64,000 nt of DNA. Source: Nocardioides insulae DSM 17944 (lineage in GTDB: Bacteria > Actinomycetota > Actinomycetes > Propionibacteriales > Nocardioidaceae). Every line of letters starts with the position of its first letter. Within the stretch, counting starts at the first letter, position 1. The notes beneath the pieces are model-generated. The model searched no databases, was not told the origin of the DNA, and saw only the letters and a list, made by a program, of their open reading frames with translations. A program made the position numbers and the translations under genes. Positions 1 to 64,000 of the stretch are shown in pieces. The stretch is taken from positions 558,001 through 622,000 of the forward strand of contig NZ_KE383929.1 of the NCBI RefSeq assembly GCF_000422825.1, written 5' to 3'.

Positions 1-142
1 CGAGGTCGAGGGTGAACTCGGCGTCCTCAGGACCGGCCGAGCTACCGTCGTACGCCGTCATCCGTAGCGGCAGCCCGTCCCTGAAGAGGGACGCGATCGT
101 GGGGGCGATGCCCTCAGAGACACGAGTGGTCGGCGCCGTCAT
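1..142 (-). CDS. SAM-dependent methyltransferase of CFA-synthase type, N-terminus only (TmsB/BfaB-like)
   Basis: Only the first 47 residues lie in the window; the gene runs off the left edge. The ATG (complement 140-142) overlaps the TGA of the upstream FAD oxidoreductase gene as ATGA, so the two are translationally coupled. The visible N-terminus, including SLFRDGLPLRMTAYDGS, fits the start of cyclopropane-fatty-acyl-phospholipid-synthase-like methyltransferases, but no SAM-binding motif is visible. The assignment rests mainly on context. In actinobacteria a methyltransferase paired with this kind of FAD oxidoreductase makes 10-methyl (tuberculostearic-type) fatty acids: the methyltransferase adds a methylene to the oleoyl chain of a phospholipid and the flavoenzyme reduces it. 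M. tuberculosis ufaA1 lies in a comparable neighbourhood. Confidence 0.6.
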   Translation of the reverse strand, partial: MTAPTTRVSEGIAPTIASLFRDGLPLRMTAYDGSSAGPEDAEFTLDL

Positions 143-1545
143 CGTCTTTTCACCGCCTTGTCATAGAGGCTGGTCAGCCTGTTGTCGGGATCGTAGATCT
201 TCTTGACCTCGGCCAGGTGTCGGCCGTGATACAACTCGTCGAAGGTGTCGCGGTCGTAGAACGCCTCCGAGTAGAGCGACTTGTGCCCGCCCAGCGCGTG
301 CACCTTCCGCTCGATGGCACGGTTGCGCGGCGCGTCGTCGCGCCCGGGCCCCACGGGGACGGTGCCCCAGAACCCCGCGTTGACGTAGATGCGCCCGGGC
401 TCGAGCGGGTAGGACGGCCACTTGTCGCCGACGCCCTCGCCGGGACCGTCGCGGTGGATGCCGGTCGAGATGAGGGGGCACAGCCACACCGGGCGCATCC
501 CGATCTCGGCGTCGAACCAACTCAGGAACTCCGGGAGCCGCTCGACGGGGACCTCGATGTCCTGGACCACGCGCTCACGCAGCGGCACCCCCTTGCGCCG
601 GTCGAGGCGGTCGATGATGTCGAAGCGGCGATCGAGGCCGAGCAGTCCCATGTAGACGTCGGACCTGCGCTTGCTGCGCGGCCACAGTCGGCGCAGCACG
701 GGGTGCTGGGCTCCGAAGGCCCCGGAGCACCAGAACCAGTCGGTGTCCCAGCGCCACAGGTAGTCGTACATGGTCAGTACGTCGCGCTCGCGCTGCTGGA
801 TGGAGCGGTAGTAGACCCGCTGACCGGTGTAGTCGCTGGGCCTCGAGCCGGCCTCCTCGGTCCATCGCGCCAGGGTGAGGTAGTACTCCCCCGGGGCGAA
901 GGCCACACCGTCGAGGGCGTCCACGCGGATCCCGTCGTACTCGCGCTTGCCCGGGGAGCCCGCAATATCGGTGATCGCCTCGACCAGCCGGGTCGCATCG
1001 TCGAAGCGGATGTGCCGCAACTCCACGAAGCTGGGCACCCGCTCGAGGGCGATCTTGAGCCTGGTGGCGTAGCCGAGCGAGCCGTAGGAATTGGGGAAGG
1101 CGTCGAAGAGCGTCTCACCCGGGCGAGTGGTGATGACCTCGCCGGCACCGGTGAAGACGTCCATCTCCAGGACCGACTCGTGCGGCAGGCCGTTACGGAA
1201 ACTGGTCGCCTCGATGCCCATGCCGGTCACGGCCCCGCCGAGCGTGATCGTGCGCAGCTGCGGGACGACGTACGGGATCAGCCCGTGCAGCAGAGTGGCC
1301 TCGACGAGGTCCTCGTAGGTGCACATGCCCTGGACGTCAGCGGTGCCCGCAACGGGGTCGACCTCGATGACACCGGTGAGCCCGCTGACGTCGAGACCGG
1401 GCGCGTCGGTGGAGGCCCGCGGCCGGAAGAGGTTGGTCGTCTTCTTCGCGAGCCGCACCGGAGAACCATCAGGGATCGCGCGGTAGGAGTCCCTGAGCCG
1501 CTGGACCGCGGCCTCGTGGGTGCTCCAGGCATTCTCTCCTGTCAC
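139..1545 (-). CDS. FAD-binding oxidoreductase, TmsA/BfaA-like (10-methylene to 10-methyl fatty acid reductase)
   Basis: 468 residues. The N-terminal half has a PCMH/vanillyl-alcohol-oxidase-type FAD domain: KTTNLFRPR near residue 35, VQGMCTYEDLVEATLLHG, then RTITLGGAVTGMGIEATSF, the pyrophosphate-binding stretch. The C-terminal part is a long substrate domain ending in a YDPDNRLTSLYDK motif. It resembles Rv0449c of M. tuberculosis and the BfaA/TmsA reductases, which reduce the 10-methylene intermediate to a 10-methyl group. The methyltransferase gene follows with an ATGA overlap. The start is GTG 1545: a TACATT -10 lies at complement 1554-1559, eight bases upstream, with no Shine-Dalgarno, so the mRNA is probably leaderless. 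A generic FAD-linked oxidase is the alternative if the partner is not a CFA-type methyltransferase. Confidence 0.78.
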   Translation of the reverse strand: MTGENAWSTHEAAVQRLRDSYRAIPDGSPVRLAKKTTNLFRPRASTDAPGLDVSGLTGVIEVDPVAGTADVQGMCTYEDLVEATLLHGLIPYVVPQLRTITLGGAVTGMGIEATSFRNGLPHESVLEMDVFTGAGEVITTRPGETLFDAFPNSYGSLGYATRLKIALERVPSFVELRHIRFDDATRLVEAITDIAGSPGKREYDGIRVDALDGVAFAPGEYYLTLARWTEEAGSRPSDYTGQRVYYRSIQQRERDVLTMYDYLWRWDTDWFWCSGAFGAQHPVLRRLWPRSKRRSDVYMGLLGLDRRFDIIDRLDRRKGVPLRERVVQDIEVPVERLPEFLSWFDAEIGMRPVWLCPLISTGIHRDGPGEGVGDKWPSYPLEPGRIYVNAGFWGTVPVGPGRDDAPRNRAIERKVHALGGHKSLYSEAFYDRDTFDELYHGRHLAEVKKIYDPDNRLTSLYDKAVKRR

Positions 1546-1553
1546 GAACCGCC

Positions 1554-1559
1554 AATGTA
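1554..1559 (-). promoter_or_regulatory. -10 hexamer TACATT of a leaderless FAD oxidoreductase transcript
   Basis: TACATT on the minus strand lies 8 nt upstream of GTG 1545, with no ribosome-binding site between. No clear -35 was found. Confidence 0.5.
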
Positions 1560-1650
1560 CTCCTGCCGCTCGCGTCCCAGTCGTCGAGGGTGCCCGACAC
1601 TCCCGAAGCGGGCCTCGATGCAGGTCTGAGCGGCGGGACCACGGTGACGC

Positions 1651-2049
1651 TCAGTCGCGCTGGGCGAAGGCGAGCCGGCCGCGGGCATCGCCGACGTGGA
1701 CGAGTACGCCGGGGCCCGCGAAGTCGCGCACGATCGCCAGGTCCGTCTCGTCCGGGGTCTCGGCGGTCACGGCGTCGTCGCTGAGCAGCACGACCGCCTC
1801 GAGACCGCGCGACCCGGAGGCGACCGCCATCGCGACGCAGCCCGCGATCGCGGAGAGCTGGAGCGAGGGCAGGTCCACCGTGGCGGCGGCGTAGGTGCGG
1901 CCGTCCAGGTCACGGACGGCGGCCCCCTCCCTTGCACCGATCCGGGCACGGGTGGCACGGGCCAGGGTGACCAGCTTCTTGTCCTCGGCCGAGAGCGGGG
2001 CCACGCCGGGTACGGCTCCGGTCGGGGTAGGGGTGGTCGGGTCAGTCAT
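1651..2049 (-). CDS. Degenerate cytidine deaminase-like protein
   Basis: 132 residues. This is the short cytidine-deaminase-like protein that actinobacteria encode between the CNNM/CBS protein and era (Rv2365c position in M. tuberculosis). The deaminase fold can be followed through the TYAAATVDLPSLQLSAIAGCV stretch near residue 52. The catalytic HxE and PCxxC zinc-ligand motifs of true cytidine deaminases are absent, so catalysis is unlikely. The ATG at 2049 overlaps the 3' end of the CNNM/CBS gene by 8 bp, showing translational coupling in the phoH-ybeY-CNNM operon. Function is unknown. The gene that follows is not era but the branched-fatty-acid oxidoreductase. Confidence 0.75.
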   Translation of the reverse strand: MTDPTTPTPTGAVPGVAPLSAEDKKLVTLARATRARIGAREGAAVRDLDGRTYAAATVDLPSLQLSAIAGCVAMAVASGSRGLEAVVLLSDDAVTAETPDETDLAIVRDFAGPGVLVHVGDARGRLAFAQRD

Positions 2050-3334
2050 CGTCGTCCTCCTCGTCGTTCGCGACCGGCAGCACCTCGATGGTGACCGACT
2101 CGATCTTGTTGCGTCGCCCAGCGCTCTCCTCAGCGGTGAAGCGCAGTCCGTGCGCCTCGACCACCGAGCCGGGGATGGGCACCAGGCCCAGGTGCTTGGC
2201 CATCAGGCCGCCGACCGAGTCGACGTCGTCCTCACTGACCGGCACACCGATCAGTTCCTCGAGATCGTCGACCTGGTGCCTGGCCGGCACGCGCACGACG
2301 CCCTCGGAGACGTGCTGCGGCTCGCGGTTCTCGACGTCGTACTCGTCGGTGATCTCGCCGACGATCTCTTCGAGGATGTCCTCGATCGTGACCAGACCGG
2401 CGGTGCCGCCGTACTCGTCGACGACGACCGCGATGTGCTGGCGTCGGGCCTGCATCTCGGCGAGCAGTTCGTCGATCGCCTTCGACTCCGGCACCCAGGC
2501 CGGCGGGCGCATCACCTCGTCGACGCGCTGGGTGAACTCCACGTCCGGAGCCTCGAAGTCACGCCGGACGATGTCCTTGAGATAGGCCATCCCGACGATC
2601 GTGTCGAGGTTGTCGTCGACGACCGGCATCCGGCTGAAGCCGCTGCGCAGGAACAGCGAGAGGGTCTGACGCAGGTTCTTGTAGCGCTCGATGAACACCA
2701 CGTCGCCGCGCGGCACCATCACCGCCCGCGCCGGAGTGTCGCCGAGCTCGAAGACCGAGTGGATCATCTTCCGCTCGCCGGACTCGATCAGCGCGGACGC
2801 CTCCGCGAGGTCGACCATCTCCCGCAGTTCGGTCTCGGTGGAGAACGGCCCCTGCCGGAAACCCTTGCCCGGTGTGAGGGCGTTGCCCAACAGGATGAGC
2901 AGACTCGGGATCGGCCCCAGGATCCGGGTGACCCAGGTGGCCGGGCCTGCCGCGAGCAGAGCGATCCGGGTGGCGTGCTGACGCCCGATCGTCCGTGGCG
3001 CCACCCCGATCACGATGAAGGAGACCACCAGCATCATGCCGGTCGCAGTGAGTACGGCGGGCCAGAACCGCTCGTCGTAGAGCTGGTGACACATCAGGGT
3101 CACCAGCACCGTCGCCCCGATCTCGCAGAGCAGACGGAGCAGGAGCACGGTGTTGAGGTAGCGCGGCCGGTCCCCGAGCACCGTCACCAACTGACGCGCA
3201 CCGGGCCGTCTCTCCTCGACCAGTTCCTCCGCCCGGGCCCGGGAGAAGGAGCTGAGCGCAGCGTCGGCCGAGGAGTTGACGCCCGCGAGCACGACCAGCA
3301 CGGTCGCTGTCACGACCAGAGGAAGTGTGTTCAT
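2042..3334 (-). CDS. CNNM/CorC-type membrane protein with CBS pair (hemolysin family)
   Basis: 430 residues. The N-terminal DUF21/CNNM transmembrane domain has helices around residues 5-25, 60-85, 95-115 and 125-150. It is followed by a CBS pair (from about RAVMVPRGDVVFIERY, then VDEVMRPPAWVPESKAIDEL and VVDEYGGTAGLVTIEDILEE) and a C-terminal CorC/HlyC domain (about residues 340-425). Relatives are linked to Mg2+/Co2+ transport; the hemolysin name is historical. It starts 4 bp after ybeY stops and overlaps the deaminase-like gene, so it sits in the phoH operon. The VVDEYGG motif at the second CBS repeat is highly characteristic. The transported ion cannot be read from the sequence. Confidence 0.9.
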   Translation of the reverse strand: MNTLPLVVTATVLVVLAGVNSSADAALSSFSRARAEELVEERRPGARQLVTVLGDRPRYLNTVLLLRLLCEIGATVLVTLMCHQLYDERFWPAVLTATGMMLVVSFIVIGVAPRTIGRQHATRIALLAAGPATWVTRILGPIPSLLILLGNALTPGKGFRQGPFSTETELREMVDLAEASALIESGERKMIHSVFELGDTPARAVMVPRGDVVFIERYKNLRQTLSLFLRSGFSRMPVVDDNLDTIVGMAYLKDIVRRDFEAPDVEFTQRVDEVMRPPAWVPESKAIDELLAEMQARRQHIAVVVDEYGGTAGLVTIEDILEEIVGEITDEYDVENREPQHVSEGVVRVPARHQVDDLEELIGVPVSEDDVDSVGGLMAKHLGLVPIPGSVVEAHGLRFTAEESAGRRNKIESVTIEVLPVANDEEDDDD

Positions 3335-3338
3335 CCGA

Positions 3339-3799
3339 TCAGGTCGGCGGGTTGGCCGAGGAGCCCCAGGCGGTCAGGAGCTCGGCCTGGAGCGCGAACA
3401 TCTCCTGCTTCTCCTCCGGCTCGGCATGGTCGTAGCCGAGCAGGTGCAAGATGCCGTGAGTGGTGAGGAGTTCGATCTCGGCGAGCGTGCCGTGCCCGGC
3501 CTTCTCCCCCTGTCGGGCCGCCACCGTGGGCGCCAACATCAGGTCTCCGAGCACCCCCTCCTCCGGCTCCTCATCGAGCAGCCCGGGCCGGAGCTCGTCC
3601 ATCGGGAAGGCCAGCACGTCGGTGGGCCCCTCCTTGCCCATCCAGTGCCGGTTGAGCTCTGCGATGGTCGCCTCGTCGACGGCCTTGACGCACAACTCGG
3701 CCTGAGGGTGGACCCGCATCCGGTCCATCACGAACCGGGCGAGCCGCACCAGATGATCGGCGTCCAGTTCCTCACCGGACTCGTTGAGCACCTCGATCG

Positions 3800-3803
<4 letters not shown>
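3339..3803 (-). CDS. ybeY: Endoribonuclease YbeY (16S rRNA 3'-end maturation)
   Basis: 154 residues, normal for the family. The zinc-binding motif HGILHLLGYDH (H116, H120, H126) is intact, preceded by TDVLAFPMDE. YbeY is a metal-dependent RNase acting in 16S rRNA maturation and ribosome quality control. The GTG start at 3803 overlaps the phoH stop as GTGA, so translation is coupled. The phoH-ybeY-CNNM order is the usual bacterial arrangement. Confidence 0.97.
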
Positions 3804-4861
<1,058 letters not shown>

Positions 4862-4963
4862 GGAGGCCCGGCCGGGCAGCCCTTTCGCGTCGATGGATCG
4901 GCAGCTCTCATGCTACGCGGATCAGAACGCGTCGGGCGATCCGGTTGTTCCGAGCCACACGGC

Positions 4964-5341
4964 TCAGCCGGGCAGGTTGGTGAGGGAGGTGAGCTTGCGG
5001 CCACCGAGGACGTGCAGGTGGGTGTGGAAGATGGTCTGCCCCGCCTCGCTGCCGGTGTTGGCCACCACGTTGTAGTCCGAGTAGCCCTCCTCACCGGCCA
5101 CCTCGGCGGCGACCGTGGCGAGCTCACCCACCAGCCCGGGATCCGCTGCGGCGGTGGCGGCGAGGTTGGGGGCGTGCGCACGCGGCACCACGAGCACGTG
5201 CATCGGTGCCTGCGGGTTGATGTCGCGGAAGGCGATCACGCGCTCGCCCTCGTAGACCAGGTTGCTGGGGATCTCTCCCGCGACGATCTTGCAGAACAGG
5301 CAGTCGGCGGCGGTGGCGCCGTTCTCGGCATTCTCAGGCAC
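4964..5341 (-). CDS. HIT-family nucleotide hydrolase (HinT-like)
   Basis: 125 residues. The histidine triad H106-x-H108-x-H110 lies in the signature [11 protein letters not shown], and an N-terminal [12 protein letters not shown] motif gives the two cysteines of zinc-binding HIT proteins. HinT enzymes hydrolyse nucleoside phosphoramidates such as AMP-lysine. The start is GTG 5341. It runs in the same direction as phoH, about 100 bp upstream of it, and is divergent from the acyl-CoA ligase gene. In many actinobacteria this gene follows rsmE directly; here an 8 kb catabolic block separates them. Confidence 0.93.
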
Positions 5342-5410
5342 GGCTGCATGCTGCCACAGTCGATCGCCGCCGTGGAGGGTGCAGGACTGTCACCGGGTAG
5401 TGCCACGATG

Positions 5411-5424
5411 GTGATCGCGATCAC
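5411..5424. promoter_or_regulatory. Perfect 14-bp palindrome upstream of the acyl-CoA ligase
   Basis: GTGATCGCGATCAC is its own reverse complement. It lies 25 bp before the ligase start, in the divergent region with the HIT gene. It shares a GGTNATCG half with the BkaR sites at 7728-7773, but the half-site spacing differs, so it may be a variant site or an operator for another regulator. Confidence 0.35.
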
Positions 5425-5449
5425 ACTCAGTCGGAAGACGGAGGCACAC

Positions 5450-7078
5450 ATGCAGGCACAGATGCAGGCGCACGACGTCGGAGACCGTTCGGCCCCGCTG
5501 ATCGACCGGACCATCGGGGCCGACCTCGACCGGACCGTGGCGGCGCACCCCGACCGGGAGGCCCTGGTCGAGGTCGCCTCCGGACGGCGATGGACCTGGG
5601 CCGAGTTCGGTGCTGCCGTGGACGAGGCCGCCCGGGGGTTCCTCGCCCTCGGTCTCGAGAAGGGCGACCGGGTCGGCATCTGGTCGCCCAATTGCGCCGA
5701 GTGGACCCTCACCCAGTTCGCCACCGCCAAGATCGGCGCGATCCTGGTGACGCTCAATCCCGCCTATCGCACCCACGAGTTCGCCTACGCGGTCAACCAG
5801 AGCGGCATCCGGGTGCTGGTGGCGATGTCCGGCCACAGGTCCAGCGACTACCGCGCGATGGTCGTCGGCACGGCTCCCGAATGTCCGACCCTCGAGCGCA
5901 CCGTCTACCTCGACACCGACGACTGGAGCGACCTGGTGGAGGCGGGGCGCACCCTGCCCCCAGAGGCGCTGGCCGAGCGGGCGGCGACGCTCGCGCCCGG
6001 CGATCCGATCAACATCCAATACACCAGCGGCACCACCGGCTTCCCGAAGGGCGCGACCCTGAGCCATCGCAACATCCTCAACAACGGCTTCTTCGTCACC
6101 GAGACGATCCGCTTCACCGAGCAGGACCGGCTCTGCATCCCGGTCCCCTTCTACCACTGCTTCGGCATGGTGATGGCCAATCTCGGCTGCTCCACGCACG
6201 GCGCCACGATGGTGATCCCCGCCCCGTCGTTCGACCCGACGCTGACCCTCCGAGCGGTCGAGGCGGAGCGGTGCACGGCGCTGTACGGCGTCCCGACGAT
6301 GTTCATCGCCGAGCAGACCCTGCCCGGCTTCGCCGACTTCGACCTGACCTCGCTGCGCACCGGCATCATGGCCGGCTCGACCTGTCCGGTCGAGGTGATG
6401 AAGCGCTGCCTGAGCGAGATGCACATGTCGGAGGTCTCGATCGCCTACGGCATGACCGAGACCAGTCCGGTCTCCTGCCAGACCCTCGCCGACGACGACC
6501 TGGAGCGGCGTACAGCCACCATCGGGCGGGTGCATCCCCAGCTGGAGATCAAGATCGTCGACCCGGTCACCGGGAGCACGGTGGAGCGCGGTGCCCCCGG
6601 GGAGTTCTGCACCCGCGGCTACAGCGTGATGCTCGGCTACTGGCAGGACGAGGAGAAGACCGCGGAGGCCGTCGATGCCGAGGGGTGGATGCACACCGGC
6701 GACCTCGCGGTGATGCGCGAGGACGGCTACTGCAACGTCGTGGGCCGGATCAAGGACATGGTGATCCGGGGCGGGGAGAACATCTATCCGCGGGAGATCG
6801 AGGAGTTCCTCTACACCCACCCCGACGTCGTCGACGCGCAGGTGGTGGGCGTCCCCGACGAGAGGTACGGCGAGGAGTTGTGCGCCTGGGTGCGGCTGCG
6901 CGAGGGCGCCGCCCCGCTGGACGCCGAGGGGGTGCGCAGCTTCGCCGCCGGTCGGCTCGCGCACTTCAAGATCCCCCGCTACGTCCTGGTGGTCGAGGAG
7001 TTCCCGATGACCGTCACCGGCAAGATCCGCAAGGTCGAGATGCGGGAGCGCAGCGTCGCGATGCTGGGGCTGGAGTGA
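5450..7078 (+). CDS. AMP-dependent fatty-acyl-CoA ligase, FadD35-like
   Basis: 542 residues, typical of the family. The AMP-binding signature [18 protein letters not shown] is near residue 190, then [21 protein letters not shown] and [20 protein letters not shown]; the catalytic lysine lies in [11 protein letters not shown] near the C-terminus. It activates a carboxylic acid to an acyl-CoA through an acyl-adenylate. The start ATG 5450 is chosen because GGAGG lies 5 nt upstream (5440-5444); earlier in-frame starts would run back over the HIT gene. Its position next to a BkaR-like repressor and a leucine-catabolic operon matches fadD35 beside Rv2506 in M. tuberculosis, suggesting a branched or short-chain acid as substrate. 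The substrate itself is not readable from sequence. Confidence 0.88.
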
Positions 7079-7107
7079 GCCCCGGGCGAGGGCGTGCCGG
7101 CGGAGCC

Positions 7108-7707
7108 TCAGGCGGGCGGCTGGGCGCCGGCCGCGGCGGCGCGCAGGGCAGCCATGGCCATCCGGTGCAGCAGCGCCGCCATCTCGCTCCTCTCCAGTCG
7201 GGCGCTGTGCGGCGTGGAGTTGATCAGCCCGAAGACCGCATGGGCACCCGACCTCGCCTGCTCCTCGTCCGCGCCGGTGGCCGCGCGGATGGCCTCCACC
7301 CACCGCTCGACGTACTCCCGTTGCCGCTGTCGCACCGTGTGCCGGTCCTTCTCCCCCAGACTGGCCAGGTCGCGAAACTGCACCGTGATCAGGGCCGGGT
7401 GGCTGAGCGCGAACTCCACATGCCAGCCGACCAGCGCCTCGAGCACCGCGTCGGCCCCCTCACCGGCGGCCGCCTCCGAGCGGCCGCGCCCCTCGGCCAG
7501 CAGTCGGTCGCTGATCCCCACCAGCATCGCGCCGAGGAGGGCCTCCTTGTTGGCGAAGTGCTTGTAGAGCGCCGCGCCGGAGGTCCCCATCGCGGCGCCG
7601 AGGTCGTAGATCGAGACGCCGTGGAAGCCCCGCTCGGCGAAGAGTTCGGCAGCGACGTCGATGATCTGCTGTCGCCGACTCCTGGGCGGCTCCTCGGCGA
7701 TCGGCAT
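7108..7707 (-). CDS. bkaR: TetR-family repressor, BkaR-like
   Basis: 199 residues. The N-terminal TetR helix-turn-helix (residues about 11-57: IIDVAAELFAERGFHGVSIY then GAAMGTSGAALYKHFANKE) is followed by a helical ligand domain. It is divergent from the acyl-CoA dehydrogenase gene. The gene set around it (fadD35, fadE19, maoC, citE, accD1, accA1) is the same as around Rv2506/BkaR, the mycobacterial repressor of branched-chain keto-acid metabolism, so it probably senses a leucine-derived acyl-CoA; the ligand is inferred. Its start ATG 7707 lies 6 nt after a TAGGCT -10, so it is probably leaderless. One of the two palindromes in the intergenic region covers its own -35, consistent with autorepression. 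Confidence 0.82.
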   Translation of the reverse strand: MPIAEEPPRSRRQQIIDVAAELFAERGFHGVSIYDLGAAMGTSGAALYKHFANKEALLGAMLVGISDRLLAEGRGRSEAAAGEGADAVLEALVGWHVEFALSHPALITVQFRDLASLGEKDRHTVRQRQREYVERWVEAIRAATGADEEQARSGAHAVFGLINSTPHSARLERSEMAALLHRMAMAALRAAAAGAQPPA

Positions 7708-7713
7708 GATGTG

Positions 7714-7719
7714 AGCCTA
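7714..7719 (-). promoter_or_regulatory. -10 of bkaR-like gene (TAGGCT), leaderless
   Basis: TAGGCT on the minus strand is 6 nt before ATG 7707. A TTAACA -35 candidate lies at complement 7738-7743 with 18-bp spacing and falls inside operator 1. Confidence 0.55.
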
Positions 7720-7727
7720 GACGGCCT

Positions 7728-7745
7728 GGTTATCGCTTGTTAACC
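7728..7745. promoter_or_regulatory. BkaR operator 1 (imperfect palindrome)
   Basis: GGTTATCGCTTGTTAACC, with arms GGTTA/TAACC. It covers the -35 of the repressor promoter. It resembles operator 2 nine bases away, so the pair probably binds the same TetR protein. Confidence 0.6.
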
Positions 7746-7753
7746 TCCAATGG

Positions 7754-7773
7754 TGGTTATCGGTCGATAACCA
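7754..7773. promoter_or_regulatory. BkaR operator 2 (near-perfect palindrome)
   Basis: Arms TGGTTATCG and CGATAACCA are exact reverse complements separated by GT. It lies 20-39 bp before the acyl-CoA dehydrogenase start, where a repressor would block the catabolic operon promoter. Confidence 0.7.
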
Positions 7774-7792
7774 CGCGACTCCGAGGAGTGAG

Positions 7793-8983
7793 ATGTTCGA
7801 GCTGTCCCGAGAGCACGAGGAGTTCCGCCGCGCAGTGCGTGACTTCGCCGAGCACGAGATCGCACCGCACGTGGCGACGTGGGACAAGGAGCACCACTTC
7901 CCGGTCGACACGGTGCAGAAGATGGGCGAACTCGGACTGATGGGGCTCACCGCTCCGGAGGAGTACGGCGGCGCGGGCGGCGAGGGCGACTTCACGTCCC
8001 TGTGCGTGGCGATCGAGGAGATCGGCCGGGTCGACCAGTCGTTGGGGATCACCCTGGAGGCCGCGGTCGGGCTCGGCATCAATCCGATCCTCACCTTCGG
8101 CACCGCCGAGCAGAAGCGGACCTGGCTGCCCGACCTGGTCGCCGGCCGCCGGCTGGCCGGCTTCGGGCTGACCGAGCCCGGCGCCGGATCCGACGCCGGC
8201 GCCACCCGCACCCGGGCCGAGCTGAGCGAGGGCACCTGGGTGGTCAACGGCAGCAAGCAGTTCATCACCAACTCCGGCTCGGCGATCACCTCGGTGGTCA
8301 CCGCGACCGCACGCACGGGTGTCAAGTCCGATGGCCGTCCGGAGATCTCGGCGATCATGATCCCGGCGGGCACAGCGGGGTTCACCGCCGAGCCCGCCTA
8401 CGACAAGCTCGGCTGGCACATCTCCGACACGCACCCGCTGACCTTCACCGACTGCCGGGTGCCCGAGGACCATCTGCTCGGCGAACGCGGTCGGGGTTAC
8501 GCCCAGTTCCTGGCCACCCTCGACGATGGCCGGGTCGCCATCTCGGCGCTGGCCACCGGCCTGATCCAGGCGTGTCTGGACGAGTCGGTGCGTTACGCCG
8601 GTGAGCGCCAGACCATGGGAGGGCCGATCGGCCGCAAGCAGGGGGTCGCCTTCCAGATCGCGGACCTGGAGGTGATGGCCCAGTCCGCGCGGCTGCTCAC
8701 CTACCGCGCCGCGGCGATGAAGGACGCCATGCTGGCCGGTCGCAGCGACGCGCCGTCGATGGCCGAGTTCAAGCGTGCGGCCTCGGTCGCCAAGCTGCAC
8801 AGCTCCGAGTCGGCGGTCACCGCCACTCGGATCGCCACCCAGATCTTCGGCGGCTACGGCTTCATGGAGGAGTACCCCGTCGCGCGCTTTTACCGAGACG
8901 CCAAGATCCTCGAGATCGGCGAGGGCACCTCCGAGGTGCAGCGGATGCTGATCGCCCGCAGCCTCGGCCTGCCGGTGGAGTGA
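7793..8983 (+). CDS. fadE19: Acyl-CoA dehydrogenase, FadE19-like (branched-chain/isovaleryl-CoA step)
   Basis: 396 residues with the three acyl-CoA dehydrogenase domains: N-terminal helical, middle beta (GFGLTEPGAGSDAGATRTRA, FAD/substrate contact) and C-terminal (QIFGGYGFMEEYPVARFYRD, then EIGEGTSEVQR). The Glu of the EGT motif (E377) is at the usual catalytic-base position. Canonical isovaleryl-CoA dehydrogenases have lost Glu here and use a Glu on another helix, so by this residue the enzyme looks like a general short/branched-chain dehydrogenase, as recalled for mycobacterial FadE19. It is first in a five-gene operon leading to methylcrotonyl-CoA carboxylase, so the likely reaction is isovaleryl-CoA to 3-methylcrotonyl-CoA. 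The start has a GGAG just upstream. Repression by the divergent TetR is expected. Confidence 0.9.
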   Translation: MFELSREHEEFRRAVRDFAEHEIAPHVATWDKEHHFPVDTVQKMGELGLMGLTAPEEYGGAGGEGDFTSLCVAIEEIGRVDQSLGITLEAAVGLGINPILTFGTAEQKRTWLPDLVAGRRLAGFGLTEPGAGSDAGATRTRAELSEGTWVVNGSKQFITNSGSAITSVVTATARTGVKSDGRPEISAIMIPAGTAGFTAEPAYDKLGWHISDTHPLTFTDCRVPEDHLLGERGRGYAQFLATLDDGRVAISALATGLIQACLDESVRYAGERQTMGGPIGRKQGVAFQIADLEVMAQSARLLTYRAAAMKDAMLAGRSDAPSMAEFKRAASVAKLHSSESAVTATRIATQIFGGYGFMEEYPVARFYRDAKILEIGEGTSEVQRMLIARSLGLPVE

Positions 8984-9075
8984 CCGCGCCGGACGAGCGG
9001 CACGACCGTGCCACACCCCCGAGCCGACCTCGACAGAGCACAGCCAACCAGCCGGACATCGACGAGAGAGAAGCA

Positions 9076-9573
9076 ATGGAGCCGAAGCGGATCATCCAGC
9101 GGGGCCTGTGGTTCGAGGAGTTCGAGGTGGGTGCCATCTATGAGCACCGGCCCGGTCGCACCGTGACAGAGGCCGACAACGTCTTGTTCACCACGCTCAC
9201 GATGAACACCCAGCCGCTCCACCTCGACGCTCACGAGAGCGCTCAGCAGGGTCCGTTCCACGAACGGCTGGTGAACTCGATGTTCACCCTCTCCACCCTG
9301 GTCGGGCTGTCGGTGGCGCAGTTGACCCAGGGCACCATCGTCGCCAACCTCGGCTTCTCCGAGGTCTCCTTCCCTGCACCGGTCAGACATGGCGACACGC
9401 TCTATGCCGAGACCATCGTCGTGGACAAGCGGCCCTCGTCCAGCCGGCCCGGTGAGGGGATCGTGAGTCTGGAGCACCTGGCCCGCAACCAGGACGGCGT
9501 CGTGGTCGCGAAAGCGGTCAGGAAGACGCTCGTGCGGATGCGTCCCGCCGACTCCTCGGGGGTCAGCGCATGA
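9076..9573 (+). CDS. MaoC-like hotdog-fold (R)-specific hydratase
   Basis: 165 residues from ATG 9076; GTG 8980, overlapping the previous stop as GTGA, would add a low-complexity 32-residue extension and cannot be excluded. A single hotdog domain with the MaoC signature region FTTLTMNTQPLHLDAHES. It corresponds by position to Rv2499c. In this operon it is the candidate 3-methylglutaconyl-CoA hydratase, since no crotonase-type LiuC is encoded nearby. The citE-like gene overlaps its stop by ATGA (9570-9573). Confidence 0.82.
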   Translation: MEPKRIIQRGLWFEEFEVGAIYEHRPGRTVTEADNVLFTTLTMNTQPLHLDAHESAQQGPFHERLVNSMFTLSTLVGLSVAQLTQGTIVANLGFSEVSFPAPVRHGDTLYAETIVVDKRPSSSRPGEGIVSLEHLARNQDGVVVAKAVRKTLVRMRPADSSGVSA

Positions 9574-10405
9574 CCGCGTGGGCGCCCGGCCCGGCCTGGC
9601 TCTTCTGCCCGGCCAGCCGCCCCGACCGGTACGCCAAGGCTCTGGGCGTGGCCGACGTCGTGATCCTCGATCTCGAGGACGCCGTCGCTCCCGCCGACCG
9701 GCCGGCGGCCCGTGCCGCCCTGCGCGACCTCGCCCGGCGCGGAGAGTTCGACCCGGAGCGCACGGTGGTGCGCGTCAACGGCGCCGGCACCGACGACCAC
9801 GCCCCTGATCTCGAGGCGACCGCAGCCGCCGGGGTGCGCCGGGTGATGCTGGCCAAGAGCGAGGACGCCGCGGTGGTCGCCGCCCTCCCGCATGAGGTGG
9901 TGCTCCTGGTGGAGACACCACGCGGGATCGAGTACGCCGCCGACCTGGCCGCTCCCGACAACGTCGTCGCCCTGATGTGGGGAGCCGACGACCTGGTCGC
10001 GGGACTGGGCGGCACCGCCAGCCGAAGGCCCGACGGCAGCTACCGCGACGTCGCCCGGTATGCCCGTTCCCGCGCGCTGGTGGCGGCCAAGACGCACGGC
10101 CGACTGGCGCTCGACGCGGTGCACATGGACATCCCCGACATCGACGGACTCGGCGCCGAGTGCGAGGACGCGGTCGCCGTCGGCTTCGACGCCACGGTCG
10201 CGATCCACCCCTCCCAGGTGGGCGTCATCCGCGCGGCGTACACGCCTGACGCCGAGCGCGTCACGTGGGCGCAGCGGCTCCTCGACCATGTCGGCGAGGA
10301 TCGAGGCGTGACCACCTTCGAGGGCCGGATGGTCGACGGGCCGATCTACCTCCAGGCCGAGCGGGTCCTCCGGCTCGCCGCCGCCACCTCAGGACAGGAG
10401 CACTG

Positions 10406-10406
<1 letters not shown>
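9570..10406 (+). CDS. citE: CitE-type HpcH/HpaI-family beta-hydroxyacyl-CoA lyase
   Basis: 278 residues, TIM barrel. Metal and substrate residues lie in [24 protein letters not shown] and [13 protein letters not shown]; a late [16 protein letters not shown] motif is typical of CitE-like lyases. No citrate lyase alpha or gamma subunit gene is present, so this is not citrate lyase. The orthologous position in M. tuberculosis holds Rv2498c, reported as a beta-hydroxyacyl-CoA lyase in leucine catabolism and itaconate breakdown. Here it would cleave an HMG-CoA-type product, replacing canonical HMG-CoA lyase. It overlaps both neighbours (ATGA and TGATG), so translation is tightly coupled. Confidence 0.85.
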
Positions 10407-11962
<1,556 letters not shown>

Positions 11963-11975
11963 CCGAGGAGCACCC

Positions 11976-13853
11976 ATGAAGCTCTCCACCCTGTTGATCG
12001 CCAACCGCGGCGAGATCGCCCTCCGCGTCATCCGCACCGCGCACCGGCTCGGTCTGAGCACCGTCGCCGTCCACACCGACATCGACGCCCGGGCTCCCCA
12101 CGTACGCGCGGCCGACCGGGCGATCCGGATCGGCAGCTACCTCGACATCGACGAGGTCGTCGCCGCAGCTGCTGAGGCCGATGCCGACGCGGTGCACCCC
12201 GGCTACGGCTTCCTCTCGGAGCGGGCTGCCTTCGCCGAGGCGCTCACCCGGGCCGGCATCACCCTGGTCGGGCCGAGTGCGTCGGTGATGGACAGGATGG
12301 GCCGCAAGGACGCCGCCCGCAGGATCGCAGCGGACGCCGGGGTGCCGGTGGTGCCCTCCTGGGAACCGGAGACCGACGGTGATCCGGCTGTCCCCGCCGA
12401 CGCTTTCCCGGTCCTGGTCAAGGCGGCCGCCGGCGGCGGCGGCAAGGGCATGCGCGTCGTCAGGGCGGCCGAGGACCTCCCCGAGGCGATGGCCGCGGCC
12501 CGTCGCGAGGCGGCCTCCGCGTTCGGGGACGACACCATGCTCGTGGAGAAGTACGTCGAGCACGGCCGTCATCTCGAGGTCCAGGTGATGGCCGACGCGC
12601 ACGGCAACGTCTTGCACCTGTGGGAGCGCGACTGCTCCCCCCAGCGCCGCCATCAGAAGGTGCTCGAGGAGGCGCCCGCGCCCACCATCGACGAGCAGAC
12701 CCGTCGGCGACTCACCGGGGCGGCGGTCGATCTCGCCCGCTCGGTCGGCTATCTCGGCGCCGGCACCGTCGAGTTCCTTCTCGACACCGCCACCGGCGAC
12801 TTCTACTTCCTGGAGATGAACACCCGCCTCCAGGTGGAGCATCCGGTCACCGAGGCGATCACCGGGCTCGACCTGGTCGAACTGCAACTCCTCGTCGCCG
12901 ACGGTCAGCCACTGCCGATCGGCCAGGCCGAGGTGCGCCGGGAGGGGCACGCCATCGAGGCCCGGGTCTATGCCGAGGACGCCTTCGGCGGCTTCCTCCC
13001 CCAGGCCGGGCACGCGTCGTACGTCTCGTGGCCGACCACCGACACCGACCTGGTCCGGATCGGGGCCCGGGTGCGGGTCGACCACGCCCTGGAGAGCGGG
13101 CAGGTCGTGAGCACGTCCTACGACCCCATGCTGGGCAAGGTCATCGTGCACGCCCCCGACCGGGAGAGTGCCCGCATCGGGCTGGTCGCGGCGCTGGAGG
13201 ACACCGCCATCCACGGTCTCACCACCAACACCGGGTTCCTCCGCGCGCTTGTCGCCTCGACGCCGTTCCGCGATGCTGCTGTCGACACGGCCTGGCTGGA
13301 CGACCCCACCCGGCTCGCGGAGCAGCTTCCGGCGCCCGACCCCGCCCCCGCCCGTGAACTCGCGGCCTGGGCGCTCCACCTGTCCGAGCGGCGCACCGAC
13401 GGCGTCTTCGCCTCCGACGGCTTCCGCGCCGGCGGTCCGGCCGCACCCGTGGTCGTGCAACTCGACGAGGCGGTCACCCTGACCGGCGATCAGCCCTCCC
13501 CACCGGTCGCCACGATCACACCCGACGTGGTCGAGCTGGTCCTGCACGGTCAGCGGTTCGCCTTCGACCGGCCCGACCCCGCTCGGCCCCACCAGGCAGG
13601 CGCCGGTGACGGCACCATCACGGCCCCGATGCCCGGCACCGTCCTGGGGATCGAGGTCAACGTCGGTGACGAGGTCGTGGAGGGGCAGGTCGTCGCCGTC
13701 ATCGAGGCGATGAAGATGGAGCTGACCCTGCGAGCGCCTTTCGACGGCACCGTCACCGCGGTCGACGCCGGCCCCGGCGAGCAGATCGCGCTCGGAGCAC
13801 TGGTGGCCGAGGTCGCCCCCCTCTCCGCCGCCGGGTCGGCCGAGAGCGCGTGA
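11976..13853 (+). CDS. accA1: Methylcrotonyl-CoA carboxylase biotin-carboxylase/BCCP (alpha) subunit, AccA1-like
   Basis: 625 residues from ATG 11976 with GAGGAG 7 nt upstream. Domains: biotin carboxylase N (1-115, IANRGEIALRVIRTAHRLG), ATP-grasp (about 115-330, KAAAGGGGKGMRVV and FLEMNTRLQVEHPVTE), biotin carboxylase C (to about 445), a variable linker, and a biotinyl domain with VIEAMKME; the biotinylated lysine is K580. It carboxylates its own biotin with bicarbonate and ATP and passes CO2 to the AccD1 subunit. It is last in the catabolic operon; the next gene starts 74 bp later with its own -10. Confidence 0.93.
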   Translation: MKLSTLLIANRGEIALRVIRTAHRLGLSTVAVHTDIDARAPHVRAADRAIRIGSYLDIDEVVAAAAEADADAVHPGYGFLSERAAFAEALTRAGITLVGPSASVMDRMGRKDAARRIAADAGVPVVPSWEPETDGDPAVPADAFPVLVKAAAGGGGKGMRVVRAAEDLPEAMAAARREAASAFGDDTMLVEKYVEHGRHLEVQVMADAHGNVLHLWERDCSPQRRHQKVLEEAPAPTIDEQTRRRLTGAAVDLARSVGYLGAGTVEFLLDTATGDFYFLEMNTRLQVEHPVTEAITGLDLVELQLLVADGQPLPIGQAEVRREGHAIEARVYAEDAFGGFLPQAGHASYVSWPTTDTDLVRIGARVRVDHALESGQVVSTSYDPMLGKVIVHAPDRESARIGLVAALEDTAIHGLTTNTGFLRALVASTPFRDAAVDTAWLDDPTRLAEQLPAPDPAPARELAAWALHLSERRTDGVFASDGFRAGGPAAPVVVQLDEAVTLTGDQPSPPVATITPDVVELVLHGQRFAFDRPDPARPHQAGAGDGTITAPMPGTVLGIEVNVGDEVVEGQVVAVIEAMKMELTLRAPFDGTVTAVDAGPGEQIALGALVAEVAPLSAAGSAESA

Positions 13854-13914
13854 GCGTCACGGTGCGACTCGGGGGTGATCGGCGTGTGGTGCTCGCTCGG
13901 CGAGGACGACGCGC

Positions 13915-13920
13915 CAGGAT
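13915..13920 (+). promoter_or_regulatory. -10 (CAGGAT) of the GerMN lipoprotein gene, leaderless
   Basis: CAGGAT lies 7 nt before ATG 13928 with no Shine-Dalgarno. This favours that start over upstream in-frame ones. Confidence 0.45.
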
Positions 13921-13927
13921 GGGCGGC

Positions 13928-14944
13928 ATGTCTGTTGAGACGCCGAGCAAGCGCCGGCTCGCCCTGGCGCTCCTGGCCGCGGGTGCAACCCTGACCGCGT
14001 GCGGGGGCGACCCCTCGACCGCCGAGGACACCCCCGGGGCGAGCCCCACCAGCCAGGCACCGGGACAGGCCGGGTCAGCGACCCCGCGCGAGACCCCGAG
14101 CGACTCCCCCGGCGAGACCCAGGCTCCGACGGAGACTTCGGCTAGCTCCACTGCACCCACCGGGGCGGCCTCGAGCGGCTCCGCGGCCGCCGACGACGAC
14201 GCGACCCCGGGGGCAGCCACCGCCCCGATCTACTACGTCGGCGACACCCCGATGGGACCGCGTCTGTACCGCGAGTTCCAGGTGGTCGGGGGCGGCGATG
14301 TCGCAGCCTCGGCCCTGGACGCGCTCGCCAACGGCGTACCCACCGACCCCGACTACTCCACCCTGGTCCCTCCCGGCGAGGTGCTCTCCGTGCAGCAGCG
14401 GGGCGGACGGATCCGGATCGTGGTGGCGAAGGACTCGGTCTGGCCGGAGCGTGGCACGCTCACGCCCAAGCAGGCCAGGCTCGCCGCCCAATCCGTGGTC
14501 TACACCGTCCAGGGAGCGCTCGGCACCCGTCGGCCGGTGGAGGTGATCGTCCGGGGCGCGGCGACTCCTACGACGCTCTTCGGTTTCGACACCTCCGGGG
14601 GACTCTCCGCGGCACCTGAGCTGAAGGTGCTCTCCCTGGTCAACATCACCTCGCCCGCCCAGGGTCAGAGCGTGCCCGCCTCGACCATCACCGCCGAGGG
14701 GCGGGCGAGCTCGTTCGAGGCCACCGTCCCCTGGGAGGTGCAGGACGACTCGGGCAAGGTGGTCGCCCGGGGCTCGGGCACCGCGGAGGGCTGGATGGGA
14801 CGGCTCTATCCCTGGACCGTCCGCGTCGATCTGGGCCGGCTCGATCCGGGCACCTACACCTTCATCGCGCGCACGGACGACCCGACGGGTGGTCAGGAGG
14901 GCCCGGGGCCCTTCGAGGACTCCAAGACCATCACCGTGCGCTGA
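13928..14944 (+). CDS. GerMN/Gmad2-domain lipoprotein
   Basis: 338 residues. A lipoprotein signal is clear: basic N-region SKRRLALALLAAG and lipobox LTAC with Cys at residue 25. A Ser/Thr/Pro-rich linker (about 30-98) is followed by a GerMN domain (about 98-225, from APIYYVGDTPMGPRLYREF) and a Gmad2 immunoglobulin-like domain (about 240-335). GerMN proteins occur in actinobacterial cell envelopes, sometimes with two-component sensors (LpqB type); here no kinase is adjacent. The gene converges on rsmE with only 6 bp between stops. Function beyond envelope attachment is unknown. Confidence 0.85.
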   Translation: MSVETPSKRRLALALLAAGATLTACGGDPSTAEDTPGASPTSQAPGQAGSATPRETPSDSPGETQAPTETSASSTAPTGAASSGSAAADDDATPGAATAPIYYVGDTPMGPRLYREFQVVGGGDVAASALDALANGVPTDPDYSTLVPPGEVLSVQQRGGRIRIVVAKDSVWPERGTLTPKQARLAAQSVVYTVQGALGTRRPVEVIVRGAATPTTLFGFDTSGGLSAAPELKVLSLVNITSPAQGQSVPASTITAEGRASSFEATVPWEVQDDSGKVVARGSGTAEGWMGRLYPWTVRVDLGRLDPGTYTFIARTDDPTGGQEGPGPFEDSKTITVR

Positions 14945-14950
14945 GCGCGC

Positions 14951-15691
14951 TCACGCCCACCGCGGCGTACGGGCCAGCAGTGCGGCGACCGCCACCACAC
15001 CCGCCGTGGAGGTGCGCAGCACCTCGGCGCCGAGCTTGACCGTCTGGGCTCCGACCGCCTCGAAGGCGGCGATCTCCTCGGCTGTGAGACCGCCCTCGGG
15101 CCCGACGACCACCACGATCCGACCGCTCTCGGGCACCGGGACCGACGCGAGGGCGACCGCGCCCTCCTCGTGCAGGACCACCGCGAGGTCGGCGTCCGCG
15201 GCGAGGTCGACGGCCTGCTGGGTGTCGTGCAGGCCGCTCACCTCGGGGTGGTGGGCTCGCCGGGACTGCTTGGCCGCCTCCCTGGCGGTGGACTGCCACT
15301 TCGCCCGGGATCTGGTCGCCCGCTCCCCCTTCCAGACCGCGACCGAGCGGGCCGCCGCCCAGGGAACAATCCGGGCACACCCGACCTCGGTGAGCACCTC
15401 CACGGCCAACTCGCCACGATCGCCCTTGGGCAGGGCCTGGATCACTGTCACGGCGGGGTCCGGCTCCGGAGAGTGCTCCACGTGGGTGAGGGTGACCGAG
15501 AGCCGACGCTTCCCGGTCTCGGCGACCTCGCCGACCGCCGCGGTTCCGGCGCCGTCGGTGAGCATCACCTGCTCACCGACCCGCAACCGACGTACGGCGA
15601 CCGCGTGGTGCGCCTCGTCGCCCTCCAGGGTGACGGTCTCGCCGGGCGCCACTCCGGCCAGTGAAGGACTCAGGTGGACCGGGAGCGACAT
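14951..15691 (-). CDS. rsmE: 16S rRNA (uracil1498-N3)-methyltransferase RsmE
   Basis: 246 residues. The N-terminal PUA-like domain includes DEAHHAVAVRRLRVGE. The C-terminal SPOUT methyltransferase has a deep-knot motif VVVVGPEGGLTAEEIAAFEA and a LGAEVLRTSTAGVVAVAAL end, both diagnostic. It methylates U1498 in the 30S decoding region. Start ATG 15691 lies 10 bp after dnaJ stops, in the hrcA-dnaJ-rsmE cluster. Confidence 0.95.
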   Translation of the reverse strand: MSLPVHLSPSLAGVAPGETVTLEGDEAHHAVAVRRLRVGEQVMLTDGAGTAAVGEVAETGKRRLSVTLTHVEHSPEPDPAVTVIQALPKGDRGELAVEVLTEVGCARIVPWAAARSVAVWKGERATRSRAKWQSTAREAAKQSRRAHHPEVSGLHDTQQAVDLAADADLAVVLHEEGAVALASVPVPESGRIVVVVGPEGGLTAEEIAAFEAVGAQTVKLGAEVLRTSTAGVVAVAALLARTPRWA

Positions 15692-15701
15692 GGCCGGCCT
15701 C

Positions 15702-16874
15702 TCAGTGCCCGTTGAACGCGTCGCGGAGCTTGCCGAAGAAACCGTGGCCACCCTGCTTGAGGTTGCCCGTGGGAGTGTCCTCGCCGCGGAGCTCGGCGAG
15801 CTGGCGCAGCAGGTCCTGCTGGGCGTCGTCGAGCCGGGTGGGAGTCTCCACGGCCACGGTCACGACCAGATCACCGCGGCCGCCACGCAGTCCGGGCACG
15901 CCACGAGCCTTGAGCACGGTGTCCTGGCCCGACTGGGTGCCCGGCTTCACCTCGAGGTCGAAGGAGGTCTCCAGCCCCTCGGTGTCAGGCGTCTCCCCTG
16001 CCACCAGGTCGGCCTCGAGGGTCGGCAGGGTGAGGGTGGTGCCGAGGGCCGCCGCGGTCATCGGCAGCGTGACCGTGCAGTGCAGGTCGTTGCCGTGCCG
16101 CACGAAGGTGGGGTGCTTGGCCACGTGGATCTCGACGTACAGGTCCCCCGCGGGGCCGCCACCGGGCCCGACCTCGCCCTGCTCGGCGAGTTGCACGCGG
16201 GTGCCGGTGTCGACGCCTGCCGGGATCTTCACGGTGAGGGTACGACGCGAGCGGACCCGACCGTCACCGGAGCACTCCCGGCAGGGGTCGGGGATGATGC
16301 TGCCGAAGCCTCGGCAGGCCGCGCACGGCCGCAGGGTGCGCACCTCGCCGAGGAAGGACCGCTGCACCTGGGCGACCTCACCGGCTCCGTGACACGTCTC
16401 GCACGGCACCGGGTGGGTGCCCGACGCGGTGCCCTCGCCCTGGCACAGGGTGCAGAGGACCGCAGTGTCGACCTTCAGCTCCCGGGTGACGCCGAAGGCA
16501 GCCTCGGCCAGGTCGATGTCGAGCCGGATCAGGGCGTCCTGGCCACGGCGTACGCGCGGACGCGGGCCGCGGCCGGCGCCGGTCCCACCGGCCGCCCCGC
16601 CGAAGAAGGCGTCCATGATGTCGGTGAAGGAGAAACCGGCGCCCTGGCCGAAGCCACCGGCCCCGCCGAACGGGTCGCCGCCCCGGTCGTAGGCCGCCCG
16701 CTTCTGCGGGTCGGAGAGCACCTCGTAGGCGTGCGAGATCTCCTTGAACTTCTCCTCGGCCTCGGGACCGGGATTGACGTCGGGGTGGTACTGCCGGGCC
16801 AGCTTGCGGTAGGCCTTCTTGATGGTGGCGTCGTCGGCGTCGCGGTCGATGCCGAGGAGCTCGTAGGGGTCCAA
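15702..16874 (-). CDS. dnaJ: Molecular chaperone DnaJ
   Basis: 390 residues. J-domain with HPD at 30-32, a Gly/Phe-rich linker ([14 protein letters not shown]), four CxxCxGxG-type zinc repeats ([32 protein letters not shown]) and C-terminal substrate domains. It stimulates DnaK ATPase and delivers unfolded clients. The start is TTG at 16874: an in-frame TAG lies 12 nt upstream and no ATG or GTG intervenes, so TTG is forced, with AGGAAGAG upstream as ribosome-binding site. Linked to hrcA as the second actinobacterial dnaJ (DnaJ2 type). Confidence 0.95.
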
Positions 16875-16981
16875 CGTCTTCTCTTCCTAGTTCCGGTGCG
16901 AGTTCGGATGCCGGCCCGAGGTGGGCGGCCGGTTCACGTGGTCGGGATCGGTCTGGTGGCGGACCGGTCGGTGCGGATGTC

Positions 16982-18007
16982 TCACGACTCGTCGAGGATC
17001 TTGGAGACGTAGCGGGCGACGGCGCGCACCGCGCCCATCGTGCCGGGGTAGTCCATCCTGGTCGGGCCGACCACTCCCAGGGTCGCGAGAGCCTCGTCGC
17101 GCGGACCGTAACCGGTCGCGATCACTGAGGTCGAGGACAACTCCTCGTAGGGTCCCTCGGCCCCGATCCGCACGGTCAGCGCTCCACCGGCACTGGCCTC
17201 GCCCATCAGTTTGAGCAGGACGACGTGCTCCTCGAGGGCCTCCAGCAGCGGTCCGACCGCGGTGGTGAAGCTGTCGCCGTACCTGGCGAGGTTGGCGGTG
17301 CCGCCCACCGCGATCCGCTCGTCGGAGCGGTGGTCGACCATCGCCTCGGTCAGGGCATCCACGACCGCGCTGGTCGCGCCGGCGCCGGCCGGGTCGGCCT
17401 CCTCGGCGAGTTCCTTGAGCAACCTGGCCGCCTCGGCGATCACGCCCCCCTGAGCCACCTGATTGAGCTGGGTGCGCAGGTCGGCGAGCGCCTCGTCGTC
17501 GAAGTCGTCGGCGACCTCCACGACGCGCTGCTCCACACGGCCCGTCGAGAGGATCAGCACGACCAGCAGGCGGGTGTCGGTGAGCGAGACCAGCTCGATG
17601 TGCCGCACGGTCGAGCGGGCCAGGGTGGGGTACTGGACGACGGCGACCTGATGGGTCAGCTGGGACAGCACGCGGACCGAGCGCTGGACGACGTCGTCGA
17701 GGTCGACCGCCCCGTCCAGGAAGCTGGAGATGGCGCGGCGCTCGGCCGAGCTCATCGGCTTGACCGTGGTCAGGCGATCGACGAAGAGTCGGTAGCCCTT
17801 GTCGGTGGGCACCCGGCCGGCACTGGTGTGCGGCTGGTGGATGTAGCCCTCGTCCTCGAGGGCCGCCATGTCGTTGCGGACCGTCGCCGGCGAGACTCCG
17901 AGGCGGTGCCGCTCGACCAGGGTCTTGGATCCGACAGGCTCCGAGGTGGAGACGTAGTCCTGCACGATCGCCCGGAGTACGGCGAGTCTCCGGTCATCCT
18001 GCTGCAC
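16982..18007 (-). CDS. hrcA: Heat-inducible transcription repressor HrcA
   Basis: 341 residues. Winged-helix DNA-binding domain ([16 protein letters not shown] to [20 protein letters not shown]) followed by a GAF-like HrcA domain. It represses chaperone genes by binding CIRCE. GTG 18007 is chosen because AGGAGG lies 9 nt upstream and the family starts at this point; a GTG at 18058 is inside the CIRCE element and is not a plausible start. The CIRCE at 18052-18078 implies autoregulation of hrcA-dnaJ. Confidence 0.96.
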
Positions 18008-18051
18008 GCTGCTGCACCTCCTGATCGGGCCGGCCGGATCATCGGTCGATG

Positions 18052-18078
18052 TTGGCACTCAATACCCCGGAGTGCCAA
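18052..18078. promoter_or_regulatory. CIRCE element (HrcA operator)
   Basis: TTGGCACTC-N9-GAGTGCCAA, a perfect 9-bp inverted repeat. It differs from the consensus TTAGCACTC/GAGTGCTAA by one base per arm, and the change is symmetric, so pairing is kept. It lies 45 bp upstream of the hrcA start. Confidence 0.95.
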
Positions 18079-18159
18079 TGCTACAGCCCGGCCCCCCACC
18101 CCGACCCAGCCGAGGTGTCCGAGTGTTGCGCGCCACATGCCGTCGACTGGGACCATCGC

Positions 18160-18178
18160 ATAGGTTAGGCTCACCTTA
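18160..18178. promoter_or_regulatory. DtxR/IdeR-type iron box upstream of DUF2470 gene
   Basis: ATAGGTTAGGCTCACCTTA matches 16 of 19 positions of the consensus TTAGGTTAGGCTAACCTAA. It is 41 bp before ATG 18219, where a DtxR-family repressor would block transcription when iron is replete. Confidence 0.8.
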
Positions 18179-18218
18179 GTGAGTAGCAGTTGATCCGACT
18201 TCCCTGAGAGGTATCACC

Positions 18219-18926
18219 GTGCAGGTCGCCGACACGATCCGCCTCGCCGCCGAGGCGCGCAGCATTCTCTCCTGCCCCGCCCAGGTGGAGCTTGTCGTCG
18301 ACGGCGTCCCCCTCGAGGGCGACGAGCGTACGTCGATGCGCGAGGCCGGCGCCGTGCCCACCTTCACCTGCGCCCTGGACGGACCGCTCTCCTTCGCGGG
18401 CGCCGCCGGTCACGAGGCCCTGCTCACCATCCACTCCGGCCTGGGCACACCGGGGTCACCGGCGCGTCGCACGACCCTGCGCGTCGCCGGGTCGCTGCGC
18501 ACGATCGGACGGGAGGCCTGCACCTGCTGCGATGAGATCCGTGACCTGGTCGGCCTCGATGTCACCTATGCCCTGCTGGTGCGCTCCTCACCCGACGGTG
18601 CGCCCGAGGAGCGGATGCGGGTGCCGCTGGCGGAGTTCCGCTCGGACGTGCACCAGCTCAACGACGGCTACCTGCTCCGCTCGGCGGAGCACGCCAACCT
18701 GTGTCACCAGGAGGAACTGCGCCGGGCGGTCTCGCACCGCCAGCAGGTGCGCCTCCGCGAGATCGTCGGGGTCCAGCTCTCCGGGCTGACCCGCGACTCG
18801 GTGGCAGTGGACTGGGTGGATCTCGACGGAGCCCACCGGATGCACCTGGACTTCCCGCATCCGGCCGTCACCACCGAAGAACTCGGGATGCTGCTTCGCC
18901 ACGAGCTGCACCCGGGCATCTGCTGA
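18219..18926 (+). CDS. DUF2470-domain protein, iron-regulated (haem-utilisation-like)
   Basis: 235 residues. The C-terminal about 85 residues form a DUF2470 domain (DVHQLNDGYLLRSAEHANL to MLLRHELHPGIC). DUF2470 is found at the end of HugZ-type haem oxygenases and as stand-alone actinobacterial proteins. The N-terminal half resembles a split-barrel fold (LSCPAQVELVVDGVPLEGDE) and carries an unusual CTCC. The iron box immediately upstream supports a role in iron or haem metabolism. Haem-degrading activity is not shown by any recognisable catalytic motif. Confidence 0.75.
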   Translation: MQVADTIRLAAEARSILSCPAQVELVVDGVPLEGDERTSMREAGAVPTFTCALDGPLSFAGAAGHEALLTIHSGLGTPGSPARRTTLRVAGSLRTIGREACTCCDEIRDLVGLDVTYALLVRSSPDGAPEERMRVPLAEFRSDVHQLNDGYLLRSAEHANLCHQEELRRAVSHRQQVRLREIVGVQLSGLTRDSVAVDWVDLDGAHRMHLDFPHPAVTTEELGMLLRHELHPGIC

Positions 18927-19026
18927 ACCCGGCCTGACCTCACCCGCCCGCGGACACGGACCGCGGGACACCCCAGCGGGCAGGGCTGGCCCGCACCGGC
19001 CTCAAGGGGGATGGCCGGTCCGGGCA

Positions 19027-19032
19027 TAGGGT
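19027..19032 (+). promoter_or_regulatory. -10 (TAGGGT) of MBL hydrolase gene, leaderless
   Basis: TAGGGT lies 6 nt before GTG 19039 with no Shine-Dalgarno. Confidence 0.5.
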
Positions 19033-19038
19033 GACGGC

Positions 19039-19896
19039 GTGAGGTCAGCCGGGTTCAGCGAGATATCCGACCGGGTGTGGCTGCTGCGGCACCCCTGGTG
19101 CGAGGTCAACCTCACCGTGGTCGGGGGCCAGGACGGACTGGTCGTCATCGACACACTCCCCTCCTCCGGCGCCGCGGACGACCTGGTGCCGCTTCTGCGC
19201 CGGCTCCCCGGCGAGGTGGTCGCCCTGGTCAACACCCACTGGCACGTCGACCACTGCTTCGGCAACCACCGACTCCGCGAGGAGTACGCCGGGGTGCCCG
19301 TCCACGCCCACGAGCAGGCGGCCGAGGAACTGCGCGAACATGCCGAGGAGGGTCGTACCGAAGCCCTCGGCACCGCCCCCGACGACGCCGCGCGCGAGGA
19401 CCTGCGGCGGACCCCGGTCCTGCTGCCGGACCGGCTGTTCTCCTCGGTGGCCGTGATCGACCTGGGCGATCGCCGCCTCGAACTCCTGCACCCCGGCCGC
19501 GGGCACACCGCCGGCGACCTGGTGGTGACCGTGCCGGAGGCGGACGTCCTCGTCGCGGGCGACCTCGTCGAGGAGTCCGGGCCACCGGCGTACGGGCCCG
19601 ACTCCTTCCCGCTGGAGTGGCCGCTCAGCCTCGACCTCGTCCTCGGCCTGCTCGGCCCCGACACGGTGGTCCTGCCCGGGCACGGCGCCCCGGTCGGGCG
19701 CGAGTTCGTGCTGGAGCAGCGCGCCTCCCTCGGCGTGGTCGCCGAGACGATCCGCCACCTGGCCGGGGAGGGACTCGACGCGGACGCCGCGCTCGAGGCG
19801 GCCGAATGGCCGTTCCCCGCCGCCACCCTGCGCGACGCCGTACGCCGCGGCTTCGCCCACCTGCCGCGCTCGCAGAAGCGGCTGCCGCTGATCTGA
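19039..19896 (+). CDS. Metallo-beta-lactamase-fold hydrolase
   Basis: 285 residues. The metal site HWHVDH lies near residue 72 (VNTHWHVDHCFGNHRL), with further ligands at HPGRGHTAGDLVV and a terminal VLPGHGAPVG. The short form is similar to glyoxalase II-like or quorum-quenching-like MBL hydrolases; the substrate is unknown. GTG start with a -10 six bases upstream. It is followed after 83 bp by the DUF3097 gene. Confidence 0.85.
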   Translation: MRSAGFSEISDRVWLLRHPWCEVNLTVVGGQDGLVVIDTLPSSGAADDLVPLLRRLPGEVVALVNTHWHVDHCFGNHRLREEYAGVPVHAHEQAAEELREHAEEGRTEALGTAPDDAAREDLRRTPVLLPDRLFSSVAVIDLGDRRLELLHPGRGHTAGDLVVTVPEADVLVAGDLVEESGPPAYGPDSFPLEWPLSLDLVLGLLGPDTVVLPGHGAPVGREFVLEQRASLGVVAETIRHLAGEGLDADAALEAAEWPFPAATLRDAVRRGFAHLPRSQKRLPLI

Positions 19897-19965
19897 TCGC
19901 CGGCTGGGGCCGGCGGATGGGTCACACCCCGCGCGTCGCGGCACCGGTGGAGGGCCCCGCTGGGC

Positions 19966-19971
19966 TACGGT
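19966..19971 (+). promoter_or_regulatory. -10 (TACGGT) of DUF3097 gene, leaderless
   Basis: TACGGT is 8 nt before GTG 19980. This supports GTG 19980 over the upstream ATG 19917. Confidence 0.45.
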
Positions 19972-19979
19972 CGCTCGTC

Positions 19980-20825
19980 GTGGATCGCTACGGGACCGAC
20001 GTACTGGCCGGGGACTGGCGCAAGCCCAAGCGCGGGCGGGCCGTGGAGGCCCCTGCGGAGCTGGGTGCGGTGGTCGAGGAGGTCGAGACCGGGTGGGTCG
20101 GTGAGATCGTGCGGGTCGACCGCGACCTCGGCACCGTCACCCTGGAGGACCGGCGCACCAAGCGACGCGTCTTCCCGCTCGGCCCCGGCTTTCTGCTCGA
20201 GGGCAAGCCGGTGATCCTTCGCCCGGCCGTGCCCGCCAAGGCGGCGCCCGCCGGGCCGCGGCGCACGGCGTCCGGGTCGATCGCGGTGGAGAAGGCACCT
20301 GCCCGGGTCGCCCGGCAGAGCCGGATCTTCGTCGAGGGCCGGCACGACGCCGAACTCGTCGAGAAGGTGTGGGGCGACGACCTGCGGATCGAGGGGGTGG
20401 TGGTCGAGTACCTCGGCGGGGTCGACGACCTGGCCGACCACCTCGTCGACTTCCAGCCCGGCCCGCAGCGGCGGGTCGGCGTCCTGGTCGACCACCTGGT
20501 CCAGGGGTCCAAGGAGAGCAGGATCGCGAACGCGATCATGCGAGGTCCCCACGGCGCCCATGTCCGGATCGTCGGGCACCCGTTCATCGACGTGTGGCAG
20601 GCGGTCAAGCCGGACCGGCTCGGGCTGAAGGAGTGGCCCCGGATCCCGCGCAACATCGAGTGGAAGAAGGGGATCTGCCAGCAGCTCGGGTGGCCGCACC
20701 GCAACCAGGCCGACATCGCCCGCGCCTGGCAGCACATCCTGTCCAAGGTCGGTTCCTACGCCGACCTCGAGCCGGCCCTGCTGGGCCGGGTGGAGGAACT
20801 GATCGACTTCGTCACCGTGGAGTGA
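19980..20825 (+). CDS. DUF3097-family protein (Toprim-like, actinobacterial)
   Basis: 281 residues from GTG 19980; ATG 19917 would add 21 residues. The conserved N-terminus DRYGTDVLAGDWRKPK and the core RIFVEGRHDAELVEKVWGDD identify DUF3097. The EGRHDAE stretch followed by VGVLVDHLVQGSKESR looks like a Toprim fold with its acidic Glu and paired Asp residues, which suggests nucleic-acid chemistry (inference). The family is restricted to actinobacteria and typically lies near hemW/hrcA, as here. No biochemical function is established that I know of. Confidence 0.88.
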   Translation: MDRYGTDVLAGDWRKPKRGRAVEAPAELGAVVEEVETGWVGEIVRVDRDLGTVTLEDRRTKRRVFPLGPGFLLEGKPVILRPAVPAKAAPAGPRRTASGSIAVEKAPARVARQSRIFVEGRHDAELVEKVWGDDLRIEGVVVEYLGGVDDLADHLVDFQPGPQRRVGVLVDHLVQGSKESRIANAIMRGPHGAHVRIVGHPFIDVWQAVKPDRLGLKEWPRIPRNIEWKKGICQQLGWPHRNQADIARAWQHILSKVGSYADLEPALLGRVEELIDFVTVE

Positions 20826-20849
20826 GCCCGGCCGGCCACGCCGTCAGGC

Positions 20850-21041
20850 TCAGTAGGCGGCCTTCGGCATGATGATCCACATCGCGATGTAGAGGATGAA
20901 CTGCGGCCCGGGCAGCAGGCAGGAGGCGATCGCCAGGGCGCGGACGAGGGTGACGTTCCAGCCGAAGCGTTGGGCGATCCCGGCGCAGACACCGGCGATC
21001 ATCGCGTCGTGGCTGGGGCGGGAGAGGGTCGTGCTGCTCAT
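20850..21041 (-). CDS. PspC-domain small membrane protein
   Basis: 63 residues. A PspC domain: MIAGVCAGIAQRFGWNVTLVRAL followed by one or two hydrophobic helices (LAIASCLLPGPQFILYIAMW) ending in IIMPKAAY. Stand-alone PspC proteins are implicated in envelope stress. Start ATG 21041; a GGAGG lies only 2 nt upstream, so the exact start is uncertain (GTG 21050 is an alternative). Confidence 0.85.
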   Translation of the reverse strand: MSSTTLSRPSHDAMIAGVCAGIAQRFGWNVTLVRALAIASCLLPGPQFILYIAMWIIMPKAAY

Positions 21042-21105
21042 GTCCTCCACGCTACGGCGGACCGGCCGCCCACCCCATCGGGAGCGACCCTGATCTATCC
21101 CTGAT

Positions 21106-22308
21106 TCAACCCAGGAGGTCGCGGACCACGGCGTCGGCCAGGAGCCGGCCGCGCAGGGTCAGCACCAGGCGGTCGTCCTCGAGGCCCCCGAGGCCGTCGG
21201 CCACCACCTGATAGGCGCGCTCGGGCTCCTCGAGAGCGGCCAGCGGCAGGCCGTCCCGCAGGCGCACCTCGAGTAGCACCCGCTCCAGCGCCTGGGTCTC
21301 GGCGTCGAGGATCTCCCGCTGGTACGCCGGGGAGAACCCTTCGGCCAGCCGGGCGGAGTACGCGCTGGGGTGCTTGACGTTCCACCAGCGCACTCCCCCG
21401 ACGTGCGCGTGGGCACCGGGCCCGATGCCCAGCCAGTTCTGGGAGGTCCAGTAGTACTCGTTGTGCCGGCACCGGGCAGCTCGGTCCCGAGCCCAGTTGG
21501 AGACCTCGTACCACCCCAGTCCGGCGGCGCCGAGGCGCTCGTCCACGAGTTGGTACTTGTCGGCCAGGTCGTCCTCGTCGGGCATCGGCAGCTCGCCCCG
21601 CCTCACCCGGCGGGCAAGGGCGGTGCCGTCCTCCACGATCAACGAGTACGCCGACACATGGTCGGGCCGGCAGGCCAGCGCGGCCTCCACCGACCTCTCC
21701 CAATCAGCCAGGGACTCACCCGGCGTGCCGTAGATCAGGTCCAGACTGACCTGGTCGAACCCCGCTGCCCGCGCCCATTCGACGGCCCGCGGCACCCTCT
21801 CCGGATCATGGGTCCGGTCGAGCACCTCGAGAACGTGCGGCACCGCCGACTGCATCCCGAAGGAGAGCCGGGTGAACCCGCCCTCGCGCAGTTCGGCAAG
21901 GCTCTCGGGGGTCACCGAGTCGGGGTTGGCCTCGGTGGTCACCTCGGCACCGGCTGCGAGCCCGAACACCTCACGGACGGCCGCGAGCATCCGCACCAGG
22001 TCAGCGCTGGGGAGCAGGGTCGGCGTCCCGCCTCCGAAGAAGACCGTCTCGACCTCGGGCGCACCGGTGAGGACTCCACCGAGGAGTTCGACCTCGCGCA
22101 CCGCGGTCTCGGCGTAGGAGGCCTGGGAGGCGCCGCCGCCCAGCTCGGTCGCCGTGTAGGTGTTGAAGTCGCAATAGCCGCACCGGACCGAGCAGAACGG
22201 CACGTGCAGATAGGCCCCCAGCGCACGTTCGGGAAGCGTCGCGAGAGCCTGGTCGGGCAGGCTGCCGTCGGCCGGCGCGGGGTCGCCGAGCGGCAGGGTG
22301 GAGGGCAC
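21106..22308 (-). CDS. hemW: Radical SAM haem chaperone HemW
   Basis: 400 residues. The radical-SAM CxxxCxxC motif is FCSVRCGYCDF (C39, C43, C46), with VETVFFGGGTPTLL and LSFGMQSAVPHVLEVLDR; the C-terminal HemN-like domain is present. The motif lacks the extra cysteine and context of the oxidase HemN, favouring HemW, which binds haem and inserts it into respiratory proteins. The GTG start at 22308 has GAGGAT six bases upstream, so the transcript is probably leaderless. Conserved linkage to hrcA/dnaJ and lepA. Confidence 0.93.
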   Translation of the reverse strand: MPSTLPLGDPAPADGSLPDQALATLPERALGAYLHVPFCSVRCGYCDFNTYTATELGGGASQASYAETAVREVELLGGVLTGAPEVETVFFGGGTPTLLPSADLVRMLAAVREVFGLAAGAEVTTEANPDSVTPESLAELREGGFTRLSFGMQSAVPHVLEVLDRTHDPERVPRAVEWARAAGFDQVSLDLIYGTPGESLADWERSVEAALACRPDHVSAYSLIVEDGTALARRVRRGELPMPDEDDLADKYQLVDERLGAAGLGWYEVSNWARDRAARCRHNEYYWTSQNWLGIGPGAHAHVGGVRWWNVKHPSAYSARLAEGFSPAYQREILDAETQALERVLLEVRLRDGLPLAALEEPERAYQVVADGLGGLEDDRLVLTLRGRLLADAVVRDLLG

Positions 22309-22314
22309 CCCACC

Positions 22315-22320
22315 ATCCTC
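22315..22320 (-). promoter_or_regulatory. -10 (GAGGAT) of hemW, leaderless
   Basis: GAGGAT on the minus strand is 6 nt before GTG 22308 with no Shine-Dalgarno. Confidence 0.45.
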
Positions 22321-22400
22321 CCAGCCCGCCCCGGTGACGGCACATTGCCGGGCGCACTCGCCCCGGGACGCTCGCGAAGCCGGTGTTGATCAGCGATTAC

Positions 22401-24236
22401 CTAGGACTGGTAGAACCTGTCGATGCGCTCCTTCTGGTTCTGCTCCACGACGTTGCGCTTCACCTTCAGCGAGGGCGTCAGCTCACCGGACTCGATGGTC
22501 AGGTCGTGGTCGAGGATCTCCCACTTCTTGACCGTCTCCCAGCGGTTGAGCTGGGAGTTCAGCTGCTCGACGTAGTCGGCCACCATCGCGTGCGCCTGCG
22601 GCGAGGTCACGATCTCGGCGTACGGCTTGCCTCCGAGGTCGTTCTCCTCGGCCCACCCGGCGATCGCATCGGGGTCCAGGGTCACCAGGGCGACGACGAA
22701 GTTTCGCTCCGCCCCGAAGACCAGGAACTGGCTGGCGAAGGGGCAGATCGCCTTGAACTTCGCCTCGACGGCGGACGGCGCGATGTACTTGCCGCCCGAG
22801 GTCTTGAACAGGTCCTTGATCCGGCCGGTGATGGTGAGGTAGCCGTCCTCGTCGAGGCTGCCCTTGTCGCCGGTGTGCAACCAACCGTCGGCATCGATCG
22901 CCTCCGCCGTCTGCTCGGGCAGGTTGTGGTAGCCGGCCATGATGTGCGGACCGCGCAGGAGCACCTCGTCGTTGGCGCCCAGCTTGACCTCGCTGCCCGG
23001 CAGCGCCGGGCCGACGGTGCCGATGCGGTAGTCGAGCGGGTGGTTGACCGTGCCGCCGGCGGCGTTCTCGGTGGCGCCGTACCCCTCGAGGATGGTGACG
23101 CCGGCAGCGTCGAACCAGCGCGCGATGTCGGGGTTGAGCGCCGCGGCGCCGGAGATGAAGAACCGCACCCGGCCGCCGAACCGCTCGCGGATCTTGGCCA
23201 GCACGAGCTTGTCGAGCACCGCCAATTGGGCCGAGAGCAGCATCGGCACCCCCTTGCCCTGCTCGAGCAGCTGCCGGCGCTCCAGGGCGAGCTTGAAGGC
23301 GCGGTCGAACAGGGCCTTCTTCGGCCCACCTTCGGCCGCCATCATGGTGATGATTCGGGCATGGGCCTTCTCGAAGATGCGAGGCGCGGCGCCCATGAAG
23401 GTCGGCTTCACGACCGCCAGGTTGTCCACGATCTTGTCGATCCGACCATCGACGGCGGTCGGGAAGCCGACCGCCAGCTGGGCGCTGAGCAGCACCTTGC
23501 CGAAGGAGTGCGCCATCGGCAGCCAGAGGAACTGAAGGTCGGACTCGTCCAGGATGTCCTGGGCACGGACCGCCTCACCCTCATAGACCCAGGACCTGTG
23601 CAGGAGCCGGACACCCTTGGGCCGCCCGGTGGTGCCCGAGGTGTAGATCAGGGTGGCCAACTGGTCGGGCGTGATCGATTCGGCGATCCGCTCGACCAGG
23701 TCGGGGTGCTCGGCGAGGAAATCCTCACCACGTGCCGCCAGGTCGTCCAGCCCGATGACCCGCTCACCGTCGGTGGTGCCCTCGAAGGTCACCAGAGTGC
23801 TGAGGGCGGGCAGTTCGTCGGCGTGCTTGGCGATCTTCTCCAACTGGGTGTCGTCCTCGGCGAAGACGATCCGGCACTCCGAGTCGCCGAGGATGTAGCC
23901 GACGTCGGTGTCGTTGGTGGAGGGGTACACCGTGGTGGTCGCGGCTCCGGCGCACATCACCGCCAGGTCGGCCACGATCCATTCGTACCGGGTGCCGGAG
24001 GCGATCCCGACCCGCTGCTCGGGCTCGATGCCGAGGGCGACCAGGCCCGCCGCCAACCGGGTGACCAGGTCACCCACCTCACCCCAGGTCACCGATTCCC
24101 AGACCCCCTCGCCCTTCTCCAGGACCGGGAAACGGTAGGCCTCACCGTGCGGGCTGCTCTTCACCCTGTCGAGGAACTGGACCGCAACGTTGCGGGGCAT
24201 GTGGTCGAGGAAGCTCACATCGGCATGAACAGGCAT
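22401..24236 (-). CDS. Long-chain fatty-acyl-CoA synthetase (FadD15/FAA-type)
   Basis: 611 residues. AMP-binding signature LIYTSGTTGRPKGVRLLHRS, then LEGYGATENAAGGTVNHP, GWLHTGDKGSLDEDGYLTIT and GRIKDLFKTSGGKYIAPS. The DLFKTSGGKYIAPS linker and length mark the long-chain FAA/FadD15 subgroup rather than the FadD35-like ligase at 5.4 kb. It activates long-chain fatty acids for beta-oxidation or lipid synthesis. Start ATG 24236 with AGGAG four bases upstream. It stands alone. Confidence 0.93.
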   Translation of the reverse strand: MPVHADVSFLDHMPRNVAVQFLDRVKSSPHGEAYRFPVLEKGEGVWESVTWGEVGDLVTRLAAGLVALGIEPEQRVGIASGTRYEWIVADLAVMCAGAATTTVYPSTNDTDVGYILGDSECRIVFAEDDTQLEKIAKHADELPALSTLVTFEGTTDGERVIGLDDLAARGEDFLAEHPDLVERIAESITPDQLATLIYTSGTTGRPKGVRLLHRSWVYEGEAVRAQDILDESDLQFLWLPMAHSFGKVLLSAQLAVGFPTAVDGRIDKIVDNLAVVKPTFMGAAPRIFEKAHARIITMMAAEGGPKKALFDRAFKLALERRQLLEQGKGVPMLLSAQLAVLDKLVLAKIRERFGGRVRFFISGAAALNPDIARWFDAAGVTILEGYGATENAAGGTVNHPLDYRIGTVGPALPGSEVKLGANDEVLLRGPHIMAGYHNLPEQTAEAIDADGWLHTGDKGSLDEDGYLTITGRIKDLFKTSGGKYIAPSAVEAKFKAICPFASQFLVFGAERNFVVALVTLDPDAIAGWAEENDLGGKPYAEIVTSPQAHAMVADYVEQLNSQLNRWETVKKWEILDHDLTIESGELTPSLKVKRNVVEQNQKERIDRFYQS

Positions 24237-24422
24237 GATGCTCCTGGCGCGTCGGGGTCTGCAGGGGCTGGAATGGTGCCGACCCTATGCCACGGCGGTG
24301 AGCCGCGTCACGCCTTTCGGACGCTCAGGTGACCTGCCGGTAACCGATGCCCCATCGCCCACGGACCGACGGGGTCCTGGGCCGGGTGGGCCTCGGTGAA
24401 CGAGCTGCCGCGGACATGACGA

Positions 24423-24460
24423 AGCCCCGGTGGGCCGACTTGCGGCGACCCACCGGGGCT
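24423..24460 (-). terminator. Hairpin downstream of dps
   Basis: Perfect 12-bp arms AGCCCCGGTGGG (24423-24434) and CCCACCGGGGCT (24449-24460) with a 14-nt loop, 13 bp after the dps stop. The U-tract on the minus strand is weak. Confidence 0.7.
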
Positions 24461-24472
24461 CGACGTGTCAGA

Positions 24473-24994
24473 TCAGGCGTTGACCTGGGCCGGCACGCTC
24501 TGGTTCGCGATCCGGTTCTCGGCGTCGACCATCCAGGCGAGCTGCTCGATGCGCGTGATGATCGCGTGCAGCAGGTCCGCGGTGGTGGGGTCCTCGGCGT
24601 CGACGTCGTCGTGGATCCGACGGGCGGTGCCGCTGACGGCGTACAGCGCGGCGGCGATGAGGTCCACGGTCGTCGCGGAGTCGACCTCGCGGGCCGGGAA
24701 CGGCGCGAGCGTGGTCGCCTCGGCGATCGTGGTGGCGCGGGCGTCAGGGGTGACGTAGACGGCACGCATCCGCTCGGCCACCTCGTCGGTGAAGTCACGG
24801 GCCGCGTCGACGATCTCGTCGAGCTGGAGGTGCAGGTCGCGGAAGTTGCGGCCGACGACGTTCCAGTGCGCCTGCTTGCCCTGCAGGGAGAGCTCAGAGA
24901 GGTCGACCAGGAGCTGCTGGAGGTGGTTGGCCAGCTGCTCGCTCGCGGTGAACGGCGGGTGGGCGGTGTGGGTGTTCGCCATGGTCTGGGTCAT
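24473..24994 (-). CDS. dps: Dps-family ferritin-like DNA-protection protein
   Basis: 173 residues. The inter-subunit ferroxidase motif is intact: KQAHWNVVGRNFRDLHLQLDE with H43, H55 and D59, then DFTDEVAERM. Dps forms a 12-mer that oxidises Fe(II) with peroxide, stores iron and protects DNA. Start ATG 24994 with GAGGGG upstream. A degenerate iron box at 25062-25080 suggests DtxR/IdeR control; a strong hairpin ends the transcript. Confidence 0.94.
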   Translation of the reverse strand: MTQTMANTHTAHPPFTASEQLANHLQQLLVDLSELSLQGKQAHWNVVGRNFRDLHLQLDEIVDAARDFTDEVAERMRAVYVTPDARATTIAEATTLAPFPAREVDSATTVDLIAAALYAVSGTARRIHDDVDAEDPTTADLLHAIITRIEQLAWMVDAENRIANQSVPAQVNA

Positions 24995-25061
24995 CGTTGT
25001 TTCCCCTCGTTGGTGATTCCGAACGACCCCGACTCAACCACCTTCTTTGGAACCATTCCAG

Positions 25062-25080
25062 ACAAGTGAGCCTTGCCTTA
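25062..25080. promoter_or_regulatory. Candidate DtxR/IdeR iron box upstream of dps
   Basis: ACAAGTGAGCCTTGCCTTA matches 12 of 19 positions of the iron-box consensus, with the core GAGCCTTGCCTTA best conserved. It is 67-86 bp before the dps start. Weaker than the site at 18160. Confidence 0.4.
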
Positions 25081-25132
25081 GCCCCGTTCCACGCTCGAAC
25101 GACCCCCGCTTGCGACGTCGATGTGGGCGGGT

Positions 25133-25816
25133 TCACGCCGCTCCGCCGCGACCGTCCGCCTGCCGCCCGAGATGGGCGTCGATCCTGGCCCGCACCTTGG
25201 TCGCCAGGCCGTCGATCACGAGCAGTTCCGGCAGCCGCGAGCGGTCGATGTTGATCGCGTGGAACATGGCGGCCGCGGTGATGCCGTGTCCGGGACGGTG
25301 CACCACCTCGATCGGGTCGCCCGCCCTCAGCTCACCCTCCTCCACCACCCGCAGGTAGACCCCGGGTCGGCCGGCCCGCGTGTAGCGCTTCACCCAGCCC
25401 GAGCCGTCGAAACCTGACACCTCCATCCACGACCGGAACACATGGCACGGCGTCCGCACGTAGCTGAGCTCCAGCAGGGTCGAGCCCACCCGCCACCGCT
25501 CCCCCACCTCCGCGGCGTTGACATCGATCCCGGCGGTGGTGAGGTTCTCCCCGAACAGTCCGTCCCGGACCGGCCCGCCCAGTTCGCGGGCCCAGTCGTC
25601 GAGGTCCTCGCGCGCGAAGGCGAAGACCGCCTGGTCCGGCCCGCCGTGGTGGGCGGTGTTGCCCTGTTCGTCACCCGCCAGGCCCAGGCGTCGCACCGCG
25701 ACCGGGCCGGTGACCGATCGCTTGTCGATCGCGGTGCGGTCCGCCCCGGCGTACGCACGCGCCCGGGCACGCCCCACGTTGACCGAAACGATGTGGGGGG
25801 TTCGCGCCTGGACCAT
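25133..25816 (-). CDS. MOSC-domain protein (YiiM-like)
   Basis: 227 residues. The MOSC domain carries the conserved Cys near the C-terminus of the core (YVRTPCHVFRSWME), with GDEQGNTAHHGGPDQAVFAF and GLFGENLTTAGIDV as family motifs. MOSC proteins carry molybdenum-cofactor sulfur; stand-alone YiiM-type members detoxify N-hydroxylated compounds. Start ATG 25816 is the family start; a GAGAGT lies six bases upstream. No moco-synthesis genes are nearby. Confidence 0.88.
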   Translation of the reverse strand: MVQARTPHIVSVNVGRARARAYAGADRTAIDKRSVTGPVAVRRLGLAGDEQGNTAHHGGPDQAVFAFAREDLDDWARELGGPVRDGLFGENLTTAGIDVNAAEVGERWRVGSTLLELSYVRTPCHVFRSWMEVSGFDGSGWVKRYTRAGRPGVYLRVVEEGELRAGDPIEVVHRPGHGITAAAMFHAINIDRSRLPELLVIDGLATKVRARIDAHLGRQADGRGGAA

Positions 25817-25874
25817 GGCCCCACTCTCGCAGAGCGCCCGCGAGGATCGCACCGGCCCATCCGCCTGCCGGACG

Positions 25875-26789
25875 TCAGTCCTGGACCGCCTTGGTGACAC
25901 TCACGCACATGGTCAGCAGCGCGTCGCCGGCGGTACTCCGCCCGGCGGCTGACGGATCCTCCAGCCACTGAAGCGCGAGATCCAGCATGCGTACGACGAC
26001 CCAGCCACGGGCGCGCTGCTCGTCCAGCCCGGCGACGTCGACCGCCGCGAAGAAGCGGTCGCGCAGGCCGTCGCGCACCCGGTGGGCGAGTTCGTCGTAC
26101 CGGTTCCAGAGCAGAGGCGCGACCTCGTAGTGCGGGTCACCGGAGAGCGGCTTGGGATCGATCGCCAACCACGCCTCGCGGTCCGCGGCCAGCACGTTGC
26201 CGTAGTGCAGGTCGGTGTGGACCAGGGTGCCGTCGGTCTCCGGGTCGGCCGCGAACTCGCGAGCGAGCCCGCGGGCCTGATCGACCAGTCGGGGCGGGAG
26301 CGGGACTCCGCCCGGCAACGCCTCGAGGCGATCGGCCAGGTGGGTCGCGTGATCCGAGAGCAGCCTCAGCTGCGGCGGCGCCGGCCGGTGCAGACGGGAG
26401 TAGAGACCGGCCACGGTCTCCGCGGCCTGGACGTCCCAGACCTCGCCGAGATCTTCGCGGTGGAGTCGTTCGAGCAGCAGCGCCCAGCGGTGCGGGTCGG
26501 CCCGGAGGAGACGGACGGCACCATCCCCGCCCCACCGCTGCAGGGCGAGCGCCTCGTGCTCGGCCTCGGGGTGCGGGAACCCCACCTTGAGTGCGCCGCT
26601 CTCGCCCGCCCCCGTGCGCACGGGGAGCACCAGCGAGCAGTGCCCGTGGGTGAGCTCACCGTCGGGCTGAAGCCGCCACTCGTCGAGCAGGCCGGCGGTC
26701 AATGCCGGGAGCCGGTCGATCCACTCCGCCCAGTCCGCACCGCGCGCGGCCGCTGCCCGGAGACCGGGCGGCACCTGGATCCTGATCAT
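25875..26789 (-). CDS. APH-type kinase (aminoglycoside/hydroxyurea 6-phosphotransferase family)
   Basis: 304 residues. Kinase-like fold with the catalytic loop LVHTDLHYGNVLA (catalytic Asp, Asn) and the metal-binding AIDPKPLSGDPHYEVAPLLW. It resembles APH(6)/hydroxyurea-type phosphotransferases by the DPKPLSGDPHYEVA motif. Drug resistance is not implied: such genes are common in actinobacterial chromosomes and the substrate is unknown. ATG 26789 lies 8 nt after a CACAAT -10. It is divergent from the winged-helix gene. Confidence 0.85.
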   Translation of the reverse strand: MIRIQVPPGLRAAAARGADWAEWIDRLPALTAGLLDEWRLQPDGELTHGHCSLVLPVRTGAGESGALKVGFPHPEAEHEALALQRWGGDGAVRLLRADPHRWALLLERLHREDLGEVWDVQAAETVAGLYSRLHRPAPPQLRLLSDHATHLADRLEALPGGVPLPPRLVDQARGLAREFAADPETDGTLVHTDLHYGNVLAADREAWLAIDPKPLSGDPHYEVAPLLWNRYDELAHRVRDGLRDRFFAAVDVAGLDEQRARGWVVVRMLDLALQWLEDPSAAGRSTAGDALLTMCVSVTKAVQD

Positions 26790-26797
26790 CGCGGCCG

Positions 26798-26803
26798 ATT
26801 GTG
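26798..26803 (-). promoter_or_regulatory. -10 (CACAAT) of APH-type kinase, leaderless
   Basis: CACAAT on the minus strand is 8 nt before ATG 26789 with no Shine-Dalgarno. Confidence 0.4.
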
Positions 26804-26858
26804 CCGCACCGACGCGGACGGGCGGAGCCGGAGCCGGAGGCGAAGCGCGCTGCCCCGC

Positions 26859-26864
26859 TACGCT
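26859..26864 (+). promoter_or_regulatory. -10 (TACGCT) of winged-helix gene, leaderless
   Basis: TACGCT is 6 nt before GTG 26871 with no Shine-Dalgarno. The same hexamer and spacing recur before the leuS leader peptide. Confidence 0.5.
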
Positions 26865-26870
26865 CCCGGG

Positions 26871-28010
26871 GTGGTCGCGATCTCCTGGTCGGAATTGAAC
26901 GCCCTCAGCTGTGCGCGCCAGTTCGCGCATCCTCCGTCCCCGACCGCACCAGCCGACACCGAGCACGTCGCCGCCCTGGTCGATCGGATCGGGCCGATCC
27001 AGGCGCAGACGGCGCGCTCGCCGTTCATCGGGCTGGCCGCGCGGCTGCCGGGGTTGACCCGCGACACCGTGGCAGCGGCGTACGAGTCCGGCGGGATCGT
27101 CCGTGGGAGCACCCTGCGCGGCACGGTGCACACCTGTACGCCGGAGCAGCACGCGATCCTCGCCCCGGTCACCCGGATCGGGCTGCGGGCGCTGTGGCGC
27201 CGCACGCTCCGACTGCAGCACAGCACCCTGGAGGAGACCTGGGACGGGATCGAGGCCTTCGCGGGGGACGAGTGGCGCACCCCCGCGCAGCTCTCCGACC
27301 ACCTGCGGGGCTGGCTGGACGCGCGCGGGGAGGACGTCAGCGTCCTCGACCCGCCCATCGGCCGATATCTCGCCTTCGGTCACGGCGGTCTGATCCGCCG
27401 CCCGCTCAGCGGCGGCTGGGAGCGCCAGGGTGCTCCCGGCTACCGCACCGCGGACCGCGTCGTGGACCGTGGCGCCGCACCCGCTGACCCGGTCCTCGCC
27501 GTCGCTCGCCTCCACCTGCGCGCCCACGGGCCGGCCACTCGGAAGGATCTCGCCTGGTGGTCCGGCGTAGGGCTGCGCGAGATCGACCGGGCCCTGCGGG
27601 TGCTCGACGAGGGGCCCGACGGGCCGCTGGTACGTCGTACCGGCCCCGACGGAGGTGAGTACGTCGACCTGCCGGACGCTCCCGAGCCGGTCGAGGAGAA
27701 GGGAGTGCGGCTGCTCCCGGAGTTCGACGCGGTGCTGTGCGGCTACGCCCCTGCGGCCCGCGACCGCTTCGTGGCACCCGACCACCATCGGCTGCTGTGG
27801 GAGAAGGCGAACGGCGTCATGCGTCCGCCGGTGCTGCTGAACGGACGGATCGAGGGGTTCTGGCGGTTCGATGGCAATGGCCGCACGCGCGCCCTGGAGG
27901 TGCACACCTTCGACCGGGTCGTACGCCGCCAGGACCTCGAGTCCCCGGTGGCGACCCTCGAGGCCGCCCTGGACCTCACCGTGGGGACGGTGACCCTGAC
28001 CCGAGGCTGA
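26871..28010 (+). CDS. Winged-helix DNA-binding protein (HTH_42/AlkZ-like family)
   Basis: 379 residues. This belongs to the large actinobacterial family annotated as winged helix DNA-binding domain protein (DUF1006/HTH_42), related to AlkZ/YcaQ DNA glycosylases. Features: QAQTARSPFIGLAARLPG, RGTVHTCTPEQHAIL and LLPEFDAVLCGYA. AlkZ-type enzymes unhook DNA crosslinks; the catalytic QxQ or QxD signature corresponds here to QAQ near residue 44, which would be compatible with glycosylase activity, but this is inference. GTG 26871 is preceded by TACGCT and no ribosome-binding site. Confidence 0.82.
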   Translation: MVAISWSELNALSCARQFAHPPSPTAPADTEHVAALVDRIGPIQAQTARSPFIGLAARLPGLTRDTVAAAYESGGIVRGSTLRGTVHTCTPEQHAILAPVTRIGLRALWRRTLRLQHSTLEETWDGIEAFAGDEWRTPAQLSDHLRGWLDARGEDVSVLDPPIGRYLAFGHGGLIRRPLSGGWERQGAPGYRTADRVVDRGAAPADPVLAVARLHLRAHGPATRKDLAWWSGVGLREIDRALRVLDEGPDGPLVRRTGPDGGEYVDLPDAPEPVEEKGVRLLPEFDAVLCGYAPAARDRFVAPDHHRLLWEKANGVMRPPVLLNGRIEGFWRFDGNGRTRALEVHTFDRVVRRQDLESPVATLEAALDLTVGTVTLTRG

Positions 28011-28073
28011 GTCCGAACACCGGGTGCCTCGCCCACTCCGGTCCGCGCCCGATGCGCGCTCGACCGCCGCGAC

Positions 28074-28607
28074 CTACCTGTCCGGCGATGCGATCGTGAG
28101 GACGACGACGCGAGCGCGGCCGCGCACCTCACCGGGCCCCATCACCAGGTCGAGGGCTCCCGCCTCCTCCGCTCCGGCGGCGACCCTGCCCTGGACGACG
28201 AACGCCGCCTGGTCCGCGGCCAGCGGCAGCACCGAGGTGCGGGAGAGCTCCAGGACGGTGGCCGAAAGCCGGTGGCCGCGCTCGGCGATGAGGTTGAGTG
28301 CGCGCACCGGCCCCTCCGGCAGCGCCGCGGCGACCTCGTCGTCCCCGGAGAAGGCGAACGGGCGGGCCGGTTCGACCACGCTCTCGGCGGGACCGTCCGG
28401 ACCGCCGACCTCGAGCACCAACACCTCGCCCGCAACCAGGGTGAGCAGCCGGTCCTGACCGGGGAAGGAGGAGAAGGAGCCGGGACGGTCGACGTCGGCG
28501 AGGCTGATCCGCCACCGCCCATCGGCTGCGCTCAGCAGCTCGCGCGTCGTACCGCCACCGTTGGCCCACGGCTGCGGCACCACCTCGGCGGTGCGGACCA
28601 CGGACAC
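28074..28607 (-). CDS. hutD: HutD-family cupin protein
   Basis: 177 residues. Matches the HutD pattern: PQPWANGGGTTRELL near the N-terminus, RWRISLADVDRPGSFSSFPG, then LTLVAGEVLVLEV. HutD is a bicupin found in histidine-utilisation loci, proposed to limit hut expression; it has no demonstrated enzyme activity. It lies only 6 bp downstream of lepA in the same direction, about 25 kb from the hut genes at 53-61 kb. Confidence 0.85.
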   Translation of the reverse strand: MSVVRTAEVVPQPWANGGGTTRELLSAADGRWRISLADVDRPGSFSSFPGQDRLLTLVAGEVLVLEVGGPDGPAESVVEPARPFAFSGDDEVAAALPEGPVRALNLIAERGHRLSATVLELSRTSVLPLAADQAAFVVQGRVAAGAEEAGALDLVMGPGEVRGRARVVVLTIASPDR

Positions 28608-28613
28608 CGCGAG

Positions 28614-30512
28614 CTACTTCTTGCCGGTCTTCTCGTTGGACGGCTGGGTGGTGGAGAGCGCGGCCACGAAGGCCTCCTGAGGCACCTCGACACGGCCGAC
28701 CATCTTCATCCGCTTCTTGCCCTCCTTCTGCTTCTCCAGCAGCTTGCGCTTACGGCTGATGTCGCCGCCGTAGCACTTGGCGAGGACGTCCTTGCGGATG
28801 GCCCGGATGTTCTCCCGGGCGATCACGCGGGCGCCGATGGCGGCCTGGATCGGCACCTCGAACTGCTGCCGCGGGATCAGCTCCTTGAGCTTGGCCGCCA
28901 TCATCACGCCGTAGGAGTACGCCGCATCGCGGTGCACGATCGCGGAGAAGGCGTCCACCGGCTCGCCCTGGAGGAGGATGTCGACCTTGACCAGGTCGGC
29001 GGCCTGCTCGCCGGACAGCTCGTAGTTGAGCGAGGCGTAGCCCTTGGTCTTGGACTTGAGCTGGTCGAAGAAGTCGAAGGCGATCTCACCCATCGGCAGG
29101 GTGTAGCGCATCTCGACGCGGTCCTCGGAGAGGTAGTCCATGCCGAGCAGCGCGCCGCGCTTCTCCTGGCACAGCTCCATGATGGCGCCGATGTAGTCGC
29201 TCGGGGAGAGCAGGGTCGCCTTGACCACCGGCTCGTGCACCTCGGAGATCTTGCCCTCGGGAAACTCGCTCGGGTTGGTCACCACGTGCTCGGAGCCGTC
29301 CTCCATGAAGACCTTGTAGACCACGTTGGGCGCGGTCGAGATCAGGTCGAGGCCGAACTCGCGCTCCAGCCGGTCGCGGGTGATCTCCATATGCAGCAGG
29401 CCCAGGAAGCCGCAGCGGAACCCGAAGCCCAGTGCACCCGAGGTCTCCGGCTCGAAGGTGAGCGCCGCGTCGTTGAGTTGGAGCTTCTCCAGCGCCTCGC
29501 GCAGCACGGGGTACTGGTCGCCGTCGATCGGGTAGAGGCCGGCGAAGACCATCGGGTTGGGGTGCGCGTAGCCGCCGAGCATCTCGGTGGCGGGGCGCGT
29601 GGCCGTCGTGACCGTGTCGCCCACCCGCGATTGACGCACGTCCTTCACTCCGGTGATCAGATAGCCCACCTCGCCGACACCGATGGTGGTCGCCTTGGTC
29701 GGCTCCGGGCTGATCACCCCGACCTCGAGCATCTCGTGGACGGCGTTGGTCGACATCATCCGGATCTTGTCGCGGTGGTTCAGCTGACCGTCGACGACCC
29801 GCACATAGGTGACCACGCCCCGGTAGGTGTCGTAGACCGAGTCGAAGATGAGCGCCCGGGCCGGCGCCTCGGGGTCGCCGACCGGCGGCGGCGTCTGTCG
29901 CACGATCTCGTTGAGCACCTCCTCGACACCCATCCCGGTCTTGGCGCTGACCCGCAGCACCTCGTCCGGCTCGCAGCCGACCAGGTTGGCCAGCTCGGCG
30001 GCGTACTTGTCGGGGTTGGCGCTGGGCAGGTCGATCTTGTTGAGCACCGGGATGATGTGCAGGTCGGCGCCCATGGCGAGATAGAGGTTGGCCAGGGTCT
30101 GGGCCTCGATGCCCTGGGCGGCGTCGACCAGCAAGAGGGCGGCCTCGCACGCCTCCAGCGAGCGCGACACCTCGTAGGTGAAGTCCACGTGCCCAGGAGT
30201 GTCGATCATGTTGAGCACGAACGTGCGGCCGGCGTCCTCGCCCTCACTGACCGTCCAGGGCAGTCGCACCGCCTGGCTCTTGATAGTGATGCCGCGCTCG
30301 CGCTCGATGTCCATGCGGTCGAGGTACTGCGCCCGCGCCTCGCGCTCGCCGACCACGCCGGTCAACTGGAGCATCCGGTCGGCCAGGGTGGACTTGCCAT
30401 GGTCGATGTGCGCGATGATGCAGAAGTTGCGGATGATCGCGGAGTCGGTGGAGCCCGGCTGGGGAGCCGCGGCCTTCGGCGCAGTGGACAAGTCGGCGAA
30501 CACTTCCTTCAC
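28614..30512 (-). CDS. lepA: Elongation factor 4 (LepA)
   Basis: 632 residues from GTG 30512. G1 motif [10 protein letters not shown]3 [28 protein letters not shown], then the LepA-specific C-terminal domain ([21 protein letters not shown] and [26 protein letters not shown]). LepA is a ribosome-associated GTPase that acts in back-translocation/initiation and 30S biogenesis. The N-terminal extension is slightly longer than usual; a start nearer [16 protein letters not shown] is possible. HutD follows in the same transcript. Confidence 0.97.
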
Positions 30513-30761
30513 AGGGACGTCGATGCCGCCAGTGTCCCATGCACGATGACAAGGGACCCAACCCGCTGCCGCCTGCGCGCTCGGCGCCCTGTTCGCGCCA
30601 CCGGTCAGATCGGGGTGGCCCTCGCTCCCGGGGCGTCGCGACACCCCGGACGTACCGCTGCCGCACCGGGAGTGGGGCCGGTGGGGAGTCGCGGAGCCGG
30701 GGCGTCCTCGGGGGCCAGTGGGGATGCCGCGATCGGGTGGGACACCGCGGGCGGGGGCCTC

Positions 30762-31835
30762 TCAGTACTGGTGGAACCAGAGGCCGAGGTACGCCGACTC
30801 GCCGGGGCAGGTGATGTTGCGATCGCGGTCGGCCTCGACCCACTGGGCCATCACCGCCGCACCGCCCTGGAACATCGCGTCCGCACCACATCGGCGCAGT
30901 GCCTCCGCGCGCGAGGTCTGGCCGGCGGCCCGCCACTCGGGGAGCCCGAGACGGAGGTCGCCCACCACCTGCCCCCACAGGTACTGGGTCGAGTAGACAC
31001 CCACGTCGTAGCCACGGTCCTGGTAGGCCCGGACGCTCCCCCGTACGACCGCGGAGTTGGCCACCGGATCAGCGGACCACTCGAAGTCGCCGACCGGTTC
31101 GACGTCCACCCAGATGGCGGGCGCCTGCAACCCGGCCGAGGTCATCGTGCGGAGGTTGAACAGCGCCTGCTGGTAGCCGGCATTGCCGAGCCGGCCCTGC
31201 TCGGAGGAGGCGTCGAAGGGGCCGTCGTCGGCGTACTGCTGGAGGTGGTGGGCTTCGGGATAGCTGACCACGGCGTACGCACCGAACATCAGGTGGCGCT
31301 GCTTCACCCACTGGCCCTGCTCCGCCAGACACGGGTTGGGGTACATGCCGGGCCCGTTGGTCAGCCCGAGGACGACGAACTCCGAGTCCTCGAACGGCAT
31401 CGGGGCCCCGTGCGACTTCTTCTCCGGGATCCCCATGCCGGCCGGGCACTGCGGCCAGCTGGCGTCCGCGCCGACCACGGGGCCGCGGTCGCGCAGTTCC
31501 GGCAGCGGCGGCACCGTGATGCTGGGCTCGGCCCCGCTCGCGGGGGGAGACGTCGTGGCCGGCGGTGCCGGGTCCGACGAGGCAGGTGCACCAGGCACTG
31601 CCGGGTTGGTCGCACCGGGCGGTTCCTCCCCCGCGGGCGGTGCGGCGGAGCTCGGCGCAGCCGGTGAGGCCGATGACACCGATGAGGCCGGTCCCGCGGG
31701 GTCCTGGGCTTCGCCGGCATCCCGACCCGTCCGGTCGCCGCAACCGGAGAGCAGGACGATCGCCGCGGCCACGCCAGCCACGCCAGCCAGGCCAGCCAGG
31801 CCACGACCGGCGGGGCGTCGTCCGCGGTGGTTCAT
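30762..31835 (-). CDS. Lipoprotein with GH25-like TIM-barrel domain
   Basis: 357 residues. Lipobox LSGC at residue 32 after a hydrophobic stretch, then a Pro/Ala/Ser-rich linker to about residue 110. The C-terminal domain (GADASWPQCPAGMGIPEK, IWVDVEPVGDFEW, YDVGVYSTQYLW) resembles the GH25/DUF1906 barrel of cell-wall lysozyme-like proteins; the acidic residues in IWVDVEP match the usual catalytic position. Extracytoplasmic and lipid-anchored. AGGAG lies 5 nt before ATG 31835. Divergent from the phosphatase gene. Hydrolase activity is plausible but unproven. Confidence 0.75.
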   Translation of the reverse strand: MNHRGRRPAGRGLAGLAGVAGVAAAIVLLSGCGDRTGRDAGEAQDPAGPASSVSSASPAAPSSAAPPAGEEPPGATNPAVPGAPASSDPAPPATTSPPASGAEPSITVPPLPELRDRGPVVGADASWPQCPAGMGIPEKKSHGAPMPFEDSEFVVLGLTNGPGMYPNPCLAEQGQWVKQRHLMFGAYAVVSYPEAHHLQQYADDGPFDASSEQGRLGNAGYQQALFNLRTMTSAGLQAPAIWVDVEPVGDFEWSADPVANSAVVRGSVRAYQDRGYDVGVYSTQYLWGQVVGDLRLGLPEWRAAGQTSRAEALRRCGADAMFQGGAAVMAQWVEADRDRNITCPGESAYLGLWFHQY

Positions 31836-31923
31836 GGTGCTCCTCTGCTCGTCACGTGGGGTTCAGGAAACCGACAGACCTCGCTCACCGTTCATTGTCC
31901 CCATCCCGACAACGTGTCCCATC

Positions 31924-33579
31924 GTGAACCTGCCCTCTCGGACCCCCTCCAGCCCCCTCGACTCCCCCTCCACCCCTGCTGGTGCCGCACTGGGACGCCG
32001 ACAGATCCTGCGCGGGACCGCCGCCGGCGTCGTACTCGCTGCACCTCTGCTCGGCGGACCCCTGCTCGGCGCTCCGGCGGCCTCCGCCTCCGCAGCGGGG
32101 CGGGCGCCCTCCGCTCCGGCGTTCGTGCGCACCGGCCGCCCCGTCCTCACCCACGGGGTGGCCTCCGGTGACGTGACCACCCGCAGCGCGATGCTGTGGT
32201 CGCGGGCGGACCGGCCCGCACGCCTCGTCGCCGAGATCTCCGGAGACCCCGCGTTCCGTCACGCCGTCCGGATCCCCGGACCGCTTCTCACCGCATCCTC
32301 GGACTTCACCGGCTCGCTCCCGCTACACCGACTGCCGGCCGGCGAGGAGCTCTTCTACCGTCTGCGCGCGGTGGACCCACACGACCCGCGCCGGAGCGGA
32401 CCCTGGGAGAGCGGCCGGCTGGTGACCGCCCCGGAGCGGCGGCGCGACGTACGCTTCCTCTGGTCCGGGGACGTGGCCGGACAGGGCTGGGGGGTCAACC
32501 CCGACCTGGGCGGCTTCCGGATCGCCGACGCCATGCGGGCCCGGCGCGCCGACTTCTACCTCAGCTCCGGCGACAACGTGTACGCCGACGGCGTGGTCAC
32601 CGGGAGCGTGGCCCTCCCCGACGGGAGGATCTGGCGGAACCTGGTCACCGAGGAGAAGAGCAAGGTCGCCGAGACGCTCGCGGAGTTCCACGGCAACTAC
32701 CGCTACAACCTGCTCGCCGACAACTGGCGGGCATTCCTCGCCGAGACCTCGGTCATCGCACAGTGGGACGACCACGAGGTCACCAACAACTGGTATCCCG
32801 GCGAGATCCTCGACGACGACCGCTACACCGAACGGCGGGTCGACGTGCTGGCCGCGCGTGCGCGACGGGCCTTCCACGACTACATGCCGGTCAGCGCCGT
32901 CTCCCCCGACCCGGACGGCCGGGTCTACCGGGTGCTGCACCTGGGACCGTCGCTGGACCTGTTCGTCCTGGACATGCGCACCCACAAGGATCCCAACACC
33001 TCCTCGATGGAGACCCGCGCGGACGGCGGCGTGCTCGGCGAGCGACAGACCGCCTGGCTGCTGCGGGAACTGGCCCGCTCCCGCGCCACCTGGAAGGTCA
33101 TCGCCGCAGACCTGCCGATCGGGCTGGTCGTGCGCGACGGCGAGACCGCCCAGGAGGGACTGGCCAACGGCGACCCCGGTTCGCCTCGGGGCCGGGAGAT
33201 CGACCTGGCCCGGGTGCTGTCCGGACTGCAGCGGATGGGCATCCGCAACCACGTATGGCTCACCGCGGACGTCCACTACACCGCCGCGCACCACTACTCA
33301 CCCGACCGGGCGGCGTACCAACGCTTCGACCCGTTCTGGGAGTTCGTCGCCGGCCCGCTCAACGCCGGCTCCTTCCCGCACGGCGACCTGGACGCCACCT
33401 TCGGGCCCTCCCGGGAGTTCGTGTCCTCGCCACAGGCGGCCAACACCTCTCCGCTGGAGGGGCATCAGTACTTCGGCGAGGTCGAGGTCGACGGTCGGAC
33501 CGAGTCGCTCACCGTCACTCTGCGCGACGTCGTTGGTGCCGCGCTCTACACGCGGACCCTGGAACCCGCCGCCCGCTGA
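31924..33579 (+). CDS. Tat-exported PhoD-type alkaline phosphatase
   Basis: 551 residues from GTG 31924. The N-terminus has a Tat motif LGRRQILRGTAAG followed by a hydrophobic core ending near ASASA. The mature protein is PhoD/PhoX-fold metallophosphoesterase: VLTHGVASGDVTTRSAMLWSR (N-terminal PhoD domain), FLWSGDVAGQGWG, YLSSGDNVYADG, WDDHEVTNNW and VWLTADVHYTAAHHY. PhoD enzymes are Ca/Fe phosphodiesterases/monoesterases induced by phosphate limitation. No Pho box was recognised. Distinct from the PhoX at 44.8 kb. Confidence 0.93.
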   Translation: MNLPSRTPSSPLDSPSTPAGAALGRRQILRGTAAGVVLAAPLLGGPLLGAPAASASAAGRAPSAPAFVRTGRPVLTHGVASGDVTTRSAMLWSRADRPARLVAEISGDPAFRHAVRIPGPLLTASSDFTGSLPLHRLPAGEELFYRLRAVDPHDPRRSGPWESGRLVTAPERRRDVRFLWSGDVAGQGWGVNPDLGGFRIADAMRARRADFYLSSGDNVYADGVVTGSVALPDGRIWRNLVTEEKSKVAETLAEFHGNYRYNLLADNWRAFLAETSVIAQWDDHEVTNNWYPGEILDDDRYTERRVDVLAARARRAFHDYMPVSAVSPDPDGRVYRVLHLGPSLDLFVLDMRTHKDPNTSSMETRADGGVLGERQTAWLLRELARSRATWKVIAADLPIGLVVRDGETAQEGLANGDPGSPRGREIDLARVLSGLQRMGIRNHVWLTADVHYTAAHHYSPDRAAYQRFDPFWEFVAGPLNAGSFPHGDLDATFGPSREFVSSPQAANTSPLEGHQYFGEVEVDGRTESLTVTLRDVVGAALYTRTLEPAAR

Positions 33580-33660
33580 TCGGCCGGCTCCACCACCTCC
33601 GCGCCACCACTCCCACTGGCCCGCTCCGGGCGTTCCGGCCCGGCTGTCCCGCTCCGGGAC

Positions 33661-33784
33661 GGTCCGGGTCGGTCCGGGTCGGTCCGGGTCCGTCGGTCCG
33701 GGTCGGTCGGTCCGGGTCGGTCGGCCGCGGTTGGTCGGTCCGGGTCGTTCGGCCCGGGTCGGTCGGTCCGCTTGCGTCGGTCCG
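33661..33784. repeat. GGTCCGGGTC-type tandem repeat in the gap after the phosphatase gene
   Basis: The 300-bp gap between the PhoD gene and the next kinase holds three exact 10-bp units GGTCCGGGTC (33661-33690) and then 12-14-bp variants with an extra GGTC. No gene is visible. The sequence is low-complexity and G-rich on one strand. Confidence 0.9.
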
Positions 33785-33878
33785 GCGGAGTCGGTCTGGC
33801 TGCTCCGGCCGGGCGGGTCGTCGTACCCCCGGCGCACCCCCGGGGGTGGGAGCAGTCGGGCGCGGACGGCGGGTGGGC

Positions 33879-33884
33879 GAGGAT
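33879..33884 (+). promoter_or_regulatory. -10 (GAGGAT) of second APH-type kinase, leaderless
   Basis: GAGGAT is 7 nt before GTG 33892. It would favour GTG 33892 over ATG 33883. Confidence 0.4.
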
Positions 33885-33891
33885 GGTCGGC

Positions 33892-34818
33892 GTGATCGCG
33901 ACGACCATTCCGCACGGCCGCACCGCCCGACGCCTGGACTGGGCGCATCTGCCACCCGTCGTCCGCACCGCGATCGAACGACGGCTGGGCTCCCGGGTGG
34001 TGGGGTCGGAGTCCCAGGACGCCGGCTACACGCCAGGCTTCGCCTCGGTGCTCGTCTGCGCCGACGGGTCGCGGCACTTCGTCAAGGCCGCATCCCTCAA
34101 GGCCCAACGGGCCATCGCGGAGGCCTACCGGGAGGAATCGCGCAACCTCCCCCTGCTGCCGCCGACCGTCCCCGCACCCCGGCTGCAATGGGTGCTCGAC
34201 CAGGACGACTGGTTCGCCCTGGGGATCCAGTACGTCGAGTCCCGCCCGCCGCACCGGCCCTGGGTCGCCGAGGACCTGCGCGCCGCCGCAGACGCCCTTG
34301 TCGAGGCCGGCCGGGCCCTGACGCCCGCGCCGGGACTCGGGCTGAGCACCTTCGCCGAGGAGTTCGCCGCCTACCCGGAGTACTGGTCCCGGCTGACCCA
34401 TCTGCCTCATCACGCGGAGGCCGCCGAACTGGCCGCCGGGTTTGCCGAGGTCACCGCCGGCGACACTCTCGTGCACACCGACATCCGCGACGACAACATC
34501 CTCATCACGCCCGACGGCACCGCCTCGGTGTGCGACTGGAACTGGCCGGTCGTGGGCGCCGACTGGATCGACTCCCTGCTCCTCCTGATCGGGCCGCGCG
34601 GCGACGGCGTCGACGTCGAGGCCGTGATCGCCGACCACCCGCTGCTCGCCGACGTACCGGCCGGATCGCTGGACCGGCTCCTGGCGCTGCTGACCGGATT
34701 CTTCCTGGTCTCCGCCACCGCTACCGCGCCCCGCACGTCGCCGTACCTGCGGACCGTGCAAGGATGGCAGGGCGAGGTGTGCTGGGACTGGCTCTGCGAA
34801 CGCCGCGGCTGGCGCTGA
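33892..34818 (+). CDS. APH-family small-molecule kinase
   Basis: 308 residues from GTG 33892 (ATG 33883 is three codons earlier). Kinase-like fold with the catalytic loop LVHTDIRDDNILI and the metal-binding SVCDWNWPVVGADWID. The N-terminal lobe has SESQDAGYTPGFASVL and a lysine in HFVKAASL. This subfamily is typical of actinobacteria; substrate unknown. It lies just after the repeat block and upstream of rpsT, with no partner gene. Confidence 0.85.
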   Translation: MIATTIPHGRTARRLDWAHLPPVVRTAIERRLGSRVVGSESQDAGYTPGFASVLVCADGSRHFVKAASLKAQRAIAEAYREESRNLPLLPPTVPAPRLQWVLDQDDWFALGIQYVESRPPHRPWVAEDLRAAADALVEAGRALTPAPGLGLSTFAEEFAAYPEYWSRLTHLPHHAEAAELAAGFAEVTAGDTLVHTDIRDDNILITPDGTASVCDWNWPVVGADWIDSLLLLIGPRGDGVDVEAVIADHPLLADVPAGSLDRLLALLTGFFLVSATATAPRTSPYLRTVQGWQGEVCWDWLCERRGWR

Positions 34819-34844
34819 TCCCTCACGGCACCGCTTCGCCGGAT

Positions 34845-34873
34845 TTTGGCGCCTCCGCGCGCGCTGGTAACGT
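34845..34873 (+). promoter_or_regulatory. rpsT promoter
   Basis: TTTGGC (34845-34850) and TAACGT (34868-34873) are spaced 17 bp. Transcription would start near 34880, leaving a leader of about 110 nt before ATG 34990. Confidence 0.55.
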
Positions 34874-34894
34874 TGCTGGTCGCGTGTTCAGCTA

Positions 34895-34925
34895 GGCCTC
34901 TCCCCTCTCACGCCCACGAGAGGCC
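34895..34925 (+). promoter_or_regulatory. Hairpin in the rpsT leader
   Basis: GGCCTCTC (34895-34902) pairs with GAGAGGCC (34918-34925), 8 bp perfect with a 15-nt loop, within the inferred leader. S20 is autoregulated in other bacteria, so this could be a feedback site; inference only. Confidence 0.35.
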
Positions 34926-34989
34926 ACACGGGAGAGCGCGCCAGGCAATCACCACACCCACCTTCGAACACGAGGAACCAAGACTTCAC

Positions 34990-35250
34990 ATGGCGAACAT
35001 CAAGTCGCAGATCAAGCGGAACAAGCAGAACGAGAAGCGCCACGAGCGCAACAAGGCTGTCAAGACCGAGCTCAAGTCGCTGATCCGCAAGTTCCGCGAG
35101 GCCGCCTCCGCCGGCGACAAGGACGCTGCGATCGAGGCCGGCCACGCCGCCAACCGCAAGCTCGACAAGGCCGTCTCCAAGGGCGTCATCCACAAGAACC
35201 AGGCCGCCAACCGCAAGTCGGCCATTGCGAAGAAGGCCGCCTCGCTCTGA
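34990..35250 (+). CDS. rpsT: 30S ribosomal protein S20
   Basis: 86 residues, the family length, beginning [20 protein letters not shown] and ending [12 protein letters not shown]20 binds 16S rRNA early in 30S assembly. The start is ATG 34990. Monocistronic, with a promoter at 34845 and an intrinsic terminator at 35273. It converges on holA, the usual arrangement in actinobacteria. Confidence 0.98.
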
Positions 35251-35272
35251 GCCGAGCCCGGCTCTCAGGCCC

Positions 35273-35317
35273 GAGAAGGGCCCGTCTCCTCCGGGGGACG
35301 GGCCCTCTTCTCATTTC
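35273..35317 (+). terminator. Intrinsic terminator of rpsT
   Basis: GGGCCCGTC and GACGGGCCC form a 9-bp stem extended by imperfect AGA/TCT pairing, with a 10-nt loop and then TCTTCTCATTT. It begins 22 bp after the rpsT stop. Confidence 0.88.
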
Positions 35318-35329
35318 CGGCAGCAGGAC

Positions 35330-36295
35330 TCAGCGCGCATGCTCTCGCAGGGCGGTGACCGTGAGGACCATCCGCTCCATGGTGTACGCCGGGTCGCTGG
35401 CCCCTCCCTTGAGGTCGGCGTCGGCAGCGGCGACGGCGCGGATCGCCAGCCCGAGCCCCGACGTGCTCCAACCCCGCGCGAGCCTGCCCAGCGAGTCACG
35501 ACGCCACGGCGGGAGGTTGCCGTCGCGGTTGCCCGCAGCGTGGTTGGCCACCGAGCGGAGCTGCCCTGCCACCGCGGAGAGGATGTAGACCGGCGAGGTG
35601 CCGCGGTCCATCGACCAGCGCAACTCCTCCAGCGCCTTGACCCGCTGGCCGGCGAGGATGGCGTCGGCGATGACGTAGTTCTTCACCTCGGCCCGGCCAC
35701 CGAAGTACTGCTTCACCCGGTCCTCGGTCAGCGTCTCGCCCGGGAAGTCGTCCACCAGTTGGTGCGCGGCCGCCGAGAGCGCCCGGAGATCCTGGCCCAC
35801 CGCCTGGAGCAGGAACTCGATCGCGCCGTCCTCGATCCGGCCACCGAAGGACCGCACCTCGGCCGCGACGAACTTCGGGAACTCCGAGGACTTCGGCTCG
35901 GCACACTTGTGCTCGGTGACAGCCCGCAGCTTGCGCAGCTTGGCGAGCACGCCGCTGCCTCGGGCTCCACCGGAATGCACCAGCACCAGCGCGACCTCCT
36001 CCGAGGGAGCCGCCGCGTAGTCGAGCAGCCCGGCCACGGACTCATCGGGGAGATTCTCCAGCCCGCGCACGATCACGCAGCGGATGCTGGAGAACAGCGA
36101 CGGCGCGGAGAGCTCGCCCAGGGTCGCCAGGGTGAGGTCGGCGGCCTGGGTCTCGCCGAGCTCGGACTCGGGGTCGAACCCCGTGACCGCTCGCCTCACC
36201 TCCGCGACCATGCGCTCGCCGAGGAACTCCTCCTTGCCGGTCACGAGGGTGACCCGCCCGAGGACATCTGCCGCTGCTACACCCTGTCGCGCCAT
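35330..36295 (-). CDS. holA: DNA polymerase III subunit delta
   Basis: 321 residues. AAA+-like clamp-loader fold: N-terminal RVTLVTGKEEFLGERMV (degenerate Walker-like), central LSAPSLFSSIRCVIVRGLENL and LVHSGGARGSGVLAKLRK, C-terminal QLVDDFPGETLTEDRV. The delta subunit opens the beta clamp. Start ATG 36295. It lies in the conserved comEA-comEC-holA cluster, but 246 bp with a tandem repeat separate it from comEC, so it may have its own promoter. Confidence 0.94.
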   Translation of the reverse strand: MARQGVAAADVLGRVTLVTGKEEFLGERMVAEVRRAVTGFDPESELGETQAADLTLATLGELSAPSLFSSIRCVIVRGLENLPDESVAGLLDYAAAPSEEVALVLVHSGGARGSGVLAKLRKLRAVTEHKCAEPKSSEFPKFVAAEVRSFGGRIEDGAIEFLLQAVGQDLRALSAAAHQLVDDFPGETLTEDRVKQYFGGRAEVKNYVIADAILAGQRVKALEELRWSMDRGTSPVYILSAVAGQLRSVANHAAGNRDGNLPPWRRDSLGRLARGWSTSGLGLAIRAVAAADADLKGGASDPAYTMERMVLTVTALREHAR

Positions 36296-36433
36296 GGTGG
36301 GACAAGCCTGTCACAGCACACCGACAGTGCCGGCGCGGGGCGCACGCTCGAGTGCCACCTGACCACCTTCGCGGGCGCGTCTGCCCACTCGCCCGTCCGG
36401 CGAGGCTCGCGACGGCGATGACGCCCGGACCCC

Positions 36434-36500
36434 GGTGAGCCCGGTGAGCCCGGTGAGCCCGGTGAGCCCCGGGGACGCCCGGTGAGCCCGGGTGAGCCCC
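36434..36500. repeat. GGTGAGCCC 9-bp tandem repeat between comEC and holA
   Basis: Four head-to-tail GGTGAGCCC units (36434-36469) with two more near 36480-36497. The 245-bp gap holds no gene. A slippage-prone microsatellite. Confidence 0.9.
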
Positions 36501-36541
36501 CGGGACGCCCGGGCGACGGCGCTCAAGGAATCGGGCTCAGC

Positions 36542-38977
36542 TCAGGGCGGTCCGTCGCGCACCCTGACCTCGATCGCCCCCGCTTCGTCCCCCTCCCCCG
36601 ACTCGGTGCCGACCCCAGCGGTCCTCGGCCGGCCGAGGACCGCGACCGCGCCGTCCCGGTCGGTGCGGTACACGTCCGCACCGGCGCCTTCCAGCGCCTC
36701 CAAGGTGGGCTCGGCCGGGTGTCCGTACTCGTTGTCGCCACCCACCGACACCACCGCCACCTCCGCCTCCAGCGCTGCGAGCCAGGCGGCGTCCTGGAAC
36801 CTGCTGCCGTGATGCGGCACCTTCACCACGTCGACCTGGAGCCCGCTCGTGGCCCGGCCCAACGCCGCCTGGGCGGGTGGTTCGACGTCCCCGGTGAGGA
36901 GCATCCGCACCCCCGCCACCTCCACCAGTAGGACGACGCTGGCGTCGTTGGCCGCCGACTCCCCCTGCCCGAGGGACACGGCCCCCGGAACGGGCCCGAT
37001 GACCTGGTAGGTCGCCTCCCCGACACCACCGGATTCGCCGTACGCCGCAGCGCGCAGCGGCACCCCTGCCCGATCGGCCAGGGCGTGCACTCGGCGAGCA
37101 CCATCGGCCGGTTCTTCCAGCGGCGAGGCAAGGATCTGCCCCACCGGCCGCTCACCGAGGAGTCCGTCGAGCCCTCCCACGTGATCGGAGTGGAAGTGGG
37201 TGAGGACCACCAGGGGAACCTGCTCGATCCGGAGCTCGTCGAGGCAACGATCGAGCAGATCCGGCTCGGGCCCGGTGTCGACCACCACCGCCCGGTCCGG
37301 GCCGGCGCGGATCACCAGGGCGTCCCCCTGGCCCACATCGCAGGCGACGAGCGCCCAGTCGGCGGGCGGCCAGGCACCGGAGGGGGACCCGGGCCCCCAG
37401 GCGGCCGAGGGTGCGGTCACCACCGCCACCATCGCGATGGCGCAAAGGATTCCTCCCGCCGGGTGCCGCAAGACCCGCGGACCAGCCAGCGCGAGCAACA
37501 GGCTGAGCAGCGTGAGCAGACCGAGCGCCAGGGGTCCGCTGCCCCAGGCGATCTCGGCCACCGGCAACGCGGCGCCCCGCTCGGCGACCAGGATCACCCA
37601 GGCCACGCACCATCCGGCAAAGGTGCCGATCCGTTGGGCGGCACCCAGCCAGACCAGCGCCACCAGACCGCCGAGCAGCCCGAGCACCGTGGCCGGGCCC
37701 ACCACGGTCTGGACAAGCAGATTGGCCACCACCGCCACCATGCTCACCTGACCCGAGATCGCCGCGATGACGGGAAGGCAGGCGAGCTGGGCCGCAGCCG
37801 GGACGGCGATCGCCTCCGCACACCACCGCGGGAGCCAGCGAGCCAACGCGTCGCGCCACGGCGGGCCGAACACCAGGATCCCTGCGGTCGCCAGCACGGA
37901 CAGCGCGAAGCCGGCCGAGACCGCCAGCCAGGGGTCGACCAGGAGCAGACCCAGCACCGAGAGCCCCAGTGCCCGCAGGGCACGCTGAGCGCCGTTGCTC
38001 CCCATCGCGATCAGACCGACCGTGCCCATCGCAGCCGCTCTGACCACGCTCGGCTCGGTGCGGGCCAGCAGCACGAAGCCGAGGATCCCGAGTGCGCCGA
38101 CGAGCAGGAGCCATCGCCCCCGGACCCGGCACCATCGCGCCACGACGAGAAGGAAACCCACGACCAGGGTGAGGTTGGTGCCGGAGACGGCGAGCAGATG
38201 GGTCAGGCCGGTGGTCCGGAAGTCGGCGGCAAGGTCCGGCCGGATCGCCTGGTCGTCGCCGTCGACGAGCGCCGGCACCAGGGCCGCCTGGTCGGCGGGG
38301 CGGGCCGCCACCGCCGACCGCACGGCGGCCCGGAGATGCGCGGCACCCCGCCACCACAGGTCCGGCCCGGCGAGGACCTCCGGGGCGCCGCGTGCGGCGG
38401 CGAACGCGGCCTCCTCCCCCTCACCGGGCCCGAGCCGCGCGCCCAGCCTGACCCGCGCACCGAGCGGAATCTCGGCCCAGGTCTGATCGCCACTGACCAG
38501 CACCTCGGCACCGAGTCGGTAGGAATGGCCCCGCCCGGTCACCTGCTGCACCCGAAGCCGGAGCATCCAGCGTGGGCCGTACGCCGTCTCCACCCGCCGA
38601 ACGTCCGAGCTCACCTGTCCCTGGAGAGTGACGGCCGCACGATCCCGGCCGAGCTCGGCGACCGGGCTCCCCTCCGCCTGGGTGGAGCGGAGCAGCAGCC
38701 CGGCACCGCTGACCGCCGCGACCAGCAGGGTCACGAGCAACGTCGCGCGCCAGCGTGGGCTACGCAGCACCACCGCGAGCGCCATCAGCCCGACGACCCC
38801 GGCCATGACCAGCACCCAGGCAGGGAGGTGATCGTGCCCGGAGAGTGCGGCCGCGGCGAGCGTGCCGATCCATGAGGCAGCGCCCAGTGCCGGCAGTCTC
38901 AGGTCCGCACGTACGGCGGCACCGAGCCATCCCCTGGAGGCGTCCGCAGCCTCCTCGCTCTCGGGCAGCCGCGGCAC
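36542..38977 (-). CDS. comEC: ComEC/Rec2 DNA-uptake channel with MBL domain
   Basis: 811 residues. An N-terminal DUF4131-like region, a central Competence domain with about ten transmembrane helices (VPALVDGDDQAIRPDLAADF, HLLAVSGTNLTLVVGFLLVV), and a C-terminal metallo-beta-lactamase domain with LTHFHSDHVGGLDGLLG. ComEC carries single-stranded DNA across the membrane; the MBL domain is proposed to degrade the other strand. The GTG start lies 3 bp after comEA stops. Competence has rarely been shown in this group, so the gene may serve another DNA-uptake role. Confidence 0.93.
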   Translation of the reverse strand: MPRLPESEEAADASRGWLGAAVRADLRLPALGAASWIGTLAAAALSGHDHLPAWVLVMAGVVGLMALAVVLRSPRWRATLLVTLLVAAVSGAGLLLRSTQAEGSPVAELGRDRAAVTLQGQVSSDVRRVETAYGPRWMLRLRVQQVTGRGHSYRLGAEVLVSGDQTWAEIPLGARVRLGARLGPGEGEEAAFAAARGAPEVLAGPDLWWRGAAHLRAAVRSAVAARPADQAALVPALVDGDDQAIRPDLAADFRTTGLTHLLAVSGTNLTLVVGFLLVVARWCRVRGRWLLLVGALGILGFVLLARTEPSVVRAAAMGTVGLIAMGSNGAQRALRALGLSVLGLLLVDPWLAVSAGFALSVLATAGILVFGPPWRDALARWLPRWCAEAIAVPAAAQLACLPVIAAISGQVSMVAVVANLLVQTVVGPATVLGLLGGLVALVWLGAAQRIGTFAGWCVAWVILVAERGAALPVAEIAWGSGPLALGLLTLLSLLLALAGPRVLRHPAGGILCAIAMVAVVTAPSAAWGPGSPSGAWPPADWALVACDVGQGDALVIRAGPDRAVVVDTGPEPDLLDRCLDELRIEQVPLVVLTHFHSDHVGGLDGLLGERPVGQILASPLEEPADGARRVHALADRAGVPLRAAAYGESGGVGEATYQVIGPVPGAVSLGQGESAANDASVVLLVEVAGVRMLLTGDVEPPAQAALGRATSGLQVDVVKVPHHGSRFQDAAWLAALEAEVAVVSVGGDNEYGHPAEPTLEALEGAGADVYRTDRDGAVAVLGRPRTAGVGTESGEGDEAGAIEVRVRDGPP

Positions 38978-38980
38978 GGT

Positions 38981-40291
38981 TCACACCGTGACCAGCGGTG
39001 CCAGCTCGGCCAGAGTGACCTCACCGATGCCGTCAACCTCGATGAGCTCGTCGACCGAGGTGAACCCACCGTGCTCGGTGCGCCAGTCGAGGATCGACTG
39101 CCCGGTCACGGGACCGACACCGGGCAGGGCGTCGAGCTGGTCGAGCGTCGCGGTGTTGAGATCGACCGGTGCCGCCGGTGACTCGGGTGCACTGGCGGCG
39201 GGCACTTCACCCGGCACCTCCGTCTGCCCCGATGCTCCTGTCTGCCCCGGCACCCGGCCCAGCACGACCTGCTCGCCGTCGACCAGCGGACGGGCGAGGT
39301 TGAGAGTGCTCAGATCCTTGGCCCGTCTGGCCCCACCTGCCGCCCGCACCGCGTCGATGACCCTCGAACCCTGTGGCAGGCTCAGCACCCCTGGGCGGCG
39401 GACCCGACCCACGACGTGCACCAGCAACTCGGCGCCGATCGCCGGCGACGTCGGGGCCGATGTTTCGGACGTGTCGGACGGCTCAGACCGCCCGGATGTC
39501 TCGAACCGCACGGCCGTATCGGCCACCTCGGTCGGCTGAACCGGCTGCCCGGCCTGGTCTGGGGCATCCAACGGAACCAGCGGAGCGGCGCTCGTCGTCG
39601 GGGAGGCAGGGGGCAGCGGTGCGGCGGCATCCCTCACCACCCACCACGAGGTGACCAACAGCCCGGCGACCAGGACGAGCACGACCGCCGTGACCTGCCA
39701 GGGACCGAGCCGCACCCGGCCGCGCAGCGTCTCGGGGACGGACCCGATCGCCGACGCGGCAACCGTGTCGCCGACCCGACCGCGCCAGTCAAGCCGACGC
39801 CGCTCGGCATGGCGCCCCGGACTCGGGACCGGAGACGACACCGGAGCAGCCGGCGCCGCGCCGGCCACCGTCGGGCTCAGGTCGGTCTCCCGCCCCGCGC
39901 CGCCCCTGGCTCCACGCACGTCGTGGGCCAGGGGCCAGGGTCCGCGACCGGGCTCCTCGTCGAGGCCCGACTCCTCCCCGACCGGTCCAGGCAGCCCGGG
40001 CTCGCGGGTGTGCGCGCCCCACCACGCATCGGGGTCAGCTCGGGGACCACTGCCGGCGCGGCCACCGGGGTCCTCGCCGGCGTGAGCGGTGCCGCGGTCG
40101 GCCACCGCTCCGGGCAAGGCCGACCCCGGCAACGCCGACCCCGGCAACGCCGACCCCGGCAGCGTTGACCCGGGCGATGAGGCGCTGCGGTCGCCCCGAT
40201 CGCTCTCCCACCCGGCCTCCCGCTCGGCTCGCACCTGGGCCAGGCGACGGTTGAGTGTCTCCAGATGCTCCGCCCGCTGACGACCTCTCAT
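38981..40291 (-). CDS. comEA: ComEA-like helix-hairpin-helix DNA receptor with long N-terminal extension
   Basis: 436 residues, longer than typical ComEA (about 200). A cytoplasmic low-complexity extension with repeated GSALP units, a single membrane helix (VTAVVLVLVAGLLVTSWWVV, about residues 205-225), a Ser/Pro linker, an SLBB-like domain (ELLVHVVGRVRRPGVLSLPQ) and a C-terminal helix-hairpin-helix pair (VDLNTATLDQLDALPGVGPV, GFTSVDELIEVDGIGEVTL). ComEA binds incoming dsDNA outside the membrane. ATG 40291 lies 6 nt after a TAGCCT -10; comEC follows after 3 bp. Confidence 0.92.
   Translation of the reverse strand: MRGRQRAEHLETLNRRLAQVRAEREAGWESDRGDRSASSPGSTLPGSALPGSALPGSALPGAVADRGTAHAGEDPGGRAGSGPRADPDAWWGAHTREPGLPGPVGEESGLDEEPGRGPWPLAHDVRGARGGAGRETDLSPTVAGAAPAAPVSSPVPSPGRHAERRRLDWRGRVGDTVAASAIGSVPETLRGRVRLGPWQVTAVVLVLVAGLLVTSWWVVRDAAAPLPPASPTTSAAPLVPLDAPDQAGQPVQPTEVADTAVRFETSGRSEPSDTSETSAPTSPAIGAELLVHVVGRVRRPGVLSLPQGSRVIDAVRAAGGARRAKDLSTLNLARPLVDGEQVVLGRVPGQTGASGQTEVPGEVPAASAPESPAAPVDLNTATLDQLDALPGVGPVTGQSILDWRTEHGGFTSVDELIEVDGIGEVTLAELAPLVTV
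40111..40170. repeat. 15-bp in-frame tandem repeat inside comEA
   Basis: Four consecutive 15-bp units of the type CCGGCAACGCCGACC. They encode the GSALP pentapeptides on the minus strand. In-frame length means copy-number change would lengthen the protein without breaking it. Confidence 0.9.
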
Positions 40292-40297
40292 GCGCCG

Positions 40298-40303
40298 AGG
40301 CTA
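40298..40303 (-). promoter_or_regulatory. -10 (TAGCCT) of comEA-comEC, leaderless
   Basis: TAGCCT on the minus strand lies 6 nt before ATG 40291, with no Shine-Dalgarno. Confidence 0.5.
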
Positions 40304-40432
40304 GGAGTGGCGCGCCGGGCCCGCCGCGGTGGCCGAGCACGCTGGGGAGGACGGCGTCCGGCGGCGACGCTGTGAACGCGGACCGGCCCGCAGCACCGCC
40401 CGGGCCCGAGTGGACGCCGGCCGGCCACCTCG

Positions 40433-41290
40433 TCACAGGGCCGGAGCCACCACCACACCGAGCATGCCTGGGCCGACGTGGGCACCCAGTGCCGCACCGA
40501 TCTCCGCCACGTAGATGGCCTCGCCGGCCAACCCTCCGGCCAGCCGCTCGGCCAGGTGATCACCCAGCGAGCGGGCGCGCTCGGGTGCGGCCATGTGGGC
40601 GACGGTGAGTTCGATCTGCCCGGCCCCGGCCGCTTCCGCGGCGAGGTCCTCGAGCCGCGCGAGCGCCCGTGCCGACGTACGCACCCTCTCCTTGGGCACG
40701 ACCAGACCGCCGTCGACGGCCAGCAGCGGCTTGACGGCGAGGGCGGAGCCCACCAGCGCCGCCGCTGCACCGATCCGCCCGCCTCGACGCAGGTGCTCGA
40801 GGGTGTCGACGTAGAAGAACGAGGTGGTCGCGTCCGCGCGCGCCAGCGCCGCGCGCACCGACTCCTCGGGGGTGCCGCCGTCGGCCAGGGCGACCGCGGC
40901 CGCGACCGCGGCGTATCCCTGGCACGGGCCGACCCCGCGCATGTCGAGCACGTGCACCGGGACCGCGGCACCGCGGGCCGCCAGCTGGGCGGACTCGACG
41001 GTGCCGGAGAGTTCGGCCGAGAGATGCACCGAGACGATCCGCTCGGCGCCCTCCTCGACCAGGCCCTGGTAGAACTCGCCGATGACCGCCGGAGCGGGCC
41101 GGGAGGTGCTCACCGGCCGACGGGCCCGCATCGCTGCCACCACGGCCCCCGGGGAGGCCTCCGCGGTCCCGTCGTCGAAGGACTCTCCGTCGATGACGAC
41201 CTGCAGTGGCAGGATCGCGATGTGGTGCTTCTGCGCCACCTCCGGCGGCAGCATCGCGGCCGAGTCGGTGACGACGGCGATGTGTCCCAT
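40433..41290 (-). CDS. DegV-family fatty-acid-binding protein
   Basis: 285 residues. MGHIAVVTDSAAMLP opens the DegV fold; SVHLSAELSGTVESAQLAA and YVDTLEHLRRGGRIGAAAAL are the lipid-contact and family motifs. DegV/FakB proteins bind fatty acids and present them to a kinase (FakA); no fakA is present in the window, so the partner is elsewhere or absent. Start ATG 41290 with TAGGGT 7 nt upstream. Usual position near comEA/leuS in actinobacteria. Confidence 0.9.
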   Translation of the reverse strand: MGHIAVVTDSAAMLPPEVAQKHHIAILPLQVVIDGESFDDGTAEASPGAVVAAMRARRPVSTSRPAPAVIGEFYQGLVEEGAERIVSVHLSAELSGTVESAQLAARGAAVPVHVLDMRGVGPCQGYAAVAAAVALADGGTPEESVRAALARADATTSFFYVDTLEHLRRGGRIGAAAALVGSALAVKPLLAVDGGLVVPKERVRTSARALARLEDLAAEAAGAGQIELTVAHMAAPERARSLGDHLAERLAGGLAGEAIYVAEIGAALGAHVGPGMLGVVVAPAL

Positions 41291-41297
41291 GGCTGGC

Positions 41298-41303
41298 ACC
41301 CTA
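41298..41303 (-). promoter_or_regulatory. -10 (TAGGGT) of degV, leaderless
   Basis: TAGGGT on the minus strand lies 7 nt before ATG 41290, partly inside the end of the adjacent kinase gene. Confidence 0.45.
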
Positions 41304-41840
41304 CTCGGGACGCCGGGCCTGGGAACCCGTCGCGTGATCGAGCCAGGCCTGCGCGGCGGCGTGCGAGCGCAGGTGGACGAGCTCGACGTGCGGTGCGGTC
41401 GCGGCCAGCTGCGCCGGGACGTCGCGGTACTTGTGCCGGGTCCGCCAGGCCCACCGGATGATGTGCTCGTCATCGGTGAGGATCGTGCGCAACGGTCCTT
41501 CGCGATTGCCGTTCCACAGTTCGGTACGGCGCAGCCGGCGCTCGACGGTACGCCGGGTGACCTGCCACATCGTCCGCGCCGTGGGCAGGTCGAGCCAGAC
41601 CAGCGTGGTCGCCCGGGCGAGCAGGACGGGTCTGGCGGTGTCGTACTGCCACTCGGTGACCCAGTCCTCGGTCGCGCTGAAGGAGGCTACGTCAGCTTCG
41701 AAACTCGGCCGCTTCGTCCAGTCGGGCCCGTGGAAGAGGGCGTCGAGCTCGACGTACGGCAGGCCCTGGCGCGACGCGATCCGTCGCGCCAGGGTGCTCT
41801 TTCCGCAGCCGGAGACACCGGCGACCAGGATCCGAGGCAC
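41301..41840 (-). CDS. P-loop nucleotide kinase-like protein
   Basis: 179 residues. P-loop GVSGCGKST at residues 8-16, then YVELDALFHGPDWTKR and LVWLDLPTARTMWQVTRR. It resembles the adenylate-kinase-like/FlaR group often annotated AAA family ATPase. The GTG start at 41840 is 2 bp after leuS stops, so it is in the leuS transcript. Substrate unknown. Confidence 0.85.
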   Translation of the reverse strand: MPRILVAGVSGCGKSTLARRIASRQGLPYVELDALFHGPDWTKRPSFEADVASFSATEDWVTEWQYDTARPVLLARATTLVWLDLPTARTMWQVTRRTVERRLRRTELWNGNREGPLRTILTDDEHIIRWAWRTRHKYRDVPAQLAATAPHVELVHLRSHAAAQAWLDHATGSQARRPE

Positions 41841-41842
41841 GC

Positions 41843-44335
41843 TCAGACGACGATGTTGACCAGCTTGGGCTCACGCACGATCACCTTGCGGATCTGCGCT
41901 CCGTCCAGCGCCCGCTGCACTGCCGGGTCGGCCAGTGCGAGCTGCTCCAGATCGGCGGCGGAGACCGACGGGGAGACCTCGAGCCGCGCCTTCACCTTGC
42001 CCTTGATCTGGACGACGGCGGTGACGGCGTCCTCGACCAGCAGGGCCGGGTCGACGCTGGGCCACCCGGCGCGGGCGACGGTGGGCTGGTGGCCGAGCCG
42101 CTCCCACATCTCCTCGGCGGTGTACGGCGCCACCAGGCTCAGCAGGATCGCCACGGCCTCGGCCGCCTCGCGCACCGCCGGGTCGGCGGGGCCGCAGCCG
42201 GAGTCGATCGCCTTACGGGTGGCGTTGACCAGCTCCATGGTGCGCGCGACCACGACGTTGAACCGGTGGCCCTCGATGAGCTGCTCGGCCTCGGCGAGGG
42301 TCTTGTGCGTCGCCTTGCGCAGCGCCGGATCACCGTCCTGGACCGCCGCGCCGGGCTCGGAGGCGACGTCGCCGGCGAGCCGCCAGGCACGCTGCAGGAA
42401 CTTCAGCGAGCCGCCGGGGCTCAGGTCGGCCCAGTCGATGTCGTCCTCGGGCGGGCCCGCGAAGACCAGGGTCAGCCGGACCGCGTCGACGCCGAACTCG
42501 TCGATCATCTCGCCGAGGTTGACGCCGTTGCCCAGGGACTTCGACATCGCCTTGCCGCCGTTGATCACCTGGCCCTGGTTGAGCAGGGCGGTGAACGGCT
42601 CGGTGAAGTCCAGCATCCCCAGGTCGTACAGGACCTTGGTGAAGAAGCGGGAGTAGAGCAGGTGCAGGATCGCGTGCTCCACGCCGCCGACGTACTGGTC
42701 GATCGGCCCCCACTCACGCAGCGCCTCCGCGTCGAACGGCGCACCCTCCTCATGAGGAGAGACATAGCGCAGGTAGTACCAGGAGGAGTCGACGAAGGTG
42801 TCCATGGTGTCGGAGTCGCGCTTGGCGGGCCCGCCACAGGTGGGGCAGTCGACGTTGACCCAGGACTCCGCGGCCGCCAGCGGCGAGACGCCCTTCGGCT
42901 TGAGGTCGGCCCCACGCAGGTCGTCTGGCAGCACCACCGGCAACTGGTCCTCCGGCACGGGTACCTCACCGCAGGTGTCGCAGTGGATGATCGGGATGGG
43001 GGCACCCCAGAACCGCTGCCGGGAGAGCAGCCAGTCGCGCAACCGGAAGTTGACGGTGCCGGTCCCGCGCCCGTCGGCCTCCAGCTGCTCGATGATCCGG
43101 TGGATGCCGGCCGCCTTGTCGTCCAGGCCGTCCAGGGCGCCGCTGTTGACGTACACGCCGTTGCCGGTGGTGGCGACCCAGCTCTGCTCGGGGTTCTCCT
43201 CGCCGGTGTCGACGACGCGTCGTACCGGGAGCCCGAACTCGCGGGCGAAGTCGAGGTCCCGCTGGTCGTGCGCCGGCACCGCCATGATCGCGCCGGTGCC
43301 GTAGTCGGCCAGCACGTAGTCGGAGGCCCACACCGGCATCTGCTCGCCGGTGAGGGGGTTGGTCGCGGTGACGCCCAGGTCGACGCCGGACTTGGGCCGG
43401 TCGCTGGCCAGACGGTCGATGTCGCTGGCCTTGCGCACCTCGGCCAGGTAGGTCTCCAGCGCGCCCCGCTGCTCCGGGGCCACGAGCTGGCCCGCGAGCG
43501 CGGCGTCGGCCGCGACGACCATGAAGGTGGCGCCGTACAGCGTGTCGGGGCGGGTGGTGAAGACCGTGACCCGCTCGGTCCCACCGGAACCGTCGGCGAG
43601 CGCGATGTCGAAGTCGACATGCGCACCCTCGGAGCGACCGATCCAGTTGCGCTGCATCGCCAGGACCCGCTCGGGCCAGGTGTCCGCCAGCGAGTCCATG
43701 TCGTCCAGCAATCGCTGGGCGTAGTCGGTGACCTTGAAGTACCACTGGTTCAGTTCGCGCTTGGTCACGACGGCACTGCAGCGCTCGCACAGACCGCCGA
43801 CGACCTGCTCGTTGGCGAGCACGGTCTGGTCGTGGGGGCACCAGTTGACCGGGCTGTTCTTGCGGTAGGCGAGGCCGCGCTCGCGGAACTTCAAGAACAG
43901 CCACTGGGTCCAGCGGTAGTACTCCGGGTCTGAGGTGTGCAGCCGGCGGGACCAGTCGAAGGAGACGGCGTACCGGCGGAAGGACTCGGCCTGGGTCTCG
44001 ATGTTGGCGTAGGTGTAGACCTTGGGGTGCTCGTCCCGCTTGATCGCGGCGTTCTCGGCGGGCAGCCCGAAGGAGTCCCAGCCGATCGGGTTGAGCACGT
44101 CGTAGCCACGCTGCCACCAGTAGCGGGCGATGATGTCGTGCAGGGCCATCACCTCGGCGTGGCCCATGTGGAGGTCGCCGCTGGGGTAGGGGAACATGGT
44201 GAGCGCGTAGCGCTTCTCCGCCCCGGCACGCTGCCCGGCCCGGAAGGGATCGATCTCCTCCCACACCGGGCGCCACTTGTCCTGCAGCGCGGCCGCGTCG
44301 TAGACCGCCTCACTCACACTCTGCTCCTGCGTCAT
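41843..44335 (-). CDS. leuS: Leucyl-tRNA synthetase
   Basis: 830 residues from ATG 44335 ([21 protein letters not shown]); ATG 44386 would sit at the 3' edge of the leader terminator and is less likely. Class I signature [19 protein letters not shown] (HMGH) and [19 protein letters not shown] (KMSKS). A CP1 editing domain is present ([19 protein letters not shown], then [15 protein letters not shown]). It charges tRNA-Leu and edits mischarged Ile/Met. The upstream leader (44388-44468) carries a Leu-rich peptide and an intrinsic terminator, so expression is probably controlled by attenuation. Confidence 0.97.
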
Positions 44336-44387
44336 CGTCGTCTGTGCTCTCTGGGCTCGGGTTGTCTCGGGTCTGCTTCCCGACATG

Positions 44388-44413
44388 AAAAAACCCCTCA
44401 CTCAGGGAGGGGT
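44388..44413 (-). terminator. Intrinsic terminator in the leuS leader
   Basis: On the minus strand ACCCCTC-N7-GAGGGGT is followed by a run of T (complement 44388-44393). It ends 52 bp before the leuS start, so transcription must read through it to make leuS. Confidence 0.85.
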
Positions 44414-44414
44414 C

Positions 44415-44439
44415 GCCGCGCTGTGCTGGTCAGCGCGGC
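44415..44439 (-). promoter_or_regulatory. First hairpin of the leuS leader
   Basis: GCCGCGCTG and CAGCGCGGC are perfectly complementary (9 bp, 7-nt loop). The leader peptide stop codon lies inside the hairpin, so a translating ribosome would disrupt it. Confidence 0.75.
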
Positions 44440-44468
44440 CGCGGAAGAAGCAGGTTCATCGACTGCAC
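44430..44468 (-). CDS. leuS leader peptide (12 residues, three consecutive Leu)
   Basis: GTG 44468 opens MQSMNLLLPRPR and stops at TGA in the first leader hairpin. A second start ATG 44459 gives MNLLLPRPR. TACGCT (complement 44475-44480) lies 6 nt before GTG 44468, so the leader would be made from a leaderless transcript. The Leu-Leu-Leu run just before a hairpin and terminator, upstream of leucyl-tRNA synthetase, is the classic layout of an amino-acid attenuator. Confidence 0.7.
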   Translation of the reverse strand: MQSMNLLLPRPR

Positions 44469-44474
44469 CCGCCC

Positions 44475-44480
44475 AGCGTA
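44475..44480 (-). promoter_or_regulatory. -10 (TACGCT) of the leuS leader transcript
   Basis: TACGCT on the minus strand, 6 nt before GTG 44468. No convincing -35. Confidence 0.5.
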
Positions 44481-44604
44481 CTCCTTTCCTCCCCTCGCTC
44501 CCCCACCGAGTCCGACGTCCCTCGCCGTGTCCCACCCCCGCATCCCCAGGTGTGTCCGGCGCACAACCGATCTGGGCAGAAATGTAAAGACCGATCGACA
44601 CTCC

Positions 44605-44618
44605 GTACCCGCAGGTAC
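44605..44618. promoter_or_regulatory. Palindrome GTACC-N4-GGTAC upstream of the candidate ncRNA promoter
   Basis: Perfect 5-bp arms around CGCA, 7 bp before the -35 at 44626. Possible operator; nothing identifies the regulator. Confidence 0.3.
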
Positions 44619-44625
44619 TTGAGAA

Positions 44626-44654
44626 TTGATCGATTCCGGCGGGCCGTGTAACAC
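44626..44654 (+). promoter_or_regulatory. Promoter for candidate plus-strand RNA
   Basis: TTGATC (44626-44631) and TAACAC (44649-44654) with 17-bp spacing, the best-spaced -35/-10 pair I found in the leuS-phoX gap. It would start transcription near 44661, away from leuS. Confidence 0.55.
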
Positions 44655-44660
44655 TCGACG

Positions 44661-44815
44661 CCAGCGCCGCCGGTGTGGTGCGCTGCTGAGCGGAAACCCC
44701 CCCATTTCGCTCAGCGGAGGCTCGTGCCGGCGGCGTCCTCCATCTCCGGCCGAGGCCCCGACGGGCTCGACGAGACAGACAGGCCCGACCGACGTCCACG
44801 TCGGCCGAGCCTGTC
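44661..44815 (+). ncRNA. Candidate structured small RNA with C7 loop
   Basis: The 370-bp gap between leuS and phoX contains no gene but a strong nested fold. The outer stem pairs CGCCGCCGG (44665-44673) with CCGGCGGCG (44727-44735). Inside it, 44683-44695 pairs with 44705-44717 around a loop ACCCCCCCA. A second hairpin at 44778-44815 could end the RNA. A C-rich loop is a hallmark of the actinobacterial 6C RNA, but that class needs two C-rich loops and only one is seen here. Identity is therefore open. Confidence 0.4.
44778..44815. terminator. Imperfect hairpin after phoX, possibly bidirectional
   Basis: GACAGGC (44778-44784) pairs with GCCTGTC (44809-44815) and CCGACGT with ACGTCGG inside it, in a long imperfect stem. 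It is 22 bp beyond the phoX stop; no clear U-tract on either strand. Confidence 0.5.
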
Positions 44816-44837
44816 GAGGAGCGGTGATTCCGGTGGC

Positions 44838-46976
44838 TCAGTCGGCCAGGTAGGACACCACCACGGACGGCCGCGGGAAGTCATCGGTGTGCGGCCAGGT
44901 GCTGTACGGCGAGGCGAAGGTCGAGTCGTCGCTCTCCCCCGGGTGCTGGACGGCGACGAACAGAGACCGGTCGTCGTCGGCGACGAGCGGGCCGCAGGCC
45001 TCCGCACCGCGGGGGACCGTCACCATCTGCTCGACCCGGCCCCGGTCGCGACCGCTGAGCGGGACCCGGAAGACGCCGTCGTTCGATCCCAGCACATTGC
45101 CGTCGGTGGAGATCCAGATGTTGCCCGCCTCGTCGAAGGCGACGTTGTCGGGGCAGCTGATCGGACTCACCTTCGACTTGTCGTAGCCGGCGAAGTAGGT
45201 CTCGGGGGCTTCCGGGTCACCGCACACCAGGAACAGGTCCCAGGTGAACCTGTCGGAGGCATGGTCACCCCGATGGGGGGTCATCTCGAGCACGTACCCG
45301 TTGCGGTTGCCACTGGCCGCCGTCAGCGGGGCGCCGAGCTGGGAGCGCACCATCGAGGAGGCCAGGGGGTTGGCCTCGTCGGGCTCCATCCCCGCCTGGC
45401 CGCGGTTGGAGTTGTTGGTCAGGGCCGCATAGACCTTGCCGTTCCACGGGTTCGGCTCGACGTCCTCGGGGCGATCCATCCGGGTCGGGGCGACCTTGTC
45501 AGCGGCGAGGCGGGTGAAGACCAGCACCTCTTCCAGGCTCATCCCGGGGACGTAGCTGCGCCGGTGGGTGGCCAGCCGGATCCACTCCCCCGTGCCGTCG
45601 TGGACGCCGTCCTCGGTGCCGTCACCGGTGAGCCGCGCGACGTACAGGGTGCCCTCGGTGAGGAGCAGCTTGTTGTGCCGGCGGGCCCAGGGGCTGTCCG
45701 AGGGGAGGTAGCGCTCCTGGGAGACGAACTTGTACAGGTAGTCCCCGCGCTCGTCGTCGCCCATGTAGGCCACCACGCGACGGTCGTCGTTGACGATCAC
45801 ATTGGCACCCTCGTGCTTGAACCGCCCCAGCATGGTGTGCTTCACCGGGGTCGAGTGCGGGTCGAGCGGATCGATCTCCACGACCCAGCCGAACCGGTGC
45901 GCCTCGTGCGGCTCGGTCGCCAGGTCGAACCGCGGGTCGCTGGCCGCCCAGTTGCGAGCGGCCCCGCCGGTCGCGGAGATCCCGTAGCGCGCGTACTCGG
46001 TGGCGTACTGGGCGGGGACTGTGCCGGTCGAGGAGGAGAAGTACTGGTTGAAGTTCTCCTCGCCGGAGAGCACCGTGCCCCAGGGCGTGGAGCCACCGGC
46101 ACAGTTGTTGAAGGTGCCGAGCACGGTGCGCCCGCGCCGGTCGGCCGAGGTCCGCACCAGGTCGTGGCCGGCCACCGGGCCGGTGAAGGCGAACTCGGTG
46201 GCGTCGTGGAACCGCCGGTTGTGCCTGGTACGCCGGGGCGAGACCGGTCGCCACGAGCCCGGCGTACGGCCGCGCTCCAGGGTGACCACGGACATGCCGT
46301 GGCTGGCCATCGCGATCCGGCGGATGTCGTCCTCGGAGTAGGTGTCGGCGGGGAACATCAGTTCCTCGTTGGTGTACTCGTGATTGACGACCAGCAGGGC
46401 GCGAGTGCCGGGCCGGTCGCCGGAGTCCAGCGGGATCAGGCCGACGTAGTCGCAGTTGTAGCCGAACTGGGCGCGCGCCGACGCGACGCTCTGCCGGTGG
46501 GGGTCGAACTGGGTGGCACCCGGGACCACGGGGTCGCCCCATCGCATCACGACCTCCGACTCGAGCCCCTTCGGGACGGTGAAGGCGTCGCGGACGTTGG
46601 GCGCCACCGGCTCCACGTCCACCCGGCCGAGGCCACCGCCGCGCGAACCGTGACCGTTGCCGTGACCCGGGCCGCGACCCGGGCCGTGACCCGGGCCGGG
46701 ACCATTGCCGTGACCCCTGCCGGGTCCCGCCACTGCCGGGCCGGCGATCAGGCCGGCCAGCACCAGGGCCCCGCCGCCGACGGCGGCACCCTTGACCAGG
46801 GAACGGCGCTGCAGCGCCGTGTTGACGACGTCGCGGACGTGCGGGTGCTCGGAGCGGTTGGGCTCCGGGTGATCACACGCGTTGCCGCACCGGTAGAAGC
46901 AGGTCGCATAACTGCGCGAGCCATGTCGGGTCACGGGGAACAGCGGCAGGGAGCGACGCTCGGGGGCGGTCGTCAT
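44838..46976 (-). CDS. phoX: PhoX-family (DUF839) Tat-exported phosphatase
   Basis: 712 residues from ATG 46976. A Tat-like motif ALQRRSLVKGAAVGGGALVL is about 60 residues in, after a His/Cys-containing N-region, followed by a Gly/His/Pro/Arg low-complexity linker. The mature part is PhoX: NHEYTNEELMFPADTYSEDD, GTFNNCAGGSTPWGTVLSGE, DPLDPHSTPVKHTMLGRFKH, CPDNVAFDEAGNIWISTDGN. PhoX is a Ca/Fe enzyme releasing phosphate from many phosphomonoesters outside the cell. The unusually long leader before the twin-arginine is a family feature in actinobacteria. Confidence 0.93.
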   Translation of the reverse strand: MTTAPERRSLPLFPVTRHGSRSYATCFYRCGNACDHPEPNRSEHPHVRDVVNTALQRRSLVKGAAVGGGALVLAGLIAGPAVAGPGRGHGNGPGPGHGPGRGPGHGNGHGSRGGGLGRVDVEPVAPNVRDAFTVPKGLESEVVMRWGDPVVPGATQFDPHRQSVASARAQFGYNCDYVGLIPLDSGDRPGTRALLVVNHEYTNEELMFPADTYSEDDIRRIAMASHGMSVVTLERGRTPGSWRPVSPRRTRHNRRFHDATEFAFTGPVAGHDLVRTSADRRGRTVLGTFNNCAGGSTPWGTVLSGEENFNQYFSSSTGTVPAQYATEYARYGISATGGAARNWAASDPRFDLATEPHEAHRFGWVVEIDPLDPHSTPVKHTMLGRFKHEGANVIVNDDRRVVAYMGDDERGDYLYKFVSQERYLPSDSPWARRHNKLLLTEGTLYVARLTGDGTEDGVHDGTGEWIRLATHRRSYVPGMSLEEVLVFTRLAADKVAPTRMDRPEDVEPNPWNGKVYAALTNNSNRGQAGMEPDEANPLASSMVRSQLGAPLTAASGNRNGYVLEMTPHRGDHASDRFTWDLFLVCGDPEAPETYFAGYDKSKVSPISCPDNVAFDEAGNIWISTDGNVLGSNDGVFRVPLSGRDRGRVEQMVTVPRGAEACGPLVADDDRSLFVAVQHPGESDDSTFASPYSTWPHTDDFPRPSVVVSYLAD

Positions 46977-47101
46977 CGGGGCCTCTCTCGTTGTATCGGG
47001 GATGGACCGGCACGGTCCGGTCCGTCCGGAAGGTAGGGGTCGCGATCGCAACGGATGCGAGCCCCGGATGACGACGGGGTGAACGTCTCTCGACCAACTG
47101 A

Positions 47102-47128
47102 GGACCGACCTCCCCTCGAGGTCGGTCC
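47102..47128. promoter_or_regulatory. 11-bp perfect inverted repeat between phoX and the MFS gene
   Basis: GGACCGACCTC (47102-47112) and GAGGTCGGTCC (47118-47128) around CCCTC. It lies between two divergent genes, immediately before the MFS -35, so it is more likely a regulatory site than a terminator. Confidence 0.5.
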
Positions 47129-47130
47129 GA

Positions 47131-47160
47131 TTGGAAACTGAACCGTCCAGTCAGTACAGT
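47131..47160 (+). promoter_or_regulatory. MFS-tetR promoter with overlapping operator
   Basis: TTGGAA (47131-47136) and TACAGT (47155-47160), 18-bp spacing, start GTG 6 nt later. ACTG-N7-CAGT (47137-47151) lies between the two boxes, a position suited to a TetR-family repressor, presumably the one encoded downstream. Confidence 0.6.
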
Positions 47161-47166
47161 TTTGGG

Positions 47167-48732
47167 GTGACCGCACAGCCGACCCCGACCACCGCTCCCC
47201 CTGTACGCCGCCCGGCCCGGCGATGGGCCGGTCTCGCGGTGCTGGTCACCGCCGTACTGATGCTCGGCATCGATGCCACCGTGCTCGCCCTGGCGATCCC
47301 GGCGCTCAGCGCCGATCTCGCGCCCAGCGCCACCGAACTGCTGTGGATCGGCGACATCTACTCCTTCGCCGTCGCCGGTCTGCTGGTGACCATGGGCGCC
47401 CTCGCCGACCGGGTCGGCCGCAAACGGGTCCTGCTCGTGGGCGCCACCGGGTTCGGTCTCGCCTCGGCACTGGCCGCCTTCGCACCGACCGCCGAGACGC
47501 TGATCGCCGCCCGGTTCCTGCTCGGCGTCACCGGCGCCACCTTGATGCCCTCCACCCTCTCCCTGATCCGCAACCTCTTCCCCGAGCCCCGTGAGCGGAC
47601 CCGCGCGATCGCGATCTGGTCGGCGGCGGCGTCCGCCGGAGTCGCACTCGGGCCACTGGTCGGCGGCGTACTCATCGAGCACTTCTGGTGGGGCGCGGTG
47701 TTCCTGATCAACGTCCCGGTCGTGATCGCGCTGGTGGTCGCCGGCTGGCTGCTGCTTCCTGAGTCGCGCGACCCCCGACCGGGGCCGTTCGACCTGGTCT
47801 CCTCCGCCCTGTCGATGCTCGCCGTGGTGCCACTGGTGTTCGCCGTCAAGCACGTCGCCGACGGCGGCGCCGACCTGCTCGCACTCACGACGGCCGCGGT
47901 CGGCGTCCTGGCGGGCTGGGCGTTCATCCGGCGCCAGCGCCGGCTGCCCTCGCCGATGATCGACGTCGCCCTGTTCCGTAACGCCGCCTTCTCGGGCGCC
48001 GTCCTGGCCACCCTGATCTCGGTGTTCGCGCTGAGCGGGCTGCTCTACTTCTTCTCCCAGTACCTCCAACTGGCGCGCGGGTTCACCCCGATCCAGGCCG
48101 GACTGGCCGAACTGCCCAGTACGCTCGCGTCCCTGGCGGCGATCGCCCTGGTCGGTCTCACCCTGCGCCGGTTCGGTCTGGGCCGCTCGATCGCGACCGG
48201 CCTGGCCCTCACGTCGCTGGGGCTGCTGCTGGTCGCGGCGACCGAAGGCGCTGAGAGCTATGTGTGGCTCGCCATGGCCCTGGTCCCGCTCGGTCTGGGC
48301 GTCGGGCTGACACTGACCCTGTGCACCGACGCCGTGGTCGGGACGGCCCCGGCGCACAAGGCCGGGGCGGCCTCGGCGATCTCGGAGACCGCCTATGAGT
48401 TGGGCGTCGCACTGGGCATCGCGGTCCTCGGGTCGCTACTGTCCGTGCTCTACCGCTCCGGGCTCGCCCTGCCCGCGGGACTGCCTGCCGAGACCGGTGA
48501 TCAGGTCCGCGAGTCGCTGGCCTCCGCGGTCACCGTGCTCCCGCCGGACTCCGAACTCGTCCACACCGCCCAGGAGGCGTTCGTCCACGCCATGCAGACC
48601 ACCGCCGTCATCGCCGCTCTGCTCGCCCTCGCCGGCGCAGTGATCGCGTGGCGCACCATCCCGCGCGTCGCCGCCGCTCCCGCCGGACACGATTCCACCC
48701 TCGAGCCGCAGCCGCTCGGGAGGGGTGCCTGA
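47167..48732 (+). CDS. MFS exporter, DHA2 family (14 transmembrane)
   Basis: 521 residues from GTG 47167. About 14 hydrophobic helices. Motif A GALADRVGRKRVLLVGA, DHA2 N-terminal LMLGIDATVLALAIPALSADL and GPLVGGVLIEHFWWGAVFLINVP. Drug:H+ antiporter type; substrate unknown. It overlaps the tetR gene (TGATG), so the pair is one unit, with the operator in front. Confidence 0.92.
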   Translation: MTAQPTPTTAPPVRRPARRWAGLAVLVTAVLMLGIDATVLALAIPALSADLAPSATELLWIGDIYSFAVAGLLVTMGALADRVGRKRVLLVGATGFGLASALAAFAPTAETLIAARFLLGVTGATLMPSTLSLIRNLFPEPRERTRAIAIWSAAASAGVALGPLVGGVLIEHFWWGAVFLINVPVVIALVVAGWLLLPESRDPRPGPFDLVSSALSMLAVVPLVFAVKHVADGGADLLALTTAAVGVLAGWAFIRRQRRLPSPMIDVALFRNAAFSGAVLATLISVFALSGLLYFFSQYLQLARGFTPIQAGLAELPSTLASLAAIALVGLTLRRFGLGRSIATGLALTSLGLLLVAATEGAESYVWLAMALVPLGLGVGLTLTLCTDAVVGTAPAHKAGAASAISETAYELGVALGIAVLGSLLSVLYRSGLALPAGLPAETGDQVRESLASAVTVLPPDSELVHTAQEAFVHAMQTTAVIAALLALAGAVIAWRTIPRVAAAPAGHDSTLEPQPLGRGA

Positions 48733-49286
48733 TGGGCCGCGCCGCAGGACGTACGCCGGAGCAGACCCGCCGCCAACTGCTGGACGCCGCCGCCACCGCC
48801 GTACAGCGGCACGGACTCTCCGCCCCGCTCTCGGAGATCGCCAAGGCTGCCGGGGTGTCCAAGGGCGGCCTGATCTACCACTTCGCCAGCAAGGAGGACC
48901 TGCTGCACGCGCTCGCCGCGAACCTCCTGGAGGAGTTCCGCGAGGCGGTCCACCAGGCGATCGACCCGGCCGACCGTGCCCCGGGCCGGCTGGTCCGGGC
49001 CTACGTCCGTGCCTCGCTCGACGCCCCCGACGACGCCAGCACGGTGCGCGAGCGGATCACCCTCCAGGCGATGCTGATGACCGACCCGGCGATCGAGGAA
49101 CTCTCCCGGGCCGACACCGAGCGCTGGGAGCGGGACCTGGCCGAGGACGGGCTGGCCCCCGGCCTGATCACCCTGATCGTCGCCGCCGCCGACGGCGCGT
49201 GTACGGCCACGCTGTGGGGCGCCGACATCCGTACCGAGGCCTACGAGGAGCTCGGCGAGCGCCTCATCGCGATGACACGGGAGTGA
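48732..49286 (+). CDS. TetR-family repressor of the MFS gene
   Basis: 184 residues. TetR helix-turn-helix (RRQLLDAAATAVQRHGLSAP, EIAKAAGVSKGGLIYHFASK). Start ATG 48732 overlaps the MFS stop. Likely autoregulator and repressor of the exporter through the site at 47137-47151. The inducer is not predictable. Confidence 0.88.
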   Translation: MGRAAGRTPEQTRRQLLDAAATAVQRHGLSAPLSEIAKAAGVSKGGLIYHFASKEDLLHALAANLLEEFREAVHQAIDPADRAPGRLVRAYVRASLDAPDDASTVRERITLQAMLMTDPAIEELSRADTERWERDLAEDGLAPGLITLIVAAADGACTATLWGADIRTEAYEELGERLIAMTRE

Positions 49287-49357
49287 GGGCCGCATCCACC
49301 TTCGGGGACTCCGGCCACCCCATCGTTCGCGATCCTCGGTCCTGCTCCGCGGACTCA

Positions 49358-49363
49358 TAGGAT
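49358..49363 (+). promoter_or_regulatory. -10 (TAGGAT) of SDR gene, leaderless
   Basis: TAGGAT is 9 nt before ATG 49373; no Shine-Dalgarno. Confidence 0.45.
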
Positions 49364-49372
49364 GCAGCCGCG

Positions 49373-50866
49373 ATGACCATGACCGATGCGCCCGACCTAG
49401 CCGCGATCCCCGGGATCGATCCCGCGAAGCTCGCCATCACCCTGGAGGTGCTCGGTCAGCTGCCGGACCTGCCACCGGACCACCCCGATGTACGGACGGT
49501 GAAGCGGGCGGCGTCGTACGTGTACAAGCTGCTCAAGAAGAGCCGGCGAACCTCGATCCGCCGGGAGCGGCTCGACCACGACCGCGGGGTCACCGAGCGC
49601 ACCGCCACCGGATCGGCGATGCGGATCGACGACGAGACCGCCGGGATCCCGCTCGTCTCGCAGGCGCCGGGCGCCTTCGCAGGGGAACTGCGCAAGCCGC
49701 GGGACTGCTACATCTGCAAGCAGGAATACACCCTCGTCGACGCGTTCTACCACTGGCTGTGTCCATCGTGCGCCGCGACCAGTCATGCCAAGCGCGACCA
49801 GGGCACCGACCTGACCGGCCGGCGGGCGCTGCTCACCGGCGGGCGCGCGAAGATCGGGATGCACATCGCTCTCCGGCTGCTGCGGGACGGCGCCGAGCTG
49901 ACCATCACCACCCGGTTCCCGCGCGATGCCGCCCGCCGGTTCTCGGCGATGCCGGACAGCGCCGAGTGGTTGCACCGGCTGCGGATCGTGGGCATCGACC
50001 TGCGCGACCCGACCCAAGTTCTGGCGCTGGCCGACGAGGTGGCTGCCGGCGGCCCGCTCGACATCCTGATCAACAACGCCTGCCAGACCGTACGCCGCTC
50101 CCCCGGCGCCTACACCCACCTGCTGGAGGGCGAGTCGACCCCGCTCCCCGAGGGTGTCGCCCTGCCGGATCTGCTCACCTTCGACCGGATCAGCGAGGCC
50201 CACCCGGCGGCGCTGACCGGAGCTCTCCGGGAGGGCGGTGTCGCCGGTTCTCCTACCGCCCGGGACGCGGCCTCGCTGGCAGCCCTGGCTCTGACCGCAG
50301 GCAGCGCCTCCCTGGAGGCGCACCTGACCGGCACCGCTGTCGACGCCGGCGGCCTCCTCCCCGACGTGGCGACCTCCAACTCCTGGACCCAGGTGGTCGA
50401 CGAGGTCGATCCGCTGGAACTCCTGGAGGTGCAGTTCTGCAATGCCGTCGCGCCCTTCCTGCTGGTCTCCCGACTCCGGCCGGCGATGCGGGCCGCGGTC
50501 CGGGCCGGCCGGTCCCGTGCCTACGTCGTCAACGTCTCGGCCATGGAGGGGCAGTTCGGCCGTCGCTACAAGGGGGCGGGCCACCCGCACACCAACATGG
50601 CCAAGGCTTCCCTCAACATGCTCACCCGCACCTCCGCCGGGGAGATGTTCGAGACCGACCGGATCCTGATGACCGCGGTCGACACCGGTTGGATCACCGA
50701 CGAGCGCCCGCACCACGAGAAGCTCCGCATCGCCGCGGAGGGCTGGCACGCCCCGCTCGATCTGGTCGACGGAGCCGCCCGCGTCTACGACCCGATCGTG
50801 CGCGGCGAGGCCGGCGAGGACCTCTACGCCTGCTTCCTCAAGGACTTCGAGCCCAGCCCCTGGTGA
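49373..50866 (+). CDS. Large SDR-fold protein with N-terminal zinc knuckle and missing catalytic Tyr
   Basis: 497 residues, twice the size of a classical SDR. An N-terminal helical region is followed by a CYIC...CPSC knuckle (C112, C115, C130, C133), then the Rossmann fold with GGRAKIGMHIA (about 156-166) and NNA (234-236). The core is interrupted by about 100 extra residues (240-340). The serine (S389) and lysine (K411) of the SDR triad are present, but the tyrosine position (K-4) is T407 in HPHTNMAKASLNML. Function unknown; oxidoreductase activity would need a different acid/base. TAGGAT lies 9 nt before the start. Confidence 0.8.
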   Translation: MTMTDAPDLAAIPGIDPAKLAITLEVLGQLPDLPPDHPDVRTVKRAASYVYKLLKKSRRTSIRRERLDHDRGVTERTATGSAMRIDDETAGIPLVSQAPGAFAGELRKPRDCYICKQEYTLVDAFYHWLCPSCAATSHAKRDQGTDLTGRRALLTGGRAKIGMHIALRLLRDGAELTITTRFPRDAARRFSAMPDSAEWLHRLRIVGIDLRDPTQVLALADEVAAGGPLDILINNACQTVRRSPGAYTHLLEGESTPLPEGVALPDLLTFDRISEAHPAALTGALREGGVAGSPTARDAASLAALALTAGSASLEAHLTGTAVDAGGLLPDVATSNSWTQVVDEVDPLELLEVQFCNAVAPFLLVSRLRPAMRAAVRAGRSRAYVVNVSAMEGQFGRRYKGAGHPHTNMAKASLNMLTRTSAGEMFETDRILMTAVDTGWITDERPHHEKLRIAAEGWHAPLDLVDGAARVYDPIVRGEAGEDLYACFLKDFEPSPW

Positions 50867-50911
50867 CCCCCCTTTGGCGTCCTGTCGGTGGCGGCTGCTT
50901 CACTGACGCCC

Positions 50912-52006
50912 ATGCATGAGGCTCTCCTCCGCCCCCTCTCCCTGGGTGCCGTCGACGTCCGCAATCGGGTGTTCCTTGCTCCGCTGACCCGGATGCGCGC
51001 GACCGCGCCGGGCGACGTGCCCAACGATCTGATGCTGGACTACTACCTCCAGCGCGCCACGGCCGGGCTGGTCGTGACCGAGGCCGCCCAGATCTCCCCG
51101 CAGGGCAAGGGCTACATGGACACCCCCGGCATCTACTCCGAGGAGCAGGTGGCGGGCTGGCGCCGGATCACCGACGCGGTGCACGAGGCCGGGGGGCGGA
51201 TCGCGATCCAGCTGTGGCACGTGGGTCGGGTCTCGCACGAGTCGTTCCACGAGGGCGCAGCGCCGGTCTCGGCCAGTGCCCTGCCTTACCGCAACCGCAC
51301 CACCATCAAGGGCGAGGACGGCCGCCCCCAGCGGGCGGACTGCCCGACCCCGCGGGCCCTGGCCACCGATGAGCTCCCCGGCGTGATCGCCGACTACGCC
51401 CGCGCGACCCGGCTGGCCCGGGAGGCCGGCTTCGACCTGGTCGAGGTGCACGCCGCCCACGGCTACCTGCTGCACCAGTTCCTCAGTGCGGAGAGCAACC
51501 ACCGCACCGACGGGTACGGCGGCGGACTCGCCGGGCGGGCCCGGCTGACCTGCGAGGTCGTCGACGCGTGCGTGGCCGCCTGGTCGGCCGACCGGGTCGG
51601 CGTACGCATCTCCCCGCAGGGTGTCTTCAACGGCCTCGACGACACCGCCGGCGAGCCGATGGGACTCCATCTGGCCGCCGAGTTCGCCCGCCGCGACCTC
51701 GCCTTCCTGCACCTCTCCGAGCCGGACTGGGTGGGCGGAGCCGAGTTGGACGAGGAGTTCCGCAAGCGGCTGCGCGAGGCGTTCCCGGGCCCGATCATCG
51801 CCGCCGGGGCCTACACCCCGGAGAAGGCCGACCCGTTGCTGGCCGCGGGGCTGATCGACGCGGCCGCCTTCGGCCGGTCCTTCCTCGCCAATCCGGACCT
51901 GCCGGCGCGGATCCGCACCGGGGCGCCACTGAACACCCCTGACAAGACCACCTTCTACGGCGGCGGCGCCGAGGGATACACCGACTATCCCTTCCTGGGC
52001 GGCTGA
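50912..52006 (+). CDS. Old Yellow Enzyme-family flavin ene-reductase (NemA-like)
   Basis: 364 residues. TIM barrel with NRVFLAPLTRMRA, IQLWHVGRVSHESFHEGAAP, DLVEVHAAHGYLLHQFLS and the FMN-phosphate site AAFGRSFLANPDLPARIR. HAAHGYLLHQFLS carries the substrate-anion ligands of OYEs. It reduces activated alkenes, nitro compounds or nitrate esters with NAD(P)H. ATG 50912 lies close after the SDR gene (45 bp). Physiological substrate unknown. Confidence 0.94.
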   Translation: MHEALLRPLSLGAVDVRNRVFLAPLTRMRATAPGDVPNDLMLDYYLQRATAGLVVTEAAQISPQGKGYMDTPGIYSEEQVAGWRRITDAVHEAGGRIAIQLWHVGRVSHESFHEGAAPVSASALPYRNRTTIKGEDGRPQRADCPTPRALATDELPGVIADYARATRLAREAGFDLVEVHAAHGYLLHQFLSAESNHRTDGYGGGLAGRARLTCEVVDACVAAWSADRVGVRISPQGVFNGLDDTAGEPMGLHLAAEFARRDLAFLHLSEPDWVGGAELDEEFRKRLREAFPGPIIAAGAYTPEKADPLLAAGLIDAAAFGRSFLANPDLPARIRTGAPLNTPDKTTFYGGGAEGYTDYPFLGG

Positions 52007-52014
52007 CCGGGCTC

Positions 52015-52794
52015 CTACGACGGGAGGCTCGCCGACTCGCCCGGCCGCAGGTCGAGCAGTGCACAGTCCGGTGCCACCCGGGCCAAGGCCTTGGTGAACT
52101 CCTGGTGGGGGCGGTCCATCCAACCCTGCGGGCGCTCGCTCATGAAGGGCACGTGCAGGGTGCCCCAGTGCACCGCCAGGGCGTGCCGGGCACCGGTGAG
52201 CGCGACCGCCTCCGCCGCCTGGGCGCCGTCCATGTGCCCGCCGGAGAGTCGCGGCCCCCACCCCGAGATCGGCACGATCGCCAGGTCGAGTGGGCGTCCG
52301 AGCAGGTCCGGGATGGCCGCCATCTCGTCGTACAGGCTGGTGTCGCCGGCCGCCCACACGGTCACCGCGGGGGTCCGCACCAGATGCCCGTGCGCGTCGT
52401 TGGGCCGGTGCGGCATCGGTCGGTGGTGGTGGTCGGCACGGGTGAGACGCACCTCGACTCCGTCGCGGACCCGATGCCAGGGCTGGTCGGCCGGGCCGTC
52501 GTCGAGCCCGACCGCTCCGGCGATCCCGTGCCGCCGCAGCCAGGCCACGTTGCCGCTCCCCGTGAGGACCGGCACCCCGGGCAGTCGGCGTAGCGAGGCG
52601 AGCTCGGCATGGTCGTGGTGCAGGTGCGAGATCAGCACGGTCTCGGCTCCGCGCCAGCGCTCGGGATGGGGCAGGTCGGTACGCCGCCGCAGCGGACCGT
52701 TGTGCGCGCTCAGCAGGGGGTCGGTGATGAGCCGGACGCCGTCCAGGTCCAGTACGACGGTCGAGTGGCCCAGCCAGGTCAGCGAGATCCTCAC
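52015..52794 (-). CDS. Metallo-beta-lactamase-fold hydrolase (UlaG/NAPE-PLD-like)
   Basis: 259 residues from GTG 52794. TWLGHSTVVLDLDGVRLITD, then LISHLHHDHAELASLRRL (HLHHDH), WAAGDTSLYDEM and LAVHWGTLHVPF. This lactonase-like MBL branch resembles UlaG and YtnP types; substrate unknown. TATGGT lies 6 nt upstream of the GTG. Converges with the OYE gene, 8 bp apart. Confidence 0.85.
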   Translation of the reverse strand: MRISLTWLGHSTVVLDLDGVRLITDPLLSAHNGPLRRRTDLPHPERWRGAETVLISHLHHDHAELASLRRLPGVPVLTGSGNVAWLRRHGIAGAVGLDDGPADQPWHRVRDGVEVRLTRADHHHRPMPHRPNDAHGHLVRTPAVTVWAAGDTSLYDEMAAIPDLLGRPLDLAIVPISGWGPRLSGGHMDGAQAAEAVALTGARHALAVHWGTLHVPFMSERPQGWMDRPHQEFTKALARVAPDCALLDLRPGESASLPS

Positions 52795-52800
52795 CTCCCG

Positions 52801-52806
52801 ACCATA
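52801..52806 (-). promoter_or_regulatory. -10 (TATGGT) of MBL hydrolase gene, leaderless
   Basis: TATGGT on the minus strand lies 6 nt before GTG 52794, with no separate Shine-Dalgarno. Confidence 0.5.
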
Positions 52807-52930
52807 GGCCGCCGCGCCGGCGTGGTGGATCCGGCACGCGTGCGTCTCCGGGACCGGGCTCCCTGCTTCCTCGTCGTGGTCTCGGGCGGGGCACCGGCGC
52901 GGCGCCGGCGTGACCCCGCCCACCGCGGGT

Positions 52931-52946
52931 GTCTGGCATCCCAGAC
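52931..52946. promoter_or_regulatory. Hut operator 1 (16-bp palindrome before hutH)
   Basis: GTCTGGCATCCCAGAC: arms GTCTGG and CCAGAC around CATC, 46 bp before hutH. It matches the site before hutU at 14 of 16 bases, so the pair is probably bound by one regulator, most simply the IclR protein encoded after hutH. Confidence 0.7.
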
Positions 52947-52992
52947 GGAAGTGGGGGCTCGGATGCGGGTGAACTGGCGGGGAGACGAAACG

Positions 52993-54561
52993 ATGAGCAC
53001 CATGATCAAGGTGGCGACTCACTCAGCAATCCTGGAGGTCGGTGTCGAGGCGGTCTCCTTCGCCGATGTGTACGCCGTGGCGCGCGAAGGCGCCGGGGTG
53101 CGGCTCGGTGAGGCCGCCGAGGCCGCCATCGAGGAGGGCCGGCGGGTGGTCGACAGACTCGCCGGAGCGCCCACCCCGGCCTACGGCATCTCGACCGGCT
53201 TCGGCGCGCTCGCCACCCGCCACATCCCCGGCGAGATGCGCACCCAGCTCCAGCGCTCCCTGGTGCGCTCACACGCGGCCGGGTCCGGCCCGGAGGTGGA
53301 GCCCGAGGTGGTCCGGGCGCTGATGTTGCTCCGCCTCTCCACCCTGGCCACCGGCCACACCGGCATCCGGGTCGAGACCGCTCGGCTCCTCGCCGGGCTG
53401 CTCACCCACCATCTCACCCCGGTCGTGCGGGAGTACGGCTCGCTGGGCTGTTCGGGGGATCTGGCACCCCTGTCGCACTGCGCGCTCGCCCTGATCGGCG
53501 AGGGCGAGGTGCGCGACGCCGAGGGCCGGCTGGTGCCGGCCGCCGACGCGCTCGCCGCGGCCGGCCTCGCACCCGTCGAGCTCGTCGAGAAGGAGGGACT
53601 CGCCCTGATCAACGGCACCGACGGCATGCTCGGCATGCTGGTGCTGGCGATCGAGGACCTCCGCCGCCTGCTCCGTACCGCCGATGTCGCTGCCGCGATG
53701 AGCGTGGAGGGACAGCTCGGCACCGATCGGGTCTTCGCCGCCGATCTGCAGGCCCTGCGCCCCCATCCCGGGCAGGCCGCCTCCGCGGCCAACCTGGTCG
53801 CCCTGCTCGCCGACTCCGGCGTGGTCGCCTCCCACCGCGGGCCGGACTGCAACCGCGTCCAGGACGCCTACTCGCTGCGCTGCTCACCGCAGGTCCACGG
53901 CGCGGCCCGCGACACCGTTGAGTACGCCGCCGGCGTGGCCGGCCGCGAACTCGCTTCGGCGATCGACAACCCCGTCGTGATCGGCGACCGGGTCGAGTCG
54001 AACGGCAACTTCCACGGCGCCCCCGTGGCCTACGTGCTGGACTTCCTGGCCATCGCGACCGCCGACGTCGCCTCGATCTCGGAGCGGCGTACGGACCGGT
54101 TCCTCGACGTGGCCCGCAACCACGGTCTGCCGCCGTTCCTGGCCGACGACCCGGGGGTGGACAGCGGGCACATGATCGCGCAATACACCCAGGCCGGCAT
54201 CGTCTCCGAGCTCAAGCGACTGGCGAACCCGGCCTCGGTGGACTCGATCCCGTCCAGCGCGATGCAGGAGGACCACGTCTCGATGGGTTGGGCCGCGGCC
54301 CGCAAGCTGCGGCGTTCGGTCGACGGCCTCACCCGGGTGATCGCCATCGAGATCCTCACCGCCGCCCGCGCCCTCGACCTGCGCGCCCCGTTGAGCCCGT
54401 CGCCGGCGACGGCCGCGGTGGTCACCGCGCTGCGCGAGGCCGGCATCGCCGGGCCGGGCCCGGACCGGCACCTCTCCCCCGAGATCGAGGCCACGGTGGC
54501 GCTGGTCGCCTCGGGCGAGGTGCTCCGGGCGGCCGAGTCGGTGCTCGGAGACCTGGCCTGA
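52993..54561 (+). CDS. hutH: Histidine ammonia-lyase
   Basis: 522 residues. The MIO prosthetic-group tripeptide lies in GSLGCSGDLAPLSH as Cys-Ser-Gly (153-155) in place of the usual Ala-Ser-Gly. STGFGALATRHIP and SNGNFHGAPVAYVLDF are other family motifs. It deaminates L-histidine to urocanate, the first step of the hut pathway. Start ATG 52993 has GGGGAG 8 nt upstream. The operator at 52931 and the downstream IclR gene indicate induction control. Confidence 0.95.
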   Translation: MSTMIKVATHSAILEVGVEAVSFADVYAVAREGAGVRLGEAAEAAIEEGRRVVDRLAGAPTPAYGISTGFGALATRHIPGEMRTQLQRSLVRSHAAGSGPEVEPEVVRALMLLRLSTLATGHTGIRVETARLLAGLLTHHLTPVVREYGSLGCSGDLAPLSHCALALIGEGEVRDAEGRLVPAADALAAAGLAPVELVEKEGLALINGTDGMLGMLVLAIEDLRRLLRTADVAAAMSVEGQLGTDRVFAADLQALRPHPGQAASAANLVALLADSGVVASHRGPDCNRVQDAYSLRCSPQVHGAARDTVEYAAGVAGRELASAIDNPVVIGDRVESNGNFHGAPVAYVLDFLAIATADVASISERRTDRFLDVARNHGLPPFLADDPGVDSGHMIAQYTQAGIVSELKRLANPASVDSIPSSAMQEDHVSMGWAAARKLRRSVDGLTRVIAIEILTAARALDLRAPLSPSPATAAVVTALREAGIAGPGPDRHLSPEIEATVALVASGEVLRAAESVLGDLA

Positions 54562-54590
54562 TCCGGAACGAGCCCGGCCGGCGACGCCGC

Positions 54591-54596
54591 TAGGCT
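54591..54596 (+). promoter_or_regulatory. -10 (TAGGCT) of iclR gene, leaderless
   Basis: TAGGCT is 7 nt before ATG 54604, so the regulator can be made from its own promoter as well as from hutH read-through. Confidence 0.5.
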
Positions 54597-54603
54597 GGCC
54601 CGC

Positions 54604-55365
54604 ATGGCGGAGGTACCCGCGGCGGCGCAGACCCTGGCGGTCCTGTCCTACCTCTCCCGCCAGGCCGCCCCGGTGCCGGCCGGACTCTTGGCCCAGGCTC
54701 TGGGGATCCCTCGTTCGACGACCTACCACCTGCTCGGGACCATGATCGAGGCCGGGTTCGTGGTGCACTACCCGGAGGACCGCGCATACGGGCTCGGGCT
54801 GGCCGCCTACGAACTCGGCACGGGCTATGCCCGCCAGGAGCCGCTGCAGCGGCTGGCGCGTCGTCCGCTGGCAGACCTGTCCGACCGCTGCCGCAACAGC
54901 GCGCACCTGTGCGTGCTCATGCAACGCGAGGTCGTCTACGTGATCGAGGAACGTGCCCCCGGCCGGCCGCTCCTGATCACCGACGTCGGGCTGCGGCTCC
55001 CCGCCCATGCGACCGCCTCGGGTCGCGCCATCCTGGCCGCCCTGCCCGCAGCCCAGGTCAGGGCGCTCTACCCGAGTGCCGACGCGTTCGCGGGCGGTGC
55101 ACCGAACACCCCGAGCACCCCCTCGGAGCTGCGGCGGCGCCTCGTCGACGTACGCCGGGAGGGCGTCGCCCTGGAGCAGGGTGAGGTCACCGAGGGGTTG
55201 TCCTCGATGGCCCTGGCGGTGCTCGACACCCACGACTACCCCGTCGCGGCGGTCACCGTGACCTACCCCGAGGCGGAGACGAGCGGCGGACGCTTCGCCG
55301 AGATCCGCCACCACCTCGAGGCCACCGTCCGGCTGCTCACCCGCCGCGTCGCCGGCCGCACCTGA
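54604..55365 (+). CDS. IclR-family regulator of the hut locus
   Basis: 253 residues. N-terminal winged-helix (AEVPAAAQTLAVLSYLSRQA, PRSTTYHLLGTMIEAGFV) and C-terminal IclR effector domain (AHATASGRAILAALPAAQVR, GEVTEGLSSMALAVLD). It lies between hutH and the divergent-convergent hutI pair, so it is the obvious candidate for the GTCTG-N6-CAGAC sites. Activator or repressor role cannot be told from sequence. Own -10 TAGGCT 7 nt upstream. Confidence 0.88.
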   Translation: MAEVPAAAQTLAVLSYLSRQAAPVPAGLLAQALGIPRSTTYHLLGTMIEAGFVVHYPEDRAYGLGLAAYELGTGYARQEPLQRLARRPLADLSDRCRNSAHLCVLMQREVVYVIEERAPGRPLLITDVGLRLPAHATASGRAILAALPAAQVRALYPSADAFAGGAPNTPSTPSELRRRLVDVRREGVALEQGEVTEGLSSMALAVLDTHDYPVAAVTVTYPEAETSGGRFAEIRHHLEATVRLLTRRVAGRT

Positions 55366-55415
55366 CTGTGGCGCTTGGGGGCGCTGGGGGGCGCTCTGGG
55401 TCGCGGTGGCCTCCC

Positions 55416-56582
55416 TCAGCCGACGAGCGACCCGCCGAGGAAGGTGTCGCGCACGAGCATCACGCCGGGGCGGTAGGCCAGATGCAGGTACGACGGGGCG
55501 TCGAGCACGACCAGGTCCGCGCGGGCCCCGACGCGGAGGTGGCCGATGTCCTCGCGGCGCAGCGCCCTGGCGCCGCCGAGGGTGGCCGCGATCAGCGCCT
55601 CGGCCGGGCTGAGGTACATCTCCCGCACGCCGAGGGCGATCGCCAGGGGCATCGAGCTCGAGTACCCGGAGCCGGGGTTGCAGTCGGTGGCCAGCGCGAC
55701 CGTGGCACCGGCGCGGAGGAAGCGACGGGCGTCGGGGTAGGGCGAGCGGGTGGAGAACTCGATGGTGGGGAGCAGGGTCGCCACCACGCCCGAGTCCGCC
55801 AGTGCGGAGAGATCGGCGGCGGTGGCGTAGGTGCAGTGGTCCGCGGAGGCGGCTCCGACCTCGCAGGCGACCTGGATGCCCTCGCCGTTCCCGAGTTGGT
55901 TGGCGTGCACCCGCGGCATCAGACCGGCCGCGAGCCCGGCACGGAGGATCCGCCGGGCCGAGTCGGCGTCGAAGGCGCCCCTCTCGCAGAAGACGTCGAT
56001 CCAGCGTGCGTGCGGAGCGCACGCGGCCAGCATCGGACCGGTCACCAGGTCGAGGTAGGCGGCCGGGTCCTGGCGGGCCTCGGGCGGCACCACGTGCGCG
56101 CCCAGGAAGGTGGTCTCCGAGGTCGCCTCGCAGGCCAGCCGGAGGGACCGCTCCTCGTCGGCCACGTTCAGGCCGTAGCCGCTCTTGACCTCCACCGTCG
56201 TGGTGCCGTGCCGCTGCATCTCACGCACCAGCCGGTGCAGGTTGGCCCGGAGCTCGTCGTCGGTGGCGGCCCGGGTGGCCTCGACGGTGCGGGCGATCCC
56301 GCCGGCGGTGTAGGGCTCCCCCGTCATCCGGGCGGCGAACTCCTCGGCCCGGTCACCGGCGAAGACCAGGTGGGCGTGGGAATCCACGAACCCCGGGATC
56401 ACCGCACCCCCGCCCGCGGAGTGGCGGCGGTCGGCCGCGGGTGCCTCGGCACGCGGTCCGGTCCAGGCGACCACGCCGTCGGAGACCACCAGCGCGGCGT
56501 CGTGGAGCAGGCCGAGCTCGCCCGGGTGCCGCGGGTCGAGCGTGACGAGTTCCCCGATGTCCTCGATCAGCAGGCTCCTCAT
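55416..56582 (-). CDS. hutI: Imidazolonepropionase
   Basis: 388 residues. Amidohydrolase motifs [20 protein letters not shown] (metal His pair), [24 protein letters not shown] and [17 protein letters not shown]. It opens the imidazolone ring to N-formimino-L-glutamate. ATG 56582 overlaps the stop of the M20 gene as ATGA (56579-56582), so the two are coupled. Confidence 0.95.
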
Positions 56583-57763
56583 CGGGTCAGCCTCTGCAGC
56601 GAATCGGCGAGGGCCTCGACACCGGCCAGGCAGTCCTCGGGGGCGGCGTACTCCGCAGGCGCGTGCGAGATGCCGGTGGGGTTGCGGACGAAGAGCATCG
56701 CGGTCGGGATCCCGGCCGCGGAGAGTACGCCGGCGTCGTGTCCGGCCATCGTCGCGATCGCCGGCCAGGAACCGCCGTCCGAACGGCGTGAGACCTCGGC
56801 GGTCAGCGCCTCCTCGAAGCGGACCTCCGGCGACTCCGACTCCGCGGTCACGTCCACGCTGGTGCCATGGCCGGTCGCCTGCTCGCTCGCCGACGAGCCG
56901 ATCTGGGAGACCACCGAGCGGAGGGCCTCCTCCGAACCGGCCCTGGCATCGAGCCAGGCCGTCACGCGCTCGGGTACGGCGTTGGTGCCGTTGGGGCTGA
57001 CCTCGAGCCGGCCGAAGGTGGCCCGGTCGCCGGTCTCCAGCGCGATCCGGGCGGCCTCGAGGGCGGTGCCGGCGAAGGTGAGCATCGGGTCGCGCCGGTC
57101 GCCCATCCGGGTGGTCCCGGCATGGTTCGCCTCACCGCGGAAGTCGAACCGGTAGCGGCCATGCGGCCAGATCATGGTGGCCACGCCGACCGGCACCTCC
57201 CGGTGGACCAGGTCGCGGCCCTGCTCGACGTGCAGCTCGACGAAGCTCCCGACACCCTCCACCAGGGTCGAACGGGCACCGCCGGCCACCACGTCACCGA
57301 AGGCCACCCCGTCGCGGTCCCGCAGCTCGCGGGCGCTCTCCCAGCTCATCGAGCCGGTGGCGAGGCGGGAGCCGAGGCAGGCGATCCCGAAGCGGGACCC
57401 CTCCTCCTCCACGAACACGCCGATCCCCAGGGGCACCGCGGGCACGTGCCCGCGCTCGCGCAGCGCATCCACCGCGGCCAGCGCGGAGACGACGCCCAGC
57501 GGGCCGTCGTACCCACCGCCCTCGACCACCGAGTCGAGATGCGAGCCGGTGAGGACGGCGTCCCCGGCCGCCCCCTCGGGACGCCACCAGGCGACCAGGT
57601 TGCCGTACGGGTCCTCCTCGACGGTGAGATCGCGCGCGGCGCACTCCTGCCGAAACCAGGCGACCGTCTCGCGCTCCGCGGAGGTGAAGGGCTGACGTCG
57701 GTAGCCCCCGGTGCGCACCCGCCCCACCGGCGCGAGTTCGCGCCACATCGATTCGAAGTCCAC
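56579..57763 (-). CDS. M20-family amidohydrolase (AllC/N-carbamoyl-amino-acid hydrolase-like), candidate N-formylglutamate deformylase
   Basis: 394 residues. Di-zinc M20/AllC fold: [20 protein letters not shown] (His, Asp ligands), [19 protein letters not shown] (Glu pair) and [12 protein letters not shown] (His). The dimerisation domain ([20 protein letters not shown]) is present. Such enzymes cleave N-carbamoyl or ureido groups and are often named allantoate amidohydrolase, but no purine-catabolic gene is near. It is translationally coupled to hutI, and no HutG-type deformylase is in the window. After HutF the pathway needs a deformylase for N-formylglutamate, chemically close to the family reaction. 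Start GTG 57763 with GAGGGA upstream. Confidence 0.85.
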
Positions 57764-57883
57764 CCTGCTCCCTCACTGCCGCACGGTCGGTGTGTTCCGA
57801 CGGATCCCGCTCCGGTCGCGGGTCTCCGATGTCCATTCCAGTGCCTACCGGTCCCCGTCGTCCACGACGGCCGCGACCCGACA

Positions 57884-57899
57884 GTCTGTGATCCCAGAC
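57884..57899. promoter_or_regulatory. Hut operator 2 (16-bp palindrome between the M20 gene and hutU)
   Basis: GTCTGTGATCCCAGAC: arms GTCTG and CAGAC. It lies in the 270-bp divergent region, 121 bp upstream of the M20 start and 135 bp upstream of hutU. The rest of that region shows no gene. One site could control both transcripts. Confidence 0.7.
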
Positions 57900-58033
57900 A
57901 GCATCACGCTCTCCCCCGTCCCCGCCGAGTGCTCGATGGCCGTGCAATGGAGGAGCAGCCCAGCAGCATCGAGGGCTACCCACCGCCGCCCGGCCCGCGG
58001 CCGGACGTCCCCAGCACAGACCAGGAGACCACC

Positions 58034-59692
58034 ATGGAAGGCGCTCGCCCCGTCCGTGCCCCGCGCGGCACCGGCCTCACCGCCCGCAGCTGGCAGACCG
58101 AGGCTCCGCTCCGGATGCTGATGAACAACCTCGACCCGGAGAACGCCGAGCGGCCCGACGACCTGGTCGTGTACGGCGGCACCGGCCGTGCGGCCCGCAA
58201 CTGGGCGAGCTACGACGCGATCGTGCGCACCCTCACGGACCTGCGCGAGGACGAGACCCTGCTGGTGCAGTCAGGCAAGCCCGTCGGCGTACTCCAGACC
58301 CATGAGTGGGCCCCACGGGTCCTGCTCGCCAACTCCAACCTGGTCGGCGACTGGGCGACCTGGCCCGAGTTCCGCCGGCTCGAGCAGGCCGGGCTGACCA
58401 TGTACGGGCAGATGACCGCCGGCTCCTGGATCTACATCGGCACCCAGGGCATCGTGCAGGGCACCTACGAGACCTTCGCGGCGGTCGCGGACAAGCGTTT
58501 CGGCGGCACCCTGGCCGGCACCCTCACCCTGACCGCCGGCTGCGGCGGCATGGGCGGCGCCCAGCCGCTCGCGGTCACCCTCAACGGCGGCGTCTGCCTC
58601 ATCGTGGACGTGGACGAGACCCGGCTGCGGCGCCGGGCCGAGCACCGCTACCTCGACGAGATCGCGACCGACCTGGACGACGCCGTCCGACGCGCGCTCG
58701 CCGCCAAGGCCGAGCGTCGGGCGGTCTCGGTCGGCGTGGTCGGCAATGCCGCCGAGGTCTTCCCCGAACTGCTCCGGCGCGGGGTCGCCGTCGACATCGT
58801 CACCGACCAGACCAGCGCCCACGACCCGCTGTCCTACCTGCCGCTCGGCGTCTCGGTCGAGGACTGGCACGCACTCGCCGACAAGGACCCCGACGACTTC
58901 ACCGAGCGCGCCCAGGCCTCGATGGCGACCCACGTGCAGGCGATGGTGGAGTTCCAGGACGCCGGTGCCGAGGTCTTCGACTACGGCAACTCGATCCGCG
59001 ACGAGGCCCGCAAGGGCGGCTACGAGCGGGCCTTCGAGTTCCCGGGTTTCGTGCCGGCCTACATCCGGCCGCTGTTCTGCGAGGGCAGGGGCCCGTTCCG
59101 CTGGGCCGCACTCTCCGGCGACCCGAAGGACATCCACGAGACCGACCGGGCGATCATGGACCTCTTCCCCGAGCACGACCGGCTCCAGCGCTGGATGCGG
59201 GGGGCCCGGGAGCGGATCGCCTTCCAGGGCCTGCCCGCCCGGATCTGTTGGCTGGGCTACGGCGAACGGGACAAGGCCGGCGCGCTGTTCAACGACCTGG
59301 TCGCCTCCGGCCGGGTCTCGGCACCGATCGTGATCGGCCGTGACCACCTCGACTGCGGGTCGGTCGCCTCGCCGTACCGCGAGACCGAGGCGATGCTGGA
59401 CGGCTCCGACGCGATCGCCGACTGGCCGCTGCTCAACGCGCTGACCGCAGCGTCCTCCGGTGCCACCTGGGTCTCCCTGCACCACGGCGGCGGAGTCGGG
59501 ATGGGCCGCTCGATCCACGCCGGTCAGGTCAGCGTCGCCGACGGCACCGAGCTGGCCGCGCAGAAGCTCGCCCGGGTGCTCACCAACGATCCCGCGATGG
59601 GAGTCATCCGACACGTCGACGCCGGCTACCCCGAAGCCGCGGAGGTCGCGGCCAGGAGCGGCGTCCGCATCCCGATGCAGGAGCAGGGGTGA
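58034..59692 (+). CDS. hutU: Urocanate hydratase
   Basis: 552 residues. NAD-dependent urocanase motifs: [59 protein letters not shown] and [19 protein letters not shown]. It converts urocanate to imidazolonepropionate. ATG 58034 has AGGAG six bases upstream. The hutF GTG overlaps its stop as GTGA. Confidence 0.97.
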
Positions 59693-61047
59693 CCTCGGGG
59701 ACCACCCGGTACTTCGCCGACCACGCCTGGCTCGGCCCCCTCGGCGAGGGTGACGGGCTTGCTCGTGACGTCCTCATCGAGGTGACCGGCGACCGGTTCA
59801 CCGCGGTACGCCCGGATGCCGTCCGTCCTCCCGACGCGGTCCAGCTCGCCGGCCTGACCCTGCCCGGACTGGCCAACGCACACTCGCACGCCTTCCATCG
59901 GGCGCTGCGCGGCCGCACCCACCGGGGCGGCGGCACCTTCTGGACCTGGCGCGAGGACATGTACGCGCTCGCCGAGCGCCTCACCCCGGACAGCTACCTG
60001 GCGCTGGCCCGTGCGACGTACGCCGAGATGGCCCTGGCCGGGATCTCCTGTGTCGGGGAGTTCCACTACCTGCATCATGCGCCGGGGGGCCATCGCTACG
60101 CCGACCCGAACGCGATGACCGACGCCCTGGTCACCGCCGCGGCCGAGGCCGGCATCCGGATCACTCTGCTCGACACCTGCTACCTCACCGGTGGGCCGGA
60201 TCGGCCGTTGGCCGGGCCGCAGTTGCGCTTCGGGGACGGCGACGCGGACTCCTGGGCGGCCCGGGCCGCGGCGTACCGGACGCCGGACCACGCCCGGCTG
60301 GGCGCCGCGATCCACTCCGTGCGCGCCGTACCGGCGGACCAGTTGGGCACCGTCGCGGACTGGGCCAGGGAGCGGGAGGCCCCGCTGCACGTCCACCTGT
60401 CCGAGCAGCGCGCGGAGAACGAGGCGTGTCTCGCGGCCCACGGCTGCACGCCCACCGAACTGCTCGACCGGCGCGGTGCCCTGGGTCCGCGCACCACCGC
60501 CGTGCACGCCACCCATCTGACCGAGGCGGACATCGCGCGGCTGGGCTCCTCGCGGACCTCGGTCTGTCTCACCCCGACGACCGAGCGCGACCTCGCCGAC
60601 GGCATCGGGCCCGCCCCGGAGCTGGCCCGGGCCGGGTCGCCGCTCACGCTGGGCAGCGACAGCAACGCGGTGATCGACCTGCTCGAGGAGGCGCGGGCGC
60701 TCGAGCTCGACGAGCGGCTCCGTTCCGAGACCCGGGGCCACTGGGCCGCCGCAGACCTGCTCGCCGCGGCCACCGCCGCCGGCCACGCCTCGCTCGGCTG
60801 GCCGGACGCCGGACGGATCGCCCCTGGAGCCCTGGCCGACCTCACGACGCTCTCTCTCGACTCGGTCCGCCTGGCCGGCTGGCAGCCCCGGACCCTGCTG
60901 GAGTCGGCCGTCTTCGCCGCCGCCTCCGCGGACGTCTCCGACGTGGTCGTGGGTGGACGGATCATCGTCGCCGAGGGCCGCCACCGGCTCCTCGGCGATG
61001 TCGCCGGCGAGCTCCATCGCGCGATCACCGGCCCCGCACGGACGTGA
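59689..61047 (+). CDS. hutF: Formimidoylglutamate deiminase
   Basis: 452 residues, amidohydrolase superfamily. [20 protein letters not shown] (metal and catalytic motif), [35 protein letters not shown], and a late [20 protein letters not shown] with the metal Asp. HutF deiminates N-formimino-L-glutamate to N-formyl-L-glutamate, the route that needs a deformylase rather than the one-step formiminoglutamase. GTG start coupled to hutU. Its stop codon lies inside the left arm of the shared hairpin at 61044. Confidence 0.94.
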
Positions 61048-61083
61048 GTCTCAGCGCGGCCCATCGGCCACGCTGAGACTCAC
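61044..61083. terminator. Bidirectional hairpin between hutF and the MarR gene
   Basis: Perfect 13-bp arms GTGAGTCTCAGCG (61044-61056) and CGCTGAGACTCAC (61071-61083). The hutF TGA lies in the left arm and the marR TGA in the right arm, so one hairpin serves both convergent genes. U-tracts are weak. Confidence 0.75.
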
Positions 61084-61565
61084 GACTCCCGCAGGTTCGC
61101 CGCGAACCGACGGTCGGGATCGATCCTCCCCAGGATCGCCTCGGCGATCCCGGCGAGCTGGTCGATCTGGGCCGGAGTCAGGGCGTCGACGACGTGCCGG
61201 CGTACCTGCGCGACGTGGCCCGGTGCGGTCTCCCGGATCTTCGTCCAGCCCTCCTCGGTCAGTGCCACGTCGGTGGCGCGGGCGTCCCCCGGTGCCGCCG
61301 AACGCCGCACCAGGCCCCGGTCGCTCAGCTTGCGGACCACATGCGAGAGGCGAGGCAGGGTGGCATTGGTCTGGGCCGCCAGCGCCGACATCCGGAGCGC
61401 ACCCTCGGGCGACTCGGAGAGCATCGCCAACACGAAGTACTCGAAGTGGGTGAGCCCCGCGTCCCTGCGCAACTGGGCGTCCAGGACGCCGGGGAGCAGT
61501 TCCAGGACCGCGGCGAGGCGGACCCACGCCGCCCGCTCGTGATCATCGAGCCACCGCACGTCCAT
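61080..61565 (-). CDS. MarR-family regulator of the dioxygenase gene
   Basis: 161 residues from ATG 61565; GGAGG lies 5 nt upstream, whereas ATG 61577 lacks one. Winged-helix signature NATLPRLSHVVRKLSDRGLV and RRSAAPGDARATDVALTEEG. Divergent from the dioxygenase gene, and two 16-bp palindromes lie between them, covering the dioxygenase promoter. Expected to repress itself and the dioxygenase; ligand unknown. Confidence 0.9.
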   Translation of the reverse strand: MDVRWLDDHERAAWVRLAAVLELLPGVLDAQLRRDAGLTHFEYFVLAMLSESPEGALRMSALAAQTNATLPRLSHVVRKLSDRGLVRRSAAPGDARATDVALTEEGWTKIRETAPGHVAQVRRHVVDALTPAQIDQLAGIAEAILGRIDPDRRFAANLRES

Positions 61566-61579
61566 GACCACCTCCACAT

Positions 61580-61595
61580 AGTTGTCGCTGCAACT
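61580..61595. promoter_or_regulatory. MarR operator 1
   Basis: AGTTGTCGCTGCAACT with arms AGTTG and CAACT. It covers the -35 (TTGTCG, 61582-61587) of the dioxygenase promoter. Confidence 0.65.
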
Positions 61596-61610
61596 TTCTT
61601 GGCCTATCCT
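61582..61610 (+). promoter_or_regulatory. Dioxygenase promoter
   Basis: TTGTCG (61582-61587) and TATCCT (61605-61610), 17-bp spacing. The two MarR sites cover the -35 and the start region. Confidence 0.6.
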
Positions 61611-61613
61611 GAT

Positions 61614-61629
61614 AGTTGTATCAACAACT
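61614..61629. promoter_or_regulatory. MarR operator 2
   Basis: AGTTGTATCAACAACT with arms AGTTGT and ACAACT. It lies over the predicted transcription start of the dioxygenase gene. Confidence 0.7.
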
Positions 61630-61645
61630 TATCCCGGAGGGCCAC

Positions 61646-62545
61646 ATGACCTCGCGCACCGACCTGACCAGGGCTGCCGACTCGCTCATCCCGGCCGAGC
61701 ACCCGTTCGCCGCCCACCTGCGCACCGCGGCGGCGGCCCGGGCCGCGCGGCCGCACGCGCCGTGGACCCCGGCCGACGGCCCCCTGCCCAGCCTCTACCT
61801 GAGTCACGGCGCCCCGATGCTCTTCGAGATGACCGACTGGATGACCCAGCTGCACGACTGGGCTCGCGCGCTGCCCCGGCCCCGGGCGGTCCTGATCGTC
61901 TCGGCCCATTGGGAGTCGGCTCCGCTCAGCCTCAGCACCACCCTGCCCGAGCAGCTGGTCTACGACTTCGGTGGATTCCATCCGATGTACTACCGGATGC
62001 GCTACGACACCCCCGCCGCCACCGAGCTGGCGGCCCAGGTCAGCTCGCTGATGCCGGATGCCGAGCCCGTGCACCAGCACAGCTCCCGCGGACTCGACCA
62101 CGGTGCCTGGGTGCCGTTGAAGATCATGTACCCCGAAGCCGACATCCCGGTGCTCCAGCTGAGCATGCCCACCCACGACCCCGCGCGACTGCTCGACCTC
62201 GGCCGGCGACTCCGGACGCTGCGCGAGTCGGGTGTGCTCGTCATCGGCTCGGGCTACATGACGCACGGACTGCCCTTCATCGACTGGTCCACGCCCGACG
62301 TCGTCCCCGGCTGGTCCTCCGACTTCGACCTCTGGGCGGCGGAGTCGCTCGGGCGCGGTGACGTCGACGAGCTCGCCGACTTCCGGCACAAGGCACCCGG
62401 GATGCCCTATGCCCACCCGACGGTGGAGCACTTCACCCCGCTGTTCATCACCCTCGGCGCAGCCGCCGATCCCAGCGCTCCCCCGCGCACCGTGATCGAC
62501 GGCTACGCCATCGGGCTGGCCAAGAGGTCCTTCGAGACGCTCTGA
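61646..62545 (+). CDS. LigB/DODA-type extradiol ring-cleavage dioxygenase
   Basis: 299 residues. Family motifs LYLSHGAPMLFEMTDW (metal His), LIVSAHWESAPLSLS (second metal His), YDFGGFHPMYYRMRY and HSSRGLDHGAWVPLKIMYPE. This is the 4,5-DOPA dioxygenase-like class III family, non-haem Fe(II) or Zn(II) proteins acting on catechols. GGAGG lies 5 nt before ATG 61646. Under control of the divergent MarR. Substrate unknown; no aromatic-ring operon is nearby. Confidence 0.9.
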   Translation: MTSRTDLTRAADSLIPAEHPFAAHLRTAAAARAARPHAPWTPADGPLPSLYLSHGAPMLFEMTDWMTQLHDWARALPRPRAVLIVSAHWESAPLSLSTTLPEQLVYDFGGFHPMYYRMRYDTPAATELAAQVSSLMPDAEPVHQHSSRGLDHGAWVPLKIMYPEADIPVLQLSMPTHDPARLLDLGRRLRTLRESGVLVIGSGYMTHGLPFIDWSTPDVVPGWSSDFDLWAAESLGRGDVDELADFRHKAPGMPYAHPTVEHFTPLFITLGAAADPSAPPRTVIDGYAIGLAKRSFETL

Positions 62546-62556
62546 GCCCCGGTCAG

Positions 62557-63687
62557 TCAGCCCAGCGTGCCGGCGAGCCGCTCCGTCGCCGCGAGGTAGT
62601 CCTCCGCCATCTCCAGGACGACCTCGCGGGCGGGACGCTTCCTGGTCATCAGGCCCACGCCCTGGCCGACGAAGTACGTCGCGAGCCGCTGCGCCCCCGG
62701 GTGCCCCTTGGCGGCGAGCTGGTCGATGCGCCGCAGGGTCGGCTCGGACAGGACGCTCTGCAGCGGCATCGGCAGGGCCGCCGGCGCATCGAGGCCGGCC
62801 TCCCAGGCGTCGGTCCAGTCCGAGCGGAGCTGGCGTGAGTACTTGCCGGTGCGGCCCTTGGACCGCACCGTGTCGCGGGAGCCGGCGGCCAGCATCTTCT
62901 CCACCGTGTACGGCGCGGTCTCCGCCTCCTCGGTGGTCAGCCACACCGACCCCATCCAGGCACCCGCGGCGCCCATCGCGACGCTGGCTGCCACCTGCCG
63001 CCCGGTGACGATCCCGCCCGCGGCCAACACGGGAACGCTGCGGTGCGGCTTGATCGCCTCGATCACCTCGGGCACGAGCACCATCGTGGACACGTCGCCA
63101 CAGTGCCCACCGGCCTCTCCGCCCTGAGCCACGATCACGTCCACCCCCGCCTGGACCTGCTTGATCGCATGTTCCTTGGCCCCGACCAGCGCGGCGACGG
63201 GAACGTTGTAGCTGCGCCCGGCCTCCAACATGAAGCTCGGGGGCACGCCCAGGGCGTTGGCCAGCAGGCCGACGGGGTGCTTCAGCGTCACCTCCAGCAG
63301 CCGGGCACCGGTCTCGTCGTTGAAGCGGCCACCCATCACGAACAGGCTCTCCCCGAACTGTTCCGCGTCCAGATCGTGGTCGGCGAGCAATCGGAGGACA
63401 TAGGCCTTGTGCTCCTCGGGCACCAGGCCCACCACGTCGGCGTCGGTGAGCTCCTGGCCCTTCCCCTCGTAGGTCTCGGGGCAGATGATGTCGACGCCGT
63501 ACGGGCGACCCTTGACCTGCGAGTCGATCCAGGCGAGCTCGGCCTCGAGCGCCTCCGGGGTGTGGGAGGAGGCCCCCAGCACCCCGAATCCGCCGGCGTT
63601 GGTCACTGCCGCGACCACATCCCGGCAGTGGCTGAAGGCCAGCAGCGGCAGGTCGATGTCGAGCAGGTCGCAGATCTCGGTGCGCAC
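62557..63687 (-). CDS. NAD(P)H-dependent flavin oxidoreductase, nitronate-monooxygenase-like
   Basis: 376 residues. TIM-barrel FMN protein: LPLLAFSHCRDVVAAVTNAGG near the N-terminus, DVIVAQGGEAGGHCGD and PVLAAGGIVTGRQVAASVAM (phosphate-binding). Similar to 2-nitropropane dioxygenase/nitronate monooxygenase; without the full class-I motif set the substrate stays open. GTG 63687, stop 12 bp from the dioxygenase stop (convergent). A perfect hairpin at 63702-63722 touches its ribosome-binding region. Confidence 0.88.
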   Translation of the reverse strand: MRTEICDLLDIDLPLLAFSHCRDVVAAVTNAGGFGVLGASSHTPEALEAELAWIDSQVKGRPYGVDIICPETYEGKGQELTDADVVGLVPEEHKAYVLRLLADHDLDAEQFGESLFVMGGRFNDETGARLLEVTLKHPVGLLANALGVPPSFMLEAGRSYNVPVAALVGAKEHAIKQVQAGVDVIVAQGGEAGGHCGDVSTMVLVPEVIEAIKPHRSVPVLAAGGIVTGRQVAASVAMGAAGAWMGSVWLTTEEAETAPYTVEKMLAAGSRDTVRSKGRTGKYSRQLRSDWTDAWEAGLDAPAALPMPLQSVLSEPTLRRIDQLAAKGHPGAQRLATYFVGQGVGLMTRKRPAREVVLEMAEDYLAATERLAGTLG

Positions 63688-63701
63688 AGGCCCCGTCCTT
63701 C

Positions 63702-63722
63702 CTCGCCGGTCGGGCCGGCGAG
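63702..63722 (-). promoter_or_regulatory. Leader hairpin of the nitronate-monooxygenase-like gene
   Basis: CTCGCCGG and CCGGCGAG pair perfectly around a 5-nt loop, 15 bp before the start. The GAG next to the Shine-Dalgarno GAGGAAGG lies in one arm, so the hairpin might mask it. Confidence 0.3.
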
Positions 63723-63772
63723 CCTCGTTCGGTCAGGTTCGGGCACACCATACTGAGATCTCGCTCACATGA

Positions 63773-63851
63773 CACCGGGTCGCACGGCACCGGGCCGCAC
63801 GGCACCGGGTCGCACGGCTGGCACCGGTTCGCGCGGCGCCGGGTCGCCCGC
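63773..63851. repeat. 15-bp CACCGGGTCGCACGG tandem repeat
   Basis: Three near-exact 15-bp units (63773-63817) followed by two degenerate ones. It fills the gap between the flavoprotein promoter and the membrane-protein stop. No gene is visible in it. Confidence 0.9.
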
Positions 63852-63853
63852 GG

Positions 63854-64000
63854 TCACGCGGCATGCGGCGAGCTCCGGGCGGCGGCGGTGCGGGTCCACG
63901 GCCAGGTCATCAGCGCCCAGACCGCGGCGATGACCACGATCTCGACGAGGACGTAGACCGGCCAGGGCCCCAGCAGGTCCAGGACCGAGCCGGTCCCGGG
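63854..64000 (-). CDS. C-terminus of a TIGR02206/YwaF-family membrane protein (partial)
   Basis: The last 48 residues, reading SVLDLLGPWPVYVLVEIVV and then a hydrophobic helix to MTWPWTRT. The LLGPWPxY motif followed by a final membrane helix is typical of the end of TIGR02206/YwaF proteins. The gene continues past the right edge of the window. Too short to be certain. Confidence 0.6.
   Translation of the reverse strand, partial: PGTGSVLDLLGPWPVYVLVEIVVIAAVWALMTWPWTRTAAARSSPHAA

Follow-up and report, generated by a model that had tools for sequence, protein, structure and literature searches.

The gene for leucyl-tRNA synthetase (leuS) in Nocardioides insulae DSM 17944 is preceded by a short reading frame rich in Leu codons, a perfect hairpin and a second hairpin that ends in a U-run. 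This arrangement raises the question of how such a leader could switch leuS between termination and readthrough. A sequence-only reading had seen in it the standard layout of an amino acid attenuator, while finding the antiterminator pairing not obvious. We examined the leader in its genomic context, a 64,000-nucleotide stretch of DNA (the window, whose coordinates are used here), and compared it with leaders from other genomes, the nearest named relatives of the source genome in the search being Nocardioides and Marmoricola. The features of the locus are the following:

44475..44480 (-): -10 element TACGCT, ending six bases before the leader start codon
44430..44468 (-): leader reading frame VQSMNLLLPRPR plus stop, 12 codons, GTG start at 44468 (direct reading and orthologous leaders)
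44432-44430 (-): leader stop codon (direct reading)
44445..44453 (-): regulatory codons CTG CTT CTT (Leu-Leu-Leu), the last CTT (44447-44445) lying five bases before P1
44440..44444 (-): five-base spacer, variable in sequence and fixed in length (aligned leaders)
44415..44439 (-): hairpin P1, 9 perfect bp, loop of 7 (direct reading, folding, covariation)
44393..44413 (-): terminator hairpin T, 7 bp, loop of 7, one base after P1 (direct reading, covariation)
44388..44393 (-): U-run of six U, the first of which doubles as the last paired base of T
44384..44385 (-): conserved UG, 9 and 10 bases past the last stem G (44394)
41843..44317 (-): leuS, leucyl-tRNA synthetase (Pfam PF13603, PF00133, PF08264)

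Direct reading bore out the elements that had been noted at the outset. The 12-residue frame with its three successive Leu codons was numbered correctly, and the perfect 9-bp hairpin does meet the leader stop, since the 5′ arm of P1 (GCCGCGCTG, 44439-44431; 3′ arm CAGCGCGGC, 44423-44415) takes up two bases of the stop codon. The 7-bp hairpin with a U-run is likewise present, its arms ACCCCTC (44413-44407) and GAGGGGT (44399-44393) forming 7 pairs before the six U. For leuS itself we infer a start at 44317, a GTG after AGGAG, while the open frame extends to 44401. The next gene upstream of the leader on the same strand (44838-47051) encodes a PhoX-type alkaline phosphatase (PF05787), and ARAGORN calls a tRNA-Thr (ggt) of 98 nt at 39806-39903 (-) that is long and very GC-rich and looks doubtful.

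Folded as a single sequence, the window leader gains just a mild advantage over its shuffles (z = -1.78; 10 of 200 were as good), so the case for a regulatory element rests on comparison. We therefore applied a finder to 212 leuS upstream regions, a sample that includes non-actinobacteria and contigs with almost no upstream sequence (74 of 125 listed leuS places were fetched, 4 were already in the sample, 2 were present as loci and the remainder was left out). To pass, a region must have a short frame containing three Leu codons, a P1 arm that begins 0-12 nt downstream of these codons, T directly behind it and a U-run. Of the 212 regions 79 passed, one of which (L115) was spurious and was dropped, leaving 78 leaders; a second leuS leader of one genome (L259) and a chance match in the window's genome (L220, E = 3.25) were also left out. 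Among controls shuffled in 30-nt blocks 1 of 636 passed, with a score of 12.8 against at least 16.9 for every real leader, and none of the 212 reverse complements did. Passes numbered 52 of 66 in the window's genus and 26 of 146 elsewhere, the latter taking in named Nocardioides, non-actinobacteria and contigs cut near leuS. The remaining 14 of the 66 fail the strict definition, which passes over leaders that the eye recognises but that have two Leu codons or a degraded U-run.

The leader, its Leu codons, P1 and T recur across several actinobacterial groups. Conservation of the Leu codons and of the stems in related leuS leaders, which had been suggested as a check, was found for both (78 of the 212 regions carrying the full set of elements, counted as non-independent events because leaders of the same gene share descent). 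A covariance model built from 51 leuS leaders (R1) scored the window leader, itself among the 51, at 83.5 bits and gave 82.7 bits to leader L245, which is not in the model; R1 had matches in 247 of 394 genomes, a figure that mixes leuS with cimA and ilvB leaders. When the whole window was compared with the 4227 families of Rfam, among them the T-box, no match reached the gathering score, and one sub-threshold match near the leader scored 17.1 bits against a cut-off of 49.5. With a strong terminator defined as a perfect stem of at least 6 mostly G-C pairs, a loop of 3-12 and then at least 5 consecutive T, T was the only such site in 864 kb of the source genome, window included, in a scan that left out the stretch with this genome's ilvB leader. 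Leader-dependent attenuation of leuS, as predicted from these comparisons, is well supported by conservation.

The spacing at the 5′ end is similarly regular. The sequence-only reading had taken the -10 as one that would make the leader mRNA leaderless, and the six bases between TACGCT and the GTG recur in the related leaders: in 63 of the 78, TANNNT stops exactly six bases short of the start codon, and in the other 15 it stops five or seven bases short of it, compared with 1 of 1266 other ATG/GTG in the same regions, an excess that is in part selection because the finder favours starts with a -10. A leaderless leader transcript is expected from this distance, which fits the leaderless transcript reported for LeuL2 of S. 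lividans in the accessible text of PMC8079986.

The distance between the Leu codons and P1 is fixed. Exactly 5 nt separate a Leu codon from the core of P1 that follows it in every one of the 78 leuS leaders, a selected set in which this constancy holds within the 0-12 nt range of the finder. The codon in this register is CUU in 74 of the 78, a codon that makes up 18 of the 2117 Leu codons (0.85%) in 34 leuS genes. The P1 core starts with GCCG in 77 leaders and with CCCG in one, and 24 of the 78 carry 1-3 extra outer P1 pairs, the outermost then lying 2-4 nt from Leu3. Among the 51 aligned leaders the spacer occurs in 32 different versions without a gap, and the leader stop shifts (it follows the Leu run at 3 nt in 26 of the 78 leaders, at 12 nt in 46 and at other distances in 6). 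Since spacers and stop positions vary at a fixed distance, it is the length that is kept and not the sequence.

This length corresponds to a dimension of the ribosome. The bacterial mRNA channel spans 11 nt counted from the first P-site nucleotide, and a hairpin at +12 stands at its entrance, according to the available portions of PMC7282821 and PMC8861025. The P-site codon, the A-site codon and five bases add up to 11, so that a ribosome whose A site holds the last Leu codon would have P1 just outside the channel. When a ribosome was stepped in silico along the 78 leaders with a five-base mask, the share of P1 pairs left was 98, 98 and 94% for an A site at Leu1, Leu2 and Leu3, and it dropped to 52% one codon beyond Leu3 and to 5% two codons beyond it. 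A nine-base mask left 98, 81 and 25% at the same three codons, 75% of the pairs being gone at Leu3. With either mask, P1 in this model gauges whether the ribosome has passed the Leu codons.

In a trp-type attenuator, the helix of the on-state has bases in common with the terminator. P1 and T themselves are readily recovered in the leuS leaders: changes on both sides occur in 11 of their 18 pairs among the 51 aligned leaders, and 0 of 500 shuffles reached the observed value on any of five covariation measures, the structure used in this test having been read from the same 51 sequences. The arms of P1 pair better with their own partners than with arms swapped between leaders (z = 15-23), as do the arms of T (z about 20). 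The next-best own-versus-swapped value, 5.8, belongs to a segment set against an overlapping copy of itself, the one after that is 2.6, and over the segment pairs these helix scores revealed nothing besides P1 and T. Constrained folding of the leaders at five ribosome positions likewise yielded no antiterminator, with a median probability of T of 0.98 at each position, and P1 and T coexist in the predicted free RNA. (Folding and swap computations covered the leuS leaders; the trp leaders discussed below were compared by reading only.) A pairing of 3-4 bp between the P1 3′ arm and the T loop, first followed by eye, was discarded as too short and not constant.

The linker between P1 and T measures 1 base in 42 leaders, 0 in 24, -1 in 9 and more (up to 3) in 3, and hence stays within -1 to 1 base in 75 of the 78, while the P1 loop ranges from 3 to 48. 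P1 and T have one base in common in 9 of the 78 leaders and none (linker of at least 0) in 69. Measured against the classical trp type, the leuS leader has cognate codons in a translatable leader and, by sequence, an intrinsic terminator, but, the single base in those 9 leaders aside, no antiterminator helix with terminator bases in common was found. The initial hesitation about the antiterminator was therefore justified, as neither folding nor helix scores produced one that has bases in common with T, and the description of a standard layout holds for the codons, the hairpins and the terminator but not for a base-sharing antiterminator.

Beyond the terminator stem, position 9 after the last stem G is T in 71 of the 78 leaders and position 10 is G in 66, both occurring together in 66. 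TG is found at the same place in 20 of 31 cimA and ilvB leaders (four of the other 11 are misanchored or have no run) and in 2 of 18 terminator-like control sites, a thin control consisting mostly of chance sites, a further terminator control being contaminated by leaders. The elemental pause consensus is G-10 Y-1 G+1, and the conserved UG would put this consensus at the release point, as if it were a polymerase pause site.

We propose that the leuS leader controls its gene by ribosome-mediated transcription attenuation in response to charged tRNA-Leu, and that P1 probably serves in it as an antiterminator without sharing bases with T. A 70S ribosome would presumably start on the 5′-terminal GUG. 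With plentiful Leu-tRNA, it would pass the Leu codons, each step feeding P1 into the mRNA channel, and the unwinding of P1 would allow T to form at the U-run, stopping transcription before leuS. With scarce Leu-tRNA, the ribosome would wait with a Leu codon in its A site and with P1 folded outside the channel; P1, abutting T, would then prevent T from closing at its foot within the exit channel of the polymerase, and leuS would be transcribed. P1 would thereby fill the role of the antiterminator with no bases in common with T. In each of these two chains, the half that involves the ribosome and P1, predicted from sequence as it is, is supported by geometry and conservation, whereas the hindering of T by P1 is something we infer from the narrow P1-T distance and from analogy with C. 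glutamicum ilvBNC. The recurrence of the same layout with Ile codons at cimA and with Ile/Leu/Val codons at ilvB indicates that the codons follow the gene. Against a hindrance by P1 stands the folding, in which T forms at all five ribosome positions with P1 coexisting. In the absence of a ribosome P1 would fold, and leuS would consequently be read; the E. coli trp attenuator behaves otherwise in that situation.

The folding results bear most directly on an alternative that also invokes attenuation by charged tRNA-Leu but assigns P1 to the opposite side, as a protector or pause ('1:2') hairpin that goes with termination, readthrough being set by a non-RNA factor such as a ribosome-polymerase contact or a protein. 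The coexistence of P1 and T, the formation of T at every ribosome position tested and the lack of a competing helix with an own-versus-swapped excess all speak for it. We nevertheless consider it unlikely, because a P1 that is folded during the stall at the Leu codons would have the wrong sign unless overridden, and because the P1-T linker of -1 to 1 base would be left without a role. A classical three-segment attenuator whose antiterminator had been missed, formed either by the P1 loop and the T 3′ arm (a pairing proposed for Corynebacterium ilvB-II) or by the Leu codons and the T 3′ arm (on the analogy of the leuA LEU element), is decidedly improbable. In 73 of the 78 leaders a helix of at least 5 bp is possible between the Leu codons and the T 3′ arm, but the pairing displays little own-versus-swapped excess (z = 2.6), it would be blocked by the stalled ribosome and so carry the wrong sign, and T still wins in folding; the P1 loop reaches at least 5 bp with the T 3′ arm in 21 of 78 leaders only (z = -2.1).

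There is very little room for a constitutive promoter-proximal terminator with an incidental leader peptide. Such a terminator would agree with the predicted formation of T in all tested states, but the cognate codons are conserved and change with the downstream gene, the register between codon and P1 is fixed, and no second site of equal strength occurs in the 864 kb. Least credible is translational control, with GAGGGG of the T 3′ arm as a ribosome-binding site for a start codon past the U-run: an ATG or GTG follows shortly after the U-run in 33 of the 39 leaders listed, but UUG and CUG are also found at that position and the frame to leuS is mixed (0, 1, 2; some with stops before leuS), and we dropped the idea because the frame to leuS is not kept.

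The attenuator reading with P1 as the antiterminator gains a wider setting from leaders of other genes. The sequence-only reading had contrasted the synthetase gene with leucine biosynthesis as the site of this attenuator, a contrast that fails, since leuA of the same genome (contig C2, 541932-543686) has its own LLL leader upstream: PLLLSRRSEV plus stop, with CUU, five bases and an 11-bp hairpin, and no terminator. CUU, five bases and the hairpin core are present in 30 of 30 leuA loci (the source genome and 29 relatives' loci, read from 39 places listed), the hairpin having 11 bp in 28 of them, 7 bp in one and 13 bp in one, where it reaches two pairs further out. A four-T run follows the hairpin in 4 of the 30, directly behind it in two. 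This scarcity of T runs is in line with the leuA leader of S. lividans, which is described as having no typical terminator in the accessible text of PMC8079986. Because leuA has the same unit of codon and hairpin mostly without a terminator, P1 may act at the ribosome in its own right.

R1 also finds, in relatives, leaders with Ile codons before cimA (citramalate synthase) and with Ile/Leu/Val codons before ilvB (acetolactate synthase), both genes being named by sequence motifs, without a family search, in the 31 of 34 non-leuS places that were read. Among the 17 cimA leaders, 12 (8 identified by script, 4 by eye) have the hairpin at a distance of 5 nt from the last Ile codon and the other 5 have it at 6 nt; this codon is AUU in 15 and AUC in 2. 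In the 14 ilvB leaders the distance to the hairpin is 3-5 nt from CUU or 5-7 nt from GUA. The register script gave no hairpin for 7 of the 31 cimA and ilvB leaders, and in L268 it took a helix that does not adjoin T. The source genome has an ilvB (contig C3, 560824-562263) with a leader upstream (L294), MPASILVRTRRAR plus stop, which lies behind a -10 and has a hairpin flush with the terminator and T6GTTG. A close cimA was not found in the source genome, where the best match (29% identity) is a leuA by place and sequence. As a separate observation, cimA of Nocardioides relatives (L260-L265, L269, L279 and others) has an Ile-run leader, for example MQHRTIIIR plus stop, with the layout of P1 and terminator, and a literature search on cimA Ile-run leaders found no report of them.

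The trp leaders of Streptomyces are built differently. In all 20 loci read (33 genomes with a match, 61 searched), GGCGGCC occurs 11 nt after the last Trp codon and complements GGCCGCC, which serves as the 5′ arm of the hairpin that follows; they thus exhibit the classical overlap, whereas leuS leaders share one base at most. The distance of 11 nt instead of five limits the register claim beyond the branched-chain amino acids. Within these bounds we put forward, tentatively and as something still rather doubtful, that a codon-registered hairpin unit is reused before leuS, leuA, cimA and, more loosely, ilvB, with the regulatory codon mostly NNU and about five bases before the hairpin. The hairpin may hinder the binding of A-site tRNA, which would make the detection of charged tRNA sharper; at leuS, cimA and ilvB it may also oppose the terminator by adjacency instead of by base pairing. 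Independent cases are few (leuS, leuA, cimA, ilvB), as the leaders are related within each gene.

Attenuation is usually taught as a base-pair competition between antiterminator and terminator. If our proposal is true, attenuation that combines an active stall hairpin with the lack of a base-sharing antiterminator would count as a distinct mode. A large group of actinobacterial leaders seems to fix the distances from codon to hairpin and from hairpin to terminator, while spacer sequence, loop length and stop drift. If P1 acts by position, such attenuators could be found with a ruler instead of by alternative folds, and the five-base spacer would give experiments direct access to how ribosomes detect charged tRNA.

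Several known systems resemble parts of this leader. M. tuberculosis ilvB1 supports the attenuator class, in that changing its LVVI codons to Ala abolished induction, as given in the accessible part of PMC13236596. In the C. glutamicum ilvBNC 'fast attenuator', as described in the available portion of PMC11857589, the antiterminator hairpin adjoins the terminator hairpin and overlaps it by three bases; mutations in the antiterminator alone were of moderate to weak effect, most of the variation being accounted for by terminator stability, which speaks against leaning far on this analogy. In the Corynebacterium ilvB-II motif, the loop of P1 is proposed to pair with the foot of the terminator (PMC10272879, accessible text). 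Insofar as these sources describe them, ilvBNC and ilvB-II are like the leuS leaders in having branched-chain codons in the leader and a post-codon hairpin that adjoins the terminator, but the leuS leaders differ in an overlap of one base at most and in the lack of a conserved pairing between P1 loop and foot. The LEU element, a Leu-codon leader before leuA, was proposed in 2005 to bind a protein (PMC1262725, accessible text); we take the leuA leader described here, which mostly has no terminator, to be this element from its place. The hairpins of dnaX and HIV frameshifting, of 11-12 bp and located 11 nt from the P-site codon (with a five-base spacer in dnaX), hinder A-site tRNA binding at 11-12 nt, and 13 nt relieves this, in the accessible text of PMC7282821 and PMC8861025; their likeness to P1 is geometric, and no frameshift is proposed.

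The closest counterparts are the leuS attenuators of Streptomyces. For S. avermitilis and S. coelicolor these were predicted in 2005 by Seliverstov et al., who called them classical, with an antiterminator hairpin (PMC1262725, accessible text), and the RNA-seq annotation of S. lividans TK24 includes LeuL2 (MRAVRLLLSEPR), a leaderless frame of 12 residues with three Leu that is followed by a hairpin and a U stretch before leuS (PMC8079986, accessible text). The LeuL2 peptide MRAVRLLLSEPR is encoded letter for letter by L245, the related leader before leuS that R1 matches. Going by the available portions of these two sources, the leader examined here has the same arrangement of Leu-codon frame, hairpin and U-run before leuS, but belongs to another organism and encodes another peptide, and across the 78 leaders P1 and T share no more than a single base, in 9 of them; the five-base register found here is unmentioned for Streptomyces leuS in the accessible text of PMC1262725 and PMC8079986. 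Neither a fixed codon-to-hairpin register in actinobacterial leaders nor an attenuator without base sharing was found in titles and abstract openings of the open-licence literature. With a leaderless-type Leu frame, a post-codon hairpin, a hairpin with a U-run and homology through R1, all features of the LeuL2 type, the leuS leader of N. insulae is, as judged from sequence, a member of the known kind of Streptomyces leuS attenuators, and its fixed register and absent base sharing are, as far as could be seen, previously undescribed properties of that kind.
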